A DNA stretch of 64,000 nt from assembly GCF_900089605.1 (NCBI RefSeq), contig NZ_LT594324.1, forward strand, positions 1,674,001 through 1,738,000. The letters run 5' to 3'. Below are positions 1 through 64,000 of this stretch, in pieces. This DNA comes from Micromonospora narathiwatensis. GTDB lineage: Bacteria; Actinomycetota; Actinomycetes; Mycobacteriales; Micromonosporaceae. The position numbers were made by a program, and so were the translations under genes. The notes under the pieces were generated by a model, which had not been told where the DNA came from, searched no databases, and was given only the letters and a program-made list of their open reading frames with translations. The first letter of the stretch is position 1; every line of letters begins with the position of its first letter.

Positions 1-568
1 CGGGGAACTCAGGGCCACGGTGGCGGAGGTCGCCGCGACCGGCCGGGTACGACCGGTAGTGGTGTGCGGGCGCAACGAGGCGCTGCGGCAGCAGCTGCGG
101 GCCGAGCATCAGCACGTCTTCGGCTGGGTGGACGACATGCCGACGCTGATGCGCGCGGTGGACGTGGTGGTGGAGAACGCCGGCGGCCTGACCTGCCAGG
201 AGGCGCTCGCCTGCGGGGTGCCCGTGGTGACGTACCGCCCGATCCCGGGGCACGGGCGGGCGAACGCCTCGGTCCTGGCCCGGTCCGGCCTGACCCGGTG
301 GGTACCCGACCGCGACCAGCTCGGACCGGTGCTGGCGGCGCTGACCGGCGACCCTCGGTGTGAGCGCGGCGCCCGGGTGCCCGGACGCCCGGTCCGCGTC
401 GACCCGGCCGAGCCGTGGCTCGACCCGGCGAGCGTCGTCGCCGAGGCGGCGAGCCGGGCCGAGAGCGTGGGGGGAGAGGAGCGTGGCCGGCGGGCCCTCG
501 TCGACTCGGTCGGGGACGCGGCGGCGGTGGTCGCCGCGTTGCTCCAGTCCTCCGGCGGTCCCTGGTGA
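1..568 (+). CDS. MurG/GT28-like glycosyltransferase, C-terminal part
   Basis: The gene enters from the left edge, so only the C-terminal 188 or so codons are visible; the frame is open from base 2 and the first internal GTG (20) is not taken as the start. Visible motifs are the sugar-nucleotide binding half of a GT-B fold: a VVCGRN loop, GWVDDM, then VVENAGGLTCQEAL and a GVPVVTYRPIPGHG segment. The NAGG-x-T-x-x-E pattern is the donor-binding signature of MurG, monogalactosyldiacylglycerol synthase and related GT28 enzymes, so transfer of a hexose or GlcNAc to a lipid is inferred. The stop overlaps the next GTG start (GTGA), suggesting translational coupling with the deacetylase. Acceptor and sugar cannot be told from this fragment. 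Confidence 0.75.
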   Translation, partial: GELRATVAEVAATGRVRPVVVCGRNEALRQQLRAEHQHVFGWVDDMPTLMRAVDVVVENAGGLTCQEALACGVPVVTYRPIPGHGRANASVLARSGLTRWVPDRDQLGPVLAALTGDPRCERGARVPGRPVRVDPAEPWLDPASVVAEAASRAESVGGEERGRRALVDSVGDAAAVVAALLQSSGGPW

Positions 569-1293
569 GCGGTGGTCCCGTCCGGGCCCGCTGGGCCGCG
601 GCGGCGACGCTGCCGGCGTTGCACCTGGCGCCGGCGGTGACCGCGCTGCCGGCCGTCCGGCGCCGGTTCTTCCCCGGGCTGCACGGCCTCGGTCCACCGG
701 ATCGGGTCGCGCTCACCTTCGACGACGGCCCCGACCCGGAGTCCACCCCCGGGTTCCTGGAGGTGCTGGCCGAGCATCGGGTCCGGGCCACCTTCTTCCT
801 GCTCGGCGTGATGTTGCAGCGGTCGCCCGATCTCGGACGGGACATCGTCGCCGCCGGTCACGAGGTGGCGGTGCACGGCTGGCGGCACGACAACCTGCTG
901 CTGCGCGGGCCGGCGGCCACCGTACGCGACCTGGCCCGCGCCCGCGCGCTGATCACCGCCGTGACCGGCCGGACGCCCCGGTTCCTGCGCCCGCCGTACG
1001 GGTTGCTGACCGGTGCCGCCCTGGTGGCGGCGCGTCGGCTGGGGCTGGAGCCGGTGCTGTGGAGCTCCTGGGGCCGGGACTGGACCGCCACGGCGACCGC
1101 CGACACGGTGTACGACACCGTCCGGGCGGGACTCTCCGGCGGGGGCACGATCCTGCTGCACGACTCCTCGTGCACCGCCGCGTCGGGCGCGTGGCGGGCC
1201 GGGCTGGCCGCCCTGCCCCGGCTGCTGGCCGAGTGCCGGAGCCAAGGCTGGACCGTCGGCCCGCTCGGCGGGCACCGGGACGTGGCCCGGTGA
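565..1293 (+). CDS. Polysaccharide deacetylase (NodB/CE4 domain)
   Basis: A 242-residue CE4-family protein, expected to remove N-acetyl (or O-acetyl) groups from an envelope glycan outside the membrane. The canonical motifs are present in order: TFDDGPD (catalytic base Asp and metal Asp), HGWRHDN (the two metal-binding His), RPPYG, a W-rich motif 4 region and LLHDSS near the C terminus. A hydrophobic N-terminal stretch could be a signal anchor. The GTG at 565 overlaps the upstream stop as GTGA, which decides the start; the frame is open further upstream but that stretch is Arg/Gly-rich and not protein-like. The stop again overlaps the following GTG. Co-translation with a lipid glycosyltransferase and a membrane transporter suggests a small glycolipid or cell-wall modification unit. 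The family call is firm; the substrate is not known. Confidence 0.85.
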   Translation: MSGGPVRARWAAAATLPALHLAPAVTALPAVRRRFFPGLHGLGPPDRVALTFDDGPDPESTPGFLEVLAEHRVRATFFLLGVMLQRSPDLGRDIVAAGHEVAVHGWRHDNLLLRGPAATVRDLARARALITAVTGRTPRFLRPPYGLLTGAALVAARRLGLEPVLWSSWGRDWTATATADTVYDTVRAGLSGGGTILLHDSSCTAASGAWRAGLAALPRLLAECRSQGWTVGPLGGHRDVAR

Positions 1294-2135
1294 CCATCGC
1301 GGTGGTGACCGCGCTCGTCGCCGCCTTCTGCTACGCGCTCTCCACCACCATTCAGCAGCGGGCGGCGAAGCGGCAGCCGCCACGGCGGGCGTGGGATCTG
1401 CGGTTGCTGTGGCGGCTGCTGCGTACCCGGTCCTGGCAGCTCGGCTGGACGCCGAGCCTGGGCGCCCTCCTCGCCCAGGCCGTGGCCCTGCGGCACGGCC
1501 CGTTGGCCGTGGTGCAGCCGTTGCTGGCCACCGGGCTGTTCATGGCCATCCTGATCGAGGCCGCCTGGACCCGGCGGCCGGTGCAACGCCGTGACCTGGT
1601 GGCGACCCTGCTCGGCACGGCGGGCCTGGCCGCGTTCCTGGCCACCGCGGCCCCGTCGGCGGGGATCGACGACCCGGCCGCCAGCTCGTGGTGGTGGGTG
1701 GCGGGCGGGGCCGGCGGCGCGGTGGGCGCCTGCCTGGCGGCGGCCCGGCCGACCACCGGCGCGGCCCGTGGCGCGCTGCTCGGCGTGGCCACCGGGATCC
1801 TGTACGGCCTGTCCTCGGCCCTGATCAAGGCGGTGGTGACCCGCTTCAACGGCGACCTGTTCGAGCTGGTCACGGACCCGCGGCTGGCGGCGTTGGTGGT
1901 GGTCTCGCTGGTCGGCGTGCAGGTCAACCAGAACGCGTTCCAGAGCGGGCGGATCGCCGCCCCGCTGACCGCGCTCACCCTCACCGAGCCGGTGACCGGC
2001 GTGGTCGTCGGGGCGACCGCGTTCCGCGAGACGCTCTCCGTGGGCGGGTACTGGATCCCGCTCGTCGTGCTCGCGGCGGGCGCGATCGTGGCGGGCGTCT
2101 GGCTGGCCGCCGGCGCGCCGCGCAAGGCCCACTGA
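1290..2135 (+). CDS. DMT-superfamily (EamA/NIPA-like) membrane transporter
   Basis: A 281-residue polytopic membrane protein with about nine or ten hydrophobic helices, beginning with a helix carrying the FCYALSTTIQQRAA stretch typical of DMT-family proteins annotated as EamA or NIPA-like. The later helix with ALTLTEPVTGVVVG and an acidic-polar FRET loop matches the second EamA repeat. It may move a small metabolite or cation across the membrane; no substrate can be read from the sequence. The GTG at 1290 overlaps the deacetylase stop (GTGA) and fixes the start. It is the last gene of the three-gene plus-strand unit and converges on the histidine kinase gene 37 bp downstream. Confidence 0.75.
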   Translation: MTIAVVTALVAAFCYALSTTIQQRAAKRQPPRRAWDLRLLWRLLRTRSWQLGWTPSLGALLAQAVALRHGPLAVVQPLLATGLFMAILIEAAWTRRPVQRRDLVATLLGTAGLAAFLATAAPSAGIDDPAASSWWWVAGGAGGAVGACLAAARPTTGAARGALLGVATGILYGLSSALIKAVVTRFNGDLFELVTDPRLAALVVVSLVGVQVNQNAFQSGRIAAPLTALTLTEPVTGVVVGATAFRETLSVGGYWIPLVVLAAGAIVAGVWLAAGAPRKAH

Positions 2136-2172
2136 GCCGCCGCCCCGCCCGCGCTCGGTTCGGCCGGCCCGG

Positions 2173-3255
2173 TCAGCCCGAGGTCAGCCTGATCGGTCCG
2201 TCGGCGGGCTCCGCGCGGACCGGTTCCGGGCGGGCCGGTCCGGGCGGGGCGGGTTCGGGAACCCACAGCCCGACCCGGGCGCCGCCGCCCGGCCCGCCGC
2301 CGACGGTCATCCGACCGTCGAGCGTCGCGGCCACCGCACCGACGATGGCCCAGCCGAGACCCGTGCCGGTGGCGGTGGGACGACCGGGCCGCCCGGCGAG
2401 CAGGTCGGGTACGGCCTCCGGCGGGATGCCCTCTCCCGAGTCGATCACCTCCACCGTCCAGCCGGCCGGGTCCCGGCGGCCCACCAGCGCGATCCGGTCC
2501 CCGGGGCCGGTGAACTTCACCGCGTTCTCGATCAGGCAGTCCAACGCGGCCTCCAACCGCTCCGGGTTGACCCGGGTCAGCCCGATCCCCGACCGGCAGG
2601 ACCAGTCCCGGTCGGCGGTCGGCGCCCAGCGCCGGGCGATCCGGGCCAGTTCGAGGTCCAGGTCGACCGGGCGCACCGGATGCTGCTGCTCCAGTTGCAC
2701 GAGGGTGAGCAGCCGGTGCGCGATGCGGGTCGCCTTGTCCAGCTCGTCGAGTACCACCGCGGTGTCCGCCAGGGTCGGCGGATCGTCGTGGGTGGTACGC
2801 AGCAGTTCGGTGTAGCCGCGGGCGATGGTCAGTGGCGTACGCAGCTCGTGCGAGGCGAGCCGGACCAGCAGTTCCTGCCGGTGCGCCCGGTCCCGCTCGG
2901 CCTCGCCGATGCGGCGCATCTCGTGCAGCAGCACGTGCCGGCGGTGCACGTGCCAGGCCATCACCACGAAGATCACCGTCATCAGCGGTTCCTCGGCGGT
3001 CTCCTCCCAGCGGATCTCGCCGACGGCCGCGTGGTGGGCCAGGATCACGCCGGTCGTGGTGGTCACCGCCACCAGCGCGGCCACCATCCCGGACAACGGC
3101 CAGGTGGTGAAGCCGTAGACCAGGGCCAGGCTGATCCAGACCAGGTGGAACGGCACCGTCTCCTGCCCGGGCAGGAACCACATGAGTGCCACGTTGATCG
3201 CGGTGAAGACGATCCACAGGTGGGCCAGCAGCCGGTCAGTCGACGACGTACGCAT
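2173..3255 (-). CDS. Sensor histidine kinase
   Basis: A 360-residue membrane histidine kinase. The first 115 or so residues contain three to four hydrophobic helices with very short loops, so it lacks a large extracytoplasmic sensor domain and probably senses within or near the membrane. The HisKA phospho-acceptor motif is ASHELRTPL (His near residue 138), followed by an N box (ENAVKF), the DSGEGIP G1 box and the GTGLGWAIV G2 box of the HATPase domain. The ATG at 3255 overlaps the end of the response-regulator gene by 20 bp, so the two are co-translated. It lies back-to-back with the copper-oxidase locus, which makes that locus the obvious candidate regulon. The signal is unknown. Confidence 0.9.
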   Translation of the reverse strand: MRTSSTDRLLAHLWIVFTAINVALMWFLPGQETVPFHLVWISLALVYGFTTWPLSGMVAALVAVTTTTGVILAHHAAVGEIRWEETAEEPLMTVIFVVMAWHVHRRHVLLHEMRRIGEAERDRAHRQELLVRLASHELRTPLTIARGYTELLRTTHDDPPTLADTAVVLDELDKATRIAHRLLTLVQLEQQHPVRPVDLDLELARIARRWAPTADRDWSCRSGIGLTRVNPERLEAALDCLIENAVKFTGPGDRIALVGRRDPAGWTVEVIDSGEGIPPEAVPDLLAGRPGRPTATGTGLGWAIVGAVAATLDGRMTVGGGPGGGARVGLWVPEPAPPGPARPEPVRAEPADGPIRLTSG

Positions 3256-3904
3256 AGCCCACGCCGCGTACCGTCTCGATCCGGTCCGGCCGGTCCAGCC
3301 GGCCGCGCAGCCGGCGGACCGACACGTCGACCACGTTGCTTCCCGGGTCGAAGTGCAGGCCCCACACGTCGGCGAGCAGCTCCTCGCGGCTGCACGGACG
3401 GCCGGCCCGGCTCATCAGGTGCTGCAACAGCAGGAACTCGCGCAGCGGCAGGTCCACCCGCACCCCGTCGACGGTGGCCTGGCGCCGATGCAGGTCCAGC
3501 CGCACCGGCCCGACCCGCAGCCACCGGCCCGAGTCCCCGGTCGGCGTCCCGCGCATCCGGGCGCGTACCCGGGCCACCAGCTCGGCGACCGCGAACGGTT
3601 TGCCGAGGAAGTCCGCCGCGCCCGCCTCCAGCACCGCTACCCGGGCGCTGATCTCCGGCACCGCGGACAGCACCAGCACCGGCTGCTCGGGTCGCCGCTG
3701 AAGCAGCCGGTCCAGTACCTGACGGCCGTCCATGCCGGGCAGCATCAGGTCCAGGACCACCAGGTCGAAGTCCCGGCGCAGCGCCGCGTCCAGTCCGGCC
3801 GTGCCGGACGACGCCCGCTCGGTCAGCAGGCCACCGCCCTCCAGTGCCCGGGCGACCAACCGTCCGAGCCGCTCGTCGTCCTCGATCACCAGTACTCGCC
3901 CCAC
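3236..3904 (-). CDS. OmpR/PhoB-family response regulator
   Basis: A 222-residue response regulator. The receiver domain (about residues 1-115) shows the acidic pair EDDE, the phospho-acceptor Asp in VVLDLMLPG and the conserved Lys in LGKPF. The C-terminal half is a winged-helix OmpR-type domain with LPLREFLLLQHL, the SREELLADVWG helix and the closing RTVRGVGYAYV wing. The start is GTG at 3904; reading backwards the gene precedes and overlaps the kinase gene. It is divergently arranged to the 1710-residue exported protein gene, and the 246-bp gap between them holds a pair of 7-bp direct repeats at 11-bp spacing, the geometry usual for this regulator family. Regulation of the copper-oxidase cluster is therefore inferred, not shown. 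Confidence 0.92.
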   Translation of the reverse strand: MGRVLVIEDDERLGRLVARALEGGGLLTERASSGTAGLDAALRRDFDLVVLDLMLPGMDGRQVLDRLLQRRPEQPVLVLSAVPEISARVAVLEAGAADFLGKPFAVAELVARVRARMRGTPTGDSGRWLRVGPVRLDLHRRQATVDGVRVDLPLREFLLLQHLMSRAGRPCSREELLADVWGLHFDPGSNVVDVSVRRLRGRLDRPDRIETVRGVGYAYVVD

Positions 3905-4027
3905 CGTGCCCCCACAGCCGTCGGTGACTTTCTGGTGTCCCTATGAAGCGCGCCTCGTGTTCGTTACCGCCACCGCCGAACGGGGTGCGTTTCTGTCGCG
4001 GTTCCGACACAGGGGGTCGGCGACCGG

Positions 4028-4045
4028 ATGACGGTCGCATGACGG
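4028..4045. promoter_or_regulatory. Candidate response-regulator binding site (direct repeat)
   Basis: Two identical copies of ATGACGG lie at 4028-4034 and 4039-4045, 11 bp apart start to start, followed by TGTCAT at 4050. One helical turn between tandem half-sites is typical of OmpR/PhoB-family regulators. The site sits in the divergent gap between the regulator gene (start 3904) and the large exported protein gene (start 4151). Binding is a prediction from spacing and position only. Confidence 0.4.
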
Positions 4046-4150
4046 CGCTGTCATAAACCGTCGTCGGTGCGGCGGTGCCGCCCATGCTCCTCACACCAGC
4101 CCGGCCGCCTACCACTGTGGCCGTTCGCCGCTGACCGAGGGGGTGAGGGC

Positions 4151-7100
4151 ATGCCGCGCCGTTCCGTCTGGCCGCGCTGGTTCGTGTCCGCCAGTTGCCT
4201 GCTGATCGTCGGGATCGTCGTACCGCCGGGTTCGGCCGCTGCCGAGCCGACCACGGGCGGGATCACCCTCAAGGTGGTCAGCGCCCGGACCGTCGGGGCA
4301 GCCCCGCAGATCCAGCAGGGCGACCCGGTGACCGACTACCGATGGATGATCACGGCGGACGACACGGGCGACCCGCACGACGCCTTGTCGCACTGCCTGC
4401 CGGCCCGGGCCGGAGTGGCCAGCGCGCCGGACTTCGCCGACCACTGCCGCTGGCCGTCCATCCGCAACACCCCGGGCGCGGTGCCGGTGGTCGCGCAGGG
4501 TGACCGGGCCACGCTCGCCAGTGGTACGCCGCTGGACGGCCTGCCGGCCGGCCGCTACCTGATCTCGGTGACCGCGGACGGCTACAAGATCGACGGTGAG
4601 CACTTCACGGTCACCCCGGGCCGGACCACCGCGGTGACCGTCGGCATGCAGCCGTACCCGCTGCCGCTCGGCACGGTCCGGCTGCGGATCTTCGAGGACA
4701 GCGTCCCGGTCGACGGCACCTACGAGGTCGGTGCCGAGCGGGGTCTGGCCGGCTTCACCGCCCACCTCGCCGACGTGATGGGGGAGGTGACGGTCGACTA
4801 CTACGGCAACCCGCTCTGCACCGAGTACGAGCACACCGCGCCGGACGCGAGGCACCCGGCCGGGCAGGTCGTGTTCGACGACGGCAGTCCGGTCATCGCC
4901 GAGGAGTCCACCGGCTGCCGCAGCGACGCGAACGGCGACATCGTCATCCCCAACCTCGGCCCGAACCGGTACGCCGCCTCGGTCGTCGCCCCGAGCGGGC
5001 AGAGCTGGGTGCAGACGACCACGCTGGAGGGTGGCCACGACTGGGACGTCTGGGTGCAGGAGAACGACACCGGCTACGACACGGAGCAGAGCCTCGGCGG
5101 CGAGCCGGTGCCGTACGTGGACTTCGGCTTCGTCTCCCCGAAGGCGCTCACCGGCACCGCCACCGGCGCGATCACCGGCACCGTGGTGCAGGTCTACACG
5201 TACATCGGCGGGCAGGGCGGCGTGACGGTGCCGGAGACCGGGGTGGCCGGCGGGAAGATCGCCGGCCCGGTGTCCCGGCCCTGGGTGGCCCTGTCCGACC
5301 TGGGCGACGGCGACCAGATGATCTACCTGGACCGGGGTGCCGCCGACGGTTCCTTCCGCATCCCGCACGTGCCCGACGGTGACTACCAGCTGACCCTCTG
5401 GGACGGCCCGCAGGAGATGCTGCTCGACTCGTTCAATGTCACGGTCAGCGGCGGGAAGACTGTCGACGTCGGCACCAAGCCCCTCGCGGGCTGGTTCACC
5501 GAGATCACCGGCACGGTCTTCGTGGACACCAACGGCAACGGCCGGCAGGACCCCGGTGAGAAGGGCGTGCCCCGCTTCCCGGTGGTGGTCAAGGAACGCG
5601 ACAACTCCCTGATGGACCAGGGCACCAACAGCGTGGTCACCGACAGCAACGGCCGCTACGCCATCAAGGAGGTGTACCCGTTGAGCAAGTGGCTGGTGCT
5701 GGAGGCGTTCCACACCCGCTACCGCACCACCGGCATCACCTACCAGGCGCCCAACGACCCCACCCCGACCACGCTGCTCGGCGCGGCCGTCGACGTGGAC
5801 GTGCTGCCGATCATCGGGCTGGCCGGTCGGGTGGACTGGGGTGTGCAGCCGTACCGGGGGACGGAGAACGGCGGCATCGCCGGCACCGTCACCTACGACA
5901 CCACCCGCAACGAACTCGACCCGGCGTACGCGGTCACCGAGCCGTACCAGCCGGGCATCCCCGGCCTCGGGGTCCACCTGTACGCGGTGGTCCGCGACGA
6001 GAACGGGGACCCGGTCCGGGACGAGGACGGCGCGCTGAAGAAGGGCCCGGAACTCAACGACGCGTACACCTCGGAGACCTGGCAGCCCGGACGTGGCTGC
6101 ACCGCGCGGATGTTCGACGGGCGCCCGCTGACCGACCAGCTCGCCCTGCCGGACTTCGGCACCGACGCGAACCAGATGTGCGTCGAGGCGCCGATGATGG
6201 GCTTCCAGGCCGCGCCGACCGACAACGACCCGGCCAACTTCGGGCAGACCGTCAACGGCAACTACGCGTTCGCCGACTCCAGGCTGAACCTGATTCCGCC
6301 GGGCGACCCGGCGAACCCCGGCCCCGATCACGACCTGCCGCTGTACGCTCCGTTGCCGGACGGCCAGACCCAGCCGCTGGTGCCCGACGACTACCTGGTG
6401 TCGGTGGAGCTGGGCGAGAACCCGGTCGGCGGCGGGTCGATGTACCTGCCGACCCGGGAGGAGGACGTCAACGTCTTCGACGGCGACGGCTACCTGCCCC
6501 AGGAGAACTTCCCGCCCTCGCCCGACCAGGCGACCGAGCAGCCGGCGCCACCCGACCCGCAGCCCGACCCGGGCGAGCCGCCGTCGCAGGGCAACGGCAT
6601 CAACTCGTCCTGCGCCGGCGCCCTGCACGAGGTGCACGTCACCGACCCCGCCTTCCTCGACGGCGGCGGCAGCCCGTTCGAAGGCCAGCGGCGCCCGCTC
6701 TGCGACACCAAGCTGGTCGAGGTCCGGGCCGGGCAGACCAGCGCGCCCAACTTCAACCTGTTCACCCCGGTGCCGCTGCCCACCCACTTCTGGGGGCTGG
6801 TGATCAATGACCTCGGCCTGAGCCACGACAGGCGCAGCGTCAACTACGGCGAGGCCGAGGGCATCCCGAACCTCCCGGTCGGCCTGTACGACTGGGCCGG
6901 CCGCCTGGTGGACACCGTCGACACCGACTTCAACGGCATGTACGAGGCGATCGAGCCCTCGACCAGCACGTACAACTGTCCGCTGCCGGCCGGGCCCTGC
7001 CCGAACATGTACCGCTTCGTCGGCAACGACCCCGGCCAACCCGGACACCTCAACGGCAACTACAACCCCCGCTACCGCACCATCGGCACCAACTTCCAGG

Positions 7101-9283
7101 CATGGCCCGGCCTCTACACGGTGACCGACACCGCGCCCACCGCGGTCGCCGCGGTCGGCATCTCGCCCGGCTCCGGCCAGCTCGGCGCCGTGCAGTGCGA
7201 CCCGGCCGGGGACGACCCGCAGCTGTTCGCGGTCTCCCGGCCGTTCCTGCGCAGCACCGACACCGACCGCCGGGTCACCATCACCGGCATCGGGTTCGGC
7301 GTCCGCGGTCCGGGCAGCGCGGTCCGGTTCACCTCGGCCGGCACCTCCCCGACGGTGACCGTCAACTCCTGGTCCGACCGGAAGATCGAGGTCACCGTCA
7401 CCGGCGGCTCGGTCGGCCCGGCGGAGGTGAGCGTCACCGCCGCCAACGGCCGGGAGACGGTCAACGGCCTCACCTTCCAGATCCTTGGCGCCACGACCGG
7501 CAGCGGCATCGGCGGTGCGAACAACCCCCGGCTGTTCCAGGTCAAGCCGCCCGCCTTCGCGGTACGCACCGGGGAGACCACCTACTCCAGCGTGCAGGCG
7601 GCGCTGGAGGCGGCGGCCACCATCGGCGGCATCGGGGTCGTGGCGGTCTGGCCGAACACCCCGGGCCCGGACAACCCGGCCGGCGCGTACCTGGAGAACG
7701 TGATCGTGCACTCCTCGGCGCGGCTGCAGGGCGTCGGCCCGGGCGGCCGGTACGCCGACGGCACGGTCGTCGCCGGGTCGATCCTCGACGGCCGGGCGTT
7801 CGGCATCGACAGCCCGGCCGGTACGGCGTGGCTGAACCTGGTCGCGTCCCTCCCGCACGCGGGGCCGGCGGCGGTGCCGGACGGCGCGGTGGTGACCGTG
7901 CTGGCCCGTCCCGGACAGTTCAGCTCGGGCAACGCCGTCACCATCGACGGCTTCCGGATCACCGGCGGCAACCAGTCCGACTTCCCGGGCAACGTCAACC
8001 AGTGGACCGGCGGGGTGAGCACCCCGTACGGCGCGCCGGGCGCGGTGGTGACCCAGGGCGGTGGCATCTACCTGCACGGCGCGGCCCGCTACACCCGGAT
8101 CACCGACAACGTCATCGTCGCCAACAGCGGCTCGTACGGCGGCGCGATCCGGATCGGCACCCCCTACCTGAACACCAGCAACGACCACGTCACCGTCTCC
8201 CGCAACCAGATCCGGGACAACGGTGGCACCAACCTGGCCGGCGGCATCGGCATCTTCGCCGGCAGCAACGCGTACTCGGTGGACCACAACGCCATCTGCG
8301 GCAACTTCTCGGCCGAGTACGGCGGCGGAGTCAGCCACTACGGCCTGTCGTACAACGGCCGGATCGCGAACAACCGGATCTGGCTCAACCAGTCGTACGA
8401 CGAGGGTGGCGGCGTCATGGTCGCCGGTGAGCTGCCGTCGGACCCGACGAAGCTGTCGCCCGGCACGGGCGCGGTGCAGATCGACGCCAACCTGGTGGAG
8501 GCGAACCTGGCCAACGACGACGGCGGCGGTGTCCGGCTGCTCCAGGCCGGCAACGTGCCGATCTCGGTGACCAACAACATGCTGGTCGACAACATCTCCA
8601 CCCACGAGGGCGGCGGGATCGCGCTCGACGACGCGCCGGACGTGCGGTTCGTCAACAACACCGTCGCGGGCAACATCACCACCGCGACCGCGGCCACCAG
8701 CAACGGCCGCGCCGCCCCCGCCGGCCTGTCCACCACCGCCAACAGCACTCAGTTGCAGGCCACCCTGCCGGCCGACTCGCCCAACTTCAGCAAGCCGAAG
8801 CTGTTCAACAACGTGTTCTGGGACAACCGGGCCGGCGAGTGGACCGGCGAGTACGTCAAGGGCATCGGCGCCGGCGGCGCCCCGGCCGGGGACACCGTTC
8901 GGCACTGGGACATGGGCTCGGCCGACGGGGTGGGGCCGCTGACCCCGACCAACTCGGTGCTCCAGGACACCACCGGCACCGCGCTCGCCGGCACCAACCG
9001 GGTCGGCGTCGACCCCCGGTTCCGCAGACCGTTCCCGGTGTCGGTGCAGATCCTCACCTCGCGTACCTTCCCGTCGTTCCGGCAGGCGGTGATCGTGCTC
9101 CAGGAGGTCCCGCTGACCGAGATGGGTGACTGGCACCTCGCCGACGCCACCTCGTCGGCGCGCGCACTGGGAGTGCTCTCCCGCACCTACGGCACGTTCA
9201 CCGTCACCGCCCCGACGGTCGACATCGACGGCCAGGCCCGCAGCACCACGCGTCCCGACGCCGGCGCCGACGAACTGTCCTGA
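4151..9283 (+). CDS. Giant exported protein: SdrD-B-like, IPT/TIG and parallel beta-helix domains
   Basis: A 1710-residue exported protein. The ATG at 4151 follows a good ribosome site (GAGGGGGTGAGG) and opens a classic signal peptide ending near AAAEP; the ATG at 4067 in the same frame would bury it. Domains in rough order: prealbumin/CnaB-like repeats in the first 440 residues; an SdrD-B-type domain at about 450-510 with a calcium-loop DTNGNGRQDPGE; further B-type repeats with a Pro-rich linker (about 790-815); an IPT/TIG Ig-like domain at about 1000-1110; and a right-handed beta-helix with repeated GGG-x-x and NN-x-I rungs at about 1140-1520. There is no LPXTG motif or transmembrane anchor, so it is probably secreted or held by partners. 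It is followed by three cupredoxin-type oxidase paralogues, suggesting a scaffold or binding protein for them. No known function is recognised. Confidence 0.8.
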   Translation: MPRRSVWPRWFVSASCLLIVGIVVPPGSAAAEPTTGGITLKVVSARTVGAAPQIQQGDPVTDYRWMITADDTGDPHDALSHCLPARAGVASAPDFADHCRWPSIRNTPGAVPVVAQGDRATLASGTPLDGLPAGRYLISVTADGYKIDGEHFTVTPGRTTAVTVGMQPYPLPLGTVRLRIFEDSVPVDGTYEVGAERGLAGFTAHLADVMGEVTVDYYGNPLCTEYEHTAPDARHPAGQVVFDDGSPVIAEESTGCRSDANGDIVIPNLGPNRYAASVVAPSGQSWVQTTTLEGGHDWDVWVQENDTGYDTEQSLGGEPVPYVDFGFVSPKALTGTATGAITGTVVQVYTYIGGQGGVTVPETGVAGGKIAGPVSRPWVALSDLGDGDQMIYLDRGAADGSFRIPHVPDGDYQLTLWDGPQEMLLDSFNVTVSGGKTVDVGTKPLAGWFTEITGTVFVDTNGNGRQDPGEKGVPRFPVVVKERDNSLMDQGTNSVVTDSNGRYAIKEVYPLSKWLVLEAFHTRYRTTGITYQAPNDPTPTTLLGAAVDVDVLPIIGLAGRVDWGVQPYRGTENGGIAGTVTYDTTRNELDPAYAVTEPYQPGIPGLGVHLYAVVRDENGDPVRDEDGALKKGPELNDAYTSETWQPGRGCTARMFDGRPLTDQLALPDFGTDANQMCVEAPMMGFQAAPTDNDPANFGQTVNGNYAFADSRLNLIPPGDPANPGPDHDLPLYAPLPDGQTQPLVPDDYLVSVELGENPVGGGSMYLPTREEDVNVFDGDGYLPQENFPPSPDQATEQPAPPDPQPDPGEPPSQGNGINSSCAGALHEVHVTDPAFLDGGGSPFEGQRRPLCDTKLVEVRAGQTSAPNFNLFTPVPLPTHFWGLVINDLGLSHDRRSVNYGEAEGIPNLPVGLYDWAGRLVDTVDTDFNGMYEAIEPSTSTYNCPLPAGPCPNMYRFVGNDPGQPGHLNGNYNPRYRTIGTNFQAWPGLYTVTDTAPTAVAAVGISPGSGQLGAVQCDPAGDDPQLFAVSRPFLRSTDTDRRVTITGIGFGVRGPGSAVRFTSAGTSPTVTVNSWSDRKIEVTVTGGSVGPAEVSVTAANGRETVNGLTFQILGATTGSGIGGANNPRLFQVKPPAFAVRTGETTYSSVQAALEAAATIGGIGVVAVWPNTPGPDNPAGAYLENVIVHSSARLQGVGPGGRYADGTVVAGSILDGRAFGIDSPAGTAWLNLVASLPHAGPAAVPDGAVVTVLARPGQFSSGNAVTIDGFRITGGNQSDFPGNVNQWTGGVSTPYGAPGAVVTQGGGIYLHGAARYTRITDNVIVANSGSYGGAIRIGTPYLNTSNDHVTVSRNQIRDNGGTNLAGGIGIFAGSNAYSVDHNAICGNFSAEYGGGVSHYGLSYNGRIANNRIWLNQSYDEGGGVMVAGELPSDPTKLSPGTGAVQIDANLVEANLANDDGGGVRLLQAGNVPISVTNNMLVDNISTHEGGGIALDDAPDVRFVNNTVAGNITTATAATSNGRAAPAGLSTTANSTQLQATLPADSPNFSKPKLFNNVFWDNRAGEWTGEYVKGIGAGGAPAGDTVRHWDMGSADGVGPLTPTNSVLQDTTGTALAGTNRVGVDPRFRRPFPVSVQILTSRTFPSFRQAVIVLQEVPLTEMGDWHLADATSSARALGVLSRTYGTFTVTAPTVDIDGQARSTTRPDAGADELS

Positions 9284-9288
9284 CCGCC

Positions 9289-9320
9289 CGCGGGCGGCCG
9301 GCGCGGGCCGGCCGCCCGCG
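9289..9320 (+). terminator. Strong intercistronic hairpin
   Basis: A perfect 13-bp stem (9289-9301 with 9308-9320) closes a 6-base loop just after the giant gene's stop and 33 bp before the next start. It lacks a U-tract. It may be a partial terminator or an mRNA-stabilising element that sets different levels of the giant protein and the oxidases. Confidence 0.6.
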
Positions 9321-9353
9321 TACCCCGCCCGTCCCACCCGCGAGGAGGAGATC

Positions 9354-10613
9354 GTGACCGATCCCGTACGGCAGCGGAGCATCAGCCGGCGTGCCCTGCT
9401 GGCCGGCGTCACCGGTCTGGGCACCTGGGCGGTCCTGCCGGAGAGCGGCTCGGACGCCCAGCCGCGCCGCCCGGCCGCGGTGCTGCCGCGCGCGGTGCCC
9501 AACCCGACCGCGACCCTGCACCTGGCGGCGACCGACGGCTGGGTCTCCATGCCGCAGGGCTCCCCGGCGATCAGCCCGTTCTGGCCCGACCCGCTCGCCC
9601 CGCCCAACGCCGACCTGTACGTCTTCGGCTTCCGCGACGTCACCGGCCTGTCGGCCACCGAGGTCACCGCCCAGCGCGGCAGGGCGCAGATCACCGCCCC
9701 GCTGCTCGGCTTCGACCAGGAGACCGACATCAAGATCAAGCTGACCAATCTCGGCCTGGCCCAGCGCCCCGACCTGGTCGACGGGCACACCGTGCACTGG
9801 CACGGCTTCCGCAACGCCATCCCGCTCTTCGACGGCGTGCCGGAGCTGTCCATCTCGGTGCCGATCGGCCGCGAGTTCACCTACTTCTACCGGCCGCACG
9901 ACGCCGGCACCTACATGTACCACTGCCACTTCGAGGACGTCGAGCACGTGCAGATGGGCATGACCGGCATCGTCTACGTACGGCCCACCCAGAACGCCGG
10001 CACCGCCGACGTCCCGCCCGGGAGGTACGTCTACAACGACGGCGACGGCAGCACCCGGTACGACCGGGAGTTCGCGCTGATGCTCACCGAGGTGTGGGCC
10101 GAGGCGCACTACCGCGACGCGCACATCCAGACCACCGACTGGACCGACTACAAGCCGTCCTTCTTCGCCTTCAACGGTCGCTGCTACCCGGACACCCTCG
10201 CCCCCAACGGCGACCCGCTCAGCCCCGCCGCCGGGCGGCTGCGCTACCAGCCGGTCTCCTCGCTGATCACGGCGAACGCGGGGGAGCGGGTGCTGCTGCG
10301 GCTGGCCAACCTTGGCTACTGGAACCACACCCTCACCGTGGACGGCGTCGACCTGCTGGTGGTCGGCAAGGACGCCGCGCTGCTGCGCGGCCGCGACGGC
10401 AGCGCCGAGTACCAGGTGACCAGCACCGTCGAGATCGGGCCGGGGGAGAGCCGCGACGTCATCTTCACCGTGCCCGAGGCCGGCACGTACCTGCTCTACG
10501 ACCGCGACCTGATGTCCCTGGCCAACGCCGGTGGCGGACGGGGCGGGCAGTTGACCGAGATCCGGATCTCGCCGCCCGGCACGCTCCCGGCGCAGACCCG
10601 GGCGAACGCCTGA
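9354..10613 (+). CDS. Two-domain multicopper oxidase-like protein A (carries type 1 copper site)
   Basis: A 419-residue exported cupredoxin protein. The GTG at 9354 follows GAGGAGGAG, and the N terminus has a twin-arginine motif (SRRALLAG), so it is probably exported folded by Tat. Domain 1 holds HWHG (His148, His150) and YHCHFEDVEHVQMGM (His190, Cys191, His192, His198, Met201/203). These are two trinuclear-site HxH pairs plus the Cys/His/Met of a type 1 copper, an arrangement known from two-domain oxidases with T1 in domain 1. Domain 2 keeps the fold signatures (around NHTLTVDG and GTYLLYDRD) but has lost both HxH pairs. A full trinuclear centre therefore cannot be built from this chain alone; the missing His pairs are present in the next gene. 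Substrate unknown; metal, bilirubin or phenol oxidation are all possible. Confidence 0.85.
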   Translation: MTDPVRQRSISRRALLAGVTGLGTWAVLPESGSDAQPRRPAAVLPRAVPNPTATLHLAATDGWVSMPQGSPAISPFWPDPLAPPNADLYVFGFRDVTGLSATEVTAQRGRAQITAPLLGFDQETDIKIKLTNLGLAQRPDLVDGHTVHWHGFRNAIPLFDGVPELSISVPIGREFTYFYRPHDAGTYMYHCHFEDVEHVQMGMTGIVYVRPTQNAGTADVPPGRYVYNDGDGSTRYDREFALMLTEVWAEAHYRDAHIQTTDWTDYKPSFFAFNGRCYPDTLAPNGDPLSPAAGRLRYQPVSSLITANAGERVLLRLANLGYWNHTLTVDGVDLLVVGKDAALLRGRDGSAEYQVTSTVEIGPGESRDVIFTVPEAGTYLLYDRDLMSLANAGGGRGGQLTEIRISPPGTLPAQTRANA

Positions 10614-10614
10614 G

Positions 10615-11928
10615 ATGGGGGTACCGATGCTTCGTCTCGACCACGGCCGGTGGAAGCGGCTGAGCGCGGTGCCGCTCGTCGCGGCCATCGTCGCCGTGCT
10701 CCTCGTCCCCGGGCCGGAGCAGGTCGCCGCCAGCCCGCCGGCCGGCCTGGAGTGCCTCACGTCCCGCGACAACGCCTTCGACCTCACCGCGACCGGCGGA
10801 TACGCGGGCATGCCGGACGGCAACACCATCTACATGTGGAGCTACGCGGCCAGCGGCGGCGAGTTTCAACTGCCCGGCCCGACGCTCTGCGTCACTTCCG
10901 GGGTGAGGGTCACCGTCGTGCTGCACAACACCCTGCCGGAACCCACCTCGATCACCTTCCCCGGGCAGGCGCAGGTGCTCGCCGACGGGCAGCCGGCCCA
11001 GCCGGAGACCGACGCCGGCGGCACCCTCACCTCGCTCACCACCACCGCCGCGGCCGGCAACGGCTCGGTCACCTACACCTTCACCGCCGGCCCGCCCGGC
11101 ACCTACCTCTACCAGTCCGGCACCGACGTGCAGAAGCAGGTGCAGATGGGCCTCTACGGGGCGCTGGTGGTGCGCCCGGTCGGCCACCCGGACCGGGAGA
11201 ACGACCGGGCCGACTCGGCGTTCGACACCGACCACGAGTACCTCTACCTGCTCGGCGAGATCGACCCCGACCTGCACCTGGCCGTCGAGCGCAAGCGGGC
11301 CTACGACTTCACGAAGTACAAGGCCAGGTACTTCACCATCAACGGGCGCAGCATGCCGGACACCCTCGCCCCCAACCACGCCGACTGGCTGCCCGACCAG
11401 CCGTACGGGGCGCTGATCCACATCCAGCCGTACGACCCGGTGCACAACCCGAAGCCGGCGCTGATCCGTTACCTCAACGCCGGCTCCGTCAGCTACCCGT
11501 TCCACCCGCACGGCAGCGACGAGCAGCTGATCGCCCGGGACGGCCGGCCGGCGCAGGGCCCCGGCGGGCAGGACCTCTCGTTCTCCAACTTCCTCATCGA
11601 CGTCGCGCCGGGGCAGACCGTGGACACCCTGATGGTCTGGCAGGACGCCGAGCACTGGAACCCGAGCACCAACCCGATCCCGGTGCCGCTGCCGTCGTTG
11701 CAGGACCAGATCGTCGGCCCCGGTCCGGAGACCTGGTTCGCGGAGAACCCGTACCTCGGCGGTGAGCAGGGCGAGCTGCCGCCCGGCGTGGTGCAGAACA
11801 ACCAGTGCGGCGAGTACTACCACGTCGCGCACAGCCACGCGTTGGAACAGGCCACCAACTACGGGGCGAGCTTCGGCGGAATGATGACGCTGATCCGCAT
11901 CGACCCGCCCGCCGGATGTCCGGCGTGA
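10615..11928 (+). CDS. Two-domain multicopper oxidase-like protein B (carries complementary His pairs)
   Basis: A 437-residue exported cupredoxin protein starting 1 bp after the previous stop (ATG 10615; ATG 10627 is an alternative). The N terminus has a hydrophobic signal segment. Domain 1 is degenerate: the positions that hold HxH and HCH in protein A read FPG and YQSGTD, although the QVQMGL tail survives. Domain 2 has FHPHGSD (His297, His299) and YYHVAHSHALEQ (His403, His406, His408) followed by a GGM. The HSH replaces the usual HCH, so this domain offers trinuclear ligands but no type 1 Cys. It is thus the mirror image of protein A, and the pair together would supply four HxH motifs and one type 1 site. 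A heteromeric enzyme is inferred. Cys47, Cys92 and Cys398 could form disulfides. Confidence 0.85.
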   Translation: MGVPMLRLDHGRWKRLSAVPLVAAIVAVLLVPGPEQVAASPPAGLECLTSRDNAFDLTATGGYAGMPDGNTIYMWSYAASGGEFQLPGPTLCVTSGVRVTVVLHNTLPEPTSITFPGQAQVLADGQPAQPETDAGGTLTSLTTTAAAGNGSVTYTFTAGPPGTYLYQSGTDVQKQVQMGLYGALVVRPVGHPDRENDRADSAFDTDHEYLYLLGEIDPDLHLAVERKRAYDFTKYKARYFTINGRSMPDTLAPNHADWLPDQPYGALIHIQPYDPVHNPKPALIRYLNAGSVSYPFHPHGSDEQLIARDGRPAQGPGGQDLSFSNFLIDVAPGQTVDTLMVWQDAEHWNPSTNPIPVPLPSLQDQIVGPGPETWFAENPYLGGEQGELPPGVVQNNQCGEYYHVAHSHALEQATNYGASFGGMMTLIRIDPPAGCPA

Positions 11929-11948
11929 CACGGCAGGGGAGGGCGACG

Positions 11949-14900
11949 ATGACACCGATCCGTACGCCTCGGCTGGTCGCCGGGCTCGCGGCGGCGCTGC
12001 TGGCGCTCGGCCCGGCCCCAGCGGTTGCCGCACCACGGGACGCCGCCGGATCCGTCCGGGGATCGACCGCGCTCGCGGTCGCCGCCGGATCCGCCGGGCT
12101 CGCGGCGGCACCCACCGGCCGGGCGCCGGCGACCCTCGCCGGGCCGCCCGGACCGCCGCAGGGCACGTTGCCGCAGACCGGCTGCCAGCTCGCCGCCGGC
12201 ACCGCGACCTGTGAGCTGTGGGCCAAGCCCGGTTCGGTGGTGCTGCCCGGCGCCGCCGCCCCGGTGCCGATCTGGGGTTTCGCCTCGACCGACGCCGCCC
12301 CGGCAACCCTGCCCGGCCCGGTGCTCGTGGTCGACCAGGGCGACCGGGTGACCATCACCGTGCACAACGGACTCACCGACAACCTGTCGCTGGCGTTCCC
12401 GGCGGTCACCGGGCTCGCCCCGGACCGCACCGGCGCCACCCCCGGCGGCACCCGCGCCTACACCTTCACCGCGGCCCGCCCCGGCACCTACCTCTACGAG
12501 GCCGGCCATACCGGGTACGGGGCCCGACAGGTCGCCATGGGCCTGGTCGGCGCGCTGGTGGTCCGCGCCCCGGCGGTCGGCGGGCGGCCCAGCGCGTACG
12601 GGGACACCGCCTCGATCTACGACGACGAGGCGGTGCTGGTGCTCACCGAGGTCGACCCGGCCTTCAACGCCGCCCCGCGCACCTACGACCTGCGCGCGTA
12701 CGCCCCGAAGTACCGCCTGATCAACGGCAAGGCGTTTCCGGAGACCGCCGTGGTCGCCACCGACGTCGGCCGCACGGTGCTGCTGCGCTATGTCGCCGCC
12801 GGGCTGCAACCGCACCCGATGACCCTGCTCGGGCTGGACCAGGCGGTGGTCGGTCAGGACGCCCGGCCGGCCGCGTACCCCGAGGCGGCGGTGACCCTGC
12901 CGTTGCAACCCGGACAGGCGGTCGACGCCGTGGTCGGCGTGCCGGCGGGGCCGGACGGTCGGCGCTTCGCGCTGCTCGAGTCCGGCGGGCAGCTCAACAA
13001 CGCCGGCCAGCGCTACGGCAGCACGGTCAACGGGGTCAGCCCGCAGCAGGCCTTCGGCGGCATGCTGACCTTCCTGGACACCAACCCGCCGCCGGCCAGC
13101 GGTGACCGTGTCGGCCCGACCTCGGCGAACGTCCGGGTCGCACCGAACCCGGCCAGCGTGCTGAACACGATCACCGTCACCGCCGACTTCAGCGACGCCC
13201 GCAACGGCAACTCGGTGGTGGACCGGGCCGAGGCGGTCGTCGACGACCTGCGGGTCGCCGAGGGCACCGGCATCCCGTTCGCCGCCGCCGGCTTCGGCGC
13301 CGGGCCGACCGTGACCGGGGCCACCGCGGTCCTCCCCGGCGAGCTGCTCGGCACCCTCACCCAGGGCAGGCACACCGTCTGGGTACGCGGCCACGACGCG
13401 GCCGGCAACTGGGGCGTGGTCGGCAGCGCCACGCTGAACCTCGCGGTCACCGGCGCGGTCACCACCGGTGTGACCCTCAGCCCGAACCCGACCGGCGGCA
13501 CCGGCGGCATCGCGATCTCCGCCACCGGCGACGACCGTGGCCTGGGCGGCACGGTCACCGACGCGGAGTACTTCGTGGACGCCACCGGGCCCAGCGGCAC
13601 CGGCACCCCGCTCACCCTGGCCAACCCGGGCACGGCGGTCAGCGCCGAGTCCGGCAGCATCCCGGCGTTGGTCGCCGCCGCCCTGGCCGAGGGCCGGCAC
13701 ACGGTGCTGACGCACACCAGGGACTCGTTCGGCTTCTGGGGTCCGTACGCGAGCGTGGACCTGGTGGTGGACCGGACCGTGCCGACCCTGCTCTCGGCGG
13801 CGGTGGACCCCGCCGTCACCGACGGCCGTACCGGCTCGACGTCCGATCCGACCTGTCTGCGGATCAACGCGGCGTTCACCGACCCGCCCGGGGGCGGGGT
13901 GCACTCGACGATCGCCGGCGCGGAGGGCTTCCTCGACGTCGGCGGGGCGGACGGCACCGGGTTCACCTTCCTGGCCCTGGACGGATCGTTCAACAGCGCC
14001 ACCGAGAACACCTACGGGCTGCTGCCGCTGAGCGAGCTGACCGGGATCGCCGACGGCACCCACCGGGTACTGGTGCACGCCCGCGACTCGGCGGGGAACT
14101 GGGGTCCGCTGGCCGCGGTCACCTTCGTCCTGGACCGGACCGGGCCGGTGGTCACCGCGGTCACCGCGACCCCGAACCCGACCGCCCGGGCGGCGGTGCT
14201 CGCCCTGACCGCCACCGCCACCGACGTCTCGGCGGTCACCGACGCCGAGTGGTACGAGGGCACCGACCCCGGCGTCGGCCATGGCCACCCGATGACGGTC
14301 AGCGGCAGCGCCGTCTCCGGCACGATCGCCCTCAACGGGTTCAGCAGGGGCAACCACACGCTGTGGGTTCGGGCCCGGGACGCGCTGGGCCACTGGGGTA
14401 CGGCCGGCGCGGTGACGGTCAACGTCGACCCGCCCGACGCGATCTTCTCCGACGGGTTCAGCAACGGCACGAGCGCCTGGTCGCAGGTGTTCGGCACGGT
14501 GTCGGTCAGCTCCGGCCAACTGGTCGCCGGCACGGTCGGCTACGTCCTGGACGACACCCCGGCCGCCGAGCGCACGATGCACACCAAGGCCGACGTCACC
14601 CTCGGCACGTTCAACCCGCAGACCGCCGTGGTCACCGTCCACCAGCTGCGCAACGCCTCCGGCAACCCCCTCGCCGTGGTGCAGTATCAGCGCGGCAACG
14701 GCGTCAACCAGTTCCGGCTCGGGCTGCTGCGTCCGGCGGGGTGGGCGTACACCCCGTGGGCGAACGCGAACGGCGGGACGATCCGGCTGGACTGGACGTC
14801 GGCCACCGCGGGCTCCGCCACCCTCAAGGTCGGCACGGTCACGGTCGGCACCCTGACCGGCGACACCAGCGGCTACACGGTGGAGTCGGCGACGCTGGGC

Positions 14901-14981
14901 ATGGTCGCCCGTACCGCCACCACCACCAGCGGGTCGCTGAGCTTCGACAACTACGCCTCCACCCGCTACACCGCACCCTGA
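11949..14981 (+). CDS. Cupredoxin-like protein C without copper ligands, with Ig-like repeats and a LamG-like tail
   Basis: A 1010-residue exported protein; ATG 11949 follows GGGGAGGG and opens a signal peptide ending at about AVAAP. Residues of roughly 60-375 align by eye with the two cupredoxin domains of proteins A and B (VTITVHNGL, GTYLYEAGHTG, MGLVGALVV, VLLRYVAAGLQPHP, FGGML), but no HxH or HCH motif remains, so it should not bind oxidase copper. Residues 375-830 contain four Ig-like repeats, each ending in a variant of HTVWVRGHDAAGNWG. The last 170 residues form a jelly-roll/LamG-like domain (DGFSNGT-x-x-W start). The likely role is a structural third subunit or a surface/glycan-binding arm of the oxidase. 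This is inference from paralogy and operon position. Confidence 0.75.
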   Translation: MTPIRTPRLVAGLAAALLALGPAPAVAAPRDAAGSVRGSTALAVAAGSAGLAAAPTGRAPATLAGPPGPPQGTLPQTGCQLAAGTATCELWAKPGSVVLPGAAAPVPIWGFASTDAAPATLPGPVLVVDQGDRVTITVHNGLTDNLSLAFPAVTGLAPDRTGATPGGTRAYTFTAARPGTYLYEAGHTGYGARQVAMGLVGALVVRAPAVGGRPSAYGDTASIYDDEAVLVLTEVDPAFNAAPRTYDLRAYAPKYRLINGKAFPETAVVATDVGRTVLLRYVAAGLQPHPMTLLGLDQAVVGQDARPAAYPEAAVTLPLQPGQAVDAVVGVPAGPDGRRFALLESGGQLNNAGQRYGSTVNGVSPQQAFGGMLTFLDTNPPPASGDRVGPTSANVRVAPNPASVLNTITVTADFSDARNGNSVVDRAEAVVDDLRVAEGTGIPFAAAGFGAGPTVTGATAVLPGELLGTLTQGRHTVWVRGHDAAGNWGVVGSATLNLAVTGAVTTGVTLSPNPTGGTGGIAISATGDDRGLGGTVTDAEYFVDATGPSGTGTPLTLANPGTAVSAESGSIPALVAAALAEGRHTVLTHTRDSFGFWGPYASVDLVVDRTVPTLLSAAVDPAVTDGRTGSTSDPTCLRINAAFTDPPGGGVHSTIAGAEGFLDVGGADGTGFTFLALDGSFNSATENTYGLLPLSELTGIADGTHRVLVHARDSAGNWGPLAAVTFVLDRTGPVVTAVTATPNPTARAAVLALTATATDVSAVTDAEWYEGTDPGVGHGHPMTVSGSAVSGTIALNGFSRGNHTLWVRARDALGHWGTAGAVTVNVDPPDAIFSDGFSNGTSAWSQVFGTVSVSSGQLVAGTVGYVLDDTPAAERTMHTKADVTLGTFNPQTAVVTVHQLRNASGNPLAVVQYQRGNGVNQFRLGLLRPAGWAYTPWANANGGTIRLDWTSATAGSATLKVGTVTVGTLTGDTSGYTVESATLGMVARTATTTSGSLSFDNYASTRYTAP

Positions 14982-14989
14982 GCCGCTCC

Positions 14990-15019
14990 GTGGGGGCCGG
15001 GCGCGTGCCCGGCCCCCAC
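14990..15019 (+). terminator. Strong intercistronic hairpin
   Basis: A perfect 13-bp stem (14990-15002 with 15007-15019) with a 4-base loop, 8 bp after the stop of protein C and 20 bp before the next start. There is no U-tract. It is similar in design to the hairpin at 9289-9320 and separates the oxidase genes from the small anchored protein and CopC-CopD. Confidence 0.6.
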
Positions 15020-15039
15020 CGTCCCCGAGGAGTCCGACG

Positions 15040-15507
15040 ATGGTCGCGATCCCGTTCCGCATCCCGCGTCCCCGCCTCGGCCGGGTGGTGCTCCCGCTGC
15101 TCGTGCTGGCGCTGGTCACGGTGTCGATCGTCCGCTTCGGCGGTCACGCCGAAGCCCGGCAGGGCTACGCCGTACCGCACGACGGGCAACTGGAGGCCGC
15201 CCTGGGCATCCGCTTCACCCAGGCCGCCGTGGTCGGTGACGGCGGCCTGGTCGAACTGCGCTACGTGGTGCTGGACACCCAGAAGGCGTCCGCCTTCCAG
15301 AACGACACGAAGCACCCGCCCCGGCTGCGCAACGAGCGCTCGGGCAAGCTGGCCTGGCGGGCGGCGCTGATGAAGCAGGGCCACGAGCTGCGCCCCGGCC
15401 AGAGCTACTACCTGCTCTACCTGAACAACGACAGCGCCATCAAGCGCGGCGACAAGATCGAGATCACCTCGGGCCAGCGCCGCCTGGCCCACGTACCGGT
15501 GCGGTGA
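15040..15507 (+). CDS. Small membrane-anchored protein of unknown function in the copper locus
   Basis: A 155-residue protein with an N-terminal membrane anchor or signal (hydrophobic residues about 14-30, VVLPLLVLALVTVSIV) and a soluble exported domain. The domain has a His near the mature start (VPHDGQ), a VELRYVVLDTQ strand, KHPPRLRNE, and a conserved-looking YYLLYLNNDSAIKRGDKIEI hairpin. I do not recognise the family. The ATG at 15040 follows CCCCGAGGAG. Its stop is overlapped by the GTG of the CopC-CopD gene, so the two are probably co-translated. Position suggests a role in copper delivery or assembly of the oxidase, for instance an exported chaperone; no metal motif is diagnostic. Confidence 0.65.
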   Translation: MVAIPFRIPRPRLGRVVLPLLVLALVTVSIVRFGGHAEARQGYAVPHDGQLEAALGIRFTQAAVVGDGGLVELRYVVLDTQKASAFQNDTKHPPRLRNERSGKLAWRAALMKQGHELRPGQSYYLLYLNNDSAIKRGDKIEITSGQRRLAHVPVR

Positions 15508-17495
15508 GCGGTATGCGCCGACCGGGCCGTCTCCTCGCCGCCCTCACCGTGGCGGGCCTGACCGTGCTGCTCGGACCCACCCCGGCGCAGGCGCACGCGT
15601 ACCTGTTGCGCAGCGCGCCGAGCGACGGCGCGGTGCTCGATCGGGCGCCCGAGACGCTCGTTCTCGCCTTCACCGAGCACGTGGAGCTGTCCGCCGCCCG
15701 GATCACCCTGGTCGACGGCGACGGCCGGCACTGGGCGGTCAACGGGCTGGCGCTGCGCGGCGAGGACGGCGGACCAGCCGCCCCGGACGCCGGCAGCGAG
15801 GAGCCCGTCACCCTGGTCGCCGGCCTGCCGGCGCTTCCGCCGAACACCTACCACGTGTCCTGGCGGACCCTCTCCTCCGACGACCTGCACACCACCAGCG
15901 GCACCCTGGTCTTCGGAGTGGGCCGGCCGGTCACCGCCGCGGGCCCCGCCGGCCCCGTCGGTCCCGGCCCCCGGGAGACCGCCTTCCGGGCGCTCGGCCT
16001 CGCCGGCCTCGCCGTCCTGCTCGGCGGCGCCGCGCTGGCCCTGCTGACCGGGACCGGCGTCCGCCGCCCCGACCCCACGACCGCCGCGCTCCGCCGGCGG
16101 CTGCACACCGTTGCCGGGTACGCGGGCGCGCTCGCCCTGGTCGCCACGCCGCTGCAACTGGCCGTACAGCTCTCCGGGGCGGGCGGCGTGCGGTCGGGGC
16201 TCCTGGCCGACCAGCTCACCAGCGGTCGTTGGCTGCTCCGTGAGGTCGGCACGGCGCTGGTGTTCGTGGTCGTGCTCCGGGCCGCGTACCGGCTCCGGCC
16301 CGAGGTGACCGGATCGGCCGGTCCGTCGGGCGACGCCGGCCGGTCGGGAGCCGGCCCGGTGGCCGTCGCCGTCGGCGTGGCGGGTGCGCTCGCCGCCGCC
16401 GCGGGCACCGCCCTGCTCGGCCATCCGATGGGCGGCCCGCTGCGTACCGCACTGGTCGGCGGCGTCCACGTGCTGGCGGCCGGCGGCTGGGCCGGCGCGG
16501 TCGTGGCCGCCGTACTCGCCCTCCTGCCCTCGGCCCGGCAGGCAGCCGACCGGGCCGCCCAGCTGAGTGCACTGCTGCGCGCCTTCGCCCCGCTCGCCGC
16601 CGGCTGCCTCACCGTGCTGGTGCTCACCGGGCTGCTGCTCACCGGTCCGCAGGTGGCGACCGTCGACGCCCTGCTCGGCTCCCCGTACGGACTGCTGCTA
16701 CTCGCCAAGGTCGCCACGGTCGGGGCGGCGGGACTGCTGGGTCTGCGGACCGCCCGACGGCTGCGGCACGGCGACCTGCCCCGGCGGGGCCTGCGCGCCG
16801 AGGCGGGGCTGCTCGTGGCCGTCCTCGGACTGGCCGGGGCGCTGGCCGCCGCCGGACCCGGTCGGGGCCCCGGGTTTCCGGTGGCCGACGCCGGGCGGGC
16901 CGTGCCCCAGGTCAGCGGGCAGGTCGCCGACCTCGTCGACACGGTGGCCGTACGCCCCAACCGGCCGGGCCGCAACATCGTCTCCGTCGGCGTCGAGGAC
17001 ACCCGCCGCCCGGCCCCCGGGCCGGTCACCGGAGTGTCGCTGCTGCTCACCGGCCCGAACGGGGAGCGGGCGGTGCACCCGGTCACCCGGACCGGCGACG
17101 GCTGGGTGGTGGCGGTCGACGACATCCGTGCCCCGGGCCGGTGGCAGGTCGGGGTGACCGTGCTCCGCGACGGCCTGCCCCCGGTGACCGACACCCACCC
17201 CTGGCTGGTGCCGGCCGGCGACACGACCGTCACCCCCGTACGCGTCTCCGTGGCCCCGCTGCGACCGGTGCTGGACCGGACCGCGGTGCTGGGCACACTG
17301 GTCGCGGTGGCCGTGGCGGCCGTCGCCGGAACGCAGTGGTGGCGCCGGCGCCGGACCGGCGTCGGGCCGACCGCGGAGCTGCCCGGCCCGGGCGCTGCCG
17401 AGCCGGACGGCTACTGGGGGCGAGCGGCGGAGCTGTCCCGGACCACGAGTTCGGTGGCCAGCTCGACCCGGGGCGCCTCGATCTCCTCGCCCTGA
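15504..17495 (+). CDS. CopC-CopD fusion, copper binding/uptake protein
   Basis: A 663-residue fusion. A signal peptide (ends about AQAHA) is followed by a CopC domain of about 100 residues: mature N-terminal His in AHAYLLRSAPSDG, FTEHVEL, and DDLHTTSG near its end, which are the usual copper(II) ligands. Then come about eight membrane helices of the CopD domain with scattered membrane His (LHTVAGYAG, LGHPMGG, GGVHVLAAGGW), and an extracytoplasmic C-terminal domain with a last helix. CopC/CopD proteins bind and import copper, which would supply the adjacent oxidases. The GTG at 15504 overlaps the previous stop; ATG 15513 is an alternative. The last 85 bp overlap the 3' end of the convergent LacI gene. 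Confidence 0.88.
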   Translation: MSGMRRPGRLLAALTVAGLTVLLGPTPAQAHAYLLRSAPSDGAVLDRAPETLVLAFTEHVELSAARITLVDGDGRHWAVNGLALRGEDGGPAAPDAGSEEPVTLVAGLPALPPNTYHVSWRTLSSDDLHTTSGTLVFGVGRPVTAAGPAGPVGPGPRETAFRALGLAGLAVLLGGAALALLTGTGVRRPDPTTAALRRRLHTVAGYAGALALVATPLQLAVQLSGAGGVRSGLLADQLTSGRWLLREVGTALVFVVVLRAAYRLRPEVTGSAGPSGDAGRSGAGPVAVAVGVAGALAAAAGTALLGHPMGGPLRTALVGGVHVLAAGGWAGAVVAAVLALLPSARQAADRAAQLSALLRAFAPLAAGCLTVLVLTGLLLTGPQVATVDALLGSPYGLLLLAKVATVGAAGLLGLRTARRLRHGDLPRRGLRAEAGLLVAVLGLAGALAAAGPGRGPGFPVADAGRAVPQVSGQVADLVDTVAVRPNRPGRNIVSVGVEDTRRPAPGPVTGVSLLLTGPNGERAVHPVTRTGDGWVVAVDDIRAPGRWQVGVTVLRDGLPPVTDTHPWLVPAGDTTVTPVRVSVAPLRPVLDRTAVLGTLVAVAVAAVAGTQWWRRRRTGVGPTAELPGPGAAEPDGYWGRAAELSRTTSSVASSTRGASISSP

Positions 17496-18430
17496 CCGAG
17501 GCGCAGCACCGTGCGGGCGGCGAGCCGGCCCATCTCGACCAGCGGCTGCCGCACGGTGGTCAGCGGCGGCGACGCCCACCGGGCCTCCGGCAGGTCGTCG
17601 AAGCCCACCACGCTCACGTCGTCGGCGACCCGCAGCCCCCGGCGGCGGACGGCCTCGTACACCCCGAAGGCCATCTGGTCGCTGGCCGCGAAGATCGCGG
17701 TGGGCGGGTCGTCGAGGCCGAGCAGGGCGGACCCGGCCGCGAAGCCCGAGGCGTGGTAGAAGTCGCCGGCCTGCACCAGCCGCTCGTCCAGCGGCGCGCC
17801 GGCCGCCTCTAGGGCCGCCCGGTAGCCGTCCAGCCGGGCCCGACTGCACAGCAGGTGCGTGGGTCCCGCCACGAAGCCGATCCGGCGGTGCCCGAGCCCG
17901 AGTAGGTGTTCGGTGGCGGCGAGGCCGCCCGCCCAGTTGGTCGCGCCGATGCTGGGCACGTCCGTGGCGGGTACGCCGGCCGGGTCGACCACCACGACGG
18001 GCACGTTGAGGCGGCGCAGTTGGGCGTGCACCGGCGGACTCAGGTGGGAGGTCACGACGATGACGCCGTCGGAGGCGCGGGCCTGGAGGTTCTGCAACCA
18101 CTGCCGGGTCGAGGTGGAGTGGCTGTGGATCGCCGAGACGACGGTGCCGACCCCGGCGGCGTGGCCGATGTCCTCCACGCCGCGGATGATCTCCACGGCC
18201 CACGGGCTGTCCAGGTCGTTGAAGACCAGGTCGAGCAGGTCGGCCCGGCGCACGGTACGGCTGCCGCGGCGGCGGTAGCCGTGGTGGCGTAGCAGTTCCT
18301 CGACCCGTTCCCGGGTGCCGGGGGCGACGTCCGAGCGTCCGTTGAGCACCCGGGAGACCGTGGGCACGGAGACACCGGCTTCCTGCGCGATCGCGGTGAT
18401 GGTCACCCTGCGCTCGTCGTCCGCGCTCAC
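17411..18430 (-). CDS. LacI-family transcriptional regulator
   Basis: A 339-residue LacI-type repressor. The helix-turn-helix is at the very N terminus ([20 protein letters not shown], then LNG), followed by the hinge helix and a periplasmic-binding-protein-like sugar domain with the usual [23 protein letters not shown] and VVGFDDLP motifs. The GTG at 18430 is preferred because it starts just before the HTH and has GGAGACAC ahead of it; the open frame further upstream is not protein-like. The gene is divergent from the acetyl xylan esterase gene and an inverted/direct CCGGAAA repeat lies between them, so control of that esterase by a xylan-derived sugar is inferred. Its 3' end overlaps the convergent CopC-CopD gene. 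Confidence 0.92.
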
Positions 18431-18529
18431 TCGTGTCTCCTTCACCGGCCGGAATTGCCCGAAACCCTGCCGCCGAAGCCGCGTAACCACCTGCCCGGGC
18501 CCGCGCTCATCTTGCCGTACCACAGGGGG

Positions 18530-18558
18530 TTGACGACAAGTCGGGGCCGTTCTAGCGT
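18530..18558 (+). promoter_or_regulatory. Sigma-70-type promoter for the CE7 esterase gene
   Basis: TTGACG at 18530-18535 and TAGCGT at 18553-18558 are separated by 17 bp, a good match to the actinobacterial housekeeping promoter. It points to the esterase gene at 18742, leaving a long leader of about 175 bases. Confidence 0.6.
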
Positions 18559-18565
18559 TCCTCCA

Positions 18566-18590
18566 AGTTCCGGAAACCTACCGGAAATTC
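18566..18590. promoter_or_regulatory. Candidate LacI operator
   Basis: Two copies of CCGGAAA (18570-18576 and 18581-18587) lie 11 bp apart; the first is inside the perfect palindrome TTCCGGAA (18568-18575). They sit directly downstream of the promoter -10, where a bound repressor would block initiation. Assignment to the adjacent LacI protein is inference. Confidence 0.45.
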
Positions 18591-18741
18591 ACCAGGCGCC
18601 TTTCGCCGACGACGGCGCGGCGTCAACGGCCGGGGCGGAGGAAAGTGACCGACGCCGTGGCCGTGGACACCGACCGTACCCCGATCTGGCCCGCCGGTCG
18701 CACCCCGACCTCACCCTGACCCCGGCGCGCTGAGGAGGCCC

Positions 18742-19707
18742 ATGCACACCGACCTGCCCGAGGCGGAGCTTCGCGGCTACCGCAGCGACGTACGGGAGCC
18801 GGAGGACTTCGACCGGTTCTGGGCCGACACCGTCGCGGAGGCCCGCGCGTCCGGCGGATCCGTCGAGGTGACCCCGCTGACCACCCCGCTGACCACGGTC
18901 GACGTCTGCGACGTCACCTTCCCCGGCTACGCCGGGCAGCCGGTGAAGGCGTGGTTGCGGGTCCCGCGCGGCGTCGAGGGCCCACTTCCCACGGTGGTCC
19001 AGTACGTCGGCTACGGCGGTGGCCGGGGGCACCCGCTGGAGAATCTGCTCTGGGCCTCCGCCGGCTTCGCCCACCTGCACATGGACACCCGTGGCCAGGG
19101 TTCCGGCTGGAGCCGGGGCGACACCCCCGACCCGGCCGCGGCCGGCCCGGAGGCGCCGGGCGTGGCGACCCGGGGCATCGAGGACCCGCGTCGCTACTAC
19201 TACCGGCGGCTGTTCACCGACGCGGTCCGGGCCGTGGACACCGCGCGGAGCCTCCCGGTGGTGGACTCGTCCCGGGTGGCGGTCCTGGGGCAGAGCCAGG
19301 GTGGTGGCACCGCCCTGGCTGTCGCGGCCCTGGTGCCGGACCTGGCGGCCGTCGTGGCGTACGTGCCGTTCCTCTGTGACATCCCACGGGCGATCGTGGT
19401 CACCGACGCCCATCCCTACCGGGAGATCCGGGACTATCTCGCCGTGCACCGCGACCGGGAGGAGCAGGTGCTGCGCACCCTCGGCTACGTCGACGGGGTC
19501 GCCTTCGCCCGGCGGGCCACCGTCCCCGCCCGCTTCTCCGTCGCGTTGATGGACGAGATCGTGCCCCCGTCGACGGTCTACGCCGCGGTCAACGCGTACG
19601 CGGGGGAGAAGGAGCTGGCGGTGTGGCGGTACAACGGCCACGAGGCGGGCGCCATCGACGACGACGCGATGGCCCTGGCCTTCCTCCGGCAGACCCTCGG
19701 CCGCTGA
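18742..19707 (+). CDS. Acetyl xylan esterase / cephalosporin-C deacetylase (CE7)
   Basis: A 321-residue alpha/beta hydrolase of the CE7 (AXE1) family. All family signatures are visible: TRGQGSGW, the nucleophile Ser in GQSQGGG, the acid Asp in LMDEIVPP and the catalytic His in NGHEAG near the C terminus. Length is typical (about 320). No signal peptide, so it should act in the cytoplasm on acetylated xylo-oligosaccharides taken up from outside. The ATG follows GAGGAGG. It is divergent from the LacI regulator and appears to be a single-gene unit; no transporter or xylosidase lies beside it. The leader from 18559 to 18741 contains a 24-codon GTG frame (18647-18720) that I do not regard as a gene. 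Confidence 0.92.
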   Translation: MHTDLPEAELRGYRSDVREPEDFDRFWADTVAEARASGGSVEVTPLTTPLTTVDVCDVTFPGYAGQPVKAWLRVPRGVEGPLPTVVQYVGYGGGRGHPLENLLWASAGFAHLHMDTRGQGSGWSRGDTPDPAAAGPEAPGVATRGIEDPRRYYYRRLFTDAVRAVDTARSLPVVDSSRVAVLGQSQGGGTALAVAALVPDLAAVVAYVPFLCDIPRAIVVTDAHPYREIRDYLAVHRDREEQVLRTLGYVDGVAFARRATVPARFSVALMDEIVPPSTVYAAVNAYAGEKELAVWRYNGHEAGAIDDDAMALAFLRQTLGR

Positions 19708-19772
19708 CCGTCCGTCGGGCCGTCGCCGCGTTGCCGGTCCGGCGGCCCGCCGATGCTGGTAGACACGGCAGG

Positions 19773-20660
19773 ATGGGAACCGGCAGAGGAACGGCGGCCC
19801 GCGCGGCGGCGCTGGCCGTCGCGGCCGTCGCGCTCGCCGCCGGGTGCGAGCGGCCCGCGCCGCGCCCGGTGCCGACCCCCCAGCCGTCACCCTCCGTGCC
19901 GCCGTCACCGTCCGTGTCGCTGTCACCGTCCGCGTCACCGTCGGCCACACCGACCGGCCCCCGCGCCCCCGCCGACTTCGTCGACATCACCGACGTCGAC
20001 CCGAGCATCCGCACCGACATCCGGTACGCCAGCGCGCACAACTTCGTCGGCCGTCCGATCACCGGTTACCCGGAACCGCGCTGCCTGCTCACCCGTCGGG
20101 CGGCGGAGGCGCTGCACCGGGCGCAGACCGCCGCCCTCGCCCAGGGCCGCAGCCTCAAGGCGTACGACTGCTACCGCCCGCAGCGGGCGGTGAACGAGTT
20201 CGTCGCCTGGGCCAAGCTTCCCGGCGAGCAGCGGATGAAGGGCGAGTTCTATCCCGACCTGCCCAAGGACCGGCTCTTCGCCGACGGGTACATCGGCGCG
20301 CCCACCGCGCACAGCCGGGGCAGCACCCTCGACCTCACCCTGGTCCCGGTGCCGACCCCGGCGCAGCCCGGGTACGTGCCCGGACAGCCGCTGGTCGCCT
20401 GCACCGCGCCCGTCGGGCGCCGCTTCCCGGACAACTCGGTCGACATGGGCACCGGGTTCGACTGCTTCGACCCGCGCGCCCACACCGCCGACGCCCGGAT
20501 CACCGGGACGGCCCGGGACGACCGGGCGCTGCTCGAACGACTGATGACCGCGCAGGGGTTCGAGAACTATCCCCAGGAGTGGTGGCACTACCGCTACGTC
20601 GACGAGCCGTACCCGGACACCTACTTCGACTTCCCGGTGGCCCGGTCCTCGTTGCGGTGA
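19773..20660 (+). CDS. VanX-like D-Ala-D-Ala dipeptidase, lipoprotein
   Basis: A 295-residue exported lipoprotein: a hydrophobic signal ends in the lipobox LAAGC (Cys about residue 26), followed by a Pro/Ser/Thr-rich linker (residues 30-65) and a D-alanyl-D-alanine dipeptidase domain. The zinc-binding motif AHSRGSTLDLTL matches S-x-H-x-x-G-x-A-x-D, and EWWHYRY supplies the catalytic Glu and the third zinc ligand His. In glycopeptide resistance VanX acts in the cytoplasm; here the lipobox places the enzyme outside, so peptide turnover in the cell wall is more likely than vancomycin resistance, and no vanHA genes are nearby. ATG 19773 is chosen because it starts the signal peptide. Confidence 0.88.
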   Translation: MGTGRGTAARAAALAVAAVALAAGCERPAPRPVPTPQPSPSVPPSPSVSLSPSASPSATPTGPRAPADFVDITDVDPSIRTDIRYASAHNFVGRPITGYPEPRCLLTRRAAEALHRAQTAALAQGRSLKAYDCYRPQRAVNEFVAWAKLPGEQRMKGEFYPDLPKDRLFADGYIGAPTAHSRGSTLDLTLVPVPTPAQPGYVPGQPLVACTAPVGRRFPDNSVDMGTGFDCFDPRAHTADARITGTARDDRALLERLMTAQGFENYPQEWWHYRYVDEPYPDTYFDFPVARSSLR

Positions 20661-20736
20661 CCGCTGCCCTAGGCTCCGCGGGGATCTCTGCCAACCGCGA
20701 CGAGCGGGCCGGGCCGGCCCGCGTGGAAGGACCCCT

Positions 20737-21243
20737 GTGGAGACCGAACGGATCGGACCGCCGCTGCTGGCCGGGGAGCGGGAGACGCTGCGCGCCTTCC
20801 TCGACTACCACCGCGCCACCCTGGCCATGAAGTGCGCGGGCCTCACCGACGAGGAGCTGCGCCGCCAGTCGTCGCCGCCGTCGACGCTGTCCCTGCTCGG
20901 CCTGGTCCGGCACCTGGCCGAGGTGGAGCGGACCTGGTTCCGCCGGGTCATCAACGGCGAGGACATCCCGCTGGTCTGGTCCGACACCGGCGACTTCCAG
21001 CAGGCGTACGACGCGAGCACGGCCAGCCGGTCGGCGGCGTTCGACGCGTGGCAGCGGGAGGTCGAGCACGCCCGGCGCATCGAGCGCGAGGCCGAGTCGT
21101 TGGACGTGACCGGTCATCAGGCCCGGTGGGGCGAGGACGTCTCGCTGCGCCTGGTGATGCTGCACATGATGCACGAGTACGCCCGGCACAACGGGCACGC
21201 CGACTTCCTCCGCGAGGCCATCGACGGCACCGTCGGCGCCTGA
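20737..21243 (+). CDS. DinB-superfamily protein (DUF664)
   Basis: A 168-residue four-helix-bundle protein of the DinB/DUF664 type. His residues expected to form the single metal site are visible in LVRHLAEVE (about residue 59) and in the C-terminal LHMMHEYARHNGHADFLREAIDG, a hallmark of this family. Some actinobacterial members use mycothiol as a cofactor for transfer or detoxification reactions, so that role is possible but not proven. GTG 20737 follows GGAAGGA. A strong hairpin just after the stop marks it as a single-gene unit. Confidence 0.85.
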   Translation: METERIGPPLLAGERETLRAFLDYHRATLAMKCAGLTDEELRRQSSPPSTLSLLGLVRHLAEVERTWFRRVINGEDIPLVWSDTGDFQQAYDASTASRSAAFDAWQREVEHARRIEREAESLDVTGHQARWGEDVSLRLVMLHMMHEYARHNGHADFLREAIDGTVGA

Positions 21244-21244
21244 T

Positions 21245-21276
21245 CCGCCGGCCGGGACCTCGGTCCCGGCCGGCGG
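21245..21276 (+). terminator. Hairpin terminator after the DinB gene
   Basis: A 15-bp perfect inverted repeat (21245-21259 with 21262-21276) starts 2 bp after the DinB stop. The central two bases mean the real loop is four or more bases. There is no U-tract, as is common in actinobacteria. Confidence 0.65.
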
Positions 21277-21347
21277 GCCCTCCGGCCCTGCCCGCCGCCC
21301 ACCCACCTGGAGAAGCGTGGGAGGTGACAACGGCGTTAGGAGGAGCC

Positions 21348-22388
21348 ATGAAGGCACTCGTGTACGGCGGGCCGGGTGAGAAGGCCTGGTCCGAGATCCC
21401 GGATCCCGCCATCGCCGACCCCCGCGACGCGATCGTCCGGGTCGACGCGGTCACCATCTGCGGGACCGACCTGCACATCCTCGGCGGCGACGTGCCCGAG
21501 GTCGAGGCCGGCCGGGTGCTCGGCCACGAGGCGGTCGGCACGGTCGTCGCGGTCGGCGGCGGCGTCGCCAACCTCAAGGAGGGCGACCGGGTCCTCGCCT
21601 CCTGCATCTCCGCGTGCGGCGTCTGCCGCTACTGCCGCGAGGGCGTCTACGGCCAGTGTCTCGGCGGGGGCGGCTGGATCCTCGGCCACACCGTCGACGG
21701 CGTCCAGGCCGAGTACGCCCGCATCCCGTTCGCGGACCTGTCCACGTACCGGCTGCCCGAGTCGGTCGCCGACGAGGCCGCCGTGCTGCTGGCCGACATC
21801 CTGCCCACCTCGTACGAGGTCGGCGTGCTCAACGGCCGGGTACGGCCCGGCGACACCGTCGTGGTGGTCGGCGCCGGCCCGATCGGGCTGGCCGCCATCC
21901 AGACCGCCCGGCTCTACTCGCCGGCCCACGTCGTGGCCATCGACAAGGCGCAGAGCCGGCTCGACGCGGCCAAGCTGTTCGGCGCGGACCTGACCGTGCT
22001 CGCCGACGACGACCCGCTCGAACTGGTCCGCCTGGTCACCGGCGGGCTCGGCGCCGACGTGGTGATGGAGGCGGTCGGCATCCCGGCCACCTTCGAACTC
22101 TGCACCACCCTGGTACGCCCCGGCGGCCGGGTCGCCAACATCGGCGTGCACGGCAGCCCGGCCACGCTGCACCTGGAGCGGTTGTGGATCCGCGACGTCA
22201 CCATCACCACCGGACTGGTCGACACCCGGACCACGCCGACGCTGCTGAACATGCTGGTCGCGGGCCAGCTCGACACCGCGCACATGGTGACCCACCGGTT
22301 CGCGCTCGACCAGATCGTCGAGGCGTACGACGTCTTCTCCCGGCCGGCCGAGACCGGTGCCCTCAAGGTCGTGCTGAACCGCGCCTGA
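21348..22388 (+). CDS. Zinc-dependent medium-chain alcohol dehydrogenase
   Basis: A 346-residue MDR-family dehydrogenase. Catalytic zinc ligands are visible in TICGTDLHI (Cys), GHEAVG (His-Glu), and the structural zinc Cys cluster in CISACGVCRYCREGVYGQC. The Rossmann fold follows with VVVVGAGPIGLAAIQ, and an acidic residue at the end of beta-2 (VAIDKAQSR) favours NAD over NADP. The pattern resembles bacterial secondary-alcohol, butanediol or isopropanol dehydrogenases, and the substrate remains open. ATG 21348 has an ideal AGGAGG at 21338-21343. The gene is alone between two terminators. Confidence 0.9.
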   Translation: MKALVYGGPGEKAWSEIPDPAIADPRDAIVRVDAVTICGTDLHILGGDVPEVEAGRVLGHEAVGTVVAVGGGVANLKEGDRVLASCISACGVCRYCREGVYGQCLGGGGWILGHTVDGVQAEYARIPFADLSTYRLPESVADEAAVLLADILPTSYEVGVLNGRVRPGDTVVVVGAGPIGLAAIQTARLYSPAHVVAIDKAQSRLDAAKLFGADLTVLADDDPLELVRLVTGGLGADVVMEAVGIPATFELCTTLVRPGGRVANIGVHGSPATLHLERLWIRDVTITTGLVDTRTTPTLLNMLVAGQLDTAHMVTHRFALDQIVEAYDVFSRPAETGALKVVLNRA

Positions 22389-22424
22389 GGGGAGGCGTCC
22401 CGGCGGGTCCGTGCCTGACCGCCA

Positions 22425-22461
22425 CCGCTGTGCCTCCGGCTCCCTCCCGGAGGCACGGCGG
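22425..22461. terminator. Bidirectional terminator between convergent genes
   Basis: A 15-bp stem with one G-T pair (22425-22439 with 22447-22461) and a 7-base loop lies between the dehydrogenase stop (22388) and the esterase stop (22473), serving both strands. Confidence 0.7.
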
Positions 22462-22472
22462 TCCGCTCACCC

Positions 22473-23252
22473 TCAGCCGTCGCGGCGCAGCGGCAGCCAG
22501 GCCAGCACGTCCTGGATCTTGGCGTCCCAGTACGCCCAGTCGTGGTCGCCGGGGGAGAAGTCCACGGTGACCGGCACCCCGCGGCGGCGGGCGGTGTCGA
22601 CGAAGCGCAGGTTGTCCTCGTACAGGAAGTCCTCGGTGCCGCAGGCGACGTAGAGCGCCGGCAGATCCTCACCGGCGTGGTCGAGCAGCGCCACCGTGTC
22701 GTCGTCGGTGCCGGACACCTCCCGGTCACCCCACACGGTGTGCCACACCGCCGGGTTCACCGGGCTGGTCGGATGGTCCCGCCGACGGGTGACGTCGAGC
22801 GCGCCGGAGAGGCTGGCCGCCGCGGCGAACCGGCCCGGTTCGCGCAGCGCCCACCTCATCGCCCCGTAGCCGCCCATCGACAGGCCGGCGACGAAGGTGT
22901 CCTCCCGGCGCGCGGAGAGTCGGAAGAACGAGCCGCAGACCTCGGGCAGTTCCTCGTTGAGGAAGGTCCAGTACCGGTTGCCGTGCGTCTCGTCGGTGTA
23001 GAAACTCCGCCCGGCCTGCGGCATCACCACCGCCAGCCCGAGCGGGGCGACGTACCGTTCGATCGAGGTACGCCGGGTCCAGATGGTGTCGTCGTCGCTC
23101 AGGCCGTGCAACAGGTAGAGCACCGGCGGGTCGCCGACGGTGGCATGGCCCGCCACGCCGATCCCGGCCGCCGCCCGTTCCGGCAGCAGCACGGTCATCG
23201 ACGTGCCCATGCCGAGTGCTTCGGAGAAGAAGTCACAACGGATCCGCGCCAT
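22473..23252 (-). CDS. Esterase D/tributyrin-esterase-like alpha/beta hydrolase
   Basis: A 259-residue hydrolase of the putative-esterase (esterase D) family. Motifs: the oxyanion HGLSDDDT loop, nucleophile Ser in GLSMGGYGA, an Asp in the CGTEDFLYE loop, and the catalytic His in GDHDWAYWD. There is no signal peptide. This family includes S-formylglutathione hydrolases and tributyrin esterases of Gram-positive bacteria; an esterase acting on small acyl esters is all that can be said. ATG 23252 is chosen (MARIRCDFFS), which begins the conserved beta strand; a further upstream start in frame adds ten poorly conserved residues. Monocistronic. Confidence 0.85.
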   Translation of the reverse strand: MARIRCDFFSEALGMGTSMTVLLPERAAAGIGVAGHATVGDPPVLYLLHGLSDDDTIWTRRTSIERYVAPLGLAVVMPQAGRSFYTDETHGNRYWTFLNEELPEVCGSFFRLSARREDTFVAGLSMGGYGAMRWALREPGRFAAAASLSGALDVTRRRDHPTSPVNPAVWHTVWGDREVSGTDDDTVALLDHAGEDLPALYVACGTEDFLYEDNLRFVDTARRRGVPVTVDFSPGDHDWAYWDAKIQDVLAWLPLRRDG

Positions 23253-23422
23253 GGGCCCGGATCGTACCGGCCCCGGCGTCAACCGATGCGCTCCGACAGT
23301 GGCCGAATCGGCTGTTCCTATTGCCGTGGGCAGCCGGGAGGGACAGGATGACCAGGCGTGCTGGAAACCTCCCCGTAACCTGCGCGCTGCTGGTCTCTGT
23401 CACAAGGAAGTGGGAGTCAGTC

Positions 23423-23815
23423 ATGAGTGACGTGTCGAGCGCCCTGGGTGTGCGTCTCTACCCGGATCTGGTCGAGCGGGGCGGTCTGGCCCCCGCGCTC
23501 GTCGAGACGGCCGCCCGGCACCAGCTCGACCTCGGCCAGGTGACCGCCCCCGAGCAGGGGCGGGCCCGGTTCACCGGTGCCGAGCTGAGTTCCGACCGGG
23601 GCGTCGTCTGCGTCGGGCTCGGCTCCCAGGCCCGCTATTTCATGATCGATCTGCGGGTGTCGGGCGAGGTCCAGGCCCGCGGTGACGCCACCGACCTGCT
23701 CCAGGTGGCGCAGGTGGCCGACGCCTGGCGGGCCGGCACGACGCTGGCCGAGCTGACCGCGCAGTTCCGCTTCATGGAGGAGATGAAGCGCCACCCGGTC
23801 GCCCAGGCCAGCTAG
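23423..23815 (+). CDS. DUF6193-like protein
   Basis: A 130-residue protein. The middle part (a GAELSSDRGVVCVGL strand pair, YFMIDLRVSGEVQARG, then AQVADAWRAGTTLAELTAQF) matches my recollection of DUF6193, a family common in actinomycetes and sometimes placed near natural-product genes. No catalytic motif is visible. The ATG at 23423 has GGGAG six bases upstream; the ATG at 23348 in the same frame also has a strong GGGAGGGACAGG and would add 25 residues, so the start is uncertain. Neighbours give no functional hint. Confidence 0.7.
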   Translation: MSDVSSALGVRLYPDLVERGGLAPALVETAARHQLDLGQVTAPEQGRARFTGAELSSDRGVVCVGLGSQARYFMIDLRVSGEVQARGDATDLLQVAQVADAWRAGTTLAELTAQFRFMEEMKRHPVAQAS

Positions 23816-23889
23816 GAGGCTGGGCCAGTAACGGGTGCTTCGCTGATGGGCGTCGGTCGGACCGCAGGCGCCTGGACGGTGTCTCTGCC

Positions 23890-24465
23890 GTGAATACGAC
23901 CATGGCCGGCAGCGGGCCAGCCGGGCTTGCCATCTTGGACGCGACGGAGCTGACCTCCGACCCGGACCTTGGGGCCCGGTTGACGGAGTCAGCCCATCGG
24001 ATCCTGGCGGACCTGGTCCGCGGCGGCGCCGCGCTCGGCTGGATCGAACCACCCGCACGCCCTGACGTGGCGGAACTTCTCGGCCACGTCCTCCGTGCGG
24101 TGCGGAACGGGGATGGCTCCCTGCGCGCCGCATACCTTGACCGTCGGCTCGTCGGGCTCGGGTACTGGCTGCGCTATGCCCGACCGACTCACCGGCCGCA
24201 CGCCGACCTGGAGAAGATCGCGGTGGACACCGCCGCCCATGGGCGCGGTATCGGTCGGGCGCTGACCGCTGCCTTGGTCGCTGACGCCAGGCGGGCGGGT
24301 ATCGAGGTCCTCACCCTGGACGCCCGTGGCGACAACAGCAACGCCCTGCACCTCTACCGGTCGCTGGGCTTCACCGAATACGGCCGCCTGGCTGATTTCG
24401 TCGCCGTCGGCCAGCGCCGCTACGACAAGGTCTTCTACATGCTGGACTTCCGTCGACAGAGCTGA
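23890..24465 (+). CDS. GNAT-family N-acetyltransferase
   Basis: A 191-residue GNAT protein. The acetyl-CoA pyrophosphate-binding loop is AAHGRGIGRALTAALV (R-x-x-G-x-G pattern) after the central LEKIAVDT strand, and DARGDNSNALHLYRSLGF is the usual motif B with the Tyr-x-x-x-GF. Acceptor unknown; members modify amines on small molecules or proteins. GTG 23890 is used; ATG 23902 is an in-frame alternative. Downstream, 24466-24754 contains no gene I trust. Confidence 0.85.
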   Translation: MNTTMAGSGPAGLAILDATELTSDPDLGARLTESAHRILADLVRGGAALGWIEPPARPDVAELLGHVLRAVRNGDGSLRAAYLDRRLVGLGYWLRYARPTHRPHADLEKIAVDTAAHGRGIGRALTAALVADARRAGIEVLTLDARGDNSNALHLYRSLGFTEYGRLADFVAVGQRRYDKVFYMLDFRRQS

Positions 24466-24754
24466 CCCCACTACCGGCCGGTCCGCGCCCCGCCCGCTAC
24501 CGCCGGGATCCGACAGCCTGGGTCGTCGGACCGTACGGACGCGAGGCACAGCTATTGGGGGGCCGGCGCCCTCGCGGTCGCGCGGCCGATTGACGACCCG
24601 TTCGATGCTGCGGTGCTGTCCGCGGCACTGCGGCAGGGAGTCGAGGCGGTACCTGCCCCCCATGCCACCCTCACCGATCACGTCACCGCGGCCGTCGCCG
24701 TCACCTGGCCGGCCTGCGCGACGGCACCGGCTGACGCCCGCGTTTGAATATTCA
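24466..24754. other. Non-coding stretch, possibly decayed coding sequence
   Basis: About 290 bp follow the GNAT gene without a supported gene. One plus-strand frame from about 24526 to the TGA at 24745 reads like protein (ARPIDDPFDAAVLSAALRQG, ending in TWPACATAP) but has no start codon with a ribosome site, so it may be a remnant. A local AT-rich patch (TTTGAATATTCATT) at 24743-24756 marks the promoter of the next small gene. Confidence 0.4.
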
Positions 24755-24783
24755 TTGCGGTGCCCCGGCGGCGCCTCTACCTT
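24755..24783 (+). promoter_or_regulatory. Promoter ahead of the 40-residue gene
   Basis: TTGCGG (24755-24760) and TACCTT (24778-24783) are spaced by 17 bp within a rare AT-rich patch. It is oriented toward the small gene at 24828. Confidence 0.45.
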
Positions 24784-24827
24784 GAGTGGGCAACGTCAAC
24801 CGGTTCCACACACCCAGGGAGCACACC

Positions 24828-24950
24828 GTGTCGCAGCAGAACCGCACCCAGGCCGAGCGGCCCACGCCGCGCGGCGGTGCCCTGCTGCCGGAAGGCACAC
24901 TGGGTCTCTGCCGACGGCAGCGGTGGCAACCGGGGTGGTGGCGCGACTAG
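24828..24950 (+). CDS. Small protein (40 residues) upstream of the tRNA-rtcB array
   Basis: GTG 24828 to TAG 24950. The frame has an AGGGAG ribosome site 6-7 bases upstream, a promoter-like element at 24755-24783 and an excellent intrinsic terminator just after (24971-25008), so it looks like a complete transcription unit. The product is basic and Arg/Gln/Trp-rich (ends RQRWQPGWWRD) with one Cys. I recognise no family. It might be a small RNA-binding or regulatory peptide, or the RNA itself could be the product (a leader-type sRNA). Conservation of the frame in relatives would decide. Confidence 0.45.
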   Translation: MSQQNRTQAERPTPRGGALLPEGTLGLCRRQRWQPGWWRD

Positions 24951-24970
24951 CGCCGGCGCGACACACGCGC

Positions 24971-25008
24971 AGCCGCCCGCCCCGCGACCAGGGACCGGGC
25001 GGCTTTTT
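24971..25008 (+). terminator. Intrinsic terminator upstream of the tRNA array
   Basis: Perfect 9-bp stem AGCCGCCCG (24971-24979) / CGGGCGGCT (24996-25004) followed by TTTTT ending at 25008. This is the only classical hairpin plus U-run I found in the window. It ends the small-gene transcript 15 bp before the first tRNA. Confidence 0.85.
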
Positions 25009-25022
25009 CGTCACCGGGTCCG

Positions 25023-25094
25023 AGGGGCGTAGCTCAACGGAAGAGCACCGGACTCCAAACCCGACGGTTGCAGGTTCGAATCCTGTCGCCCCTG
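25023..25094 (+). tRNA. tRNA-Trp (CCA), irregular anticodon stem
   Basis: Cloverleaf by eye: acceptor AGGGGCG/CGCCCCT, D stem GCTC/GAGC, T arm GCAGG-TTCGAAT-CCTGT, discriminator G. Anticodon loop CTCCAAA gives anticodon CCA (Trp). The anticodon stem CCGGA/CCCGA has mismatches (C-A and A-C) at both ends, leaving three pairs. CCA is not encoded (CTC follows). It resembles a decayed or specialised copy of the housekeeping tRNA-Trp. Confidence 0.85.
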
Positions 25095-25108
25095 CTCCAC
25101 CCGTCTCG

Positions 25109-25124
25109 GCCGCCGGCCGGCGGC
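25109..25124. repeat. GC palindrome between tRNA-Trp and tRNA-Pro
   Basis: GCCGCCGGCCGGCGGC is a perfect 16-bp palindrome followed by a pyrimidine-rich CTTCTTCTC. It could end the tRNA-Trp transcript or act in processing; only the symmetry is seen. Confidence 0.4.
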
Positions 25125-25144
25125 GTCGCTTCTTCTCAACTCCA

Positions 25145-25156
25145 CAGTGGACGGCA
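25145..25156. repeat. Left 12-bp inverted repeat flanking the tRNA-rtcB segment
   Basis: CAGTGGACGGCA here is exactly inverted at 27189-27200 (TGCCGTCCACTG), bracketing eight tRNAs and rtcB but leaving tRNA-Trp outside. It may be a segment boundary, a transfer footprint, or chance. Confidence 0.45.
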
Positions 25157-25197
25157 TGAGCACGATCCCGACCGGCGCCCGCGCGTCGGCCGGGCAT

Positions 25198-25270
25198 CCG
25201 GGACGAGGGAGCTGGCTGACCCGCTCGCCTTGGGCGCGAGAGACACGCGGTTCGATTCCGCGGTCCCGGA
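25198..25270 (+). tRNA. tRNA-Pro (TGG)
   Basis: Acceptor CCGGGAC/GTCCCGG, 3-bp D stem GGG/CCC, anticodon stem CTCGC/GCGAG with loop CTTGGGC (anticodon TGG), T arm CGCGG-TTCGATT-CCGCG, discriminator A, no encoded CCA. The body sequence is unlike a typical actinobacterial tRNA-Pro and more like phage-borne tRNAs. Confidence 0.85.
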
Positions 25271-25301
25271 CTCTGTGGGACGGCAACCCCGCCGTTCCCC
25301 T

Positions 25302-25374
25302 GGGCCGTTGGAGCAATTGGCAGCTCACCCGGTTCTCACCCGGGAGGCTACGGGTTCGAGTCCCGTACGGCCTA
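25302..25374 (+). tRNA. tRNA-Glu (CTC)
   Basis: Acceptor GGGCCGT/ACGGCCT (first pair G-T), D stem GAGC/GCTC, anticodon stem CCCGG/CCGGG with loop TTCTCAC (anticodon CTC), T arm ACGGG-TTCGAGT-CCCGT, discriminator A, no CCA. Glu is assigned from the anticodon only; the acceptor stem differs from normal tRNA-Glu. Confidence 0.8.
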
Positions 25375-25399
25375 CGCCGGTCCCGCCCCGGGGCCGCTC

Positions 25400-25473
25400 G
25401 CGGTTGTAGCGCAGTCTGGCAGCGCGTCACCCCGCCACGGTGAAGATCGCCGGTTCGAATCCGGCCAGCCGCT
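25400..25473 (+). tRNA. tRNA-Gly (GCC)
   Basis: Acceptor GCGGTTG/CAGCCGC, D stem GCGC/GCGC, anticodon stem TCACC/GGTGA with loop CCGCCAC (anticodon GCC), T arm GCCGG-TTCGAAT-CCGGC, discriminator T, no CCA. Lies 30 bp before rtcB. Confidence 0.88.
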
Positions 25474-25503
25474 CGGACATCATCACAGACCAAGGAGACG
25501 ACG

Positions 25504-26703
25504 ATGGGTTTCACCCCGCTGGCCGGTACCCGGGCGCCGGTCCGGGTCTGGACCGACCCGTACGCCATCGAGGAGCAGGCGGCCCGGCAGCTGCGCAACA
25601 TCGGTGCGCTGCCCTGGGTGCAGGGGGTCGCCGTCATGCCGGACGTGCACTTCGGCAAGGGCGCCACCGTCGGCTCGGTCATCGCGATGCGGCAGGCCGT
25701 CTCGCCGGCCGCGGTCGGCGTCGACATCGGCTGCGGCATGTCGGCGGTACGCACCTCGCTCACCGCGGCCGACCTGCCCGACGACCTCGCCGGGCTGCGT
25801 ACGGCGATCGAGGCGGCCATCCCGGTCGGCTTCGCCATGCGCGACGACGCGGTCGACCCGCGCCGGATCCGTGGCCTGGAGCAGCGCGGCTGGGACGACT
25901 TCTGGCGGCGCTTCGCCACCCTCGACCGGAAGGTGGCGCAGCTGGAGACCCGGGCCCAGCGCCAGCTCGGCACCCTCGGTGGCGGCAACCACTTCATCGA
26001 GGTCTGCCTGGAGCGCGGCGGTCCCGACGACGGCCGGGTCTGGCTGATGCTGCACTCCGGCTCCCGCAACATCGGCAAGGAACTGGCCGAGCGGCACATG
26101 GCGGTGGCCCGTGGCCTGCCGCACAACGTCGACCTGCCCGACCGGGACCTCGCGGTGTTCCTCGCCGGCACCCCGGAGATGGACGCCTATCGCCGCGACC
26201 TCTGGTGGGCGCAGGAGTACGCACGCCGCAACCGGGCCGTCATGCTCGCCCTGCTCTGCGGGGTGGTGCGCGACGAGTTCCCGCACGTGACCTACGACGA
26301 GCCGATCAGCTGCCACCACAACTACGTGGCGGAGGAGACGTACGACGGGGTGGAGGTGCTGGTGACCCGCAAGGGCGCCATCCGGGCCGGCCGGGGCGAC
26401 CTGGGCATCATCCCGGGGTCGATGGGCACCGGGTCGTACATCGTGCGCGGCAGGGGCAACCCGGACGCGTACTGCTCGGCCTCGCACGGGGCCGGGCGGC
26501 GGATGTCGCGCGGGCAGGCGAAGCGGACGTACAGCACCGCGGACCTGGCCCAGCAGACGGCCGGCGTGGAGTGCCGCAAGGATGCCGGGGTGGTGGACGA
26601 GATCCCCGGCGCGTACAAGGACATCACCCAGGTGATGGCGCAGCAGGAGGACCTGGTCGAGGTGGTGGCGCACCTCAAGCAGGTGGTCTGCGTGAAGGGT
26701 TGA
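25504..26703 (+). CDS. rtcB: RtcB-type RNA-splicing/repair ligase
   Basis: A 399-residue RtcB, the usual length. RtcB seals 2',3'-cyclic-phosphate or 3'-phosphate ends to 5'-OH ends using GTP and Mn2+. Visible signatures: MPDVHFGKGATVGS, VGVDIGCGM (metal Cys78), LGGGNHFIEV, HSGSRNIG, ISCHHNYV, IPGSMGTGSYIV and the guanylylated His region YCSASHGAGRRMS (His about 328). The C terminus ends in the conserved KDITQVMAQQEDLVEVV. ATG 25504 has AAGGAG seven bases upstream. It sits inside the tRNA array, 30 bp after tRNA-Gly and 39 bp before tRNA-Arg, so tRNAs and mRNA are probably co-transcribed. Repair of tRNAs cleaved by anticodon nucleases (stress, competitors or phage) is inferred. No archease, RtcA or RtcR lies nearby. 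Confidence 0.96.
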   Translation: MGFTPLAGTRAPVRVWTDPYAIEEQAARQLRNIGALPWVQGVAVMPDVHFGKGATVGSVIAMRQAVSPAAVGVDIGCGMSAVRTSLTAADLPDDLAGLRTAIEAAIPVGFAMRDDAVDPRRIRGLEQRGWDDFWRRFATLDRKVAQLETRAQRQLGTLGGGNHFIEVCLERGGPDDGRVWLMLHSGSRNIGKELAERHMAVARGLPHNVDLPDRDLAVFLAGTPEMDAYRRDLWWAQEYARRNRAVMLALLCGVVRDEFPHVTYDEPISCHHNYVAEETYDGVEVLVTRKGAIRAGRGDLGIIPGSMGTGSYIVRGRGNPDAYCSASHGAGRRMSRGQAKRTYSTADLAQQTAGVECRKDAGVVDEIPGAYKDITQVMAQQEDLVEVVAHLKQVVCVKG

Positions 26704-26710
26704 AGACGAT

Positions 26711-26735
26711 CGGCGCCCGACGGGGGTGGGCGCCG
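26711..26735 (+). terminator. Hairpin between rtcB and tRNA-Arg
   Basis: Perfect 8-bp stem CGGCGCCC (26711-26718) / GGGCGCCG (26728-26735), 9-base loop, 7 bp after the rtcB stop and 7 bp before the next tRNA. It could be a partial terminator or a processing signal. Confidence 0.5.
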
Positions 26736-26742
26736 GTCGCCC

Positions 26743-26815
26743 GCCCCGGTGGCGCAGCGGAGAGCGCGCCGGTCTACGAAACCGGAGAGCCCAGGTTCGA
26801 ATCCTGGTCGGGGCA
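26743..26815 (+). tRNA. tRNA-Arg (ACG)
   Basis: Acceptor GCCCCGG/TCGGGGC, D stem GCGC/GCGC, anticodon stem CCGGT/ACCGG with loop CTACGAA (anticodon ACG, needing A-to-I editing to read all CGN), T arm CCAGG-TTCGAAT-CCTGG, discriminator A, no CCA. Confidence 0.9.
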
Positions 26816-26839
26816 CGGTCCGCCGCTCGGCGGTCGCCA

Positions 26840-26912
26840 TGCGAGCTGGTGCAACTGGCAGCACATCCGTCTCTGGAACGGAAAGTTGGAGGTTCGAGTC
26901 CTCCGCTCGCAG
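26840..26912 (+). tRNA. tRNA-Gln (CTG)
   Basis: Acceptor TGCGAGC/GCTCGCA, D stem GTGC/GCAC, anticodon stem TCCGT/ACGGA with loop CTCTGGA (anticodon CTG), T arm GGAGG-TTCGAGT-CCTCC, discriminator G, no CCA. Confidence 0.88.
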
Positions 26913-26918
26913 CACGGA

Positions 26919-26993
26919 GCCCTCGTAGCCCAACTGGCAGGAGGCAGCGGCATGAGGTGCCGCGCAGTGCGCGTTCGAATCGCGCCCCGGGTA
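26919..26993 (+). tRNA. Irregular tRNA with GAG (Leu) anticodon, short variable loop
   Basis: The anticodon arm is perfect (GCGGC 26947-26951, loop ATGAGGT, GCCGC 26959-26963), giving GAG, a Leu anticodon. The T arm is also perfect (GCGCG-TTCGAAT-CGCGC). The variable loop is only GCAGT, whereas genuine tRNA-Leu is class II with a long variable arm. The acceptor GCCCTCG/CCCGGGT has two mismatches and the D stem only three pairs. It may be a decayed tRNA, a decoy or an unusual substrate; charging with Leu is doubtful. Confidence 0.6.
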
Positions 26994-27024
26994 CGTACGG
27001 CGGGGATCGCCGCCCCCCGCCCAT

Positions 27025-27097
27025 GCCCCCGTGGCGCAGCGGAGAGCGCATCAGGTTCCGAACCTGAAAGTCGCTGGTTCGAATCCAGCCGGGGGCG
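27025..27097 (+). tRNA. tRNA-Arg (CCG)
   Basis: Acceptor GCCCCCG/CGGGGGC, D stem GCGC/GCGC, anticodon stem TCAGG/CCTGA with loop TTCCGAA (anticodon CCG), T arm GCTGG-TTCGAAT-CCAGC, discriminator G. It is the only member followed by an encoded CCA (27098-27100). Confidence 0.9.
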
Positions 27098-27112
27098 CCA
27101 CCGCCATCACCC

Positions 27113-27183
27113 GACCGAGTGCCCGAGGGGCCAGGGAACGGTCCGCAAAACCGTGTACGCGGGTTCGAATCCCGCCTCGGTCT
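27113..27183 (+). tRNA. tRNA-Cys (GCA)
   Basis: Acceptor GACCGAG/CTCGGTC, 3-bp D stem CCC/GGG, anticodon stem ACGGT/ACCGT with loop CCGCAAA (anticodon GCA), 4-base variable loop, T arm GCGGG-TTCGAAT-CCCGC, discriminator T, no CCA. Last member of the array. Confidence 0.88.
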
Positions 27184-27188
27184 CGATC

Positions 27189-27200
27189 TGCCGTCCACTG
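27189..27200. repeat. Right 12-bp inverted repeat flanking the tRNA-rtcB segment
   Basis: TGCCGTCCACTG, exact inverse of 25145-25156, beginning 6 bp after tRNA-Cys. Confidence 0.45.
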
Positions 27201-27320
27201 CGGGGTTGACCGCCGCCCGGGTGCCCGGCCGTCGCTGGACCGGGCACACCGTGCGGCGGCAGGTGGACCGCGCTCCGCTAACCCGCCCGCGCGGGCCGTC
27301 GCTTCGCTACCTTCAGTAAC

Positions 27321-27524
27321 GTGGCGATCGTGAGGTTGCGGCTGCGCGGCGGGCCGTACGACGGGGTGAGCATGAACTGGGACGTGCCGGATGCGGACGA
27401 CCCGCCGCTGACGTACGAGCTCAAGCTGCACGGGCCCCATGAAACGACGGAGAACGTGGAGTACCGCCGGGTGGAGCGGGCGGCCGAGTCGTGGATCTAC
27501 GAAGCGCCCAGGGCCGCCGGGTAG
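27321..27524 (+). CDS. Conserved-looking small hypothetical protein
   Basis: A 67-residue soluble protein starting at GTG 27321. A TACCTT -10-like hexamer (27308-27313) lies 7 bases before the start with no ribosome site, so the mRNA is probably leaderless. The sequence begins with a beta hairpin (IVRLRLRGGPYDGVSMNWDVPD), has an acidic middle and ends in ESWIYEAPRAAG. I do not recognise a domain. It is separated from the tRNA array by about 140 bp. Confidence 0.6.
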   Translation: MAIVRLRLRGGPYDGVSMNWDVPDADDPPLTYELKLHGPHETTENVEYRRVERAAESWIYEAPRAAG

Positions 27525-27624
27525 CGGCGGTACCCTGACACCGACGAGACGACCGCGGATCGGGCGGCGCGGCCGACCAGTGCACCGCCGGCGGGGCCGG
27601 TGGGTCATTTTCGCGTTAGTGCCA

Positions 27625-27654
27625 TTGACATGAAAGCAGGGGTTGGCGTTCACT
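27625..27654 (+). promoter_or_regulatory. Promoter of the TetR gene
   Basis: TTGACA (27625-27630) and TTCACT (27649-27654) with an 18-bp spacer. The -10 lies 7 bases from the GTG start, implying a leaderless transcript, and overlaps the palindromic operator. Confidence 0.55.
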
Positions 27655-27672
27655 GGGGCATGTGAACGCCAA
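27643..27672. promoter_or_regulatory. TetR operator palindrome covering -10 and start codon
   Basis: Perfect 11-bp inverted repeat TTGGCGTTCAC (27643-27653) / GTGAACGCCAA (27662-27672) with an 8-bp spacer. The GTG start codon is the first triplet of the right arm. Position and symmetry fit autoregulation by the encoded TetR protein. Confidence 0.75.
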
Positions 27673-28252
27673 GCGGGCCTACGTCCAGACGGCGCGCGCC
27701 GCCGCGGCGGCGCAGACCCGGCAACGCATCCTGGACGCCACGGTGGCGCTGGCCCGGCAGCAGATGTCGGTGGACATCGTCCTCAACGACGTGGCGGAGT
27801 CCGCGGCGGTCAGCGTGCAGACGGTGCTGCGGCACTTCGGCAGCCGGGATGCCCTGTTCGAGGCGGCGGCGGCGTACGCCGTGCAGCAGGTCTCCGCCGA
27901 ACGGGGCTCCCCGGTCGGCGACACCGACGCCGCCGTGCGCTCCCTGTTCGACCACTACGAGCAGTGGGGCGAGGTGATGCTGCGACTCCTGGCCCAGGAG
28001 ACCCGCGATCCGAAGGCCTACGTGGTGACCGAGCAGGGGCGGGTGCTGCATCGTGACTGGGTCACCGAGGTCTTCGCGCCGATGCTCGCCGCCCGACCGT
28101 CCGACGCGCGGGACGCCGTCACCGACCTGCTGGTCATCGCGACGGACCTGTACACGTGGAAACTTCTTATTCGAGATCGCCGGCTGCCCAGGGAACAGGC
28201 CGAAGCCAGGGTCCGGCAGCTCATCGCAGCGGTCCTTGGAGAGTCGCCATGA
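27662..28252 (+). CDS. TetR-family transcriptional regulator
   Basis: A 196-residue TetR regulator. The N-terminal HTH is typical: QTRQRILDATVALARQ (helix 1), VDIVLNDVAESAAVSVQTVLRHF (HTH, ending with the conserved HF), GSRDALFEAA. The ligand domain is uncharacterised. It starts inside its own operator and its stop overlaps the ATG of the following glycosyltransferase (ATGA), so the two are one operon. Control of the glycosyltransferase in response to its substrate, perhaps an antibiotic-like aglycone, is inferred. Confidence 0.92.
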   Translation: MNAKRAYVQTARAAAAAQTRQRILDATVALARQQMSVDIVLNDVAESAAVSVQTVLRHFGSRDALFEAAAAYAVQQVSAERGSPVGDTDAAVRSLFDHYEQWGEVMLRLLAQETRDPKAYVVTEQGRVLHRDWVTEVFAPMLAARPSDARDAVTDLLVIATDLYTWKLLIRDRRLPREQAEARVRQLIAAVLGESP

Positions 28253-29349
28253 CGTCATCGTTGTTCGTCACCTGGGACGGCGGCGGCAACGTGCCGCCGG
28301 CGCTCGGCATCGCCGCCGAACTCCACCGGCGCGGGCACGCGGTTCGCCTGCTCGGTCATCCCCGGCAACGCGAGGCGGTGGAGGCGGCCGGGTTGCGATT
28401 CGAGCCGTACCGGCATGCCGCCGGGTGGTCGCCGGTGGCGCGTACCACCAGCCCGCAGTGGGCCGTGAAGTACCTGCGGCTGTTCACCGAGAAGGCCGTG
28501 GGCGCGGACGTGGCCGAGTCCCTGCGCCGCGAGCCGACCGACGTCGCCGTGGTCGACTGCATGCTGCTGGCCGGAATCCAGGCCGCGCAGGATCTCGGCG
28601 TACCGCAGGTCTCGCTCATGCACACCCTGTACGGCTATCTGCGTGGCAAAGGCTGGGCCCGGGGGCCGGTCGGGCTGGTCGCACGGGCCAAGGGCATGCC
28701 GCCGGAGCGGCTGTGGCGGCGCGGCGAGCTGAGCCTGGTGGCCACCGCGCCGGAGCTGGACGAGGCCGCCGCGCTGCCCGCGAACGCGCGGATCACCGGC
28801 CCGGTGTGGCCGGTCGGCACGCCCGCCCCGACGCCCCACGTACGGCAGCCGCGGATCCTCGTCAGCCTCAGCTCGATCTACTACGTCGGCCAGCGGGCCG
28901 TGTTGCAGTCGATCATGGACGCGGTCGCCGGGCTGCCTGTGCGGGTGGTGCTCACGACCGGCCACGGCATCCGGCCCGACGAGATCCGCCCACCGGCCAA
29001 CGTCGAGGTGCACCAGTTCCTGCCGCACGCACCGATCCTGCCGACCGTGAGCCTGGTCGTGGGGCACGCCGGTCACAGCACCACCGTGCAGGCGCTGGCG
29101 CACGATCTGCCGATGGTGCTCATCCCGATGTCGTCGCTCGGCGACCAGCCCGCGGTGGCCACCGCCGTCGCCCGGCAGGGTGCCGCCACCGTGTTGCGCA
29201 GGTCCGCCTCGGTCAGCGACATCCGAGCCGCGATCGAGCGCATGCTCGCCGACGGTCCGCACCGCGACGCCGCGGCCCGACTGGGCCGGCAGATCCGCTC
29301 GGCCGACGGCGCGGCCACCGCCGCCGACCTGATCGAGAAGCTGCCCTGA
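28249..29349 (+). CDS. GT1-family (UGT/MGT-like) glycosyltransferase
   Basis: A 366-residue GT-B glycosyltransferase. The N domain begins with LFVTWDGGGNVPPALGIAAEL, the pattern of macrolide and natural-product transferases, and the C-terminal donor site has the reduced PSPG-like motif VVGHAGHSTTVQALAHDLPMVLIPMSSLGDQP. Such enzymes move a hexose from UDP- or dTDP-sugar to a small hydrophobic acceptor and often inactivate macrolides. ATG 28249 overlaps the TetR stop. No aglycone biosynthesis genes are nearby, so detoxification is more likely than biosynthesis. Confidence 0.85.
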   Translation: MTSSLFVTWDGGGNVPPALGIAAELHRRGHAVRLLGHPRQREAVEAAGLRFEPYRHAAGWSPVARTTSPQWAVKYLRLFTEKAVGADVAESLRREPTDVAVVDCMLLAGIQAAQDLGVPQVSLMHTLYGYLRGKGWARGPVGLVARAKGMPPERLWRRGELSLVATAPELDEAAALPANARITGPVWPVGTPAPTPHVRQPRILVSLSSIYYVGQRAVLQSIMDAVAGLPVRVVLTTGHGIRPDEIRPPANVEVHQFLPHAPILPTVSLVVGHAGHSTTVQALAHDLPMVLIPMSSLGDQPAVATAVARQGAATVLRRSASVSDIRAAIERMLADGPHRDAAARLGRQIRSADGAATAADLIEKLP

Positions 29350-29365
29350 CGCGGTCGGGAAGTGC

Positions 29366-30271
29366 CTAACCACTGGCCGCCATGACTACGGGAACCGCCA
29401 CGACGTTGATCCGGGAACCGTCCCGGGCCGACACCTCGTACACCTCGACGGTGCCCGGTCCGGCGGTGGCCCGCCGGTAGCCGACGTTCACCCGGTAGCC
29501 ACCGCGGCAGCCGGAGCCGCAGGCGGCGACGGTGAACGCGGTGCCGATCTCCCGGCCCGCCGCGTCCAACACCCGGACGCTCACCGTCGCCTCGAACACC
29601 TCGGCGGTCCCGGTGACGGTGACCGGGCTGGTGATCCGGTCGCCGACCGCCGGGGCGGTCACCACGATCGGCGGCAGCAGGTCGGCGTAGTCGTCGCGCC
29701 CGGTCGGCGCGCCGTCGTCCCCGGCGAAGGCCACCCGGCGTACGGAGGGGAACTGCGTCAGCGTCCAGACCACCTGGGCCCGGCGGAGCCGGGCGGTCGC
29801 CGCGTCGCCGGTGGCGAAGCCGGTCGGCGCGACCAGCGTGGCGACCCCGCCGACGATGCGGCTCACCTGCGTGCCGGGCGGGACCAGGGTGCCCATGCCG
29901 GTGGCGGTCTCGGCGCGGGACGGGCCGGCGGCCAGCTCGGTGAGCGCCAGCCGGGAGGTGGCCAGGGTGGCGGCCCGTGTACGCCGGGTCGCCACGAGCC
30001 CGCCGTCGCGGGTGAACCACAGTTCCACGGTGATCGTCCCGTCCGGCGTGGGCGTACCGGCGGTGGCCGGGCCGGTCGGGTCGGCGGACGGGGACGGTGT
30101 TCGCCCGCCGGGCGAGGTGCCGGGGGCGGGTGTGCCGGGTGTCGTGCCCGTGGGGCTGGCGCCGGTCGGGGAGGACCCGGCCGGGGCCGGTCCGAGGGTG
30201 CCGGTCCGGGTCGGGGCGCAGCCGGCGCCGAGCAGCAGCAGCGCCGCGAGCGGGGTGATCAGGCGTCGCAT
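29366..30271 (-). CDS. GerMN/Gmad2-domain lipoprotein
   Basis: A 301-residue exported lipoprotein: signal LITPLAALLLLGAGC (lipobox GAGC), a Gly/Pro/Thr-rich linker to about residue 75, a GerMN domain (VELWFTRDGGLVATRR, then LTELAAGPS, TLVPPGTQV) and a C-terminal Gmad2 Ig-like domain (ITSPVTVTGTAEVFEATVSVRV, ending in EVYEVSARDGS). GerMN lipoproteins partner envelope-sensing kinases, such as LpqB of MtrAB. The gene overlaps the end of the kinase gene by 13 bp, which supports a sensory accessory role in this operon. Confidence 0.85.
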   Translation of the reverse strand: MRRLITPLAALLLLGAGCAPTRTGTLGPAPAGSSPTGASPTGTTPGTPAPGTSPGGRTPSPSADPTGPATAGTPTPDGTITVELWFTRDGGLVATRRTRAATLATSRLALTELAAGPSRAETATGMGTLVPPGTQVSRIVGGVATLVAPTGFATGDAATARLRRAQVVWTLTQFPSVRRVAFAGDDGAPTGRDDYADLLPPIVVTAPAVGDRITSPVTVTGTAEVFEATVSVRVLDAAGREIGTAFTVAACGSGCRGGYRVNVGYRRATAGPGTVEVYEVSARDGSRINVVAVPVVMAASG

Positions 30272-31656
30272 CGGTCACCTCCGCCGTCGGCCGGCAGTTC
30301 GAGGCGGAGGCGGGTGCCTCGGCCGACCTCGCTGTGCACGGTCAGGCGTCCGCCGAGCAGCCGGGTGTTTTCCAGCGCGATGGCCAGGCCGAGGCCGCTG
30401 CCGGGACCGGTGCGGGACGGGTCGACCTTGTAGAAGCGGTCGAACAGGTGCGGCAGGTGCTCGGCGGGGATGCCGGCCCCCCGGTCCGTGACCTCGACGA
30501 TCACCGATTCGCCGGCGTGCCGGACGTCGGCCCGTACCTCGTCGCCGCCGTGCTCGATCGCGTTGGACACCAGGTTGGCCAGCACCCGTTCCAGGCGGCG
30601 GGGGTCCGTGGCGGTCGCGGGTGCCGCCCCGGCCACGGTCACCCGGTCGGCCCAGCCGCGCGCGTCGACGATCCCGCGCAGCACCGCGACGACGTCGACG
30701 GGCTGGGTCGACACGGCCTCCCGTCCGGCGTCCAGCCGGGAGATCTCCATCAGCTCCTCGACGAGCCGGCGCAGCCGGACCACGTCGGTGACGAGGAGTT
30801 CGGCGGCGCGACGGGCGTCGGCGGGGAGCGTGTCGAGCTGGTCGGCGAGCAGCGACGCCGCCGCCACCAGGGCGGTGACCGGGGTACGCAGTTCGTGCGC
30901 CACGTCGGCGGTGAACCGCCGCTCCCGGGCCTGGGCCCGGGACAGCGCCTCGATCTTCGTCTCCAGCGCCTCGGCCATCTCGTTGAACGAGGCGGCCCAG
31001 GCGCTGAACTCGTCCCGGCCGCGTACCGGCAGCCGGGTGTCCAGCAGTCCCTCGGCGACCGCCCGGGCCGCCCGGCTGGCCCGGCCGACCGGTTCCAGCG
31101 TCCGCCGGGCGAGGGTGTTGCCCACCCCGGCGGCGAGCAGCACCACAACGGCCCAGCCAACCGCCAACGCCGTACGGAGCTGGTTCAGGCCGTCGACGAG
31201 GTCGTCCTCCACCGTCACCACGTACAGCTCGGCGGCGGAGCCGGGGATCCGTCCGCCGACCACCAGCAGGTGTGACCCGGCGTCGCCGGCGGAGCGTTGG
31301 AAGCCGAGCTGCCCGGCGGCGACGCTGGCCCGCAGGGCCCGGCCGGGCGTCGGCGCGTACCGGGGGTTGGACGCCCGGGTGTCGTCGGCGACCAGCAGCA
31401 CGTGCCGCCCGTTCTGCTCGAAGCTGGCCAGCAGGTCGGCCCGGCGGGCGTCGGTCAGCGGCAGGAACTGCGCGGCGAGCACGAGCTGGTAGCGGGCGTC
31501 GGCGGCGGCGCGTTGCAGCGAGCCGTCGTAGCGGGCCTGCCGGAGCATCAGGTACGACCCGCCGGCCAGGACGCCGGCGGAGACCCCGGCGACGAGCACG
31601 AACGCGATGACGAGCCGGCGCCGTAGGCGTCCGGGTGCGACCGTACCCGTCACCAT
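30259..31656 (-). CDS. Sensor histidine kinase (CseC/AfsQ2-like)
   Basis: A 465-residue kinase: helix 1 (about 12-38), an extracytoplasmic domain of about 120 residues, helix 2 (about 165-185), a HAMP domain, HisKA motif VAHELRTPVTAL, N box NLVSNAIEHGG, DRGAGIP and GSGLGLAIA ATP-binding boxes. A FDRFYKVD F box is present. The response regulator gene lies 7 bp upstream and the GerMN lipoprotein gene overlaps its 3' end, so this is a three-gene envelope-stress-type system. The stimulus is not known. Confidence 0.92.
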   Translation of the reverse strand: MVTGTVAPGRLRRRLVIAFVLVAGVSAGVLAGGSYLMLRQARYDGSLQRAAADARYQLVLAAQFLPLTDARRADLLASFEQNGRHVLLVADDTRASNPRYAPTPGRALRASVAAGQLGFQRSAGDAGSHLLVVGGRIPGSAAELYVVTVEDDLVDGLNQLRTALAVGWAVVVLLAAGVGNTLARRTLEPVGRASRAARAVAEGLLDTRLPVRGRDEFSAWAASFNEMAEALETKIEALSRAQARERRFTADVAHELRTPVTALVAAASLLADQLDTLPADARRAAELLVTDVVRLRRLVEELMEISRLDAGREAVSTQPVDVVAVLRGIVDARGWADRVTVAGAAPATATDPRRLERVLANLVSNAIEHGGDEVRADVRHAGESVIVEVTDRGAGIPAEHLPHLFDRFYKVDPSRTGPGSGLGLAIALENTRLLGGRLTVHSEVGRGTRLRLELPADGGGDRCDA

Positions 31657-31663
31657 CGCGCCG

Positions 31664-32344
31664 TCACCCCGTCGACAGCTTGTAGCCCGCGCCGCGTACG
31701 GTCCGGATCAGCGTCGGGGCGCCGGGATCGTCCTCCACCTTGGCGCGCAGCCGTTGCACCGCCACGTCCACCAGGCGGGAGTCGCCGAGGTAGGAGTGCC
31801 CCCAGACCCGGTCGAGGAGCAGTTCGCGGGTGAACACCTGCCCGGGACGCCGGGCCAGTTCCAGTAGCAGGCGGAACTCGGTCGCGGTCAGGGTCAGCTC
31901 CCGGCCCGCCTTGCGGGCCACGAACCGGGCCGGGTCGATCTCCAGCGGCCCGGCCGTCACGGTGGTGTCGCTGGCCGGCGCGACCGTCCGGCGCAGCACG
32001 GCGCGCACCCGCGCGACCAGTTCCGGCAGGTCGAACGGCTTGCGCAGGTAGTCGTCGGCCCCGCATTCCAGCCCGACGACCACGTCGATGGTGTCGGTGC
32101 GAGCGGTCAGCATCAGGATCGGCACCTGGCTGGTCCGCCGGATCTCCCGGCACACCTCGAACCCGTCGAGGCCGGGCAGCATCACGTCGAGCACGATCAG
32201 GTCGACCGGCCGGGCCCGCCACGCGGCGAGGGCGGCCGGACCGTCCACGGCGGTGTCCACCCGGAACCCGGACCGGCGCAGACCGAGGGCGGTGACCTCC
32301 CGGATGGAGGCATCGTCCTCGACGACCAGCACGCGGCCCTCCAT
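31664..32344 (-). CDS. OmpR-family response regulator (AfsQ1/CseB-like)
   Basis: A 226-residue regulator with receiver motifs EDD, VLDVMLPG (phospho-Asp) and LRKPF, and an OmpR winged helix (LTATEFRLLLELARRPG, TRELLLDRVWGHSYLGDSRLVD, RTVRGAGYKL). The SYLGDSRLVDVAVQRLRAKVED stretch is very like Streptomyces AfsQ1 as I remember it. First gene of the operon with the kinase and GerMN lipoprotein; ATG 32344. Confidence 0.93.
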   Translation of the reverse strand: MEGRVLVVEDDASIREVTALGLRRSGFRVDTAVDGPAALAAWRARPVDLIVLDVMLPGLDGFEVCREIRRTSQVPILMLTARTDTIDVVVGLECGADDYLRKPFDLPELVARVRAVLRRTVAPASDTTVTAGPLEIDPARFVARKAGRELTLTATEFRLLLELARRPGQVFTRELLLDRVWGHSYLGDSRLVDVAVQRLRAKVEDDPGAPTLIRTVRGAGYKLSTG

Positions 32345-32394
32345 GACGCTACTCAGCGTAGTCCGGCGCGCCGGCGCGGGATCCTGGCGTAACG

Positions 32395-32431
32395 GCCGGT
32401 GATGGGGGTCCGGTCGGCCCCCGTCACCGGC
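32395..32431. terminator. Hairpin terminator after the AMIN-like gene
   Basis: A 14-bp stem with one G-T pair (32395-32408 with 32418-32431), 9-base loop, no U-tract. It lies 7 bp beyond the stop of the minus-strand AMIN-like gene and separates it from the response regulator. Confidence 0.6.
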
Positions 32432-32437
32432 GCGGGG

Positions 32438-32992
32438 TCACTGCTGCCACTGGTGGGCCACGTCGAGGACGATCCGGCTGTGCGTACCCGGGCCGCTGAG
32501 CACGGAGACCCGGTACGGAAGTTGGGCGCGTACGCCCACGGCGAAGGTGGTGTAGCCCTCGAAGCTGCCGCCGAAGACCACGTCCCGCAGCGTCCGGTAG
32601 CCCAGCGCGTTCGCGGCGTGCTCCCCGGTGCGGTACGGCACGGTGGCCGCGTGACCGGCGTCGTACGCGGGCGCCCGCAGCGAGACGCGCAGCAGCGCGC
32701 CACCGGCGGTGTACGGGGACAGGGCCAGCCCCTGCCCCTCGGTGTACGCCTCGCCGTACCCGGCCGACCAGCCGTCCGCCGGTCCGGCGAACTCGAAGAC
32801 GACCCGGTCCCAGCAGTCGTGCTGCCCGGTGCGGACGTCGATCAGTGGCGCGCTGCTGAGCGTGCCGCCCGCCTTCGCCGTGCTGCCCCAGGTGATCCCG
32901 CAGTACGGGCTGGCCGCCGTGGCGCCGCCCGCGCCGGCGAGCAGCCCGCCGACCACCATGACCAGCGCCAGCAGTGTTCTCCTCAGTCTCAT
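32438..32992 (-). CDS. Secreted AMIN-like domain protein
   Basis: A 184-residue exported protein with a signal peptide ending at about GATAAS. The mature part starts with SPYCGITWGSTAK and contains DVRTGQHDCWDRVVFEF, both hallmarks of the actinobacterial AMIN-like (lipo)proteins; two Cys probably form a disulfide. AMIN-type domains bind cell-wall or envelope polymers, but this subfamily has no defined role. There is no lipobox here, so it should be released. ATG 32992 has GGGAGGACACG ahead of it. Confidence 0.8.
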   Translation of the reverse strand: MRLRRTLLALVMVVGGLLAGAGGATAASPYCGITWGSTAKAGGTLSSAPLIDVRTGQHDCWDRVVFEFAGPADGWSAGYGEAYTEGQGLALSPYTAGGALLRVSLRAPAYDAGHAATVPYRTGEHAANALGYRTLRDVVFGGSFEGYTTFAVGVRAQLPYRVSVLSGPGTHSRIVLDVAHQWQQ

Positions 32993-33178
32993 CGTGTCCT
33001 CCCGATGGTGTGGCGGGACCGCTCCGGTGGTCCCGCTCCGACGGTCGACCGGCCGTGCCACAGCGGCTTCGCGGTGGCGTAACCGCCGGGTAACAGCCGT
33101 CGGTCGGGCTGGCGGTCGACGGCCGCTGATCGGCCGGTGCCGCGCCGGCCGCGAGGACCGACCGGGCAGAATGAGCCG

Positions 33179-33607
33179 GTGCCGCCACGTACCCCCCTGG
33201 TGTCCTGTGTCTTCGTCTGTCACGACGGTTCCGGCCGGCTGCTGCTGGCCCGGCGCGGCGCCGGCGCCCGCGACGAACCGGGCACCTGGGACACCGGCGC
33301 GGGCGCGCTGGAGTTCGGTGAGACGTTCGAGGCCGCGGTGGCCCGCGAGCTGCACGAGGAGTACGCCACCGCGCCGTTGGCGATCAGCCTGCTCGGGGTA
33401 CGCAACGTGCTGCGCGAGGACCCGCCGTCGCACTGGGTGGCGGTGGTGTTCGCGGTCCGGGTCGACCCGGCGACGGTGACCATCGGCGAGCCGCACAAGT
33501 TCGACCGGATCGGCTGGTACACCCGCGACGCGCTGCCCACGCCGCTGCACTCGCAGCTCGCGCCCACCCTGGACATGTTGCCGGACCCGCTGGACCGGCT
33601 ACCGTGA
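33179..33607 (+). CDS. Nudix hydrolase
   Basis: A 142-residue Nudix protein. The box runs from GAGALEFGETFEAAVAREL to HEEYA, giving the G-x5-E-x7-RE-x-x-EE core (with L for U) needed for Mg2+-dependent cleavage of a nucleoside diphosphate linkage. GTG 33179 is chosen because it begins the domain (PPRTPLVSCVFVCHDG). Substrate unknown; ADP-ribose or NDP-sugar hydrolysis and sanitation are all possible. The esterase gene begins 4 bp after its stop. Confidence 0.88.
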   Translation: MPPRTPLVSCVFVCHDGSGRLLLARRGAGARDEPGTWDTGAGALEFGETFEAAVARELHEEYATAPLAISLLGVRNVLREDPPSHWVAVVFAVRVDPATVTIGEPHKFDRIGWYTRDALPTPLHSQLAPTLDMLPDPLDRLP

Positions 33608-33611
33608 CCGG

Positions 33612-34508
33612 ATGCCGCTGACCCGACGCCGACTGCTCCGGTCCCTCGGTGCCGCGGCGGGGATCGCCGGGGTCGGCGCGGGCGCCGTCGCCCTGGTCGA
33701 CGCCGAGGTGCTGCCGGGCCGGTCGGTGTTGAGCCGCACGCTCGGCCGCTGCGACGCCCGGCCGCCGGACGCGCCGCGCGCCCCCGCGCCGCCGCCGGTC
33801 ACCGGCAGCTTCCGCTCCGCGGCCCGGCGCCGGCAGGTCGGCTTCGCCATCGCCTACCCACCCGGGTACGCCCCGGGCGCGCGGCTGCCCGTCTGCCTGG
33901 CCCTGCACGGGTACGCGTCGGACGCCGGCGCCGCCGTCGCCTCGGCCGGTTACCCGGAGTTCCTGGCCGGCGCACTGCCGCACGGCGCGGCCCCGTTCGC
34001 CCTCGCCGCCCCGGACGGCGGGAACGGCTACTGGCATCCGCACTCGGACGACGACCCGCTCGGCATGCTCGTCGACGAGTTCCTGCCGCTGCTCGCCGAG
34101 CGGGGGCTGCGTACCGACCGGGTCGCCGTGGCCGGCTGGTCGATGGGCGGGTACGGCGCGCTGCTCGCCGCGCTGACCCACCCTGACCGGTTCCGGGCCG
34201 TGGTCGCCACCTCGCCGGCGATCTTCCACTCGTACGCCGACGCCAGGCGGGTCAACGCGGGCGCCTTCGACAGCGCCGACGAGTGGGCCCGGTACGACGT
34301 GACCGCCCGGGCGGGCGAGTTCGCCGGCCTGCCGGTGCGCATCGCGATCGGCGCGGCCGACCCGTTCACCGAGGCGGTCCGTACGCTGCGTGACCGGCTG
34401 CCCGACCCGTCCGCCGTGGAGATCACCACCGGCTGCCACGACGGCCACTACTGGCGGTCGGTCGCGCCGGGGCAGGTACGCGCGATCAGCGCGGCGCTGG
34501 CGGACTGA
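33612..34508 (+). CDS. Tat-exported esterase (alpha/beta hydrolase)
   Basis: A 298-residue hydrolase with a twin-arginine signal (TRRRLLRSLGAAAGIAG). The core has the oxyanion loop LALHGYASD, nucleophile Ser in AGWSMGGYGA, an Asp in IAIGAADPF and a His in TGCHDGHYW. It belongs to the putative-esterase (esterase D/antigen 85-like) fold class; mycolyl transfer is unlikely in this genus. It probably acts on an envelope or extracellular ester. It shares an operon with the Nudix gene (4-bp gap). Confidence 0.82.
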   Translation: MPLTRRRLLRSLGAAAGIAGVGAGAVALVDAEVLPGRSVLSRTLGRCDARPPDAPRAPAPPPVTGSFRSAARRRQVGFAIAYPPGYAPGARLPVCLALHGYASDAGAAVASAGYPEFLAGALPHGAAPFALAAPDGGNGYWHPHSDDDPLGMLVDEFLPLLAERGLRTDRVAVAGWSMGGYGALLAALTHPDRFRAVVATSPAIFHSYADARRVNAGAFDSADEWARYDVTARAGEFAGLPVRIAIGAADPFTEAVRTLRDRLPDPSAVEITTGCHDGHYWRSVAPGQVRAISAALAD

Positions 34509-34563
34509 CCTGCACGGGGCGTCCCGGTGGCCGGCCGGTGGTGATCCGGGCCGGCGGGGACGT

Positions 34564-34884
34564 TCAGCGCGGCTGTCGCTCCTGGCAGGGAACGCAGTAC
34601 CGGGCCGACGGCCGGATCTCCAGCCGGGCGACCGGGATCTCCGCGCCGCAGCCCTCGCAGCACCCGTAGGTGCCCTCGGACATGCGCCGCAGCGCCCCCG
34701 CGCTGTCCGCGATGCCCTGGCGGGCGGTTTCCATGAGCGCCCGCAACGTGTCGGGGTCGTGGCCACCGTGGCCGGGCTCCCGGCTGTACGCGGTGAGTTC
34801 GAGGAGTTGACCGGTGTGCGTCTGGAACTGTCGTTCGAGGATGTCGCGCAGGGCGGCGGTTCGACTGTGGAGCGTGTCGGTCAT
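34564..34884 (-). CDS. DksA/TraR-type C4 zinc-finger protein
   Basis: A 106-residue protein with an N-terminal coiled-coil-like helix (about 1-65) and a C4 zinc finger: CEGC about residue 76 and CVPC about residue 95, 17 residues apart, preceded by RMSEGTYGCCEGCG, which is the DksA/TraR signature. In actinobacteria such proteins may act at the RNA polymerase secondary channel, as DksA does. The MreB-like gene lies 74 bp upstream in the same direction, so the two may be co-transcribed. Confidence 0.88.
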   Translation of the reverse strand: MTDTLHSRTAALRDILERQFQTHTGQLLELTAYSREPGHGGHDPDTLRALMETARQGIADSAGALRRMSEGTYGCCEGCGAEIPVARLEIRPSARYCVPCQERQPR

Positions 34885-34958
34885 GGCGTGGGTACCTTTC
34901 CATGGGGGGCGTCGGAGCGGGGCCGGTACGAAAGGTGGCGGGGCGGCCGGGGCTCGGC

Positions 34959-35783
34959 TCAGTCGCCGACGGCGGGGTGGCGCGCCGCAGCGGCCGCGGC
35001 CAGGCTCGCACCGGTCAGCGCGGCGGTGCGGGGACCCGCGGCCCGGTGCACCGGGGCTCCCGTCATCGCGGCGAGACGGTCTCGCAGGTCAGGACGGGTG
35101 GCTCCGTCCCCGACCAGCACCAGCCCGCGGGCCAGGGCGGCGGTGGCCCCCGGTACCGCCTGGGGCCCGTGGGTCAGGTCCCGCAGCAGGCGGGCGAGCC
35201 GGTCGGCGAGCACGTCGACGGTGGCCCTGTCGGCGAGATCGCCGGTGCCGAGGTTCGCCCGCCGGCCGGCGACGACCTGGCTGTCCCGCAGGACGGCCAC
35301 CTCGGTGAGCTGGGCGCCGACGTCGGCGACGAGCAGGGTGCCGGCACCCGCCCCGGCGCCGATGGCGGCGGCGCGTACGGTGTCGATGAACAGCAGCCGC
35401 GCGGGCGCGAAGACGGCGTCGAGGACGCGCCGGGTGGTGTCCTGGTCGGCCGTGGTGGCCAGCAACGGACGGCACACCACGACCAGTGGCCGGGCCGGCA
35501 CGCCGACCCGGTGCTGTCGCAGCAGTTGGGACAGCGCCGTGACACATCCGCGGCCGTCGATTAGGCGGCCCCGCCGCACCAGCGGATGCCGCCGGGCCGA
35601 CCGGTCCGCGACCAGGGTGGTGAGCGGTTCGTGGCCGCCCAGCCGGATCCGCAACTGACCGCTGCCGAGGTCGACGGCGATCGGGCTGGGCCGGATGGTG
35701 GCCGGGGCGTCGGAGCCGGTGCGGGCGGAGACGGCGCCAGCGGTGTCCAACGGGTGACCGGTGGGGGCCTGAGCGACGGGCAT
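34959..35783 (-). CDS. MreB-like/actin-family ATPase, solitary
   Basis: A 274-residue protein of the actin/Hsp70 fold. The phosphate-1 loop is IAVDLGSGQLRIRL, phosphate-2 is LLVADVGAQLTEVAVL, and the adenosine motif is LVLVGDGATRPDL; connecting residues RPLLATTADQDTTRRVLDAVFAP... resemble MreB. At 274 residues it is shorter than MreB (about 340), and there are no mreC, mreD or rodA genes beside it. Filament formation is therefore uncertain. ATG 35783 (with AGAGG ahead) is preferred; GTG 35801 is an alternative. The product may act with the DksA-like protein encoded downstream, but nothing in the sequence shows how. Confidence 0.7.
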   Translation of the reverse strand: MPVAQAPTGHPLDTAGAVSARTGSDAPATIRPSPIAVDLGSGQLRIRLGGHEPLTTLVADRSARRHPLVRRGRLIDGRGCVTALSQLLRQHRVGVPARPLVVVCRPLLATTADQDTTRRVLDAVFAPARLLFIDTVRAAAIGAGAGAGTLLVADVGAQLTEVAVLRDSQVVAGRRANLGTGDLADRATVDVLADRLARLLRDLTHGPQAVPGATAALARGLVLVGDGATRPDLRDRLAAMTGAPVHRAAGPRTAALTGASLAAAAAARHPAVGD

Positions 35784-36316
35784 GCTGACCTCTTCTTCCA
35801 CAGTGGATATGACGATGCCGCCGCCCCGACGCGGGGCGACGTGGGAATTGGCGGGAGCGCGCGGACCGGACGGGCCGCACTCAACCGGCGCCGGTCAGCC
35901 GCTGACGGTGCCCGGCGCGCCGATCGGCGCCGGGCGGCGGGACAGGGGCCGGTGGCGCAGGCGCCGAAGCGTCGGCCGGCGGGACGCGGGCCGACGGGCC
36001 GCGCACCGGCGACGCCAGGTCGTCGAGGTCCGCTCGCGCCGGCCGACCGCGAGGCCGCGGCGATCGGCCGGCACCGGTGGCGGAGCCACCTGGCTGGTCG
36101 TCATCACCCACCCCCTCGCCGGTCAGGAACCCTGTCGAACCTCCAGGGTCGGTCGGAAGCGACGGACCGACATGGCCTGCGACCGGCCAACTTCCGGCGT
36201 CTTGATTGCCGGCCACCGGCGATCTGCCGGGAGCGGAGGCTCGCCGGTGAGCCGGCCGCGGCAACCGGGGCGAAGGGCGGCGACGGGGCGCCGGCCATAG
36301 GGTTATGGTGGGCCGC
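35784..36316. other. Intergenic region without a confident gene
   Basis: About 530 bp. Two overlapping minus-strand frames compete between 36111 and 35881: a 76-codon frame from GTG 36111 (acidic start then Pro/Ala-rich) and a 70-codon Arg-rich frame from ATG 36104 with AGGGGG eight bases upstream. Neither resembles a known family and both could be composition artefacts. The plus strand just before 36317 has TATGGT seven bases from an ATG. Confidence 0.35.
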
Positions 36317-36514
36317 ATGGCAGACCTTCGGCCCCGACTCGACGTCGCTTCGCGTACCGCGCTGGCGATGCTCGTGGTGGTGGCCGTGCTCACCGCGCTC
36401 CGGCAGGCCCGGCGCACGATGGGCCTGTGCGGCGTGGTCCGGCTGACGAGGGCCGTCCCGGGATGCGTCCCGGCCCGGTCGGCCGACCGGGCGCCGCCGG
36501 GCCTGCTCGCCTGA
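36317..36514 (+). CDS. Doubtful small membrane protein
   Basis: A 65-residue frame from ATG 36317 with one hydrophobic segment (ALAMLVVVAVLTAL, about residues 20-33) and a basic tail. TATGGT at 36304-36309 would give a leaderless transcript. There is no family resemblance and the tail looks random, so it may be a degraded gene. Confidence 0.3.
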   Translation: MADLRPRLDVASRTALAMLVVVAVLTALRQARRTMGLCGVVRLTRAVPGCVPARSADRAPPGLLA

Positions 36515-36633
36515 GCGCACCGTCCGCCTTCCCCACCCCCGGTCCGTGCCGCCGCCCCGAGCCACCCGGCCGGGCCGCCGGCCGACCGGCCGCACCCCGC
36601 GCGGCCCCACCACCCCTCCCGTACGGAGCACCA

Positions 36634-36870
36634 ATGAAGATCGAACACACCCCACTGCCCGGTATCGGGATCCGACACACCTTCACCACCGAGCAGGGTC
36701 GCCGGGTCGGGGTGATCGAATACCGCGGACTGGACCGCCGGGACGTCTTCTACGACGACCTGGACGACCCGGACAAGACCAACGGCCTCCGCCTCACCCG
36801 GTCGGAGGCGGTCACGCTGGCCGGCCTGCTGGGCCTGCTCGACGTGCTCGCCGGCGACCAGGGCAGCTGA
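36634..36870 (+). CDS. Truncated KhtT-like (antiporter regulatory subunit) protein
   Basis: A 78-residue protein. It begins MKIEHTPLPGIGIRHTF and continues with a GRRVGVIEYRGLDRRDVFY strand and a short helix (LTRSEAVTLAGLLGLL), which matches the N-terminal domain of KhtT-type regulatory subunits of K+/H+ antiporters. The family normally continues with a TrkA-C ligand-binding domain to about 160 residues; here a stop follows the first domain and no antiporter gene is adjacent. It may be a stand-alone domain or a remnant. ATG 36634 lies after TACGGAGC. Confidence 0.65.
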   Translation: MKIEHTPLPGIGIRHTFTTEQGRRVGVIEYRGLDRRDVFYDDLDDPDKTNGLRLTRSEAVTLAGLLGLLDVLAGDQGS

Positions 36871-36884
36871 CGAGGCTCCGGCCG

Positions 36885-38129
36885 CTACGACGCGGGGCCG
36901 GGCAGCGGCTGGCGCGGCCAGTCCAACGCCCTCGCGCCGTACACCGCGGTCTGCAACGTGAACCGGTCGCGCGGGTCGTTCGGGTCGTACCCGCTGAGCG
37001 TCCTGATCCGGTCCAGCCGGTAGGTGACCGTGCGGACGGACACGTGCAACCGGCGGGCGGCGTCGGTGGCGACCCCGCCGGCGGCGAAGTACGCGTCCAG
37101 GGTGTCCAGCAACGGCTGGGCCCCGCCGCGGGCGTGACGCAGCGGGCTGAGCGCCGCCTGGACGAGATCCACGATGGCGGGCTGATCCCGCAACAGGACG
37201 CGGTAGACGAGCAGGTCGCGGGCGTCGATGACGGGCGTGTCGGCGTTCAGCCGCTGCGCCGTCATCAACGCCTCGCGGGCCTCCTCATAGGAACGGGCGA
37301 TGCCGTACAGGCCGGGGTGCGGGCGGCCGACCGCCACCTGCCACGGGCCGCCGCGCGGCAGGCGGTCCAACTCGGCGTGCATCAGCCGCCCGAGGTCGCC
37401 GGACGACTCCCGCCCGCGTACGCCCCGGTCGGGCGCGACCGCGTCGGCGGGCGCGATCACCACGAGCAACCCTTCCTTCGTCGCCACCAGCACGTCGCGG
37501 TCACCGAGCCGGTCGAAGATGACGCCTTCCAACGCGCTGATGGCCGCGTCGGTGTCCGGGAGACGCCGACGCGGCGCGGCCAGCGCCACCTGGTGCACCC
37601 GGGCCAGGTCCAGTCCGAACGGCTCGGCGCGCTCCACCAGGCCACCCAGGTCGGAGTCGCCGCGCAGCAGGTCGTCGACGAGTTCCCGGCGCAGCGTCTC
37701 CTCCCGTCGGACCAGCTCCCGGCGGGCCACGGCGTAGCCCTCGGCGAGAGTGGCCACCGCGCTGTCGACGACGTGCAGCACCGCTTCGGCCGACGCGCGT
37801 ACCACCTCGCTGTCGGTGGAGCTGGTCAACTGGGGCAGCTGCTGCCACAGCCGCCGGGCCGCCGACAGGTACAGCCGGACCGCCCGTCCCGCCGACACGC
37901 CCTGCTCGGCGGCGCGCCGCCCCAGCACGCCCACCGCGTCGAGTTCGGCGCGCCGGGGCCGGCGCCCGGTCACCGCCGCCTCGGCGAGCAGCCACAGGTA
38001 GTCACCGAGCAGGTCCACCGGAACTCCACCGGCGTCGGCGCTGGCGGCACGGGCGATCGCCGCCAGGCACGCGTCCCGCTCCGACCCGGCCGCGGGCCCC
38101 CGACCGGTACGTCGGCCACCACCGGTCAT
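36885..38129 (-). CDS. PucR-family transcriptional regulator
   Basis: A 414-residue regulator with the CdaR/PucR layout: an N-terminal RsbRD-like helical domain (about 20-160, ending in RREETLRRELVDDLLRG), a GGDEF-like middle domain (about 170-300, including VAVGRPHPGLYGIARSYEEAREAL) and the C-terminal PucR HTH (LLDTLDAYFAAGGVATDAARRLHVSVRTVTYRLDRIRTLSG). These regulators respond to small metabolites such as purines, sugars diacids or amino acids. It is convergent with the KhtT-like gene (14 bp) and lies 127 bp beyond the end of the glycan operon. Confidence 0.92.
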   Translation of the reverse strand: MTGGGRRTGRGPAAGSERDACLAAIARAASADAGGVPVDLLGDYLWLLAEAAVTGRRPRRAELDAVGVLGRRAAEQGVSAGRAVRLYLSAARRLWQQLPQLTSSTDSEVVRASAEAVLHVVDSAVATLAEGYAVARRELVRREETLRRELVDDLLRGDSDLGGLVERAEPFGLDLARVHQVALAAPRRRLPDTDAAISALEGVIFDRLGDRDVLVATKEGLLVVIAPADAVAPDRGVRGRESSGDLGRLMHAELDRLPRGGPWQVAVGRPHPGLYGIARSYEEAREALMTAQRLNADTPVIDARDLLVYRVLLRDQPAIVDLVQAALSPLRHARGGAQPLLDTLDAYFAAGGVATDAARRLHVSVRTVTYRLDRIRTLSGYDPNDPRDRFTLQTAVYGARALDWPRQPLPGPAS

Positions 38130-38255
38130 CTGCGCGGCTCCTCCTGGAACATGGCCGGCGTCGGCCGCCGAACCGATCCGGTCAGCCTATCGAGGCGAGC
38201 CACCCGGCGAGGCGCCCCGACGCCGGCCCCGCACGCCGGTCCGGCCGGTGTCCGG

Positions 38256-39404
38256 TCACCGCACCCGCCGTGCGGTCCGCTCCCGTACCAGGTTGAACAG
38301 CTCCTCGTGCTCGTCCAGGCTCCGTTCGGCCGCGAAGAGCTTCCGCGCCTCCCGGGCCTTGGCCTCCCGCCAGTCCGCCGGGGCGGCCGCCAGCTCCAGG
38401 ATCGCCCGGTGCAGCGCCGCCGGATCCCGGGGCGGCACCAGCGCGCCGAACTGCGTCGCCAGGACGGGATAGCGTCCGCCGGGCAGGTCGGTGGTGACCG
38501 ACGGCACGCCGCACATCATCGCCTCGGCCTGCACGATGCCGAACGATTCCGCCACGGACGGCAGCGCGAACACGTCGATCGAGGCGTAGAAGTCGGCGAT
38601 CTCCTGGCCGCGCAGCTCGCCGAGGAGCCGGATGCGGCTGTCCGCGCCGATCTCCGTACGGATGTCCGCCAGGTTGTCGCCGCCCATCACGGTCCGGTAG
38701 TTGCCGCCGATCAGCAGCCGGGCGTCGGGGTCGGTGATCCGTCGGAAGGCCCGGACGAGGTATGGGATCCCCTTGTCCTCGACGATGCGGCCCAGGAACC
38801 CGACGTGCAGGCCGTCGGTGCCGCGGTAACGCGGCCGTCCGCCCCGGCGGTCGAGGCACGGGGCGGGGATCGGGCGGAACTCCCGCTTCCGCACCAGCGG
38901 CCAGAATTTCGACGCGTGGGCCTGGTCCTCGCTGTTGGTGACCACGGCCGCGGAGCGGCGCAGCGCGGCCCAGGACGTGACGTCGGACGCGGCGACCGCG
39001 ATCCGGTTGAGCGGACCGGGCGGCAGGTACAGGTCGATGTGCAGCATGCTGACGATCGGGGTGGGTCGGGCGAGCCGGGCCAGCAGCGCCGCCTCGGCCA
39101 TCGGCAGGTTGAGGTAGAGCAGGTCGGCTCGGCGCGCGATCCGCGCTGCCTCGATCGGGTACGCCGGGCTGATCTGCGCCCGGGTGATCTGGCCGAGCAC
39201 GGGGGACCGGTACACGTCCACCCCGTTGAGGGCCTCGCGGCGCGGCGTCGACCGGTCGTGCTGGCTCGCCACCACCGCCACCCGCCAGCCGCGCGCCGCC
39301 ATCCCCTCGGCGACGGTACGGGCCGTGTGGGTCACCCCGCTCATGTACGGGGTGTAGTAGGTCAGCGCGACGGTGAGGTCGTACCGCTGGTCCGGGTGGT
39401 TCAT
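38256..39404 (-). CDS. GT4-family glycosyltransferase
   Basis: A 382-residue GT-B enzyme. The N domain starts with TVALTYYTPYMSGVTHTARTVAEGM, and the donor domain has GFLGRIVEDKGIPYLVRAF, then the E-x7-E motif in SVAESFGIVQAEAMMCGVPSV, typical of GT4. It transfers a sugar retaining its anomeric form, probably to a lipid-linked glycan. ATG 39404 overlaps the stop of the EEP gene (ATGA). It is the last gene of the ten-gene minus-strand operon. Confidence 0.9.
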   Translation of the reverse strand: MNHPDQRYDLTVALTYYTPYMSGVTHTARTVAEGMAARGWRVAVVASQHDRSTPRREALNGVDVYRSPVLGQITRAQISPAYPIEAARIARRADLLYLNLPMAEAALLARLARPTPIVSMLHIDLYLPPGPLNRIAVAASDVTSWAALRRSAAVVTNSEDQAHASKFWPLVRKREFRPIPAPCLDRRGGRPRYRGTDGLHVGFLGRIVEDKGIPYLVRAFRRITDPDARLLIGGNYRTVMGGDNLADIRTEIGADSRIRLLGELRGQEIADFYASIDVFALPSVAESFGIVQAEAMMCGVPSVTTDLPGGRYPVLATQFGALVPPRDPAALHRAILELAAAPADWREAKAREARKLFAAERSLDEHEELFNLVRERTARRVR

Positions 39405-40603
39405 CGACACAGCGTCCTTTCTCGACAGGGTCGGATCGACACGACGACGAGCTGTCCGTTGTGGTCCGACAGGCCGCCCTGGGGCACCATCCGGTAGCGG
39501 TGCACGTCGACGTCCGCGCTGGTGAACACCCAGTCGAGCCGCCACAGCGGCAGCCCGTAGCGGGCCCACGAGGTCGGATAGAGTGAGTCGAGCGCGCCGC
39601 TGGCGTCGACCAGCCGGTCCGGCAGCGTACGCACCAGCCGCATGGCCGGCGAGGTGTTGAGGTCGCCGGCGAGCACGATCGGATGGGGATTGTCGGCGAC
39701 GTCGGCGGCCACCGCCCGGTAGTTGGCCTCCCGCAGGTCCTGCCGGGCCAGGGCGTCCTCGCCGGTGCCGCCGCCCCGGGCCGGCAGCCCGACCACCGGT
39801 ACGTAGAGGTGAGCGTTGTAGAAGGACACCACGCGGCCGGCGACGAGCAGGTCGGTGCGGAGCGTCTTGACCGTGTGGTACGCGGGCAACCGCGAGTCGG
39901 CCGGCGGGAGGTCCGGCCACTGTCGGGCCAGCCAGGGGCGCAGGTCGACGGGGCGGTCCAGGACGATCGGGAACCGGGACACCGTCACCAGTTCCCCGGA
40001 GACCGCGACGTGGAAGCCGGGGAACTCTCGGCGTACCCGGTCCGGGTCGGTCACCGGCAGCGGCGACCAGTCGTGCCCGTCGATGTAGAGCTGCTCCTGG
40101 AGCAGGTAGACGTCCGCGGCCTGTGCCCGCAGGTACCGGTAGAACCGGTCCGGGTCGCGGATCGGCTCGCCACCCGGGCCGGTCCGGACCAACTGGTCCC
40201 AGTACCAGGTGTTCCAGGAGAAGATGGTGATCGCGTCCGGCGGCGCCGGCGGGGGCCGGTGCCACAGCGCGGCGGCGTTGACGCCCGCGCACGGCCAGCC
40301 GAGCACGAGTGCCCCGACGACCAGCGCCGTGCCGACCTTGCGGGCGGGCCGGGCCAGTGGCAGCACGGCGAGCAGCAGGACCGGGACGGCGAGGAACAGC
40401 AGCGGCGGCGCCAGGTCCGGCAGGTTCCACCACCAGACCCGGCCGGACAGGCCCCGGTGCGCCGCCACGAACACCAGCCACGCCCCGGACGCGCCCAGCA
40501 CGAACCAGGTGACCCACCGCCGACGCCGAGGCCGGGCACCGCCCGCCTCCCCGGCCGCCGGCCCCGGTTCGTCGACGGCCATGGTCGACGGGTCGGCGGT
40601 CAC
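39401..40603 (-). CDS. Membrane-anchored endonuclease/exonuclease/phosphatase-family protein
   Basis: A 400-residue protein. About residues 25-120 contain three hydrophobic helices; the rest is an EEP domain with FSWNTWYWDQ (Asn), LLQEQ (catalytic Glu), NAHLYVPV, LAGDLNTSPA (Asp-x-Asn) and the final GLSDHNGQLV (Asp-His). EEP proteins cleave phosphodiesters in nucleic acids or phospholipids; in a glycan operon a polyprenyl- or phospholipid-linked phosphodiester is a plausible target. GTG 40603 overlaps the UbiA stop (GTGA); ATG 40582 is an alternative. Confidence 0.85.
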   Translation of the reverse strand: MTADPSTMAVDEPGPAAGEAGGARPRRRRWVTWFVLGASGAWLVFVAAHRGLSGRVWWWNLPDLAPPLLFLAVPVLLLAVLPLARPARKVGTALVVGALVLGWPCAGVNAAALWHRPPPAPPDAITIFSWNTWYWDQLVRTGPGGEPIRDPDRFYRYLRAQAADVYLLQEQLYIDGHDWSPLPVTDPDRVRREFPGFHVAVSGELVTVSRFPIVLDRPVDLRPWLARQWPDLPPADSRLPAYHTVKTLRTDLLVAGRVVSFYNAHLYVPVVGLPARGGGTGEDALARQDLREANYRAVAADVADNPHPIVLAGDLNTSPAMRLVRTLPDRLVDASGALDSLYPTSWARYGLPLWRLDWVFTSADVDVHRYRMVPQGGLSDHNGQLVVVSIRPCRERTLCR

Positions 40604-41553
40604 CACTGCCCCCGCGCGGCGAGCAGCAGCACGCCGGACAGGGCGGCCCACAGGACGGTGTTGGTCACCAGGGCGGGGTCCCGGACGAGCACCCGTACCG
40701 GGCTGCCACCGGCGTTGTGCACCAGCACGAGTTGCAGGTAGCGGAACAGCCCGAAGACGGCCATCGGGGTCAGCAGGATCAGCGCGGTCGACGCGTAGTC
40801 GCCCAGGGGCGCCTCGTCCCGCAGGTAGAGCAGGTAGCAGCCGGCGGTGAGGGTGGCGGAGAGCTGCATGAGCTGGTCGACGAGGGGGACCGTGTATCCG
40901 CGCAGGGCGGGCCGGTGGACGACGCCGGTGCTGTGCAGTTCCTGGCGGCGCTTGCCGAGGGTGAGCAGCAGGCACAGGGTGAAGACGGCGGTGAGCAGCC
41001 AGCCGGGAATCGTGGCTCCGGTGGCGAGATACCCGTAGACGAGCCGGAGCACGAACCCGGTGGCGACGAGGAAGACGTCCAGCAGCGGAACGTGTTTGAG
41101 GCCGAGGGAGTAGGCGACGTTGAGCAGGAGGTACCCGGCCACGGGCCAGACGGTGGTCACCGCCTGGAGGGCGAGCACGCCGACGAGCAGCACCGCGACC
41201 GCCGCGGCGAACAGCACCGCGGCAGGTGGGGTGACCCGGCCGGAGGCGAGCGGGCGGTGCCACCGGCCCGGGTTGTGGGCGTCGCGCCGCCGGTCGACGA
41301 GGTCGTTGAGGACGTAGACGAGGGTGGACGCGAGGGTGAACGCGGCGATCGCCCCGCCCAGGTTGGCCAGCGCGGTGCCGTTCCAGGACAGCGGGTCGAG
41401 CAACGGTACGCAGACGACGAGGACGTTCTTGGGCCACTGCTCGGGGCGGGCCAGCCGCACCAGGGCGCCGACCAGGGTGCCGGCGCGGCTGGCGTCGGTG
41501 GACTGCGGGTCGGTGGTCCGGACCGCCGGGCCGGTGTGGATGACCGGGTTCAT
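40600..41553 (-). CDS. UbiA-family prenyltransferase (decaprenyl-phosphate phosphoribosyltransferase-like)
   Basis: A 317-residue UbiA-fold membrane protein with about nine helices. The first Asp-rich motif is NDLVDRRRDAHNPGRWHRPLASG, the DPPR-synthase version with the (K/R)-x-RP that follows; the second Asp region is near LGLKHVPLLDVFLVATGFVLR. In mycobacteria the homologue makes decaprenyl-phosphoryl-5-phosphoribose, the precursor of lipid-linked arabinose. Here it suggests a polyprenyl-phosphate pentose (or another prenyl acceptor) for the operon. ATG 41553 shares a base with the epimerase stop. Confidence 0.88.
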   Translation of the reverse strand: MNPVIHTGPAVRTTDPQSTDASRAGTLVGALVRLARPEQWPKNVLVVCVPLLDPLSWNGTALANLGGAIAAFTLASTLVYVLNDLVDRRRDAHNPGRWHRPLASGRVTPPAAVLFAAAVAVLLVGVLALQAVTTVWPVAGYLLLNVAYSLGLKHVPLLDVFLVATGFVLRLVYGYLATGATIPGWLLTAVFTLCLLLTLGKRRQELHSTGVVHRPALRGYTVPLVDQLMQLSATLTAGCYLLYLRDEAPLGDYASTALILLTPMAVFGLFRYLQLVLVHNAGGSPVRVLVRDPALVTNTVLWAALSGVLLLAARGQW

Positions 41554-42596
41554 CAGAAGAAGACCTTCGCGACGCGGAGCGCGCCCTGCGACCACGGCTC
41601 GCGGCTGGTGCGGCCGGCCCGGTGGGCCTCGCCTCGGGACCGCTGGGCCTGCCACCACCGAAACGTGCGCAGGAGGGCGTCCTGGTTGGAGTGTCGGGGG
41701 GTGAACCCGAGCCGTTGCCGTGCCTTGTCGGTGCTGACGTACGAGTCGGCGAGGAGCTTGCGCAGGAGTCGGTCGTAGACCGGGGACAGCCCGGCCCGGC
41801 CGAGCAGTTGGAGGGTGAGCAGGGCGGGTCGGGCCGGGATGGCGATGACCCGCCGGCCGTGACCGGCGGCGTCGAGGACGGACTGGAAGTCCTCCCGGAG
41901 CGTGCCGAACCGGTCGGCGGCCACGTTGAAGGTGTCGTTGGCCTGTTCCGGGTCGGCTCGCAGGGCGATGAGCACGCACTCGGTGAGGTCCTCGACGGCG
42001 CACATCTGGATGCGGACGTCGCCCCGGCCCAGCATGGGGAAGTGGCGTCCCTCGTGCGCCCATTCGAAGAGCATGGCGAACAGGCCCATCCGGCCGGGGC
42101 CCAGGAACGTCTTCGGCCGCAGCATCGGTACGCAGAGCCCGCGTTCCCGGAACTCCTCGGCCACCTGTTCCGCGGCGGCCTTGGCGCGTCCGTAGGTGTC
42201 GACCGGCTCGCGGGGGTGGGTTTCCGGGGTGGGCACCAGCGTGGGCAGCCCGTACACGGCGGTGGTGGAGATGTGCACGACGCGGGGCACGCCCGCGTCG
42301 GCGGCGGCGGTCAGCACGTTGCGGGTGCCGTCCACGATCACCGAGTGGATCTCGTCCGGCGCGTAGCTGGGCAGCGCGGCGGCGCAGTGCACGACCGCGC
42401 CGGCCCCGGTGAACGCCGCGGTCATCGCGGCCCGGTCGCGCACGTCGGCCACCGTGGCGCGTACCCCGGCCTCGGCGGGGGCGCGCAGGTCCACGCCGTG
42501 CACGGGTATGCCCTCGTCGCGCAGCCGGCGGACGACGAAGCCGCCGAGCATGCCGCTCGCCCCGGTCACCACGACCGGGCGGCCCTCGCCTACCAC
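41553..42596 (-). CDS. NAD-dependent epimerase/dehydratase (extended SDR)
   Basis: A 347-residue SDR. Rossmann motif VVVTGASGMLGGFVVRRL (TG-x-x-G-x-x-G), HISTTAVYG with the catalytic Ser/Thr, and Y-x-x-x-K in VDTYGRAKAAAE. Substrates of this branch are nucleotide sugars or related carbonyls. As in the DprE1/E2 pathway of mycobacteria, an oxidoreductase next to a UbiA could epimerise the lipid-linked sugar, but this protein is not DprE2-like enough to say so. GTG 42596 overlaps the aminotransferase stop by 7 bp (GTGGTAG). Confidence 0.88.
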   Translation of the reverse strand: MVGEGRPVVVTGASGMLGGFVVRRLRDEGIPVHGVDLRAPAEAGVRATVADVRDRAAMTAAFTGAGAVVHCAAALPSYAPDEIHSVIVDGTRNVLTAAADAGVPRVVHISTTAVYGLPTLVPTPETHPREPVDTYGRAKAAAEQVAEEFRERGLCVPMLRPKTFLGPGRMGLFAMLFEWAHEGRHFPMLGRGDVRIQMCAVEDLTECVLIALRADPEQANDTFNVAADRFGTLREDFQSVLDAAGHGRRVIAIPARPALLTLQLLGRAGLSPVYDRLLRKLLADSYVSTDKARQRLGFTPRHSNQDALLRTFRWWQAQRSRGEAHRAGRTSREPWSQGALRVAKVFF

Positions 42597-44011
42597 GCGG
42601 CACCGACCTTCTCCCGGACGAATCCGGTGAGCAGCCGGCGCAGCCCCAGGGCCAGGGTGGCGTCCAGTGCTTCCAGGAAGTACTCCAGGTCGGCCGGTTC
42701 GACCACGAGGGTGGGGGCGACCATGAGCGGGTTCTCGACGTTCGGGCTGTAGTACGTCATGATCTTGTGCTCGCGGTAGAGGTGCGCGATCACCGACAGG
42801 GTGATGAGCTTGGTGCCGAAGCGGGGGTCGCGGGTGAACCCCGGCACCAGCTTGCCGGCCAGCTCCAGCAGCTTCGGGCCGCTGTTGAGGAACACGCCGT
42901 ACAGCGAGCCCACCCCGGCGACGCGGTCCACCGCGTCCGGGTGGTTCGCGCGGATGCTTTCCAGGCCGGGTGCGAGGATCGCCTCCACCTGCCGGGCCCG
43001 GCCCGGGAAGTCGTCGTCGACGACCACGTTGACCGCCTCGATCGCGGTCGCGGTCTCCTCGCCGAACCCGTAGTAGGTGGTGCTGTGCAGGATCACGTCG
43101 GAGAGCCGGTCGTACGCCTTGCGGAACAGCCGTTCCCGCGCCGTGTACCCGGAGATGGACGCCTTGCCGCCGCCGAGGGACTTCGAGTAGGTGAGGATGT
43201 CCGGCAGCAGGCCGTCGTGGCGCATGAAGTAGAACAGGCTGCCGGTCTTGCCCCAGCCGGTGTAGACCTCGTCGAAGATCAACACGATGTCCTCGTCGGT
43301 GCACAGTTGCCGCAGTTCCCGCAGCGCCGACTCCGACCAGCAGCGCAGGCTCGACGCGCTGTACGGCTCCACCAGCAGCGCGTACACGTCGCAGCCGCCG
43401 TCCGGGCGGCGGGTGGCCTCCACCGCCGCCCGCACCGCCGCGACGTCGCCGTACGGGTACACCACCGCGTTGGGCAGCCCCGGGAACCGGAAGTGGTTCT
43501 CCGCCGACCCGGTCAGGCTGCCCGCGCCGAGCGTCTTGCCGTGGAAGCTGATGTCGGCGCGCAGGATCGTGTTCCGTCGGCCGTCGTGGTACTTGTACGC
43601 CATCTTGACGGCGCCCTCGTTCGCCTCCGCCCCAGAGTTGGGGAAGTAGGAGATCGACAGGTCGCCGGGCAGCAGTTCGGCCACGTTGTGGCTCAACGCC
43701 GCCACGTACGGAGAGAAGAACGCCTTGTGCACCTCCATCCGCCGCTGCTGCGCGAACCGGGCCCGGGCGGCGAGGATCCGGGGGTGGTTGTGGCCGTGGT
43801 TGAGCACGCCGACCCCGCCGGAGAGGTCCAGCACCCGACTGCCGTCGCGCATGTGGACCCAGGCGCCCTCCGCCCGGTCCACCAGTTCCCGGCCGAAGCC
43901 GAACGTCGTCATCAGGGACACCTGCGACCGGCTGACGTGCTTCCGGTAGAGGTCGTGCACCTCCCGGGTCGTCAGCTGTTCGCAGTCCTCAAGCCCGATC
44001 AACCTGCCCAT
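42590..44011 (-). CDS. PLP-dependent class III aminotransferase
   Basis: A 473-residue fold-type I enzyme. The acidic PLP-binding motif is IVLIFDEVYTGWGKTG, the Schiff-base Lys lies in LTYSKSLGGGKASISGY, and FPNSGAEANEGAVK is the phosphate-binding segment. Class III enzymes move amino groups from omega-amines or act on sugars/diamines; here an amino-sugar or an amine decoration on the glycan is inferred. ATG 44011 is used (GTG 44014 abuts it). The start lies within the last 23 bp of the flippase gene. Confidence 0.87.
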   Translation of the reverse strand: MGRLIGLEDCEQLTTREVHDLYRKHVSRSQVSLMTTFGFGRELVDRAEGAWVHMRDGSRVLDLSGGVGVLNHGHNHPRILAARARFAQQRRMEVHKAFFSPYVAALSHNVAELLPGDLSISYFPNSGAEANEGAVKMAYKYHDGRRNTILRADISFHGKTLGAGSLTGSAENHFRFPGLPNAVVYPYGDVAAVRAAVEATRRPDGGCDVYALLVEPYSASSLRCWSESALRELRQLCTDEDIVLIFDEVYTGWGKTGSLFYFMRHDGLLPDILTYSKSLGGGKASISGYTARERLFRKAYDRLSDVILHSTTYYGFGEETATAIEAVNVVVDDDFPGRARQVEAILAPGLESIRANHPDAVDRVAGVGSLYGVFLNSGPKLLELAGKLVPGFTRDPRFGTKLITLSVIAHLYREHKIMTYYSPNVENPLMVAPTLVVEPADLEYFLEALDATLALGLRRLLTGFVREKVGAAW

Positions 44012-45026
44012 CACCGCTCATCTCCCTCATGACCGCCGCATCCGATGCGGATGACCTTCGATGGATTAACTCGACCGCCCCGAGCGCCGCCCCGCCGAGC
44101 ACCACCTCGCCGACGGTGGTCACCAACCGACTCGCCACGGCCACCGCCACGGCCGAGGGCACCGGCAGCACCAACGCCAGGGCTCCGGACAGCACGGCCT
44201 CGCGTACCCCCAGCCCGTCCGGCACCACGATGGCCAGCACGCCGACCACGGTGGCCAGCCCGAACGCCCCCAGGCAGAGCGGCAGCGCCCGCCCGGGAGC
44301 GGCCCCCATCGCCACCGCCAGCAGCCACAGGTGCACTCCGCTGACCAGCCACGACAGGGTCTGCCACGCCACCGCCACCCGCACCGCCCGGCCGGAGACC
44401 GACACGTCCGGCTCGGGCCGGCGCAGCAGCCGCAGCACCAGGTGGGCGGTGCGGCCGAGCACGCCCGGCCAGCACACCGCCACCAGCACCGGCAGCGCGG
44501 GCAGTACCAGCCACGCCGCGCGGCCACCCAGCACCTGCGCGCCGGTGAGCAGCCCGACGGTCAACCCGGTCAGGTGCACCAGGAGCGTGCTGAGCGTCCC
44601 CGCCACCAGCATCCGGGACAGGGTCACCCCGTTCGCCGTGGCCACCTTGACGGCGGCGACCAGGCCGGGCACCTTGCCGGGGACGTACTTGGCGAGAAAC
44701 CCGACGAAGAAGATGCGCGCGACGCGCGTCGGGCTGACCGGAGGGCCGAGTTCCAACAGGACGGCCCGCCAGGAGAGCATCCCCAGCAGCGGTCCCGCCG
44801 TCGCCGCCAGCAGGGCGGCGGCGAGCAGCAGGACGATCTGGGTGCCGTCGCGTTGGCGGAGCAGGACGGCCACCACCGACCAGTCCTGGTCGGCCAGTGC
44901 CCGGGCGACGGCGGCCGTGACGGCCAGGCCGAACACCACCGCGACCAGCCGCCACAGCCGGCGCCGCCACCGCCGCTCCGGTCGCCCCGCGGTGGAGTCC
45001 GGGTCGAGCGCCGTGTCGAGGATCAT
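43989..45026 (-). CDS. Lysylphosphatidylglycerol-synthase TM-region (flippase-like) protein
   Basis: A 345-residue polytopic protein with about eight helices, of the UPF0104/AglD2 (LPG synthase membrane domain) type: FFVGFLAKYVPGKVPGLVAAVKVA and PDGLGVREAVLSGALAL are the recurring motifs. It lacks the aminoacyltransferase domain of MprF. Such stand-alone domains are thought to flip or bind lipids and often sit in glycolipid clusters. ATG 45026 overlaps the preceding GT2 stop (ATGA). Confidence 0.85.
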   Translation of the reverse strand: MILDTALDPDSTAGRPERRWRRRLWRLVAVVFGLAVTAAVARALADQDWSVVAVLLRQRDGTQIVLLLAAALLAATAGPLLGMLSWRAVLLELGPPVSPTRVARIFFVGFLAKYVPGKVPGLVAAVKVATANGVTLSRMLVAGTLSTLLVHLTGLTVGLLTGAQVLGGRAAWLVLPALPVLVAVCWPGVLGRTAHLVLRLLRRPEPDVSVSGRAVRVAVAWQTLSWLVSGVHLWLLAVAMGAAPGRALPLCLGAFGLATVVGVLAIVVPDGLGVREAVLSGALALVLPVPSAVAVAVASRLVTTVGEVVLGGAALGAVELIHRRSSASDAAVMREMSGDGQVDRA

Positions 45027-46093
45027 CTCCGCGCCCCCGCCTCCGCCGGCCGCGCCTGGCTCGTACGCTCCCGCAACAGCGCGTACGCGGCCCGCGGCAG
45101 CCCGGCGACGAGCCCGGCGACGAGCGTGACGTGGGCCAGCACGTGCATCCCGGCCGCGAACACGGCGAACCGGGGCCCCCGCAGCCGGTACGCGAACCGC
45201 AGGAACCCGTGGTTGGCGGCCACGACGGCCAGGCCGAACGCCGGCCAGGTCAGCGGCAGCCACGGCACGGCCACGGTCAACGGCACGCTCAGCAGCGCCA
45301 GCCCCGACGCGACCAGGGACACCCGTGCGGACCATTCGAGGTGCCGGAACCGGTCCGGTGACATCATCCCCACCCGGGCGCCCGTCGCGCCGGCCCGCTG
45401 CCGCCGCCAGGTCCGCACCATGAGCAGGGGTTTCGTGCCGGCCCGGACGAACTGCTCACGTAGCAGCGGCAGCAGCCGGTCGACGTCGTCGTGCCGGGTG
45501 AGCACCCGGTCGGTCGCCACCAGCCGGTACCGGGCCGGCAGCCGGGTGCCGAACTCGTCGTCCTCGCCGTCGCGCAGCCGCTCGTCGAACCCGCCGGCCT
45601 CGGTGAACACCGCCCGGGGGATGAGGCTCGCGGCCAGCAGCGCCCCGGTCTCGCGCCCCACGCTGCGTTTGCGCCAGTGGTGTTCGAAGGCGACGCGGTA
45701 GGCCTCGACGGGGCCGTCGTCGTAGAGGGGGTGGGGGGCGTAGATGCCTTGGATCATTCCGGCGTGGGGGGTGTGGTGGAGGAGGTGGATGGCGTTTTCG
45801 ATGGCGTCGGGGGCGAGTGCGGTGTCGGAGTCGACGAAGAAGAGCAGGGGTGCGGTGCTGTTGGCTGCTCCGGTGTTGCGGGCGGCGGCTGGTCCTTGGT
45901 TGGTGGGGGTGGTGATGAGGGTGCAGGGGTAGTCGTGGGTGATGGTGGGGGAGGTGTCGGTGCTGTGGTCGTCGACGACGATGACTTCGGTGGGTTGGTG
46001 GGTTTGGGCGTAGATGGAGTCGAGGCAGGCGCGCAGGGTTTTGGCCTTGTTGAAGTTCGGCACCACCACCGCCACCGCGTCCGGCCCGTTCAC
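45023..46093 (-). CDS. GT2-family glycosyltransferase with membrane C terminus (copy 1)
   Basis: A 356-residue GT-A enzyme. Catalytic part: AVVVPNFNKAKTLRACLDSIY, EVIVVDDHSTD, FFVDSDTALAP (DxD) and a GEDDEFGTR acidic motif. About three helices occupy residues 240-340. Codons for residues 3-144 are identical to those of the next gene (perfect 424-bp repeat) and use CTC, CAA and GGA where the rest uses CTG, CAG and GGC, so this block is foreign or converted. GTG 46093 overlaps the upstream gene's stop (GTGA). The acceptor is unknown. Confidence 0.9.
   Translation of the reverse strand: MNGPDAVAVVVPNFNKAKTLRACLDSIYAQTHQPTEVIVVDDHSTDTSPTITHDYPCTLITTPTNQGPAAARNTGAANSTAPLLFFVDSDTALAPDAIENAIHLLHHTPHAGMIQGIYAPHPLYDDGPVEAYRVAFEHHWRKRSVGRETGALLAASLIPRAVFTEAGGFDERLRDGEDDEFGTRLPARYRLVATDRVLTRHDDVDRLLPLLREQFVRAGTKPLLMVRTWRRQRAGATGARVGMMSPDRFRHLEWSARVSLVASGLALLSVPLTVAVPWLPLTWPAFGLAVVAANHGFLRFAYRLRGPRFAVFAAGMHVLAHVTLVAGLVAGLPRAAYALLRERTSQARPAEAGARR
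45660..46083. repeat. 424-bp perfect direct repeat, copy 1
   Basis: Identical to 46661-47084 (offset 1001 bp) by line-by-line comparison. It covers the catalytic half of two adjacent GT2 genes. The coding strand is C-rich and G-poor, unlike both flanks. Confidence 0.95.
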
Positions 46094-47094
46094 CGCGCCC
46101 ACCTCCGGGCCAGGACGTAGGCGACCCGCAGCGCGCCCACCCCGGTGCCGACCACCGCCAGGGCGTAGAACAGCGTGTGCATGCCCGTCGCGTACGCGGC
46201 GAAGCCGGGCCCACGCAGCCGGTAGGTGAAGCGGAGGAACTCGTGGCTCATGGCGGTGGACGCCACGAGCAGGGCGAGCCACAGCGGCACCAGCCCCGGC
46301 AGGACGGGCAGGAGCGGCAGCGTCAGCAGACTCAGCCCGGACAGCACCAGGCCCGTCGGTGACACCGCGTTGACCCGCATCCCGGTGCCGGCGTTGCGCC
46401 GCCGCCCGGCGCGGAGCATCACCAGCGGGGTGGCGGTCGCGAAGCCGAACTGCTCGCGTACGAACGGCAGGAAGCGGTCGACGTCGTCGTGCCGGGTGAC
46501 CACGGTGTCGGTGACCACCAGCCGGTACCGCTCGGGCATCCGCGTGCCGAACTCGGCGTCCTCCCCGGTACGCAGCCGCTCGTCGAACCCGCCGACCTCG
46601 TCGAACACGGCGCGGGGGATGAGGCTGGCCGCGAAGAGCGTCGCGGCCCGTGAACGTCCGACGCTGCGTTTGCGCCAGTGGTGTTCGAAGGCGACGCGGT
46701 AGGCCTCGACGGGGCCGTCGTCGTAGAGGGGGTGGGGGGCGTAGATGCCTTGGATCATTCCGGCGTGGGGGGTGTGGTGGAGGAGGTGGATGGCGTTTTC
46801 GATGGCGTCGGGGGCGAGTGCGGTGTCGGAGTCGACGAAGAAGAGCAGGGGTGCGGTGCTGTTGGCTGCTCCGGTGTTGCGGGCGGCGGCTGGTCCTTGG
46901 TTGGTGGGGGTGGTGATGAGGGTGCAGGGGTAGTCGTGGGTGATGGTGGGGGAGGTGTCGGTGCTGTGGTCGTCGACGACGATGACTTCGGTGGGTTGGT
47001 GGGTTTGGGCGTAGATGGAGTCGAGGCAGGCGCGCAGGGTTTTGGCCTTGTTGAAGTTCGGCACCACCACCGCCACCGCGTCCGCCGCCGGCAT
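46090..47094 (-). CDS. GT2-family glycosyltransferase with membrane C terminus (copy 2)
   Basis: A 334-residue GT2 enzyme whose first 145 or so residues are the same as copy 1 except at the start (MPAADAVAVVV). After SVGR the two diverge: this one has AATLFAASLIPRAVFDEVGG, GEDAEFGTRMPERY and its own C-terminal helices (VLSGLSLLTLPLLPVLPGLVPL). Catalytic DSD and acidic motifs are intact. ATG 47094 overlaps the GT87 stop by one base. Shared catalytic halves with different tails suggest the same donor sugar and different acceptors or partners. Confidence 0.9.
   Translation of the reverse strand: MPAADAVAVVVPNFNKAKTLRACLDSIYAQTHQPTEVIVVDDHSTDTSPTITHDYPCTLITTPTNQGPAAARNTGAANSTAPLLFFVDSDTALAPDAIENAIHLLHHTPHAGMIQGIYAPHPLYDDGPVEAYRVAFEHHWRKRSVGRSRAATLFAASLIPRAVFDEVGGFDERLRTGEDAEFGTRMPERYRLVVTDTVVTRHDDVDRFLPFVREQFGFATATPLVMLRAGRRRNAGTGMRVNAVSPTGLVLSGLSLLTLPLLPVLPGLVPLWLALLVASTAMSHEFLRFTYRLRGPGFAAYATGMHTLFYALAVVGTGVGALRVAYVLARRWAR
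46661..47084. repeat. 424-bp perfect direct repeat, copy 2
   Basis: See 45660-46083. Identity begins at the base before CGCTGCGTTTGCG and ends 10 bp inside the start codons of the two genes. Confidence 0.95.
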
Positions 47095-48326
47095 CAGAGC
47101 CGCCCGCCGACGGTCGCCCGGCCCGGCCGCACCGGAGCGCTGCGGCGCAGCCACACCGCCGCCAGGACCAGCAGCCCCGCGCCGGTGAGGGTGTAGAGCA
47201 GCTCGACCGGCATCACCCACGCCCGTTCCGGAACCGGCGCCCACCCGACCACGTACGCGACCCACCACGGCAGCGGCAGGGCGAAGACGAGCCACAGGGC
47301 GCCGACGAGCAGCCGGGCGGGGCCCGGCCGGTGCCACGTACGCGCGGCCAGCAGCGCCAGCAGCGGCACGCACCAGACCCAGTGGGCGTACCAGGTGACC
47401 GGCGAGACGAGCAGGCCGGTCACCGCGCACGTCAGGATCCCGGTCAGCTCCTCGCCCCGGCGGCTCGCCCACACCGCGACGGCCAGCCCGACCACGCCCA
47501 CCACCACGCTCACGGGCAGCCACGCGGCCGGCCCGGGGCCCGGAAGCAGGTTCAGCGCGGCACCCCGGATGGAACTGCCGAACGCCTCCTCGCCGGGCGG
47601 CCTGGTCCGCGAGCTGTCCAGGAACGCCCCGCCCCAGAAGGTGACGGAGGCGGCGGGCAGGAGCAGGAAGCCGACCGCCACGGTGCCGAGGAAGCTCAGC
47701 AGGGCGGTCACGCCGGCCCTGGTCCGACGGGTCAGCAGGAGGTAGCCGACGAAGACGAGCGGGGTCAGCTTGATCCCGGCGGCGACGCCGACCAGGACGC
47801 CCTGGTGCCGCCCCGTGATCAGCAGCAGGTCGAGCAGGAGCAGCGCCAGCAGGAGGATGTTCACGTTGCCCAGCAGCAGCGTCCCCGCGATCGGGGAGAG
47901 CGGCAGCACGGCCAGGGTGCCGGCGGCCAGCAGGGTCGGCCGCCGCCGGTCCCCGGCGGGGGTGAGGTGGTCGACCAGGAGCCACACCACGGCCGGCACG
48001 GCGAGCGCCGACACCACCGTCCATCCCCAGTACCCGGCCGTCGGGCCGAACCACGCCAGTGGGGTCAGTGCCAGCACGGCGAACGGGGGGTAGACGAAGC
48101 CGTATCCGTCGCGGCTGGTCTCGTACGGCGTACCGTCGGCCAGGGCCGCCTGGACGGCCTGCCGGTAGACCGCCAGGTCGCCACCGGGGGACCAGGCGCT
48201 CCCGCTGCGCGCCGCGACCCAGTGCACGGCCGCTATCGCCGCCACCGTCGCGCCGACCGCCAGGAGCACCGTGCCGGTGGCCGTACGCCGCGCGGAGCGC
48301 GTCGGGTCGCGGGAGAGAACGATCAT
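47094..48326 (-). CDS. GT87-family (DUF2029) polyprenyl-phosphate-sugar mannosyltransferase-like protein
   Basis: A 410-residue integral membrane protein with ten or so helices. The first periplasmic loop has PGGDLAVYRQAVQAALADGTPY (the Asp used by GT-C enzymes), then FVYPPFAVLALTPL, and a later LLGNVNILLLALLLLDLLL, all typical of DUF2029/GT87 including the PimE mannosyltransferase. It would use a polyprenyl-phosphate sugar on the outer face, consistent with the UbiA in the operon. ATG 48326 overlaps the preceding stop. Confidence 0.88.
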   Translation of the reverse strand: MIVLSRDPTRSARRTATGTVLLAVGATVAAIAAVHWVAARSGSAWSPGGDLAVYRQAVQAALADGTPYETSRDGYGFVYPPFAVLALTPLAWFGPTAGYWGWTVVSALAVPAVVWLLVDHLTPAGDRRRPTLLAAGTLAVLPLSPIAGTLLLGNVNILLLALLLLDLLLITGRHQGVLVGVAAGIKLTPLVFVGYLLLTRRTRAGVTALLSFLGTVAVGFLLLPAASVTFWGGAFLDSSRTRPPGEEAFGSSIRGAALNLLPGPGPAAWLPVSVVVGVVGLAVAVWASRRGEELTGILTCAVTGLLVSPVTWYAHWVWCVPLLALLAARTWHRPGPARLLVGALWLVFALPLPWWVAYVVGWAPVPERAWVMPVELLYTLTGAGLLVLAAVWLRRSAPVRPGRATVGGRL

Positions 48327-49321
48327 CGGGGGACCCCGACCGAGGGGGTGGCCCGCCAGGTGGCGCGGCGCAGGAGCCGCTGCGCCGATCCGATCGCCGC
48401 GCCGGCCGCCGAGGTGAGCTGGTACAGCAGGTGGACGGCGGCGAACCGCAGTCCGAACCGCGCTCCCCGGCTGGTCACCACCCGGCGGTAGGTGCCGGCG
48501 TCCAGCGCGACGGCCACGGCGACGAGCGCCAGCGGCACCGCCACGCCACCGGGCCACGCGACCAGCGGCAGCGGCAGGGTGAGGGCGGCGGCGAGGACCA
48601 GGCCGCTGGCCAGTACGCGGGAGGCGGCGCCGCCGAGCACCTCGCCGCGTCGTACCTCGGCGGCGCTGGCGCGCGCCCGCAGGAACACCTTCGGCAGCAG
48701 CACCCGCAGCGTGGTGTCGTGGTCGTGCACGCCGGCTATCGCCGCGGTGCTGTGCACGTCGTACCGCTGGCGGATCCGGTGTCCGTACTCGGGCGCCTCG
48801 GTGTGCCGCAGGTCGGGATTGAACGGTCCGATCTCGTGGAACACCTCGGTGCGCATCGCGCACAGGGCGGTGTGCAGCCCTTCCATGGGGCCTTCCCGGG
48901 CCAGCCACCAGTGGTACATCTGCAGGGCCCGGTACTCGGCGATGAGGTTGTGGGACAGCAGGGACTCCGGTCGCAGCACGCCGCAGATCGCGCCCAGCCG
49001 GGGCGTGGACCGCAGCTTCGCGACCGCCGCGGCGACGCTGCCCGGTTCGAGTGCGACGTCCGCGTCGAGGAAGAACAGGATCTCCCCGCGGGCCCGCTCG
49101 GCGCCGAGGTTCCGGGCGGCCCCGGGGCCGCTGTTGGTCTCCAGGCGCAGGACCGTGGCGCCGGCCGACGCGGCGACGGCGGCGGAGCCGTCGCTGCTGG
49201 CGTCGTCGACCACGATGATCTCGACGGCCGGGTACGTCTGCTGCCGCACCGACCGTACGCACAGCTCGACGGTGCGCGCCCGGTTGTAGCACGGTATGAC
49301 GACTGAGACCAGCGGGTCCAC
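48323..49321 (-). CDS. GT2-family glycosyltransferase, first gene of the glycan operon
   Basis: A 332-residue GT2 enzyme: VSVVIPCYNRARTVELCV, EIIVVDDASSDGS, ILFFLDADVAL (DAD metal motif) and a PEYGHRIRQRY motif, followed by two or three C-terminal helices. GTG 49321 has AAGGAGAG upstream. Its stop overlaps the GT87 start (ATGA). The three GT2 proteins of the operon share this layout (GT-A domain plus membrane tail) and probably extend the same lipid-linked glycan. A promoter should lie in 49322-49600, but none stands out. Confidence 0.9.
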   Translation of the reverse strand: MDPLVSVVIPCYNRARTVELCVRSVRQQTYPAVEIIVVDDASSDGSAAVAASAGATVLRLETNSGPGAARNLGAERARGEILFFLDADVALEPGSVAAAVAKLRSTPRLGAICGVLRPESLLSHNLIAEYRALQMYHWWLAREGPMEGLHTALCAMRTEVFHEIGPFNPDLRHTEAPEYGHRIRQRYDVHSTAAIAGVHDHDTTLRVLLPKVFLRARASAAEVRRGEVLGGAASRVLASGLVLAAALTLPLPLVAWPGGVAVPLALVAVAVALDAGTYRRVVTSRGARFGLRFAAVHLLYQLTSAAGAAIGSAQRLLRRATWRATPSVGVPR

Positions 49322-50418
49322 TGCGTCTCTCCTTCACGCGTCAGCCGGCCACGTGCCGGCTGTTCTGGGCAGTTCGTTGCCCCCCGTGAACAATTGCGTC
49401 AGGCGTTGCCGAAAGCTTCAGTAGCGGGATTTCGGAAGGCGTCCTTGCCTCTTGTTTCCGCGCGCTCGCTGGCCGGCTAATCGATAGTCATCGCGAAATC
49501 CATCAAGCGATGACCGCCTATATCTTGCGGCCGCCCGGTCGGTCCGTCAAGGACTTGACAAACCGCCGGTTGTGCCTGCCGGATGACGGGTCGAACTCTC
49601 GGGTGGATTGCCCGAAAGATTGTTTGTGCGACTAAGATGTTCATCGATGGAGTTGATAATGGCCAATATCGTCGTATTGGCGTCGGGTGGCTTTTTGGTC
49701 GGCGCGGGGTGCCGCTCAACCCGATGGCGCTCGCGTCGTCGCTGTCGTTGCGGCCCTGTTGGGGGCCGTAACGGGGGGCCTGTGACGGTGCCGACACCGG
49801 GTGGGGGGTCCGGTGCGGGGCACTGCGATGATCAGATGACCGCAGTTTGGTGTGTGCCGGTCGGCCTGCGGATTTACCGCCTTGGGTGGCGCGTGCCGTA
49901 CCCTGGCCGGGACTCCTGCGGGGGTTTCGGTAAACGGTTTCAGGAGCCGAAACTTTCGTCGCCGGCGTCGGCTGTCTGGGGGTTCGTCGTGGTCGTACTC
50001 AATCGGTCCGCCGGTGGGACGGCCGCCGTCTCCTGAACCGCCGCCGGGCGTCGGCCGGATGACTCACTACGTCCATTGCCCGGTGCCGGCGGTTTCCCGC
50101 TCGGTGCGGTGCGGCCGCCGCGATGCCGAGGATTGGTCGCCGTCGCCGGGCGAGTACGGCGAGAGGCGCGGACGCGGCCGCCACGACCGGCGCGCTCCCC
50201 CATGGTCCAGCCCGGCGGTGGTGCCCCCTGCCCGTTACGGGCATGCGGCCCGGACGGGCGTCGAGTCCGCCCGGTTCGTGCGGAGAGAGAGGAATTTGTT
50301 CGTATACATGCCACTTAGGTCGTTTGATGGCTAACGTGACGGCTGTCGGATTGGCAGAGAGGGTGACAGTGACCAGCCATGACGTGCCCGCGGCGGCAGA
50401 CAGCCGAAGGACAGCCTG
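49322..50418. other. 1.1-kb gene-poor gap
   Basis: No gene is supported on either strand for nearly 1.1 kb. The left half (49330-49700) is unusually AT-rich for this genome, with TTGACA at 49555-49560 and poly-T/A patches; such regions often hold promoters for the flanking operons or recently acquired DNA. The right half contains a duplicated methyltransferase tail (50063-50117). Short frames present (for example minus-strand 49797-49477) have no ribosome site or recognisable product. Confidence 0.6.
50063..50117 (-). pseudogene. Duplicated fragment of the methyltransferase gene tail
   Basis: About 54 bp here match 51307-51360 at about 47 positions. On the minus strand they encode RPHRTERETAGTGQWT then a stop, against RPHRTERDTPGTGQWT in the intact methyltransferase. 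Only the last part of the gene is present, so it is a remnant left by duplication or by insertion of the deacetylase gene between two copies. Confidence 0.7.
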
Positions 50419-51219
50419 ATGCGCCGGTCTCCGGCGCTGCGTGCCGCCGCCATCGTGACGGTGGTCCTGGCGATGCTGGTCAGCGGCGCCTATCTGATCG
50501 GCCGGTCCCTGCTGCCGCAGGCGTCACCGTCCGGCGACACGCCGTCCGCCACCGACACCCCCATCCCCGCCGGTGTCCAGATGACCACCGGCTCGGCGCG
50601 GGTGGCGCTGACCTTCAACGACGGACCCGACCCCACCTGGACCCCGCTCGTCCTGAAGGCGCTGCGCCAGTCCCACGTCAAGGCGACGTTCTGCCTGCTC
50701 GGCAAGAACGCCCAGGCGTATCCGGAACTCGTGCGGACCATCGTGGCCGACGGTCACACGGTGTGCAACCACACCTGGAACGAAGACCTCGACCTCGGCA
50801 GTCAGTCACGTCTGGACATTGAGGGCAATCTGCTCCGTACCAGCCAGGCCATCCATGCCGCCGCACCGGACGCCCCGATCAGGTACTTCCGACAGCCGGG
50901 CGGGAACTGGACGCCGCAGCTTGTCGCCGTCGCCGAGGACATGGGCATGACCAGCCTGCACTGGGCGGTGAACCCCCGGGACTGGGAGGAACCGCCGGCA
51001 GCCGCCATCATCGCCACCATCTCGAAGGGCACCGAGCCTGGCTCCATCGTGCTCCTGCACGACGGCGGCGGCGATCGGCAGAACAGCGTCACCGCCCTCA
51101 CGACCCTGCTGCCCGACCTGCTGAGCCGCTTCCAACTCGAGGCGTTGCCCGTTGACGCACCGGTGACCGGCCAGACCAGGGCACCGTCACCACCCCAGGA
51201 ACAAGGCGGGAAACCGTAG
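50419..51219 (+). CDS. Polysaccharide deacetylase-like protein with altered active site
   Basis: A 266-residue membrane-anchored protein (hydrophobic residues about 9-27, then a Ser/Thr/Pro linker) with a NodB/CE4 domain. Motif 1 is TFNDGPD instead of TFDDGPD (Asn67 replaces the catalytic-base Asp); motif 2 is NHTWNED where NHTWxH is usual (Glu122 replaces the second metal His). Motif 3 (RYFRQPGGNW), motif 4 (HWAVNPRDW) and motif 5 (VLLHDGGG) are near normal. It may be inactive, a glycan-binding pseudoenzyme, or have an altered metal site. ATG 50419 lies after GAAGGACAGCC. A remnant of the downstream methyltransferase gene precedes it. Confidence 0.85.
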   Translation: MRRSPALRAAAIVTVVLAMLVSGAYLIGRSLLPQASPSGDTPSATDTPIPAGVQMTTGSARVALTFNDGPDPTWTPLVLKALRQSHVKATFCLLGKNAQAYPELVRTIVADGHTVCNHTWNEDLDLGSQSRLDIEGNLLRTSQAIHAAAPDAPIRYFRQPGGNWTPQLVAVAEDMGMTSLHWAVNPRDWEEPPAAAIIATISKGTEPGSIVLLHDGGGDRQNSVTALTTLLPDLLSRFQLEALPVDAPVTGQTRAPSPPQEQGGKP

Positions 51220-51261
51220 GACACCGCAGCCGGACCGGGGCGGGCAGCGCGTCGAGAGTGC

Positions 51262-51954
51262 TCATTCGCGGCGGTTGCCGGACACGCGGCGTCGCCAGAT
51301 GGCCTCCCACTGCGTCCACTGTCCGGTGCCGGGCGTGTCCCGCTCGGTGCGGTGCGGCCGAAGCGGGAGGACCGGCGCCCACTCCGCGAAGAGCTGGTCC
51401 AGCTCGGCATGGCTGAAGAAGTGGATGTCCAGCCCGCGCTTCGGCCCGGCGGTGTAGCGCACGGTGAACCCGCCGTCAGGGGCCCGCTCCACCACCTCGT
51501 GCGCCGGCCACACATCCGTGCCGACCGCGTTGACCCGTACGCAGATCAGTCCGTCCGGAGCGACCCGCCGCTGGGCCGCGCGGACCTGTCGGTGCGCCTG
51601 CTCGCGGTTGCCGTGCTGGAAGACCTGGATGGCGATCACCAGCGGCCAGGTCTCCCCGGCCGGAAGTGAGTCCAGGTCGCCCTGGCGCAGGCGTCCGGCC
51701 CGGTCCGGTCGTCGGTCGGCGAGCTGGCGGACCGCCTCGGCGGAGATGTCCAGGCCGAGCAGGTCGAGGCCGCCGTCCACCAGCGGCATCAGGTTGCGCC
51801 CGTTGCCGCAGCCGACGTAGAGCCCGTTGGTCGCGCCCGTCCGGGCGGCGGCGGCCAGGATGTCGGCGACGAAGGCGACCGGCGGCTCGTCGCGGTACCG
51901 GCCGCGCCGGTATTCCTCGTCCCAGACGTGGGCGGCGGATCGGGGCACGTTCAT
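51262..51954 (-). CDS. SAM-dependent methyltransferase (class I)
   Basis: A 230-residue class I methyltransferase. SAM-binding motif I is NGLYVGCGNGRNLMPL, followed by acidic LLGLDIS, and GDLDSLP as motif II. The TehB-like layout (WDEEYRRGRYRDEPPVAFV at the N terminus, HFFSHAELDQLF near the end) fits small-molecule methyltransferases. Substrate unknown. The C-terminal codons are duplicated at 50063-50117, on the other side of the deacetylase gene with which this gene converges. Confidence 0.88.
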   Translation of the reverse strand: MNVPRSAAHVWDEEYRRGRYRDEPPVAFVADILAAAARTGATNGLYVGCGNGRNLMPLVDGGLDLLGLDISAEAVRQLADRRPDRAGRLRQGDLDSLPAGETWPLVIAIQVFQHGNREQAHRQVRAAQRRVAPDGLICVRVNAVGTDVWPAHEVVERAPDGGFTVRYTAGPKRGLDIHFFSHAELDQLFAEWAPVLPLRPHRTERDTPGTGQWTQWEAIWRRRVSGNRRE

Positions 51955-52037
51955 CCGGCAACTCTGTCAGAGCCGGGCGGGCGCGACCCCCTGCGTCGCC
52001 TGGCACGGCCGGTCGGTCGACCCGCGTCGAGATCGAG

Positions 52038-52646
52038 TCAGGCCCGGGCCGGTGGCGACGTCGGCGCGGTCGCGGGGCGGGCGCGCAGGTGGGCGCGTTC
52101 GCCCTGCCGGCCGAAGAGGCTGAGGAACTCCACTGGTTCGGCGTCGGCGGCGCCGAACCAGTGCGGAACGCGGGTGTCGAACTCGGCCGCCTCGCCGGGG
52201 GAGAGGAGCAGGTCCTGGTCGCCCAGGACGAGCCGCAGCCGCCCGTTGAGGACGTAGAGCCATTCGTAGCCCTCGTGGGTCTGCGGGTCCGGTTCGTTCC
52301 GGTGGGTGCCGGCCGGGATCACCAGCTTGTACGCCTGGATGCCGCCGGCTCGGCGGGTCAGCGGCAGCATGATCATGCCGTGACGGGTGATCGGGCGCAG
52401 GTGGATCCGCGGGTCGCCGGTGGGTGGAGCGTCGACGAGTTCGTCGAGGGTGACCCCGTGGGCCCTGGCCAGCGGGAGTAGGAGTTCGAGCGTGGGCCGG
52501 CGGGTGCCGGACTCCAGCCGGGACAGGGTGCTCACCGAGATGCCGGTCGACGCCGACAGCTCGGCCAGCGTGGTGTTGCGCTGCTGGCGTAACGCGCGCA
52601 ACCGGGGGCCGACCGCGGAGAGCGCCTGGTCGAAGTTGTCGTCCAT
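52038..52646 (-). CDS. XRE-cupin transcriptional regulator
   Basis: A 202-residue regulator: XRE HTH (LRALRQQRNTTLAELSASTGISVSTLSRLESG, about residues 17-50), then a C-terminal cupin domain (about 110-185) with HEGYEWLYVLNGRLRLVLGD and PHWFG. Cupins in this family sense small molecules. It is divergent from the flavoprotein gene and a TTGCC-N5-GGCAA palindrome lies 10 bp upstream of its start, so autoregulation and control of that gene are likely. ATG 52646. Confidence 0.92.
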   Translation of the reverse strand: MDDNFDQALSAVGPRLRALRQQRNTTLAELSASTGISVSTLSRLESGTRRPTLELLLPLARAHGVTLDELVDAPPTGDPRIHLRPITRHGMIMLPLTRRAGGIQAYKLVIPAGTHRNEPDPQTHEGYEWLYVLNGRLRLVLGDQDLLLSPGEAAEFDTRVPHWFGAADAEPVEFLSLFGRQGERAHLRARPATAPTSPPARA

Positions 52647-52655
52647 CCCACCAGT

Positions 52656-52670
52656 TTGCCAGAGCGGCAA
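52656..52670. promoter_or_regulatory. Candidate XRE operator
   Basis: Perfect TTGCC-N5-GGCAA palindrome. Another TTTGCC lies at 52677-52682. It sits in the 80-bp divergent gap between the XRE regulator and the thioredoxin-reductase-like gene. Confidence 0.55.
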
Positions 52671-52726
52671 CAGAGTTTGCCATTGAATCGCGCTGCCCGG
52701 ATGGTTGCCCGTGGGAGGTGGTCAGG

Positions 52727-53749
52727 ATGACCGAGCAGTTCAGGGAGAGCTACGACGTGGTGGTGGTCGGCGGGGGTGCCGCAGGGTTGAGCGGCGCGCT
52801 GACGCTGGCCCGGGCCCGCCGGTCGGTGCTGGTGGTCGACGCCGGCGCCCCGCGCAACGCCCCGGCGGACGGGGTGCACGGCCTGCTGGCCCGGGAGGGG
52901 ATCCGGCCGGCCGAGCTGTTGGAGCGCGGCCGGGCGGAGGTGTGCGGCTACGGCGGGCAGGTGGTCCACGGCGAGGTCGGCGCCGCGACGCACGAGGGCG
53001 ACGGGTTCACGGTGGTGCTGACCGACGGCCGTACGGTGCGGGCACGCCGGCTGCTGGTGACCACCGGGTTGGTGGACGAACTGCCCGACGACGTGCCGGG
53101 GCTGCGGGAACGGTGGGGGCGGGACGTGCTTCATTGTCCGTACTGTCACGGATGGGAGGTCCGGGACCGGGCCATCGGGGTGCTGGCCACCGGGCCGTTG
53201 TCGGTGCACCAGGCGTTGCTGTTCCGGCAGTGGAGCGCCGACATCACGTTCTTCACCCACACCATGCCGGCGCCCACCGACGAGCAGGCGGAGCAGATGG
53301 CCGCCCGGGGCATCCACGTGGTGAACGGTGCGGTGGCGTCCCTTGAGATCGCCGACGACCGCCTGGTGGGCGTACGGCTGGGCGACGGCCGGCTGGTCCG
53401 CCGCGACGCCCTGGCGGTCTCGCCGCGGATGGTGGCGCGCGCCGGCTTCCTGGCGACGCTCGGGTTGCGACTGTCACCGCACCCCTCCGGGGCCGGTGAA
53501 CACCTTGCGGCGGACGCGACCGGCCGGACCGAGGTGCCCGGGGTGTGGGTCGCGGGCAACGTCACCGATCCGGCCGCCCAGGTCGGTGCCGCCGCGGCGG
53601 CCGGCACGGTCGCAGCGGCCCAGATCAACGCCGATCTGGTCGCCGAGGAGACCCGGCAGGCGGTCGCCGCCCATCGTGACCCGTTCTCGGCCCGGTCCGA
53701 GGCACGGATCAGCGAGTTGGTGACGGGTGACCGCCGCCACGGGCTGTGA
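52727..53749 (+). CDS. Thioredoxin-reductase-like FAD/NAD(P)H oxidoreductase
   Basis: A 340-residue two-dinucleotide-domain flavoprotein. FAD-binding YDVVVVGGGAAGLSGALTLA at the start; a redox-active CPYCHG (about residue 140), which is the TrxR disulfide pattern; and the FAD-closing VWVAGNVTDPAAQVGAAAAAG. The NAD(P)H site is degenerate (IGVLATGPLSVHQAL lacks a full GxGxxA), so it may use F420 or an unusual partner, as in ferredoxin- or deoxygenated TrxR relatives such as HlmI/GliT oxidases. ATG 52727 follows GGGAGG. Likely regulated by the divergent XRE-cupin repressor. Confidence 0.88.
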   Translation: MTEQFRESYDVVVVGGGAAGLSGALTLARARRSVLVVDAGAPRNAPADGVHGLLAREGIRPAELLERGRAEVCGYGGQVVHGEVGAATHEGDGFTVVLTDGRTVRARRLLVTTGLVDELPDDVPGLRERWGRDVLHCPYCHGWEVRDRAIGVLATGPLSVHQALLFRQWSADITFFTHTMPAPTDEQAEQMAARGIHVVNGAVASLEIADDRLVGVRLGDGRLVRRDALAVSPRMVARAGFLATLGLRLSPHPSGAGEHLAADATGRTEVPGVWVAGNVTDPAAQVGAAAAAGTVAAAQINADLVAEETRQAVAAHRDPFSARSEARISELVTGDRRHGL

Positions 53750-53781
53750 AGAGAGACGGACCTGACGGAGCGATCCTCGAG

Positions 53782-53824
53782 CCGCGGACCGCCGATCCGG
53801 CAACCAGGGGTCGGTGGTCCGCGG
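53782..53824. terminator. Bidirectional hairpin between convergent genes
   Basis: A 14-bp stem with one G-T pair (53782-53795 with 53811-53824). It lies between the flavoprotein stop and the first base of the minus-strand small membrane gene's stop codon, so it can stop both transcripts. Confidence 0.65.
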
Positions 53825-54037
53825 TCAGCTCAGGTCACGAAACCGCTCCACGATGACGATGACGAACGCGACGAGCAGCGGTGCGGCGACCATGTCGAGA
53901 AACCGGAGGGCCTCCGGCCGGGCCGGTCGTGCGGTGAGCTGCACCGTGATCCGGGCGATGAGAGCCGCCATCAGCAGGGCGAGCACGGTCGCCTGGACCG
54001 GCCCGGAACGCGCCATGTCGAGAGCGATGCCAGTCAT
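53825..54037 (-). CDS. Small two-helix membrane protein
   Basis: A 70-residue protein with two hydrophobic helices (about 13-32 and 45-62) joined by a basic loop and ending in VERFRDLS. No family recognised. ATG 54037 overlaps the stop of the preceding membrane protein gene, so it is the last gene of the second polysaccharide locus. Confidence 0.65.
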   Translation of the reverse strand: MTGIALDMARSGPVQATVLALLMAALIARITVQLTARPARPEALRFLDMVAAPLLVAFVIVIVERFRDLS

Positions 54038-54483
54038 TCCGCCTCCATCCATCGATTCCGGCGGTGATGCAGCGCGCCCCGGCCCAGCTCGATCAGGGTG
54101 ACCAGCGACGCGATCACGGTGAGGATGATGATCCCCAGCAGCGGCGACCACAGATGTAGATGGATCATCCCCTGCGCGACCAGGACGCCGAGGGCGAGGC
54201 TGAGCGCGACACCGACGGCGAACCGGGTGAGGCCGTCCGGTATCCGGATCAGCCTTGCGCAGGCCAGTCCCGGCGCCACCGCGAGGTAGCCGAGGACGGT
54301 GACCGTCCGCAGGATGCCAGGCACGTCCCAGAGGACGAGGGCGAGAACGGCGTCGCCGGCGACGAGCGTCACCAACCCCGGCCATGGCGTACCCGACGGG
54401 AGGTCCGCGGGTGGGGAGGGAGGGACCCGGCGGTCACCGGAAACTGGATGGGCGTGGCTGCCGAGTTCGGCGATCTGGGTCAT
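54034..54483 (-). CDS. Membrane protein of unknown function in the polysaccharide locus
   Basis: A 149-residue protein with four hydrophobic segments (LVTLVAGDAVLALVLWDV, TVTVLGYLAVAPGLACA, a third around residue 90, LLGIIILTVIASLVTL). It resembles the N-terminal membrane module of DUF1616/oligosaccharide proteins only loosely. ATG 54483 overlaps the stop of the large membrane protein gene; its own stop overlaps the next start. Confidence 0.6.
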   Translation of the reverse strand: MTQIAELGSHAHPVSGDRRVPPSPPADLPSGTPWPGLVTLVAGDAVLALVLWDVPGILRTVTVLGYLAVAPGLACARLIRIPDGLTRFAVGVALSLALGVLVAQGMIHLHLWSPLLGIIILTVIASLVTLIELGRGALHHRRNRWMEAE

Positions 54484-56321
54484 TGGCCGCCCCTCTCGCT
54501 GCTGCCGAGGACGTAGACCCTCGCCTCGGGATTGGTGTAGACGGCCCGGAACCGTCCTGAGTCGATGACCTGGCGTTCCAGGTTCTCGCCCCAGCCCAGC
54601 GGCTTGCCCAGAAACGTCTCCGCGAAGACGAACTGCCCCTTTGTCATGATCAGGTACGCGCCCTTCGGGTTGCTCCGCATCTCGTCCTCGATCGCGGGGA
54701 TCGTCGTCGGCCCGAAATCCTGGCCGAGGGGCAGGTACCGGTACCGCTCGACGCCCTGCGCCCGCCAGGGGACGTTGGAGGTCACCGAGACGAACGAGGC
54801 GCCCGCCGGGGCGTGCGCGTAGAGCCACTCCACGGCCCGGTGGTCGGCCGGGCGTACCTGCTCGAAGGCATCGTTGCCGTATCGGGCGACGAAGAACGCG
54901 CCGATGAGGACGGTGCTCAACGCGCCTGCCATGAGGGCCGCGGGTACGCGACGCGGTGCCGGCCACGCCGGGACCAGCAGCGCGGCCAGCAGGATCGCCA
55001 TGAACGGCAGCGCGAAAGCGTAGACCCGGAGGAAGATCTCGCCGCCGTAGCTCTGCATTGCCAGGAGGAGGAACGGCGCCCCGGCGAGCGCCAGGAGCCC
55101 CAGGACGGCCTGTCCACGACGCGTTCGTCGCCACGCGCCGAATGCCGCCAGCCCCCAGACCACCAGCGCGAGAACGACTCGCAGCCAGACCACCAGCTGG
55201 TGACCAGCGTCGCCGTGCACCCGCTCGACCGCCCCGTCCTTGACGGTGCCACCGACATTGCCGAAGGAGCCGAACATGTCGTGCAGGTGTCCCTGCCAGT
55301 ACGCGACGGCGCCGTAGCTGATGTAGGCCATCAGCATGACGGCGAGCAGGACCGGCAGCGTACGCAGCGTGCAGCGGCGAACCAGCACCAGCGCACCGAC
55401 GCTGACCACGATCGCTACCGGGGTGAGCTGGTGGCTCACGGTGCTGGCCGCGAAGACGGCGAGGACCACCGCCAGCAGACCGACCAGCGACGCCGGGCCG
55501 GCCTGATCGGCCACCCGGTCGAGCGGCAGCGGCCTCGGCGGGAGCCGGAGCAGGCGCAGCAGCAGACCGACCGGGCTCCCGGAAGGCCGCTGGCGGTACA
55601 GGCCACCGGGCCGGACCGGGTGGAACCAGCGGAGCAGCACCATCAGCAGGACCAGGTAGAAGAGGTAGTTCATCGCCTGCGGCCCGAAGTAGTCCTGTCC
55701 CACCCAGTTGGCGGGGAAGAACAGCCAGAGGGCGAGCCACGCCGTCCGCGCGTCAGTCGACGACATCCGGGCCAGCCGGAACACCACGGCAGCGTAGAGC
55801 AGGTTGAACCCCACGGGCGCCCAGGCGAGCAACGGCATGGCGTCCGGCATCCCGGCCGCCCGCGTCGCCATGGCCGTCAGCGCGAAGAACCCGGGCCAGC
55901 TGAAACGGGCGTCCAACTCCGGCAACGTCTCCCCGGTACGGGCGATGTAGTCGGCGAAGCCGACGTGCAGCCAGCCCGAGATCACGCGCGGCAGCGGCTC
56001 GATGATCGGCGCCGCGCCGAAGAGCAGGACCACGAGCACCACCACGTGCGCGGCGAGCAGGGGGTCGGACGCCGGGCGGGCGCGGAACAGACCGCGGAGA
56101 AAACTCGCGGTCAGCAGGGCCAGCGCGACGTACAGCTCGGGGCGGAGCGCGGTGACCAGGCCGAGCGACCCGATGTCGGCGGCATCCCCCCGCTCCAGGG
56201 CCCAGATCCCGAGCGCGAGCGCCGCCGTGGGCGCGGCCCACTCGGCACCGGCGAGCAGACCGCTTCGTATCCGTTGACCGGCTGCGGCCGGAACGGCCAG
56301 CCGGGCCGCGTCGCCGCTCAC
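54480..56321 (-). CDS. Large polytopic membrane protein (GT-C or polymerase-like)
   Basis: A 613-residue protein with about twelve helices and a C-terminal extracytoplasmic domain of about 110 residues (from ADHRAVEWLYAHAPAG). The first loop holds ADYIARTGETLPELDARFSWPGF; the layout of many helices plus a soluble tail resembles GT-C glycosyltransferases or Wzy-type polymerases, but no diagnostic motif is certain. GTG 56321 overlaps the flippase stop (GTGA). Together with the flippase it probably assembles the exported polymer. Confidence 0.7.
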   Translation of the reverse strand: MSGDAARLAVPAAAGQRIRSGLLAGAEWAAPTAALALGIWALERGDAADIGSLGLVTALRPELYVALALLTASFLRGLFRARPASDPLLAAHVVVLVVLLFGAAPIIEPLPRVISGWLHVGFADYIARTGETLPELDARFSWPGFFALTAMATRAAGMPDAMPLLAWAPVGFNLLYAAVVFRLARMSSTDARTAWLALWLFFPANWVGQDYFGPQAMNYLFYLVLLMVLLRWFHPVRPGGLYRQRPSGSPVGLLLRLLRLPPRPLPLDRVADQAGPASLVGLLAVVLAVFAASTVSHQLTPVAIVVSVGALVLVRRCTLRTLPVLLAVMLMAYISYGAVAYWQGHLHDMFGSFGNVGGTVKDGAVERVHGDAGHQLVVWLRVVLALVVWGLAAFGAWRRTRRGQAVLGLLALAGAPFLLLAMQSYGGEIFLRVYAFALPFMAILLAALLVPAWPAPRRVPAALMAGALSTVLIGAFFVARYGNDAFEQVRPADHRAVEWLYAHAPAGASFVSVTSNVPWRAQGVERYRYLPLGQDFGPTTIPAIEDEMRSNPKGAYLIMTKGQFVFAETFLGKPLGWGENLERQVIDSGRFRAVYTNPEARVYVLGSSERGGQ

Positions 56322-57655
56322 GACGCGCCCCTCAACAGCCGCATCATCGACGGTAGGACGGCAACCATCACCACGACCTGTCCGGCGAGGTACGCGTAGC
56401 CGACCCCGACGACCCCGATCTCGGCCATCGCGACCAGCGCCAGCGACACGACCAGGGCGCTGGTGAACGCCTGCACGGCGATGATGCGCCCCACCCGGCG
56501 TTGCACCCGGGACGCCGCGACGAAGACGGTCAGCACCAGCTTGGGCAGCACCGCGACGGCGAAGAGCCGCAGGGTGTCCGACCCGGTCGAGGCGTAGTCG
56601 CTGCCGAAGAGGGCCAGCAGCAGCGGCGCCGACACGCAGAGCAGGACGACCGCCGGTACGAAGAGGACGAGGCCCCGTCGCAGCACCTGCCGCGCGTACG
56701 CCGCGAGCCTCGATTCGTCGGCGGCGGCCTCCACGGTCAGCGAGGTGCCGAAGTGGTACGCCACCAGCTCCAGCGAGCCGCCGAGGAGCCAGGCCACGTA
56801 GAAGACGCCGTTGGCCTCCGCGCCCAGCCGGGCGGTCACGATCAACGGCAGGGCGTTCGTGCCGGCCTGCATGAACAGGTATCCGACGTAGTCCAGCGCC
56901 ACGAACCGGGCGAGCACCCGACGGCCGGGCAACGCCGCTCCGGTGCGGCGTACCCGCTGCCGGGGCAACAGCCGGCGGAAGACCAGCACGTTGACGGGGA
57001 CGAGCGCCGCGACGACCGCCAGGTTCCACGAGATGAAGATGCCCAGGCTCGGTACGAGGCCCGCGAACAGCACCAGCAGCACGATCTTGGCGAGCCCGAA
57101 GGCGGTGTTCTCCACCGGGACCCAGACGACACCGCGCAGGGCGGTCAGCACGCTGTCCTGCAGGGTGAAGACGCACCAGCCGGCGACGGAGATGACGAAC
57201 GCCGCAGCGAGCAGGGGAGTGCGGTGCAGGAAGTCGAGCCGGTCGGTGACCAGGGGCGCGAGCAGCAGGAAACCGCTGCTCAGGGCGAGGGCCGCAAGAC
57301 AGGTGACCCCGTAGGCGTACCCGACCAGCCGGCTGCCCTGCTCGGCCGCGGCGGGCAGGAAACGGGCGAGAGCGCCGTTCAGATTGAGCTGGGAGAGGTT
57401 GCTCAGGAACGTCATCGTGGACACCATCGCCGCTCCGACGCCCAGCTCGGCCGGTGAGTAGAGCCGGGCCGCGAGAGCCCAGTACGCGATGCCCAGCACC
57501 GAGCTCAGGGCGGTGTTGAGCATCAGTGCGTAGACGTTGCCGTTCAGCGGGTCGCGCAGGTGCTGGCGCAGCCGTACGCCGATCGGCTCGGCGACGGCCC
57601 CGACGTCGGGGGCCGTGACCGACGGGCCCGCGGTCCCGGTGTGTTGGGCGCTCAC
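56318..57655 (-). CDS. Polysaccharide flippase (MOP/Wzx-like)
   Basis: A 445-residue protein with twelve to fourteen helices. It starts VYALMLNTALSSVLGIAYWALAARLYSPAELGVGAAM, the usual opening of PST/Wzx proteins, with a later VALDYVGYLFMQAGTNALPLIV in the second half. It would flip lipid-linked repeat units outward. GTG 57655; the stop overlaps the next gene's GTG. Confidence 0.87.
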   Translation of the reverse strand: MSAQHTGTAGPSVTAPDVGAVAEPIGVRLRQHLRDPLNGNVYALMLNTALSSVLGIAYWALAARLYSPAELGVGAAMVSTMTFLSNLSQLNLNGALARFLPAAAEQGSRLVGYAYGVTCLAALALSSGFLLLAPLVTDRLDFLHRTPLLAAAFVISVAGWCVFTLQDSVLTALRGVVWVPVENTAFGLAKIVLLVLFAGLVPSLGIFISWNLAVVAALVPVNVLVFRRLLPRQRVRRTGAALPGRRVLARFVALDYVGYLFMQAGTNALPLIVTARLGAEANGVFYVAWLLGGSLELVAYHFGTSLTVEAAADESRLAAYARQVLRRGLVLFVPAVVLLCVSAPLLLALFGSDYASTGSDTLRLFAVAVLPKLVLTVFVAASRVQRRVGRIIAVQAFTSALVVSLALVAMAEIGVVGVGYAYLAGQVVVMVAVLPSMMRLLRGAS

Positions 57656-57695
57656 GAGGTCGTCCCTCCTCCCGTGCCTGGTGCTCTCCCGGCCG

Positions 57696-58511
57696 TCACG
57701 AGGGCGGCTGGGTCAGCTGCGGACGCGCGGTGTACAGCAGGTGGCGGGCCCGCCGGTACGCGCGCCAACCCCGGGTGCGCAGCCGCTCGCCACGCCAGGC
57801 CAGCGGCCAACCGGTGCCGTCGAGCAGAGCCCCGATCCCGGCGGTGCCGGTGTCCCGCTCGATCAGCACCCGGGCGATGGCGAAGACGTCATCGTTCGGA
57901 TGGCTCAGCGCGTTCTTGACTCCGCAGGCGGAGGTGTAGCCGGCGGCGCGCACCGCGCTCCGCACTGCGCCGCTGTGGTAGCCGTACGGATAGGCGAACG
58001 ACCGGACCGATGTGCCCAACCCGTCCTCCAGCGCCCGCCGGCTTCCCGCCGCCTCCTGGTGCAGCTCACTCGGGCGCAGGCAGTCGAGCGCGCAGTGGCT
58101 CCGGCTGTGCGACCCGATCTCCACCCCGTGCGCGTGCAGCTCACGGAGCTGCTCCCAGTCGAGTGACGGATCCCCGTCCGGCGGCGGCGCCGTGCCCACC
58201 CGCGCGGCGATGACGTACGCGGTCGCCGTGAGCCGGTGCCGGCGCAGCACCGGGAGTGCGGTTTCGGCAAGGTCGGGGAACCCGTCGTCAAAGGTGATCA
58301 GCACGGGGCGGGGTGGCGGCGGGGCCAGCCCGCGCAGCACGGCCGCGTAGCCGCTCACCGTCATCGGCGTACGCCCGCGCTCCCGGATCAGCGCCATCTG
58401 CTCGTCGAAGTCGCCCGGCGACACCGACCAGCGCAGCGTGTTGTCCCGACGTACGTCGCCGACGCTGTGGTAGCAGAGGACGGGGACGACGGTCTTCGCT
58501 GACCGGCTCAC
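57696..58511 (-). CDS. Polysaccharide deacetylase (CE4)
   Basis: A 271-residue CE4 protein with all motifs intact: LITFDDGFPD, IGSHSRSHCALD (both metal His), FAYPYGYHS and the late RVLIER strand. There is no signal peptide; an exported or cytoplasmic role in trimming an N-acetyl sugar of the polymer is inferred. GTG 58511 overlaps the double-GT2 stop (GTGA). It has a normal active site, unlike the deacetylase at 50419. Confidence 0.88.
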   Translation of the reverse strand: MSRSAKTVVPVLCYHSVGDVRRDNTLRWSVSPGDFDEQMALIRERGRTPMTVSGYAAVLRGLAPPPPRPVLITFDDGFPDLAETALPVLRRHRLTATAYVIAARVGTAPPPDGDPSLDWEQLRELHAHGVEIGSHSRSHCALDCLRPSELHQEAAGSRRALEDGLGTSVRSFAYPYGYHSGAVRSAVRAAGYTSACGVKNALSHPNDDVFAIARVLIERDTGTAGIGALLDGTGWPLAWRGERLRTRGWRAYRRARHLLYTARPQLTQPPS

Positions 58512-60907
58512 CTGCGGCTCCTTCCCAATCGGGCAGCGGCGGCGGCGTAGTAGGCCGGCCCGAGCGCCAGCCCGCAGAGTTCGAGGGCGGTCAGCGTGGC
58601 GGGATAGCTCTCCTGCTTCCGGTTGTTCTTCGCCGACCCGGGCCGCAGGGCGTAGGCGACGCCGCCGGGCAGCCGCCGCAACAGGTCGCGTCGGGTGGTG
58701 GGATCGCTCGCCAGGCATTTGGTCAGCACGGCACCGAGTCCGACGCCGTACAGGTACATGGTCCGTCGCAGCGCCCGCGGCTCCCGTCGGTGCGTGTGCC
58801 AGACGATGGCCCCCGGCTCGTAGGCCAGCGCGTGCCTGGCGAGCACCGTACGCAACAGCAGGTCGATGTCCTCCCCGCTGCGCAGCCGCGGATCGAAGCC
58901 GCCCAGCCGGCGCAGCGCGTCGGTGCGGAACGCCATGTTCGCGCCGGAGCCGTACGCTCCGGGCAGGTACGGGTGGAGCGACGGTGCTGGCTGGTCGACG
59001 CGACGCGCGCCTCCCGGATCGAGCGTCATGATCCCGGCCCGGTCGAACCGTCGCCGCTGGCAGCCCTTGCCGTAACCGCCGTACTGTTCCAGCCAGATCT
59101 GCGCCGGCGTGTCGAGTTCCCGGGCGAGGACCTGACCGGTCACCCCGGCCACCTCGTCGTCGGTGAAGCCGTCGACGAGGCCACGCAGCCACCCCGGGTC
59201 GACGATCACGTCATCGTCGGCGAAGGCCACGATCCCGCCCCGTGCCTCGGCCAGTCCCCGGTTCCGGGCGTGCGCGACGCCGGGTCTCGCCTCGCCGGCG
59301 TAGCGGAACCGTGGATCGTCGACGGCGCGACCGGCGACGATCCGGGCCGTATCGGTGACCTGCGGCGCGTTGTCCACGACGACGATCTCGTAGTGGGGGT
59401 AGTCGAGCGCGGCGAGCGAGTCGAGGGCGGATTCGAAGAGCGGCGTGCGCCCACACGTGGGCACGACCACGCTGACGAACGGGGTGTGCGCCACGGCCGG
59501 CCGGCGGGAGGGACACGTTCCGGCGCCGGTGGTTGCGGCGGGCAGTGCGTCCCCGGTGCCGCTGGCCTGCCCGAGCGAACCGGGGTCGAGCCGGTCGAGC
59601 GGGGGCAGGCCGTCGTGTCGCAGGTGCGCGTCGATCTCAGCGGCGAGGCGGGCCCGGATCGCGGCGGTGAGCGCCGGCGCGGCCAGCCCGCCGGCCGGAA
59701 GCGCGACGTCGACCACCCCGAGCGGCTGCCCGTGCAGCCGGACCAGGACCTGCGCCGCGCCGTACCGAACGCCGTCCGGCCCGCCCGTGTCGGGCACGTC
59801 CGGCAGCCCTTCGGAGAGTTCGACGGCGAGCACCCGTACCGGGGCCGGGTCCGCCCGGCGCCGGGGGGCCTGCGCGCTGGTCGCCTGAGAGGCGCGCAGG
59901 GCCTGGGCCGAAAGGTAGCCGGCGGCGGTCACCAGCAGCCCGGCGACGATCGCGCCGGAGCGCAGCAGACCGCCGCGGTCGCCGGCACGGACCTGGCGCA
60001 GGCCGCGGCGTACCCCGGCGGGGAGGGTGCGGCGGGTGTACGCGCGCTCCGTGGCGAGCCCGGCGTCGCTGCCGACCAGCCGGGCGACGACCGCCTTGGA
60101 CCGCCCCTCGGAGAAGCAGCGCTGCCGGAAGTAGCGCCACGTTGCCCGGTCCACGGTCACCCGGTGCCGGACCTGGGCCGCCGGCTCGTAGAGCACCATG
60201 CCCTCCGGTTCGAGCCGCCGGACCCGGATGCAGAGCTCCGTCTCCTCGCAGCCGACCGGCGTGCGGCCGACTCGGCCGAGCGCCGGGTCGAAGCCGGCGG
60301 TGCGCTCCAGGACCGACCGGCGGAAGGACATGTTGCAGCCGATGACGTTCCGCACGGGAGCGACCTCCGTGGGCTGGCCGGTGAAGCTGCACCCGACCAC
60401 CCAGTCGAACTCGGGGGGAAGCCAGCGCGGTCGTTCCTGCTCCCAGGCCGGTACGGCGTGGCCGCCGACCGCGAGCACCCGCTCGTCCTGGTAGTGCGGC
60501 AGCAGCCGGGCCAGCCAGTCGGGCTCCGCCTCGGCGTCGTCGTCGAGGAAGGCGACGATCTCGCCGATCGCCCGGGCCAGGCCGGTGTTGCGGGCCGCCG
60601 AGAGGCCGCGCGGGCCGGTGCTCGGGACGACGGTCAGCTCGGGGAAGGTGGCGCGCACCCGCTCCAGCAGCGCCGGGTTGTGGTCGACGACCACGACGAC
60701 CTGTGCCGCCGGTCGGTCCTGCGCCAGCACGGAGCCGACCGCCCGGACGATCTGTGGCCACCGCCGCTCGGTGTAGACGCAGACGACCACGGTCACGGTC
60801 GGGGCCGGGCCGGACCCGACCGGTGCCCCCGGGCCGAGGACGGCGACCGGGTCAGACGTTGGCGAGGACGCGCTCGACGTTGCCGCGGATCCAGCGTGGA
60901 TCGTCAT
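58508..60907 (-). CDS. Double GT2 glycosyltransferase (two catalytic domains)
   Basis: A 799-residue fusion. GT2 domain 1 (about 35-300) has TVVVCVYTERRW, VVVVVDHNPAL, AFLDDDAEAEPDW and a CEETELCIR acidic motif. A single hydrophobic segment (about 325-345) is followed by a middle domain (about 360-450, RVLAVELSEG ... QVLVRLHGQPLG). GT2 domain 2 (about 495-760) has VSVVVPTCGRTPL, IVVVDNAPQ, AFADDDVIVDP and GEDIDLLLR. ATG 60907 (GGAAGG upstream) overlaps the kinase-like gene by 56 bp. Two domains would let one protein add two sugars in turn. Confidence 0.88.
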   Translation of the reverse strand: MTIHAGSAATSSASSPTSDPVAVLGPGAPVGSGPAPTVTVVVCVYTERRWPQIVRAVGSVLAQDRPAAQVVVVVDHNPALLERVRATFPELTVVPSTGPRGLSAARNTGLARAIGEIVAFLDDDAEAEPDWLARLLPHYQDERVLAVGGHAVPAWEQERPRWLPPEFDWVVGCSFTGQPTEVAPVRNVIGCNMSFRRSVLERTAGFDPALGRVGRTPVGCEETELCIRVRRLEPEGMVLYEPAAQVRHRVTVDRATWRYFRQRCFSEGRSKAVVARLVGSDAGLATERAYTRRTLPAGVRRGLRQVRAGDRGGLLRSGAIVAGLLVTAAGYLSAQALRASQATSAQAPRRRADPAPVRVLAVELSEGLPDVPDTGGPDGVRYGAAQVLVRLHGQPLGVVDVALPAGGLAAPALTAAIRARLAAEIDAHLRHDGLPPLDRLDPGSLGQASGTGDALPAATTGAGTCPSRRPAVAHTPFVSVVVPTCGRTPLFESALDSLAALDYPHYEIVVVDNAPQVTDTARIVAGRAVDDPRFRYAGEARPGVAHARNRGLAEARGGIVAFADDDVIVDPGWLRGLVDGFTDDEVAGVTGQVLARELDTPAQIWLEQYGGYGKGCQRRRFDRAGIMTLDPGGARRVDQPAPSLHPYLPGAYGSGANMAFRTDALRRLGGFDPRLRSGEDIDLLLRTVLARHALAYEPGAIVWHTHRREPRALRRTMYLYGVGLGAVLTKCLASDPTTRRDLLRRLPGGVAYALRPGSAKNNRKQESYPATLTALELCGLALGPAYYAAAAARLGRSRR

Positions 60908-61895
60908 GGTCACCTTCCGAGTCGATGAACAGCAGCATGTGGCGTAGCCAGTAGAGGAGCAGAGCCGGTCGCGGCGGGATGCCGTCCAGCCAGTCGGCCG
61001 CCTCGTCGGCGGGGACGTCGAGCGTCCGGTCGACGCCGTGCCGAAGCGCCTCGACGACGATCTCGCCGAGTTCGTCGCCGCGGGCCAGCCGACGGGCGAG
61101 GACGTGCAGGTGCAGCAGGTCGTGCAGGGGAAGTTGGCGGGCCGACGCCCGGTCCCAGTCGACGATCCCGGTCACCTGGCCGTCCGGCGAGTTGGCCAGC
61201 ACGTTGCCGGGCCAGAAGTCGCCGTGGATCCAGGAGATGTGTACGGTGCGGCCGACGAGGGCCCCGGCGAGTTCCTCGCGCAGGCGCCAGACCGTGTCGA
61301 GCAGCCGGTCACGTCGCGGGTGGGTGGCGACGAACCCCTCCAGCCGTAGGAGCGGACGGTCCACCCACTCCGTCACCGCGGCCCAGTCGAGCACGGTCCG
61401 TTCCCGGGTGCGCTGGTGCAGGTCGCGGATGATCCGGCCGGCGGAGGCGAGCAACGCGGCCCGCTGGGTACGCCGCAGCATCATCCGGTTCGCCGGAACG
61501 CCCCGCAGCGCCCCCTCCACGCAGTAGTAGCGTCCGTTGACCTCGCCCTGCGCCGCGCAGTACGGCAGGAGTGAGCGCATGCCGGGTAGGCGCGGGTTCG
61601 TCCACAGCAGGTCGAGCACCTCGGCCTGGCGTCGGAGCCCCTGGACAGCCAGGTCGGTCCAGGGCACCTTGACCATGTAGCGTCCGCCGGCCTCGCGGCC
61701 CCGCACCGTGGCCACGGCGACCGACGTGCTGGTGAAGGCGACCGCCTCGGTCCGCCACAGCGCGTCGTCGGTGGCGGTGGCCCAGGCGACGAGGCGGGGG
61801 GCGACGGTGGCGGTCCAGCTCCGTTCGGGCCGGTGCAACCAGCAGGCGAGCCGGTCCCGCAGGACCGGCTGCGCCCAATGTACGGCGCCCCTCAC
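60852..61895 (-). CDS. APH-type phosphotransferase/kinase
   Basis: A 347-residue protein with an aminoglycoside-phosphotransferase/choline-kinase fold. The Brenner motif is ISWIHGDFWPGNVLA (HGD-x-x-x-x-N) and the metal Asp is in GIVDWDRAS; GRYMVKVPW carries the ATP Lys. In a polysaccharide locus it more likely phosphorylates a sugar, choline or glycerol-like unit than an antibiotic. GTG 61895 overlaps the preceding stop. Confidence 0.83.
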   Translation of the reverse strand: MRGAVHWAQPVLRDRLACWLHRPERSWTATVAPRLVAWATATDDALWRTEAVAFTSTSVAVATVRGREAGGRYMVKVPWTDLAVQGLRRQAEVLDLLWTNPRLPGMRSLLPYCAAQGEVNGRYYCVEGALRGVPANRMMLRRTQRAALLASAGRIIRDLHQRTRERTVLDWAAVTEWVDRPLLRLEGFVATHPRRDRLLDTVWRLREELAGALVGRTVHISWIHGDFWPGNVLANSPDGQVTGIVDWDRASARQLPLHDLLHLHVLARRLARGDELGEIVVEALRHGVDRTLDVPADEAADWLDGIPPRPALLLYWLRHMLLFIDSEGDHDDPRWIRGNVERVLANV

Positions 61896-63199
61896 CGGGC
61901 CGTCCGCTCGACGTAGTACCGCCAGATCCGGCCGAGCGCGTCGGCGAGCACCAGCTCCGGCGTACGGTCGGCGTCCACCCGCTCCAGGTGCGGGATACGC
62001 CGACGCAGCCGCCGGTACTGCTCGCGCTCCCGCTCGAGGTGCTCGGCGTCGTACTCGCCGGAGCGGCGGTGCATGACCGGACCTGGCACGTCCAGCAGCA
62101 GCACCACGTCGGGTGCCGGGCAGAGTCGGCTCAGCAGTTGGAAGTACGGCCGCTTGAGCCAGACCAACGGCCCGCGCGGCGGCAGCAGGGCGTCGTAGAC
62201 GTAGCGGTCGAAGACCACCATCCGGCCCAGCGCCCGGTGGCGTACCGCCGCCAGGTAGCGCCGCCACACGGTGAACGGGCGCAGCAGAATGCGCACGCCC
62301 TGCTCGGCGGTGCTGCGCGGCGCCTCGTTCGACGGCCACAGCCCCATGTAGACGCGGCGTACCGGAAAGTAGAACGCCGACTCGATGCCCTCGGCCAGGG
62401 TGGACTTGCCCGATCCGTCGGGGCCGATCAGGGCGACGCCGGCACCGCGACGGCTCCACGCCTGCAACGGCCGCTCGATCGAACGCAGGACGGCCGAGCC
62501 GACGATACGGCGGGCCGCGCCGACCGGACGGGCCCGCCACCAGGCGGCGAGCAGTCGGCGACGTACGGCCGGCAGCTCCGCCGGGCGACCGGCCCGCCAG
62601 TATGCCAGCAGCATCCGGGCCGCCCGGTCCGGTAGCGCTCGGGCGAGCGGACCGTCGAGCGTGGCGTGCTCCTCCAGTTGTCGCAGGCGGCGTAGATGAT
62701 GGCCGGCGACGATGCCCTTGTCGAGCACACAGTGCAGCAGCAGCGCCCAGAACTCGTCCCCGGGCGCGAGCACCCACACGTCGTCCTGGCGTGCCCGGCG
62801 GCCCAGGCACTGGTCGGCGGCCAGCGCGCGCACCTCGAAGTGACGGCCGTAGGCAAGCTCCGTCACCAGGTCGAGTTCGACCCACGAACCGGTGGCCCCG
62901 TCGAGGCCGAGGAAGAACCGGTGACTCCCTCGGCCGTGCCCGGCCAGGCGGACCAGGCCGTGAGCCGTCATCACGGCGACGGCCCGCGCGAGATCGGCCG
63001 GCGCCACCAGGAGATCCAGGTCCCCGGGGGCGATGAGCGCCGCCGAGCCGCCGCGCAGCAGGCACCAGCGGACGCCGGCCTCGTCGAGGCCGGCCAGCAC
63101 CCCCCGGGCGAGCCCGTGCGCGGCCGTGGCCGGTGCCGCCGGCCGCGGCGGTTCCGGACGGCCCGCCACCGTGGTCGTCGTCGGCGGTGTACGGCTCAT
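61892..63199 (-). CDS. Nucleotidyltransferase-like domain fused to a dTMP-kinase-like domain
   Basis: A 435-residue fusion. Residues about 30-210 resemble a minimal nucleotidyltransferase or antitoxin-type fold (VRWCLLRGGSAALIAPGDLDLLVAP, with an Asp-x-Asp pair), followed by helices. Residues about 245-435 are a P-loop kinase: GVALIGPDGSGKSTLAEGI, VFDRYVYDALLPPRG (DRY) and LLLDVPGPVMHRRSGE, as in thymidylate kinases. It may activate or attach a sugar-phosphate for the locus. ATG 63199 overlaps the FemAB-like stop. Confidence 0.8.
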   Translation of the reverse strand: MSRTPPTTTTVAGRPEPPRPAAPATAAHGLARGVLAGLDEAGVRWCLLRGGSAALIAPGDLDLLVAPADLARAVAVMTAHGLVRLAGHGRGSHRFFLGLDGATGSWVELDLVTELAYGRHFEVRALAADQCLGRRARQDDVWVLAPGDEFWALLLHCVLDKGIVAGHHLRRLRQLEEHATLDGPLARALPDRAARMLLAYWRAGRPAELPAVRRRLLAAWWRARPVGAARRIVGSAVLRSIERPLQAWSRRGAGVALIGPDGSGKSTLAEGIESAFYFPVRRVYMGLWPSNEAPRSTAEQGVRILLRPFTVWRRYLAAVRHRALGRMVVFDRYVYDALLPPRGPLVWLKRPYFQLLSRLCPAPDVVLLLDVPGPVMHRRSGEYDAEHLEREREQYRRLRRRIPHLERVDADRTPELVLADALGRIWRYYVERTAR

Positions 63200-64000
63200 G
63201 CACTGCTCCGCACCGGCCGGAGCGCCAGGATCCGCCGTACGCCGCCACGAGCCCGCTGGACCAGCGGGGTGATCGGCACCCGCTCGATCCGGTAGCAGGC
63301 GTAGTCCTGGCTGACGGCGCCGAAGCGGCTCTTGAACAGCTCCAACGAGGACACCCGCGCCGAGTCGCCCATGTTGTAGGCCGCGCACCCGGCCTCGATC
63401 GCGTCCGCGATCGCCGTCTTGTGCAACAGGTAGTTGGCATAGACGGGGCCGGCGAGCTTCTCCAGCATCGCGCCGCGCCAGTACATCGCCGTCGTCGCGC
63501 CGAACAGCACGACGATCGCGGCGACCGGACGTCCCTCGTGGTACGCGGCGTATATCCGGCACCGGGAGCCGAGCATCTCCGCGACGGTGCGCAGCTTCCG
63601 GTGCGGCTCCCGTCGGGCGGCCAGCCGCCGGGCGAGCGGGACCGGGAGCCGGTCCCGCCGTGCCCAGCGGTCGACGGACTCACCGTAGAGCTGGTGGAAG
63701 ACCGGGACCAGACGGCCCGTGTCGTCCCACTCGACGAGGACGCCGGCCCGCTCCGCGCGGCGGATCCGGTTGCGGGTGTCGCTGCGGAACCGCTCGCGCC
63801 AGACCTTGTCGAAGCCGCCGTCGAGGAAGACCGTCTGCGTCATCCGCTTCTCGCGCAGCACGCTGGCCGGCACCGCCGCCTCCCACGTCCCCGCCGCCGC
63901 CGGGTCAGGGCGGACCAGGGTGCTCAGCACGGGTCGCCGTGCCAGGTCGGTGACCACCATGCGGACGTCCTCCGGGCGGAGTTCGCCGCCCTCGCAGACC
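63196..64000 (-). CDS. FemAB/GNAT-like acyltransferase, 5' end cut
   Basis: The gene enters from the right edge; about 267 codons are visible and the frame is open to base 64000. The sequence has the BioF2-like (FemAB-related GNAT) pattern: FLDGGFDKVWRERFRSDTRNRIRRAER, RIYAAYHEGRPVAAIVVLF, and YMYWRGAM-like (MYWRGAMLEKLAGPVYANYLL). Such proteins acylate amino sugars or peptide side chains of envelope polymers. The remainder of the gene lies outside the window. Confidence 0.82.
   Translation of the reverse strand, partial: VCEGGELRPEDVRMVVTDLARRPVLSTLVRPDPAAAGTWEAAVPASVLREKRMTQTVFLDGGFDKVWRERFRSDTRNRIRRAERAGVLVEWDDTGRLVPVFHQLYGESVDRWARRDRLPVPLARRLAARREPHRKLRTVAEMLGSRCRIYAAYHEGRPVAAIVVLFGATTAMYWRGAMLEKLAGPVYANYLLHKTAIADAIEAGCAAYNMGDSARVSSLELFKSRFGAVSQDYACYRIERVPITPLVQRARGGVRRILALRPVRSSA

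Follow-up and report, generated by a model that had tools for sequence, protein, structure and literature searches.

A putative multicopper oxidase with copper ligands divided between two adjacent genes of Micromonospora narathiwatensis

Introduction

Two-domain multicopper oxidases are described as trimers in which the ligands of a trinuclear copper centre come from two protomers (PMC13151041), and bacterial six-domain oxidases are described as holding one trinuclear centre between two of their domain pairs (PMC3600357). In a scheme discussed for ceruloplasmin and MnxG, their ancestor had six cupredoxin domains and three copies of every type of copper site, and most of these sites later disappeared (PMC3600357). 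MnxEFG has been described as the only characterised multicopper oxidase whose overexpression depends on accessory proteins (PMC5622069).

In the locus analysed here, a copper enzyme that is usually complete in one chain type appears to be divided over neighbouring genes. An initial annotation of this DNA had read two adjacent genes, A and B, as an obligate heteromeric oxidase with complementary copper ligands and had known of no precedent. Our analysis supports the heteromeric reading, although the complex itself is predicted from sequence and probably includes a third chain, C. The claim of novelty holds in part: we found no described heteromeric oxidase with divided ligands in the open-access literature, but a trinuclear site shared by two chains is itself ordinary in two-domain oxidases. 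What is new is a variant of the two- or six-domain oxidase in which the chains that share the site differ.

Results

The gene cluster and its neighbours

The window, that is, the whole stretch of DNA analysed, comprises 64,000 nt of the soil bacterium Micromonospora narathiwatensis (GCF_900089605.1, NZ_LT594324.1, positions 1,674,001-1,738,000 of the forward strand). Its relevant features are collected in Table 1. The initial annotation covered the range 9354..11928, which omits gene C (11949-14981), and did not name H145 of A.

Table 1. Features of the cluster in the window (positions of the 64,000-nt stretch)
Feature	Position	Strand	Basis
Sensor histidine kinase gene	2173..3255	-	HisKA + HATPase_c
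Response regulator gene, receiver and DNA-binding output domain	3236..3904	-	PF00072 + PF00486
BH, large protein, start codon uncertain	4067..9283	+	Pfam: CarboxypepD_reg/SdrD_B/TIG/beta-helix
A, 419 aa, two cupredoxin domains	9354..10613	+	Pfam, motifs, alignments
A HTVHWH (H145, H148, H150)	9786..9803	+	Motif; aligned to HTIHWH of PDB 2zwn/3g5w
A HCHx5Hx4M (H190-C191-H192, H198, M203)	9921..9962	+	Motif; aligned to HCH...H...M of PDB 2zwn/3g5w
B, 437 aa, two cupredoxin domains	10615..11928	+	Pfam (domain 1 only), weak 2zwn match (domain 2)
B HPH (H297, H299)	11503..11511	+	Motif; aligned to HSH of 2zwn, weak, 8.1 bits
B HVAHSH (H403, H406, H408)	11821..11838	+	Motif, alignment A2
C, 1010 aa, two ligand-free cupredoxin domains, then Ig-like repeats	11949..14981	+	Pfam, alignment A3
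D, 155 aa, no known family, hydrophobic N-terminus	15040..15507	+	No Pfam match at E 10
CopC-CopD fusion, predicted copper binding/transport	15504..17495	+	PF04234 + PF05425

A, B and C occupy separate reading frames in the window, and A and B are separate ORFs in other loci too. A single A+B fusion was rejected because the window and further loci have the two genes in different frames, and a BH-A fusion (a 1989-aa frame in locus L115) was ruled out because the BH matches fall in other frames. In a survey of 33 loci, a BH match was present in every locus and a D homologue in 28; a CopC-CopD match, at least partial, occurred in 22, and loci L082 and L083 have it on the BH side. The ORF that comes after B contains the BH match in frame in Cupriavidus (L102) and Paraburkholderia (L105). 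A histidine kinase homologue was seen near the cluster in 10 of the 33 loci, many of which are too short on the upstream side to show one, and a response regulator homologue adjoins the kinase in loci of this survey. One annotated record of the triad (AP028202.1) labels the A, B and C genes as hypothetical proteins.

Complementary ligand sets in A and B

The copper-ligand motifs that the initial annotation had listed for A and B are present as described. The ligands of A domain 1 are H145, H148, H150, H190, C191, H192, H198 and M203. By homology, H145, H148 and H150 would be T1 and T2/T3 histidines, H145 likely being the second T1 histidine, and H190-C191-H192 with H198 and M203 would supply T3 histidines plus the T1 Cys, His and Met. 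The T1 set thus lies in the N-terminal domain of A (H145, C191, H198, M203) and is absent from B and C. Domain 2 of A has no HxH, since the only further histidines of the chain are at 56, 182, 252, 257 and 325. In B the situation is reversed: domain 1 has no HxH, while domain 2 carries HPH (H297/H299) and HSH (H406/H408), the latter preceded by H403, and none of the four cysteines (47, 92, 398, 435) lies within an HCH. C is a third paralogue, with two cupredoxin domains that contain no HxH or HCH motif. The missing motifs might have been located elsewhere in the chains, but a motif scan of A, B and the cupredoxin part of C in the window did not find them. Together the three chains present six cupredoxin domains and one ligand set, and count as one unit only if they assemble.

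Against the PDB, domain 1 of A is closest to 2zwn (E 2.7e-21) and 3g5w (E 5.6e-21), in which the T1-type HCH sits in domain 1; we take both to be type C two-domain multicopper oxidases, which fits that position. Pfam matches extend over both halves of A, and both domains of 2zwn align to it. Domain 2 of B aligns weakly with known oxidases (8.1 bits for 2zwn, and -1.1 bits). AlphaFold models of A and B singly, from 13-row alignments, were uninformative (mean pLDDT 34 and 39).

Cu-oxidase family searches of the same genome for an alternative partner of A returned one 404-aa oxidase with, by eye, four motifs of its own and one longer multicopper-oxidase-like ORF; these searches left out PF00394 and are not exhaustive, because PF07732 missed A's own domain.

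A of the window has a twin-arginine motif near its start and B a hydrophobic, Sec-like N-terminus. Judged by pattern and hydropathy only, the same holds across Actinomycetota, where the twin-arginine motif is found in A and most copies of B begin with a Sec-like segment. A and B would therefore meet outside the membrane, which is a possible route and not the simplest one.

The partition is conserved

Homologues were sought in whole genomes, contigs and plasmids; in viral contigs, scanned with two peptide patterns from A, no relative was found. A and B lie next to each other on one strand as separate ORFs in all 37 non-identical loci, which come from Actinomycetota and Burkholderiales (41 loci minus four identical in B, L109, L110, L111 and L114; L079 is included despite its broken B). 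The initial annotation had asked whether the two genes always co-occur. Of 394 class genomes, independent searches with A and with B picked out an identical set of 8, and in the set of relatives the strong matches of both were the same 10 loci in 8 of 61 genomes; this test compares strong matches only, most loci having otherwise been found via B. At E 0.001, B matched 26 and A 29 of the 61 relatives, and we take the weak matches beyond the strong ones to be other oxidases.

The eight-position set of A domain 1 is complete in 36 of 37 rows. H148, H150 and H192 are kept in all 37 and H190 in 36, the exception being L047, a metagenome assembly, where Leu replaces it. Domain 2 of A has no His at the four ligand positions in any of the 37 rows. 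Conversely, H297, H299, H406 and H408 of B are all kept in the 34 rows that cover the whole of domain 2 (L078 and L108 end within this domain and are outside the count), while domain 1 of B, over 36 rows, has no His or Cys at its seven His/Cys positions. In alignment A2, H403 is missing from 4 of 18 rows and H406/H408 are invariant. In Burkholderiales the first HxH of B is HMH or HEH, and the alignment is compatible with either. At the ligand positions of C domain 1, 32 rows show no His or Cys. No homologue with a complete set was found, either of A (domain-2 set in 0/37 rows) or of B (domain-1 set in 0/36). Extra HxH motifs outside the ligand columns, in A rows L078, L079, L083, L084 and L115 and B rows L083, L102 and L105, are taken as chance. 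The four loci identical in B and unrelated or unclear oxidases (L087, L117-L119) were left out of the homologue tables; the B table also omits L079, whose B gene is split into two ORFs, and the C table omits L043 because of a contig end. L043 and L044 match contigs of genomes G014 and G035 in length and entered the counts only once each.

Because the ligand sets are kept in 36 of 37 rows of A and 34 of 34 complete rows of B, and the complementary absences in all rows compared (37 of A, 36 of B), the partition does not reflect chance; judged by these alignments, it is old and conserved. Pseudogene decay is ruled out by dN/dS values of 0.12-0.35 in all parts tested. In the tree, A, B and C each form one clade, and each clade includes a member from Burkholderiales.

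Related halves in a gene pair and in a single chain

The same partition occurs in a two-gene pair of Indioceanicola, and a 782-aa four-domain single chain carries its ligands in domains 2 and 3. In both, a blank domain, one with HxH and HCH, one with T1, HxH and HCH, and a second blank domain follow one another, which resembles A/B, but the order is B-A rather than A-B, and domain 2 of the B-like half includes a Cys (HCH), unlike that of B here. Of the two Indioceanicola proteins, B' carries a twin-arginine motif and A' lacks a hydrophobic start, a pattern that export as one complex would predict. The halves of the pair and of the 782-aa chain are not firmly grouped with A and B in the tree (fork 58/6), and they may be an independent case that supports the principle more than the A-B complex. 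Relatives of these halves in Arthrobacter and Paenarthrobacter have an NRAMP Mn/Fe transporter gene within about 2.2 kb.

Discussion

We propose, with a probability of about 0.8, that A and B are chains of one extracytoplasmic multicopper oxidase whose trinuclear cluster would form between A domain 1 and B domain 2 (A1:B2), likely within an asymmetric A-B-C trimer. A domain 1 would give the T1 copper site and four trinuclear histidines, B domain 2 would give the remaining four, and the cluster would assemble only at the A1:B2 interface. A homotrimeric type C two-domain oxidase would be the ancestor of this trimer; among the three D1:D2 interfaces, A1:B2 would retain the copper site, and B1:C2 and C1:A2 would be structural, the site having been lost on both sides. 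C would tether the enzyme to the cell surface, as would BH, which in Burkholderiales shares a chain with the third gene, and CopCD would supply copper. We infer the A-B complex, its stoichiometry, its copper loading and its oxidase activity from the ligand pattern; candidate substrates would be phenols or metal ions, for example Mn(II), Cu(I) or Fe(II). We give roughly even odds to the stricter version, an obligate A:B:C heterotrimer in which A and B each hold half of a single copper site and C is purely structural; one Tat-exported and two Sec-exported chains would come together outside the membrane as an unfused counterpart of the single-chain pseudo-trimers MnxG and ceruloplasmin.

A tentative extension, compatible with the A-B oxidase but less likely than not, is that the triad may be an unfused counterpart of the six-domain Mn oxidase MnxG, to judge from published descriptions of that enzyme, and may oxidise Mn(II). 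One trinuclear centre per molecule, located between two domain pairs, is reported for bacterial six-domain oxidases (PMC3600357). The mnxG gene of P. putida is reported to be regulated by MnxR/MnxS1/MnxS2 (PMC8218464), and a two-component system adjoins BH here. However, Vasin et al. place the T1 site of MnxG in the second domain of its chain, and A has it in the first; CopCD is equally suggestive of copper; and the relatives with an NRAMP neighbour, which would point to manganese, belong to another subfamily.

It is also conceivable, but in our estimate unlikely, that A and B form the composite site with C outside the oxidase ring, as an A:B dimer, in another A/B stoichiometry, or with C as an anchor only. 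This is a sub-case of the A-B oxidase and compatible with it. C is perhaps dispensable, because no C was seen with the Indioceanicola pair or the 782-aa chain, which share the partition, although L125 and L126 span only about 4 kb each. Branches in the tree are also longer for C than for A or B. On the other hand, 33 of the 37 loci have a match to the C profile after B, and three of the other four end earlier (in L102 the ORF there matched the B profile only); four comparisons indicate purifying selection on C's cupredoxin part (w 0.16-0.28); and an A-B-C ring would predict the blank interfaces of C.

Two readings without a shared trinuclear centre fare much worse. In the first, A would be a blue (T1) electron carrier and B an independent His copper-binding protein; the complete T1 set in A alone and the nearby CopCD gene would fit, but H148, H150, H190 and H192 of A and H297, H299, H406 and H408 of B are conserved though useless for T1, the losses in A and B are exactly complementary, and similar halves are fused in the 782-aa chain, which makes this reading very improbable. 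The second starts from copper nitrite reductases, which are trimers with T1 in domain 1 and a T2 copper held by two domain-1 histidines and one domain-2 histidine of the next chain. That A is a homotrimer of this kind, with a single T2 copper, and B a paralogue with another role is the least credible of all: copper nitrite reductases are among the PDB matches of A and B (top-ranked for the B profile) and H325 in A domain 2 is invariant in 18 rows of the alignment, but this domain offers at most one His because its second ligand pair is Tyr/Lys and Arg/Pro in 37/37 rows, HxH plus HCH in domain 1 is the oxidase pattern, and the NCBIfam NirK model gives 29.6 bits against a cut-off of 296.3.

If the A-B oxidase is correct, a functional site should be expected only where two different chains meet, and the enzyme would be a natural switch, active only when they do. 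Three two-domain units that have diverged and lost copper sites while their chains are still separate would mean that asymmetry can arise without fusion, and the triad makes the order of divergence versus fusion testable.

Among known systems, the type C two-domain oxidases resemble the proposed enzyme: a chain has two cupredoxin domains, T1 lies in domain 1, the trinuclear ligands are drawn from two chains and the spacing is HCHx5Hx4M, as in A; they differ in being homotrimers of complete chains, whereas here there are three different adjacent genes with ligands only on A domain 1 and B domain 2. MnxG, Fox1 and ceruloplasmin, like A+B+C, are described as having three two-domain units and one trinuclear centre at one interface (PMC3600357), but they are single chains and not three polypeptides, and in MnxG and ceruloplasmin the T1 domains are reported to be even-numbered, the second of a pair, and here T1 is in the first. 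Two further systems combine different subunits. MnxEFG is a multicopper oxidase that depends on other subunits, but mnxG alone encodes the oxidase, MnxE and MnxF being about 12 kDa and without known homologues, whereas here the oxidase ligands themselves are divided. The POXA3 heterodimeric fungal laccases likewise have two different subunits, but the laccase is described as the large subunit and its partner as a small glycosylated protein (PMC3129051).

Predicted copper ligands are divided between two adjacent gene products

Three adjacent genes, A, B and C, encode proteins with two cupredoxin domains each (D1 and D2; see the table). A and B lie on one strand in different frames, with one base between them. 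In A, D1 carries HTVHWH (145, 148, 150), HCH (190-192), H198 and M203, and inspection of the whole chain revealed no HxH in D2. B carries HPH (297/299) and HSH (406/408) in D2, and inspection of its sequence revealed no HxH- or HCH-type ligand motif in D1. The initial annotation, which had proposed A and B as a heteromeric oxidase because of this partition, proved correct at every point checked (coordinates and motifs of A and B). Its range (9354..11928) ends ahead of C and thus omits the third cupredoxin gene, whose cupredoxin domains in the window lack copper ligands.

Features of the cluster and of related loci
Feature	Locus	Coordinates	Strand	Description
A	window	9354-10613	+	419 aa, two cupredoxin domains
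B	window	10615-11928	+	437 aa, two cupredoxin domains
C	window	11949-14981	+	1010 aa; two cupredoxin domains first, then Ig-like repeats
D	window	15040-15507		155 aa, hydrophobic start, after C; homologue in 28/33 loci
Third gene, Paraburkholderia	L105	8508-16679	-	2723 aa; C-profile and BH matches in one frame
ORF after B, Cupriavidus metallidurans	L102	11740-19044	+	B-profile and BH matches in one frame
Indioceanicola profundi pair, version 1	L120	7705-9978
Indioceanicola profundi pair, version 2	L121	7955-10194
782-aa chain, copy 1	L125	355-2703	-	same actinobacterial genome as copy 2
782-aa chain, copy 2	L126	358-2706	-	same actinobacterial genome as copy 1
B-like half, Paenarthrobacter aurescens TC1 plasmid pTC1	L124	6365-7945

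The partition is conserved

We collected 41 loci with A and B from GTDB contigs, whole genomes and plasmid records (ORF starts as called, uncurated), and 37 remained after removal of four in which B was identical to others. In all 37, A is followed by B, adjacent, on one strand and as separate ORFs; in four (L078, L079, L084, L106) the two share a frame with a stop between them. The full A ligand set was present in 36 of the 37 rows, the exception being a metagenome assembly (L047) with H190 changed to Leu, and no row had His at the D2 ligand positions. The B alignment comprised 36 rows, two of them cut by contig ends, and all four D2 His were kept in the 34 with a complete domain 2. His and Cys were absent from the D1 positions in all 36, and four had Met at the T1-Met position. 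HxH motifs outside the ligand columns also turned up, in five rows for A and three for B. Among 18 aligned rows, B always keeps Cys 92 and 398 and nearly always Cys 47 and 435, a conservation that suggests disulphides.

A C-profile match follows B in 33 of the 37 loci; the locus ends ahead of C in L045, L078 and L108, and in L102 the ORF after B matched, among the cupredoxin profiles, only that of B. In 32 rows of C, neither the D1 positions nor the first D2 pair held His or Cys; the cupredoxin part has no HxH, and the second D2 pair is not confidently alignable.

Range and gene neighbourhood

Separate profile searches with A and with B gave matching results. In the class sample (four candidates scored per genome) both searches found an identical 8 of 394 genomes, and among 61 relatives the strong matches of both were one set of 10 loci in 8 genomes. 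The triad A-B-C is rare among the genomes sampled: B was present in 10/250 genomes of the family sample, and in the phylum sample 9/396 exceeded the threshold for B (the window genome, two strong and six weak). Three of the six weak matches were inspected; each proved to be a single oxidase that itself has three or four HxH motifs. One genome (G052) holds three divergent copies of the cluster (L080, L081 and L082).

A match to BH, the large beta-helix-match protein encoded ahead of A, lies near A-B-C in 33/33 loci examined. The protein D matched no Pfam family at a cut-off as loose as E 10. CopC-CopD, a copper binding/transport fusion, was at least partially matched in 22/33 loci and a histidine kinase in 10/33, many loci ending ahead of the D, CopC-CopD or kinase genes. 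A and B also match 8 large plasmid records from Paraburkholderia and Cupriavidus metallidurans, one of each being examined. In both, BH and cupredoxin matches share one frame, which ties BH to the oxidase. A Paraburkholderia 162-aa gene at the place of D resembles it in an alignment judged by eye. The annotated Paraburkholderia record names A, B and the third gene each as hypothetical protein.

History and selection

A maximum-likelihood tree built from 61 two-domain units (midpoint root) set each of A, B and C apart from the rest by a single branch (support 100/99, 95/82 and 100/97); B and C were sisters (100/99), and all three formed one group (89/88). Each of A, B and C includes a burkholderial member, and therefore the A/B/C split looks older than the parting of the actinobacterial and burkholderial copies. 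Every part tested, blank domains included, is under purifying selection (dN/dS 0.12-0.35 in five Micromonospora comparisons, four for C).

Likeness to two-domain oxidases and a proposed assembly

The top PDB matches of A D1 were 2zwn and 3g5w (profile E 2.7e-21 and 5.6e-21), which share the spacing HCH-x5-H-x4-M with A and which we take to be type C oxidases, the HCH position agreeing in both. With the B profile, copper nitrite reductases and 2zwn ranked together (E 4.6e-10 and 1.7e-9). The second-domain match of B to 2zwn is weak (8.1 bits) and pairs the HPH of B with an HSH in domain 2 of 2zwn; the match pairing the HSH of B with an HDH of 3g5w is not significant by itself (-1.1 bits). AlphaFold models of A alone and B alone were of low confidence (mean pLDDT 34 and 39), and we therefore make no structural claim for either.

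Two-domain oxidases are classed by the position of the T1 copper, type C having it in the N-terminal domain, and are trimers in which two protomers provide the ligands of each trinuclear centre (PMC13151041). Because protomer pairs already supply each centre, a two-chain site is ordinary in this family. If A, B and C formed a ring built like these homotrimers, three D1:D2 contacts would arise: A1:B2, which would hold every ligand, and B1:C2 and C1:A2, which would have lost their ligands on both sides. One full and two doubly blank contacts are the pattern expected of an asymmetric trimer in which a single site works.

Export signals were judged by pattern and hydropathy alone. A twin-arginine-like motif was found on A in 35/37 loci, the two without it being burkholderial. 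The same loose pattern occurred in 7/37 for B and 5/33 for C, the remaining starts being hydrophobic and Sec-like. Thus, the Actinomycetota chains would meet outside the membrane, where CopC-CopD could aid copper supply. Two substrates are suggested, neither strongly: Mn(II), by analogy with MnxG and from NRAMP genes near Arthrobacter and Paenarthrobacter relatives, and Cu(I), from the CopC-CopD neighbour.

Related halves in other arrangements

A pair of genes on each of two Indioceanicola profundi plasmids shows the opposite order, B′ (a blank domain, then HSPHIH and HCH) followed by A′ (HTIHWH and HCH-x5-H-x4-M, then a blank domain). The twin-arginine motif is confined to B′, and A′, read from its start as annotated or called, lacks a hydrophobic stretch; this suggests that A′ leaves the cell folded with B′ (hitch-hiker export). 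A 782-aa protein, found in 1/396 genomes of the phylum sample, joins two such halves in one chain of four cupredoxin domains whose ligands are confined to domains 2 and 3; we know of no described class with this layout. An Arthrobacter plasmid encodes the same kind of protein over two overlapping frames. These cases suggest that such halves belong together. On pTC1, a B-like half lies near mntH with no A-like half adjoining; its partner may be elsewhere. In the tree, the position of the paired and fused halves with respect to A and B is weak (58/6), and they may therefore be an independent case.

Comparison with known oxidases

According to Vasin et al. (PMC3600357), the trinuclear centre of bacterial six-domain oxidases lies where domains 2 and 3 meet, and T1 sits in domain 2. 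The 782-aa chain likewise has its ligands in domains 2 and 3; compared by description, it differs in having the complete T1 set in domain 3. The triad may be a split version of the six-domain family or may have a separate origin. In the open-access literature searched, we recognised no description of an oxidase with copper ligands divided over non-identical chains. The near cases differ: in MnxEFG one gene encodes the oxidase (PMC5622069), and heterodimeric fungal laccases have the laccase itself as their large subunit (PMC3129051). The unusual feature here would be not two chains as such but a copper site divided between two different chains.
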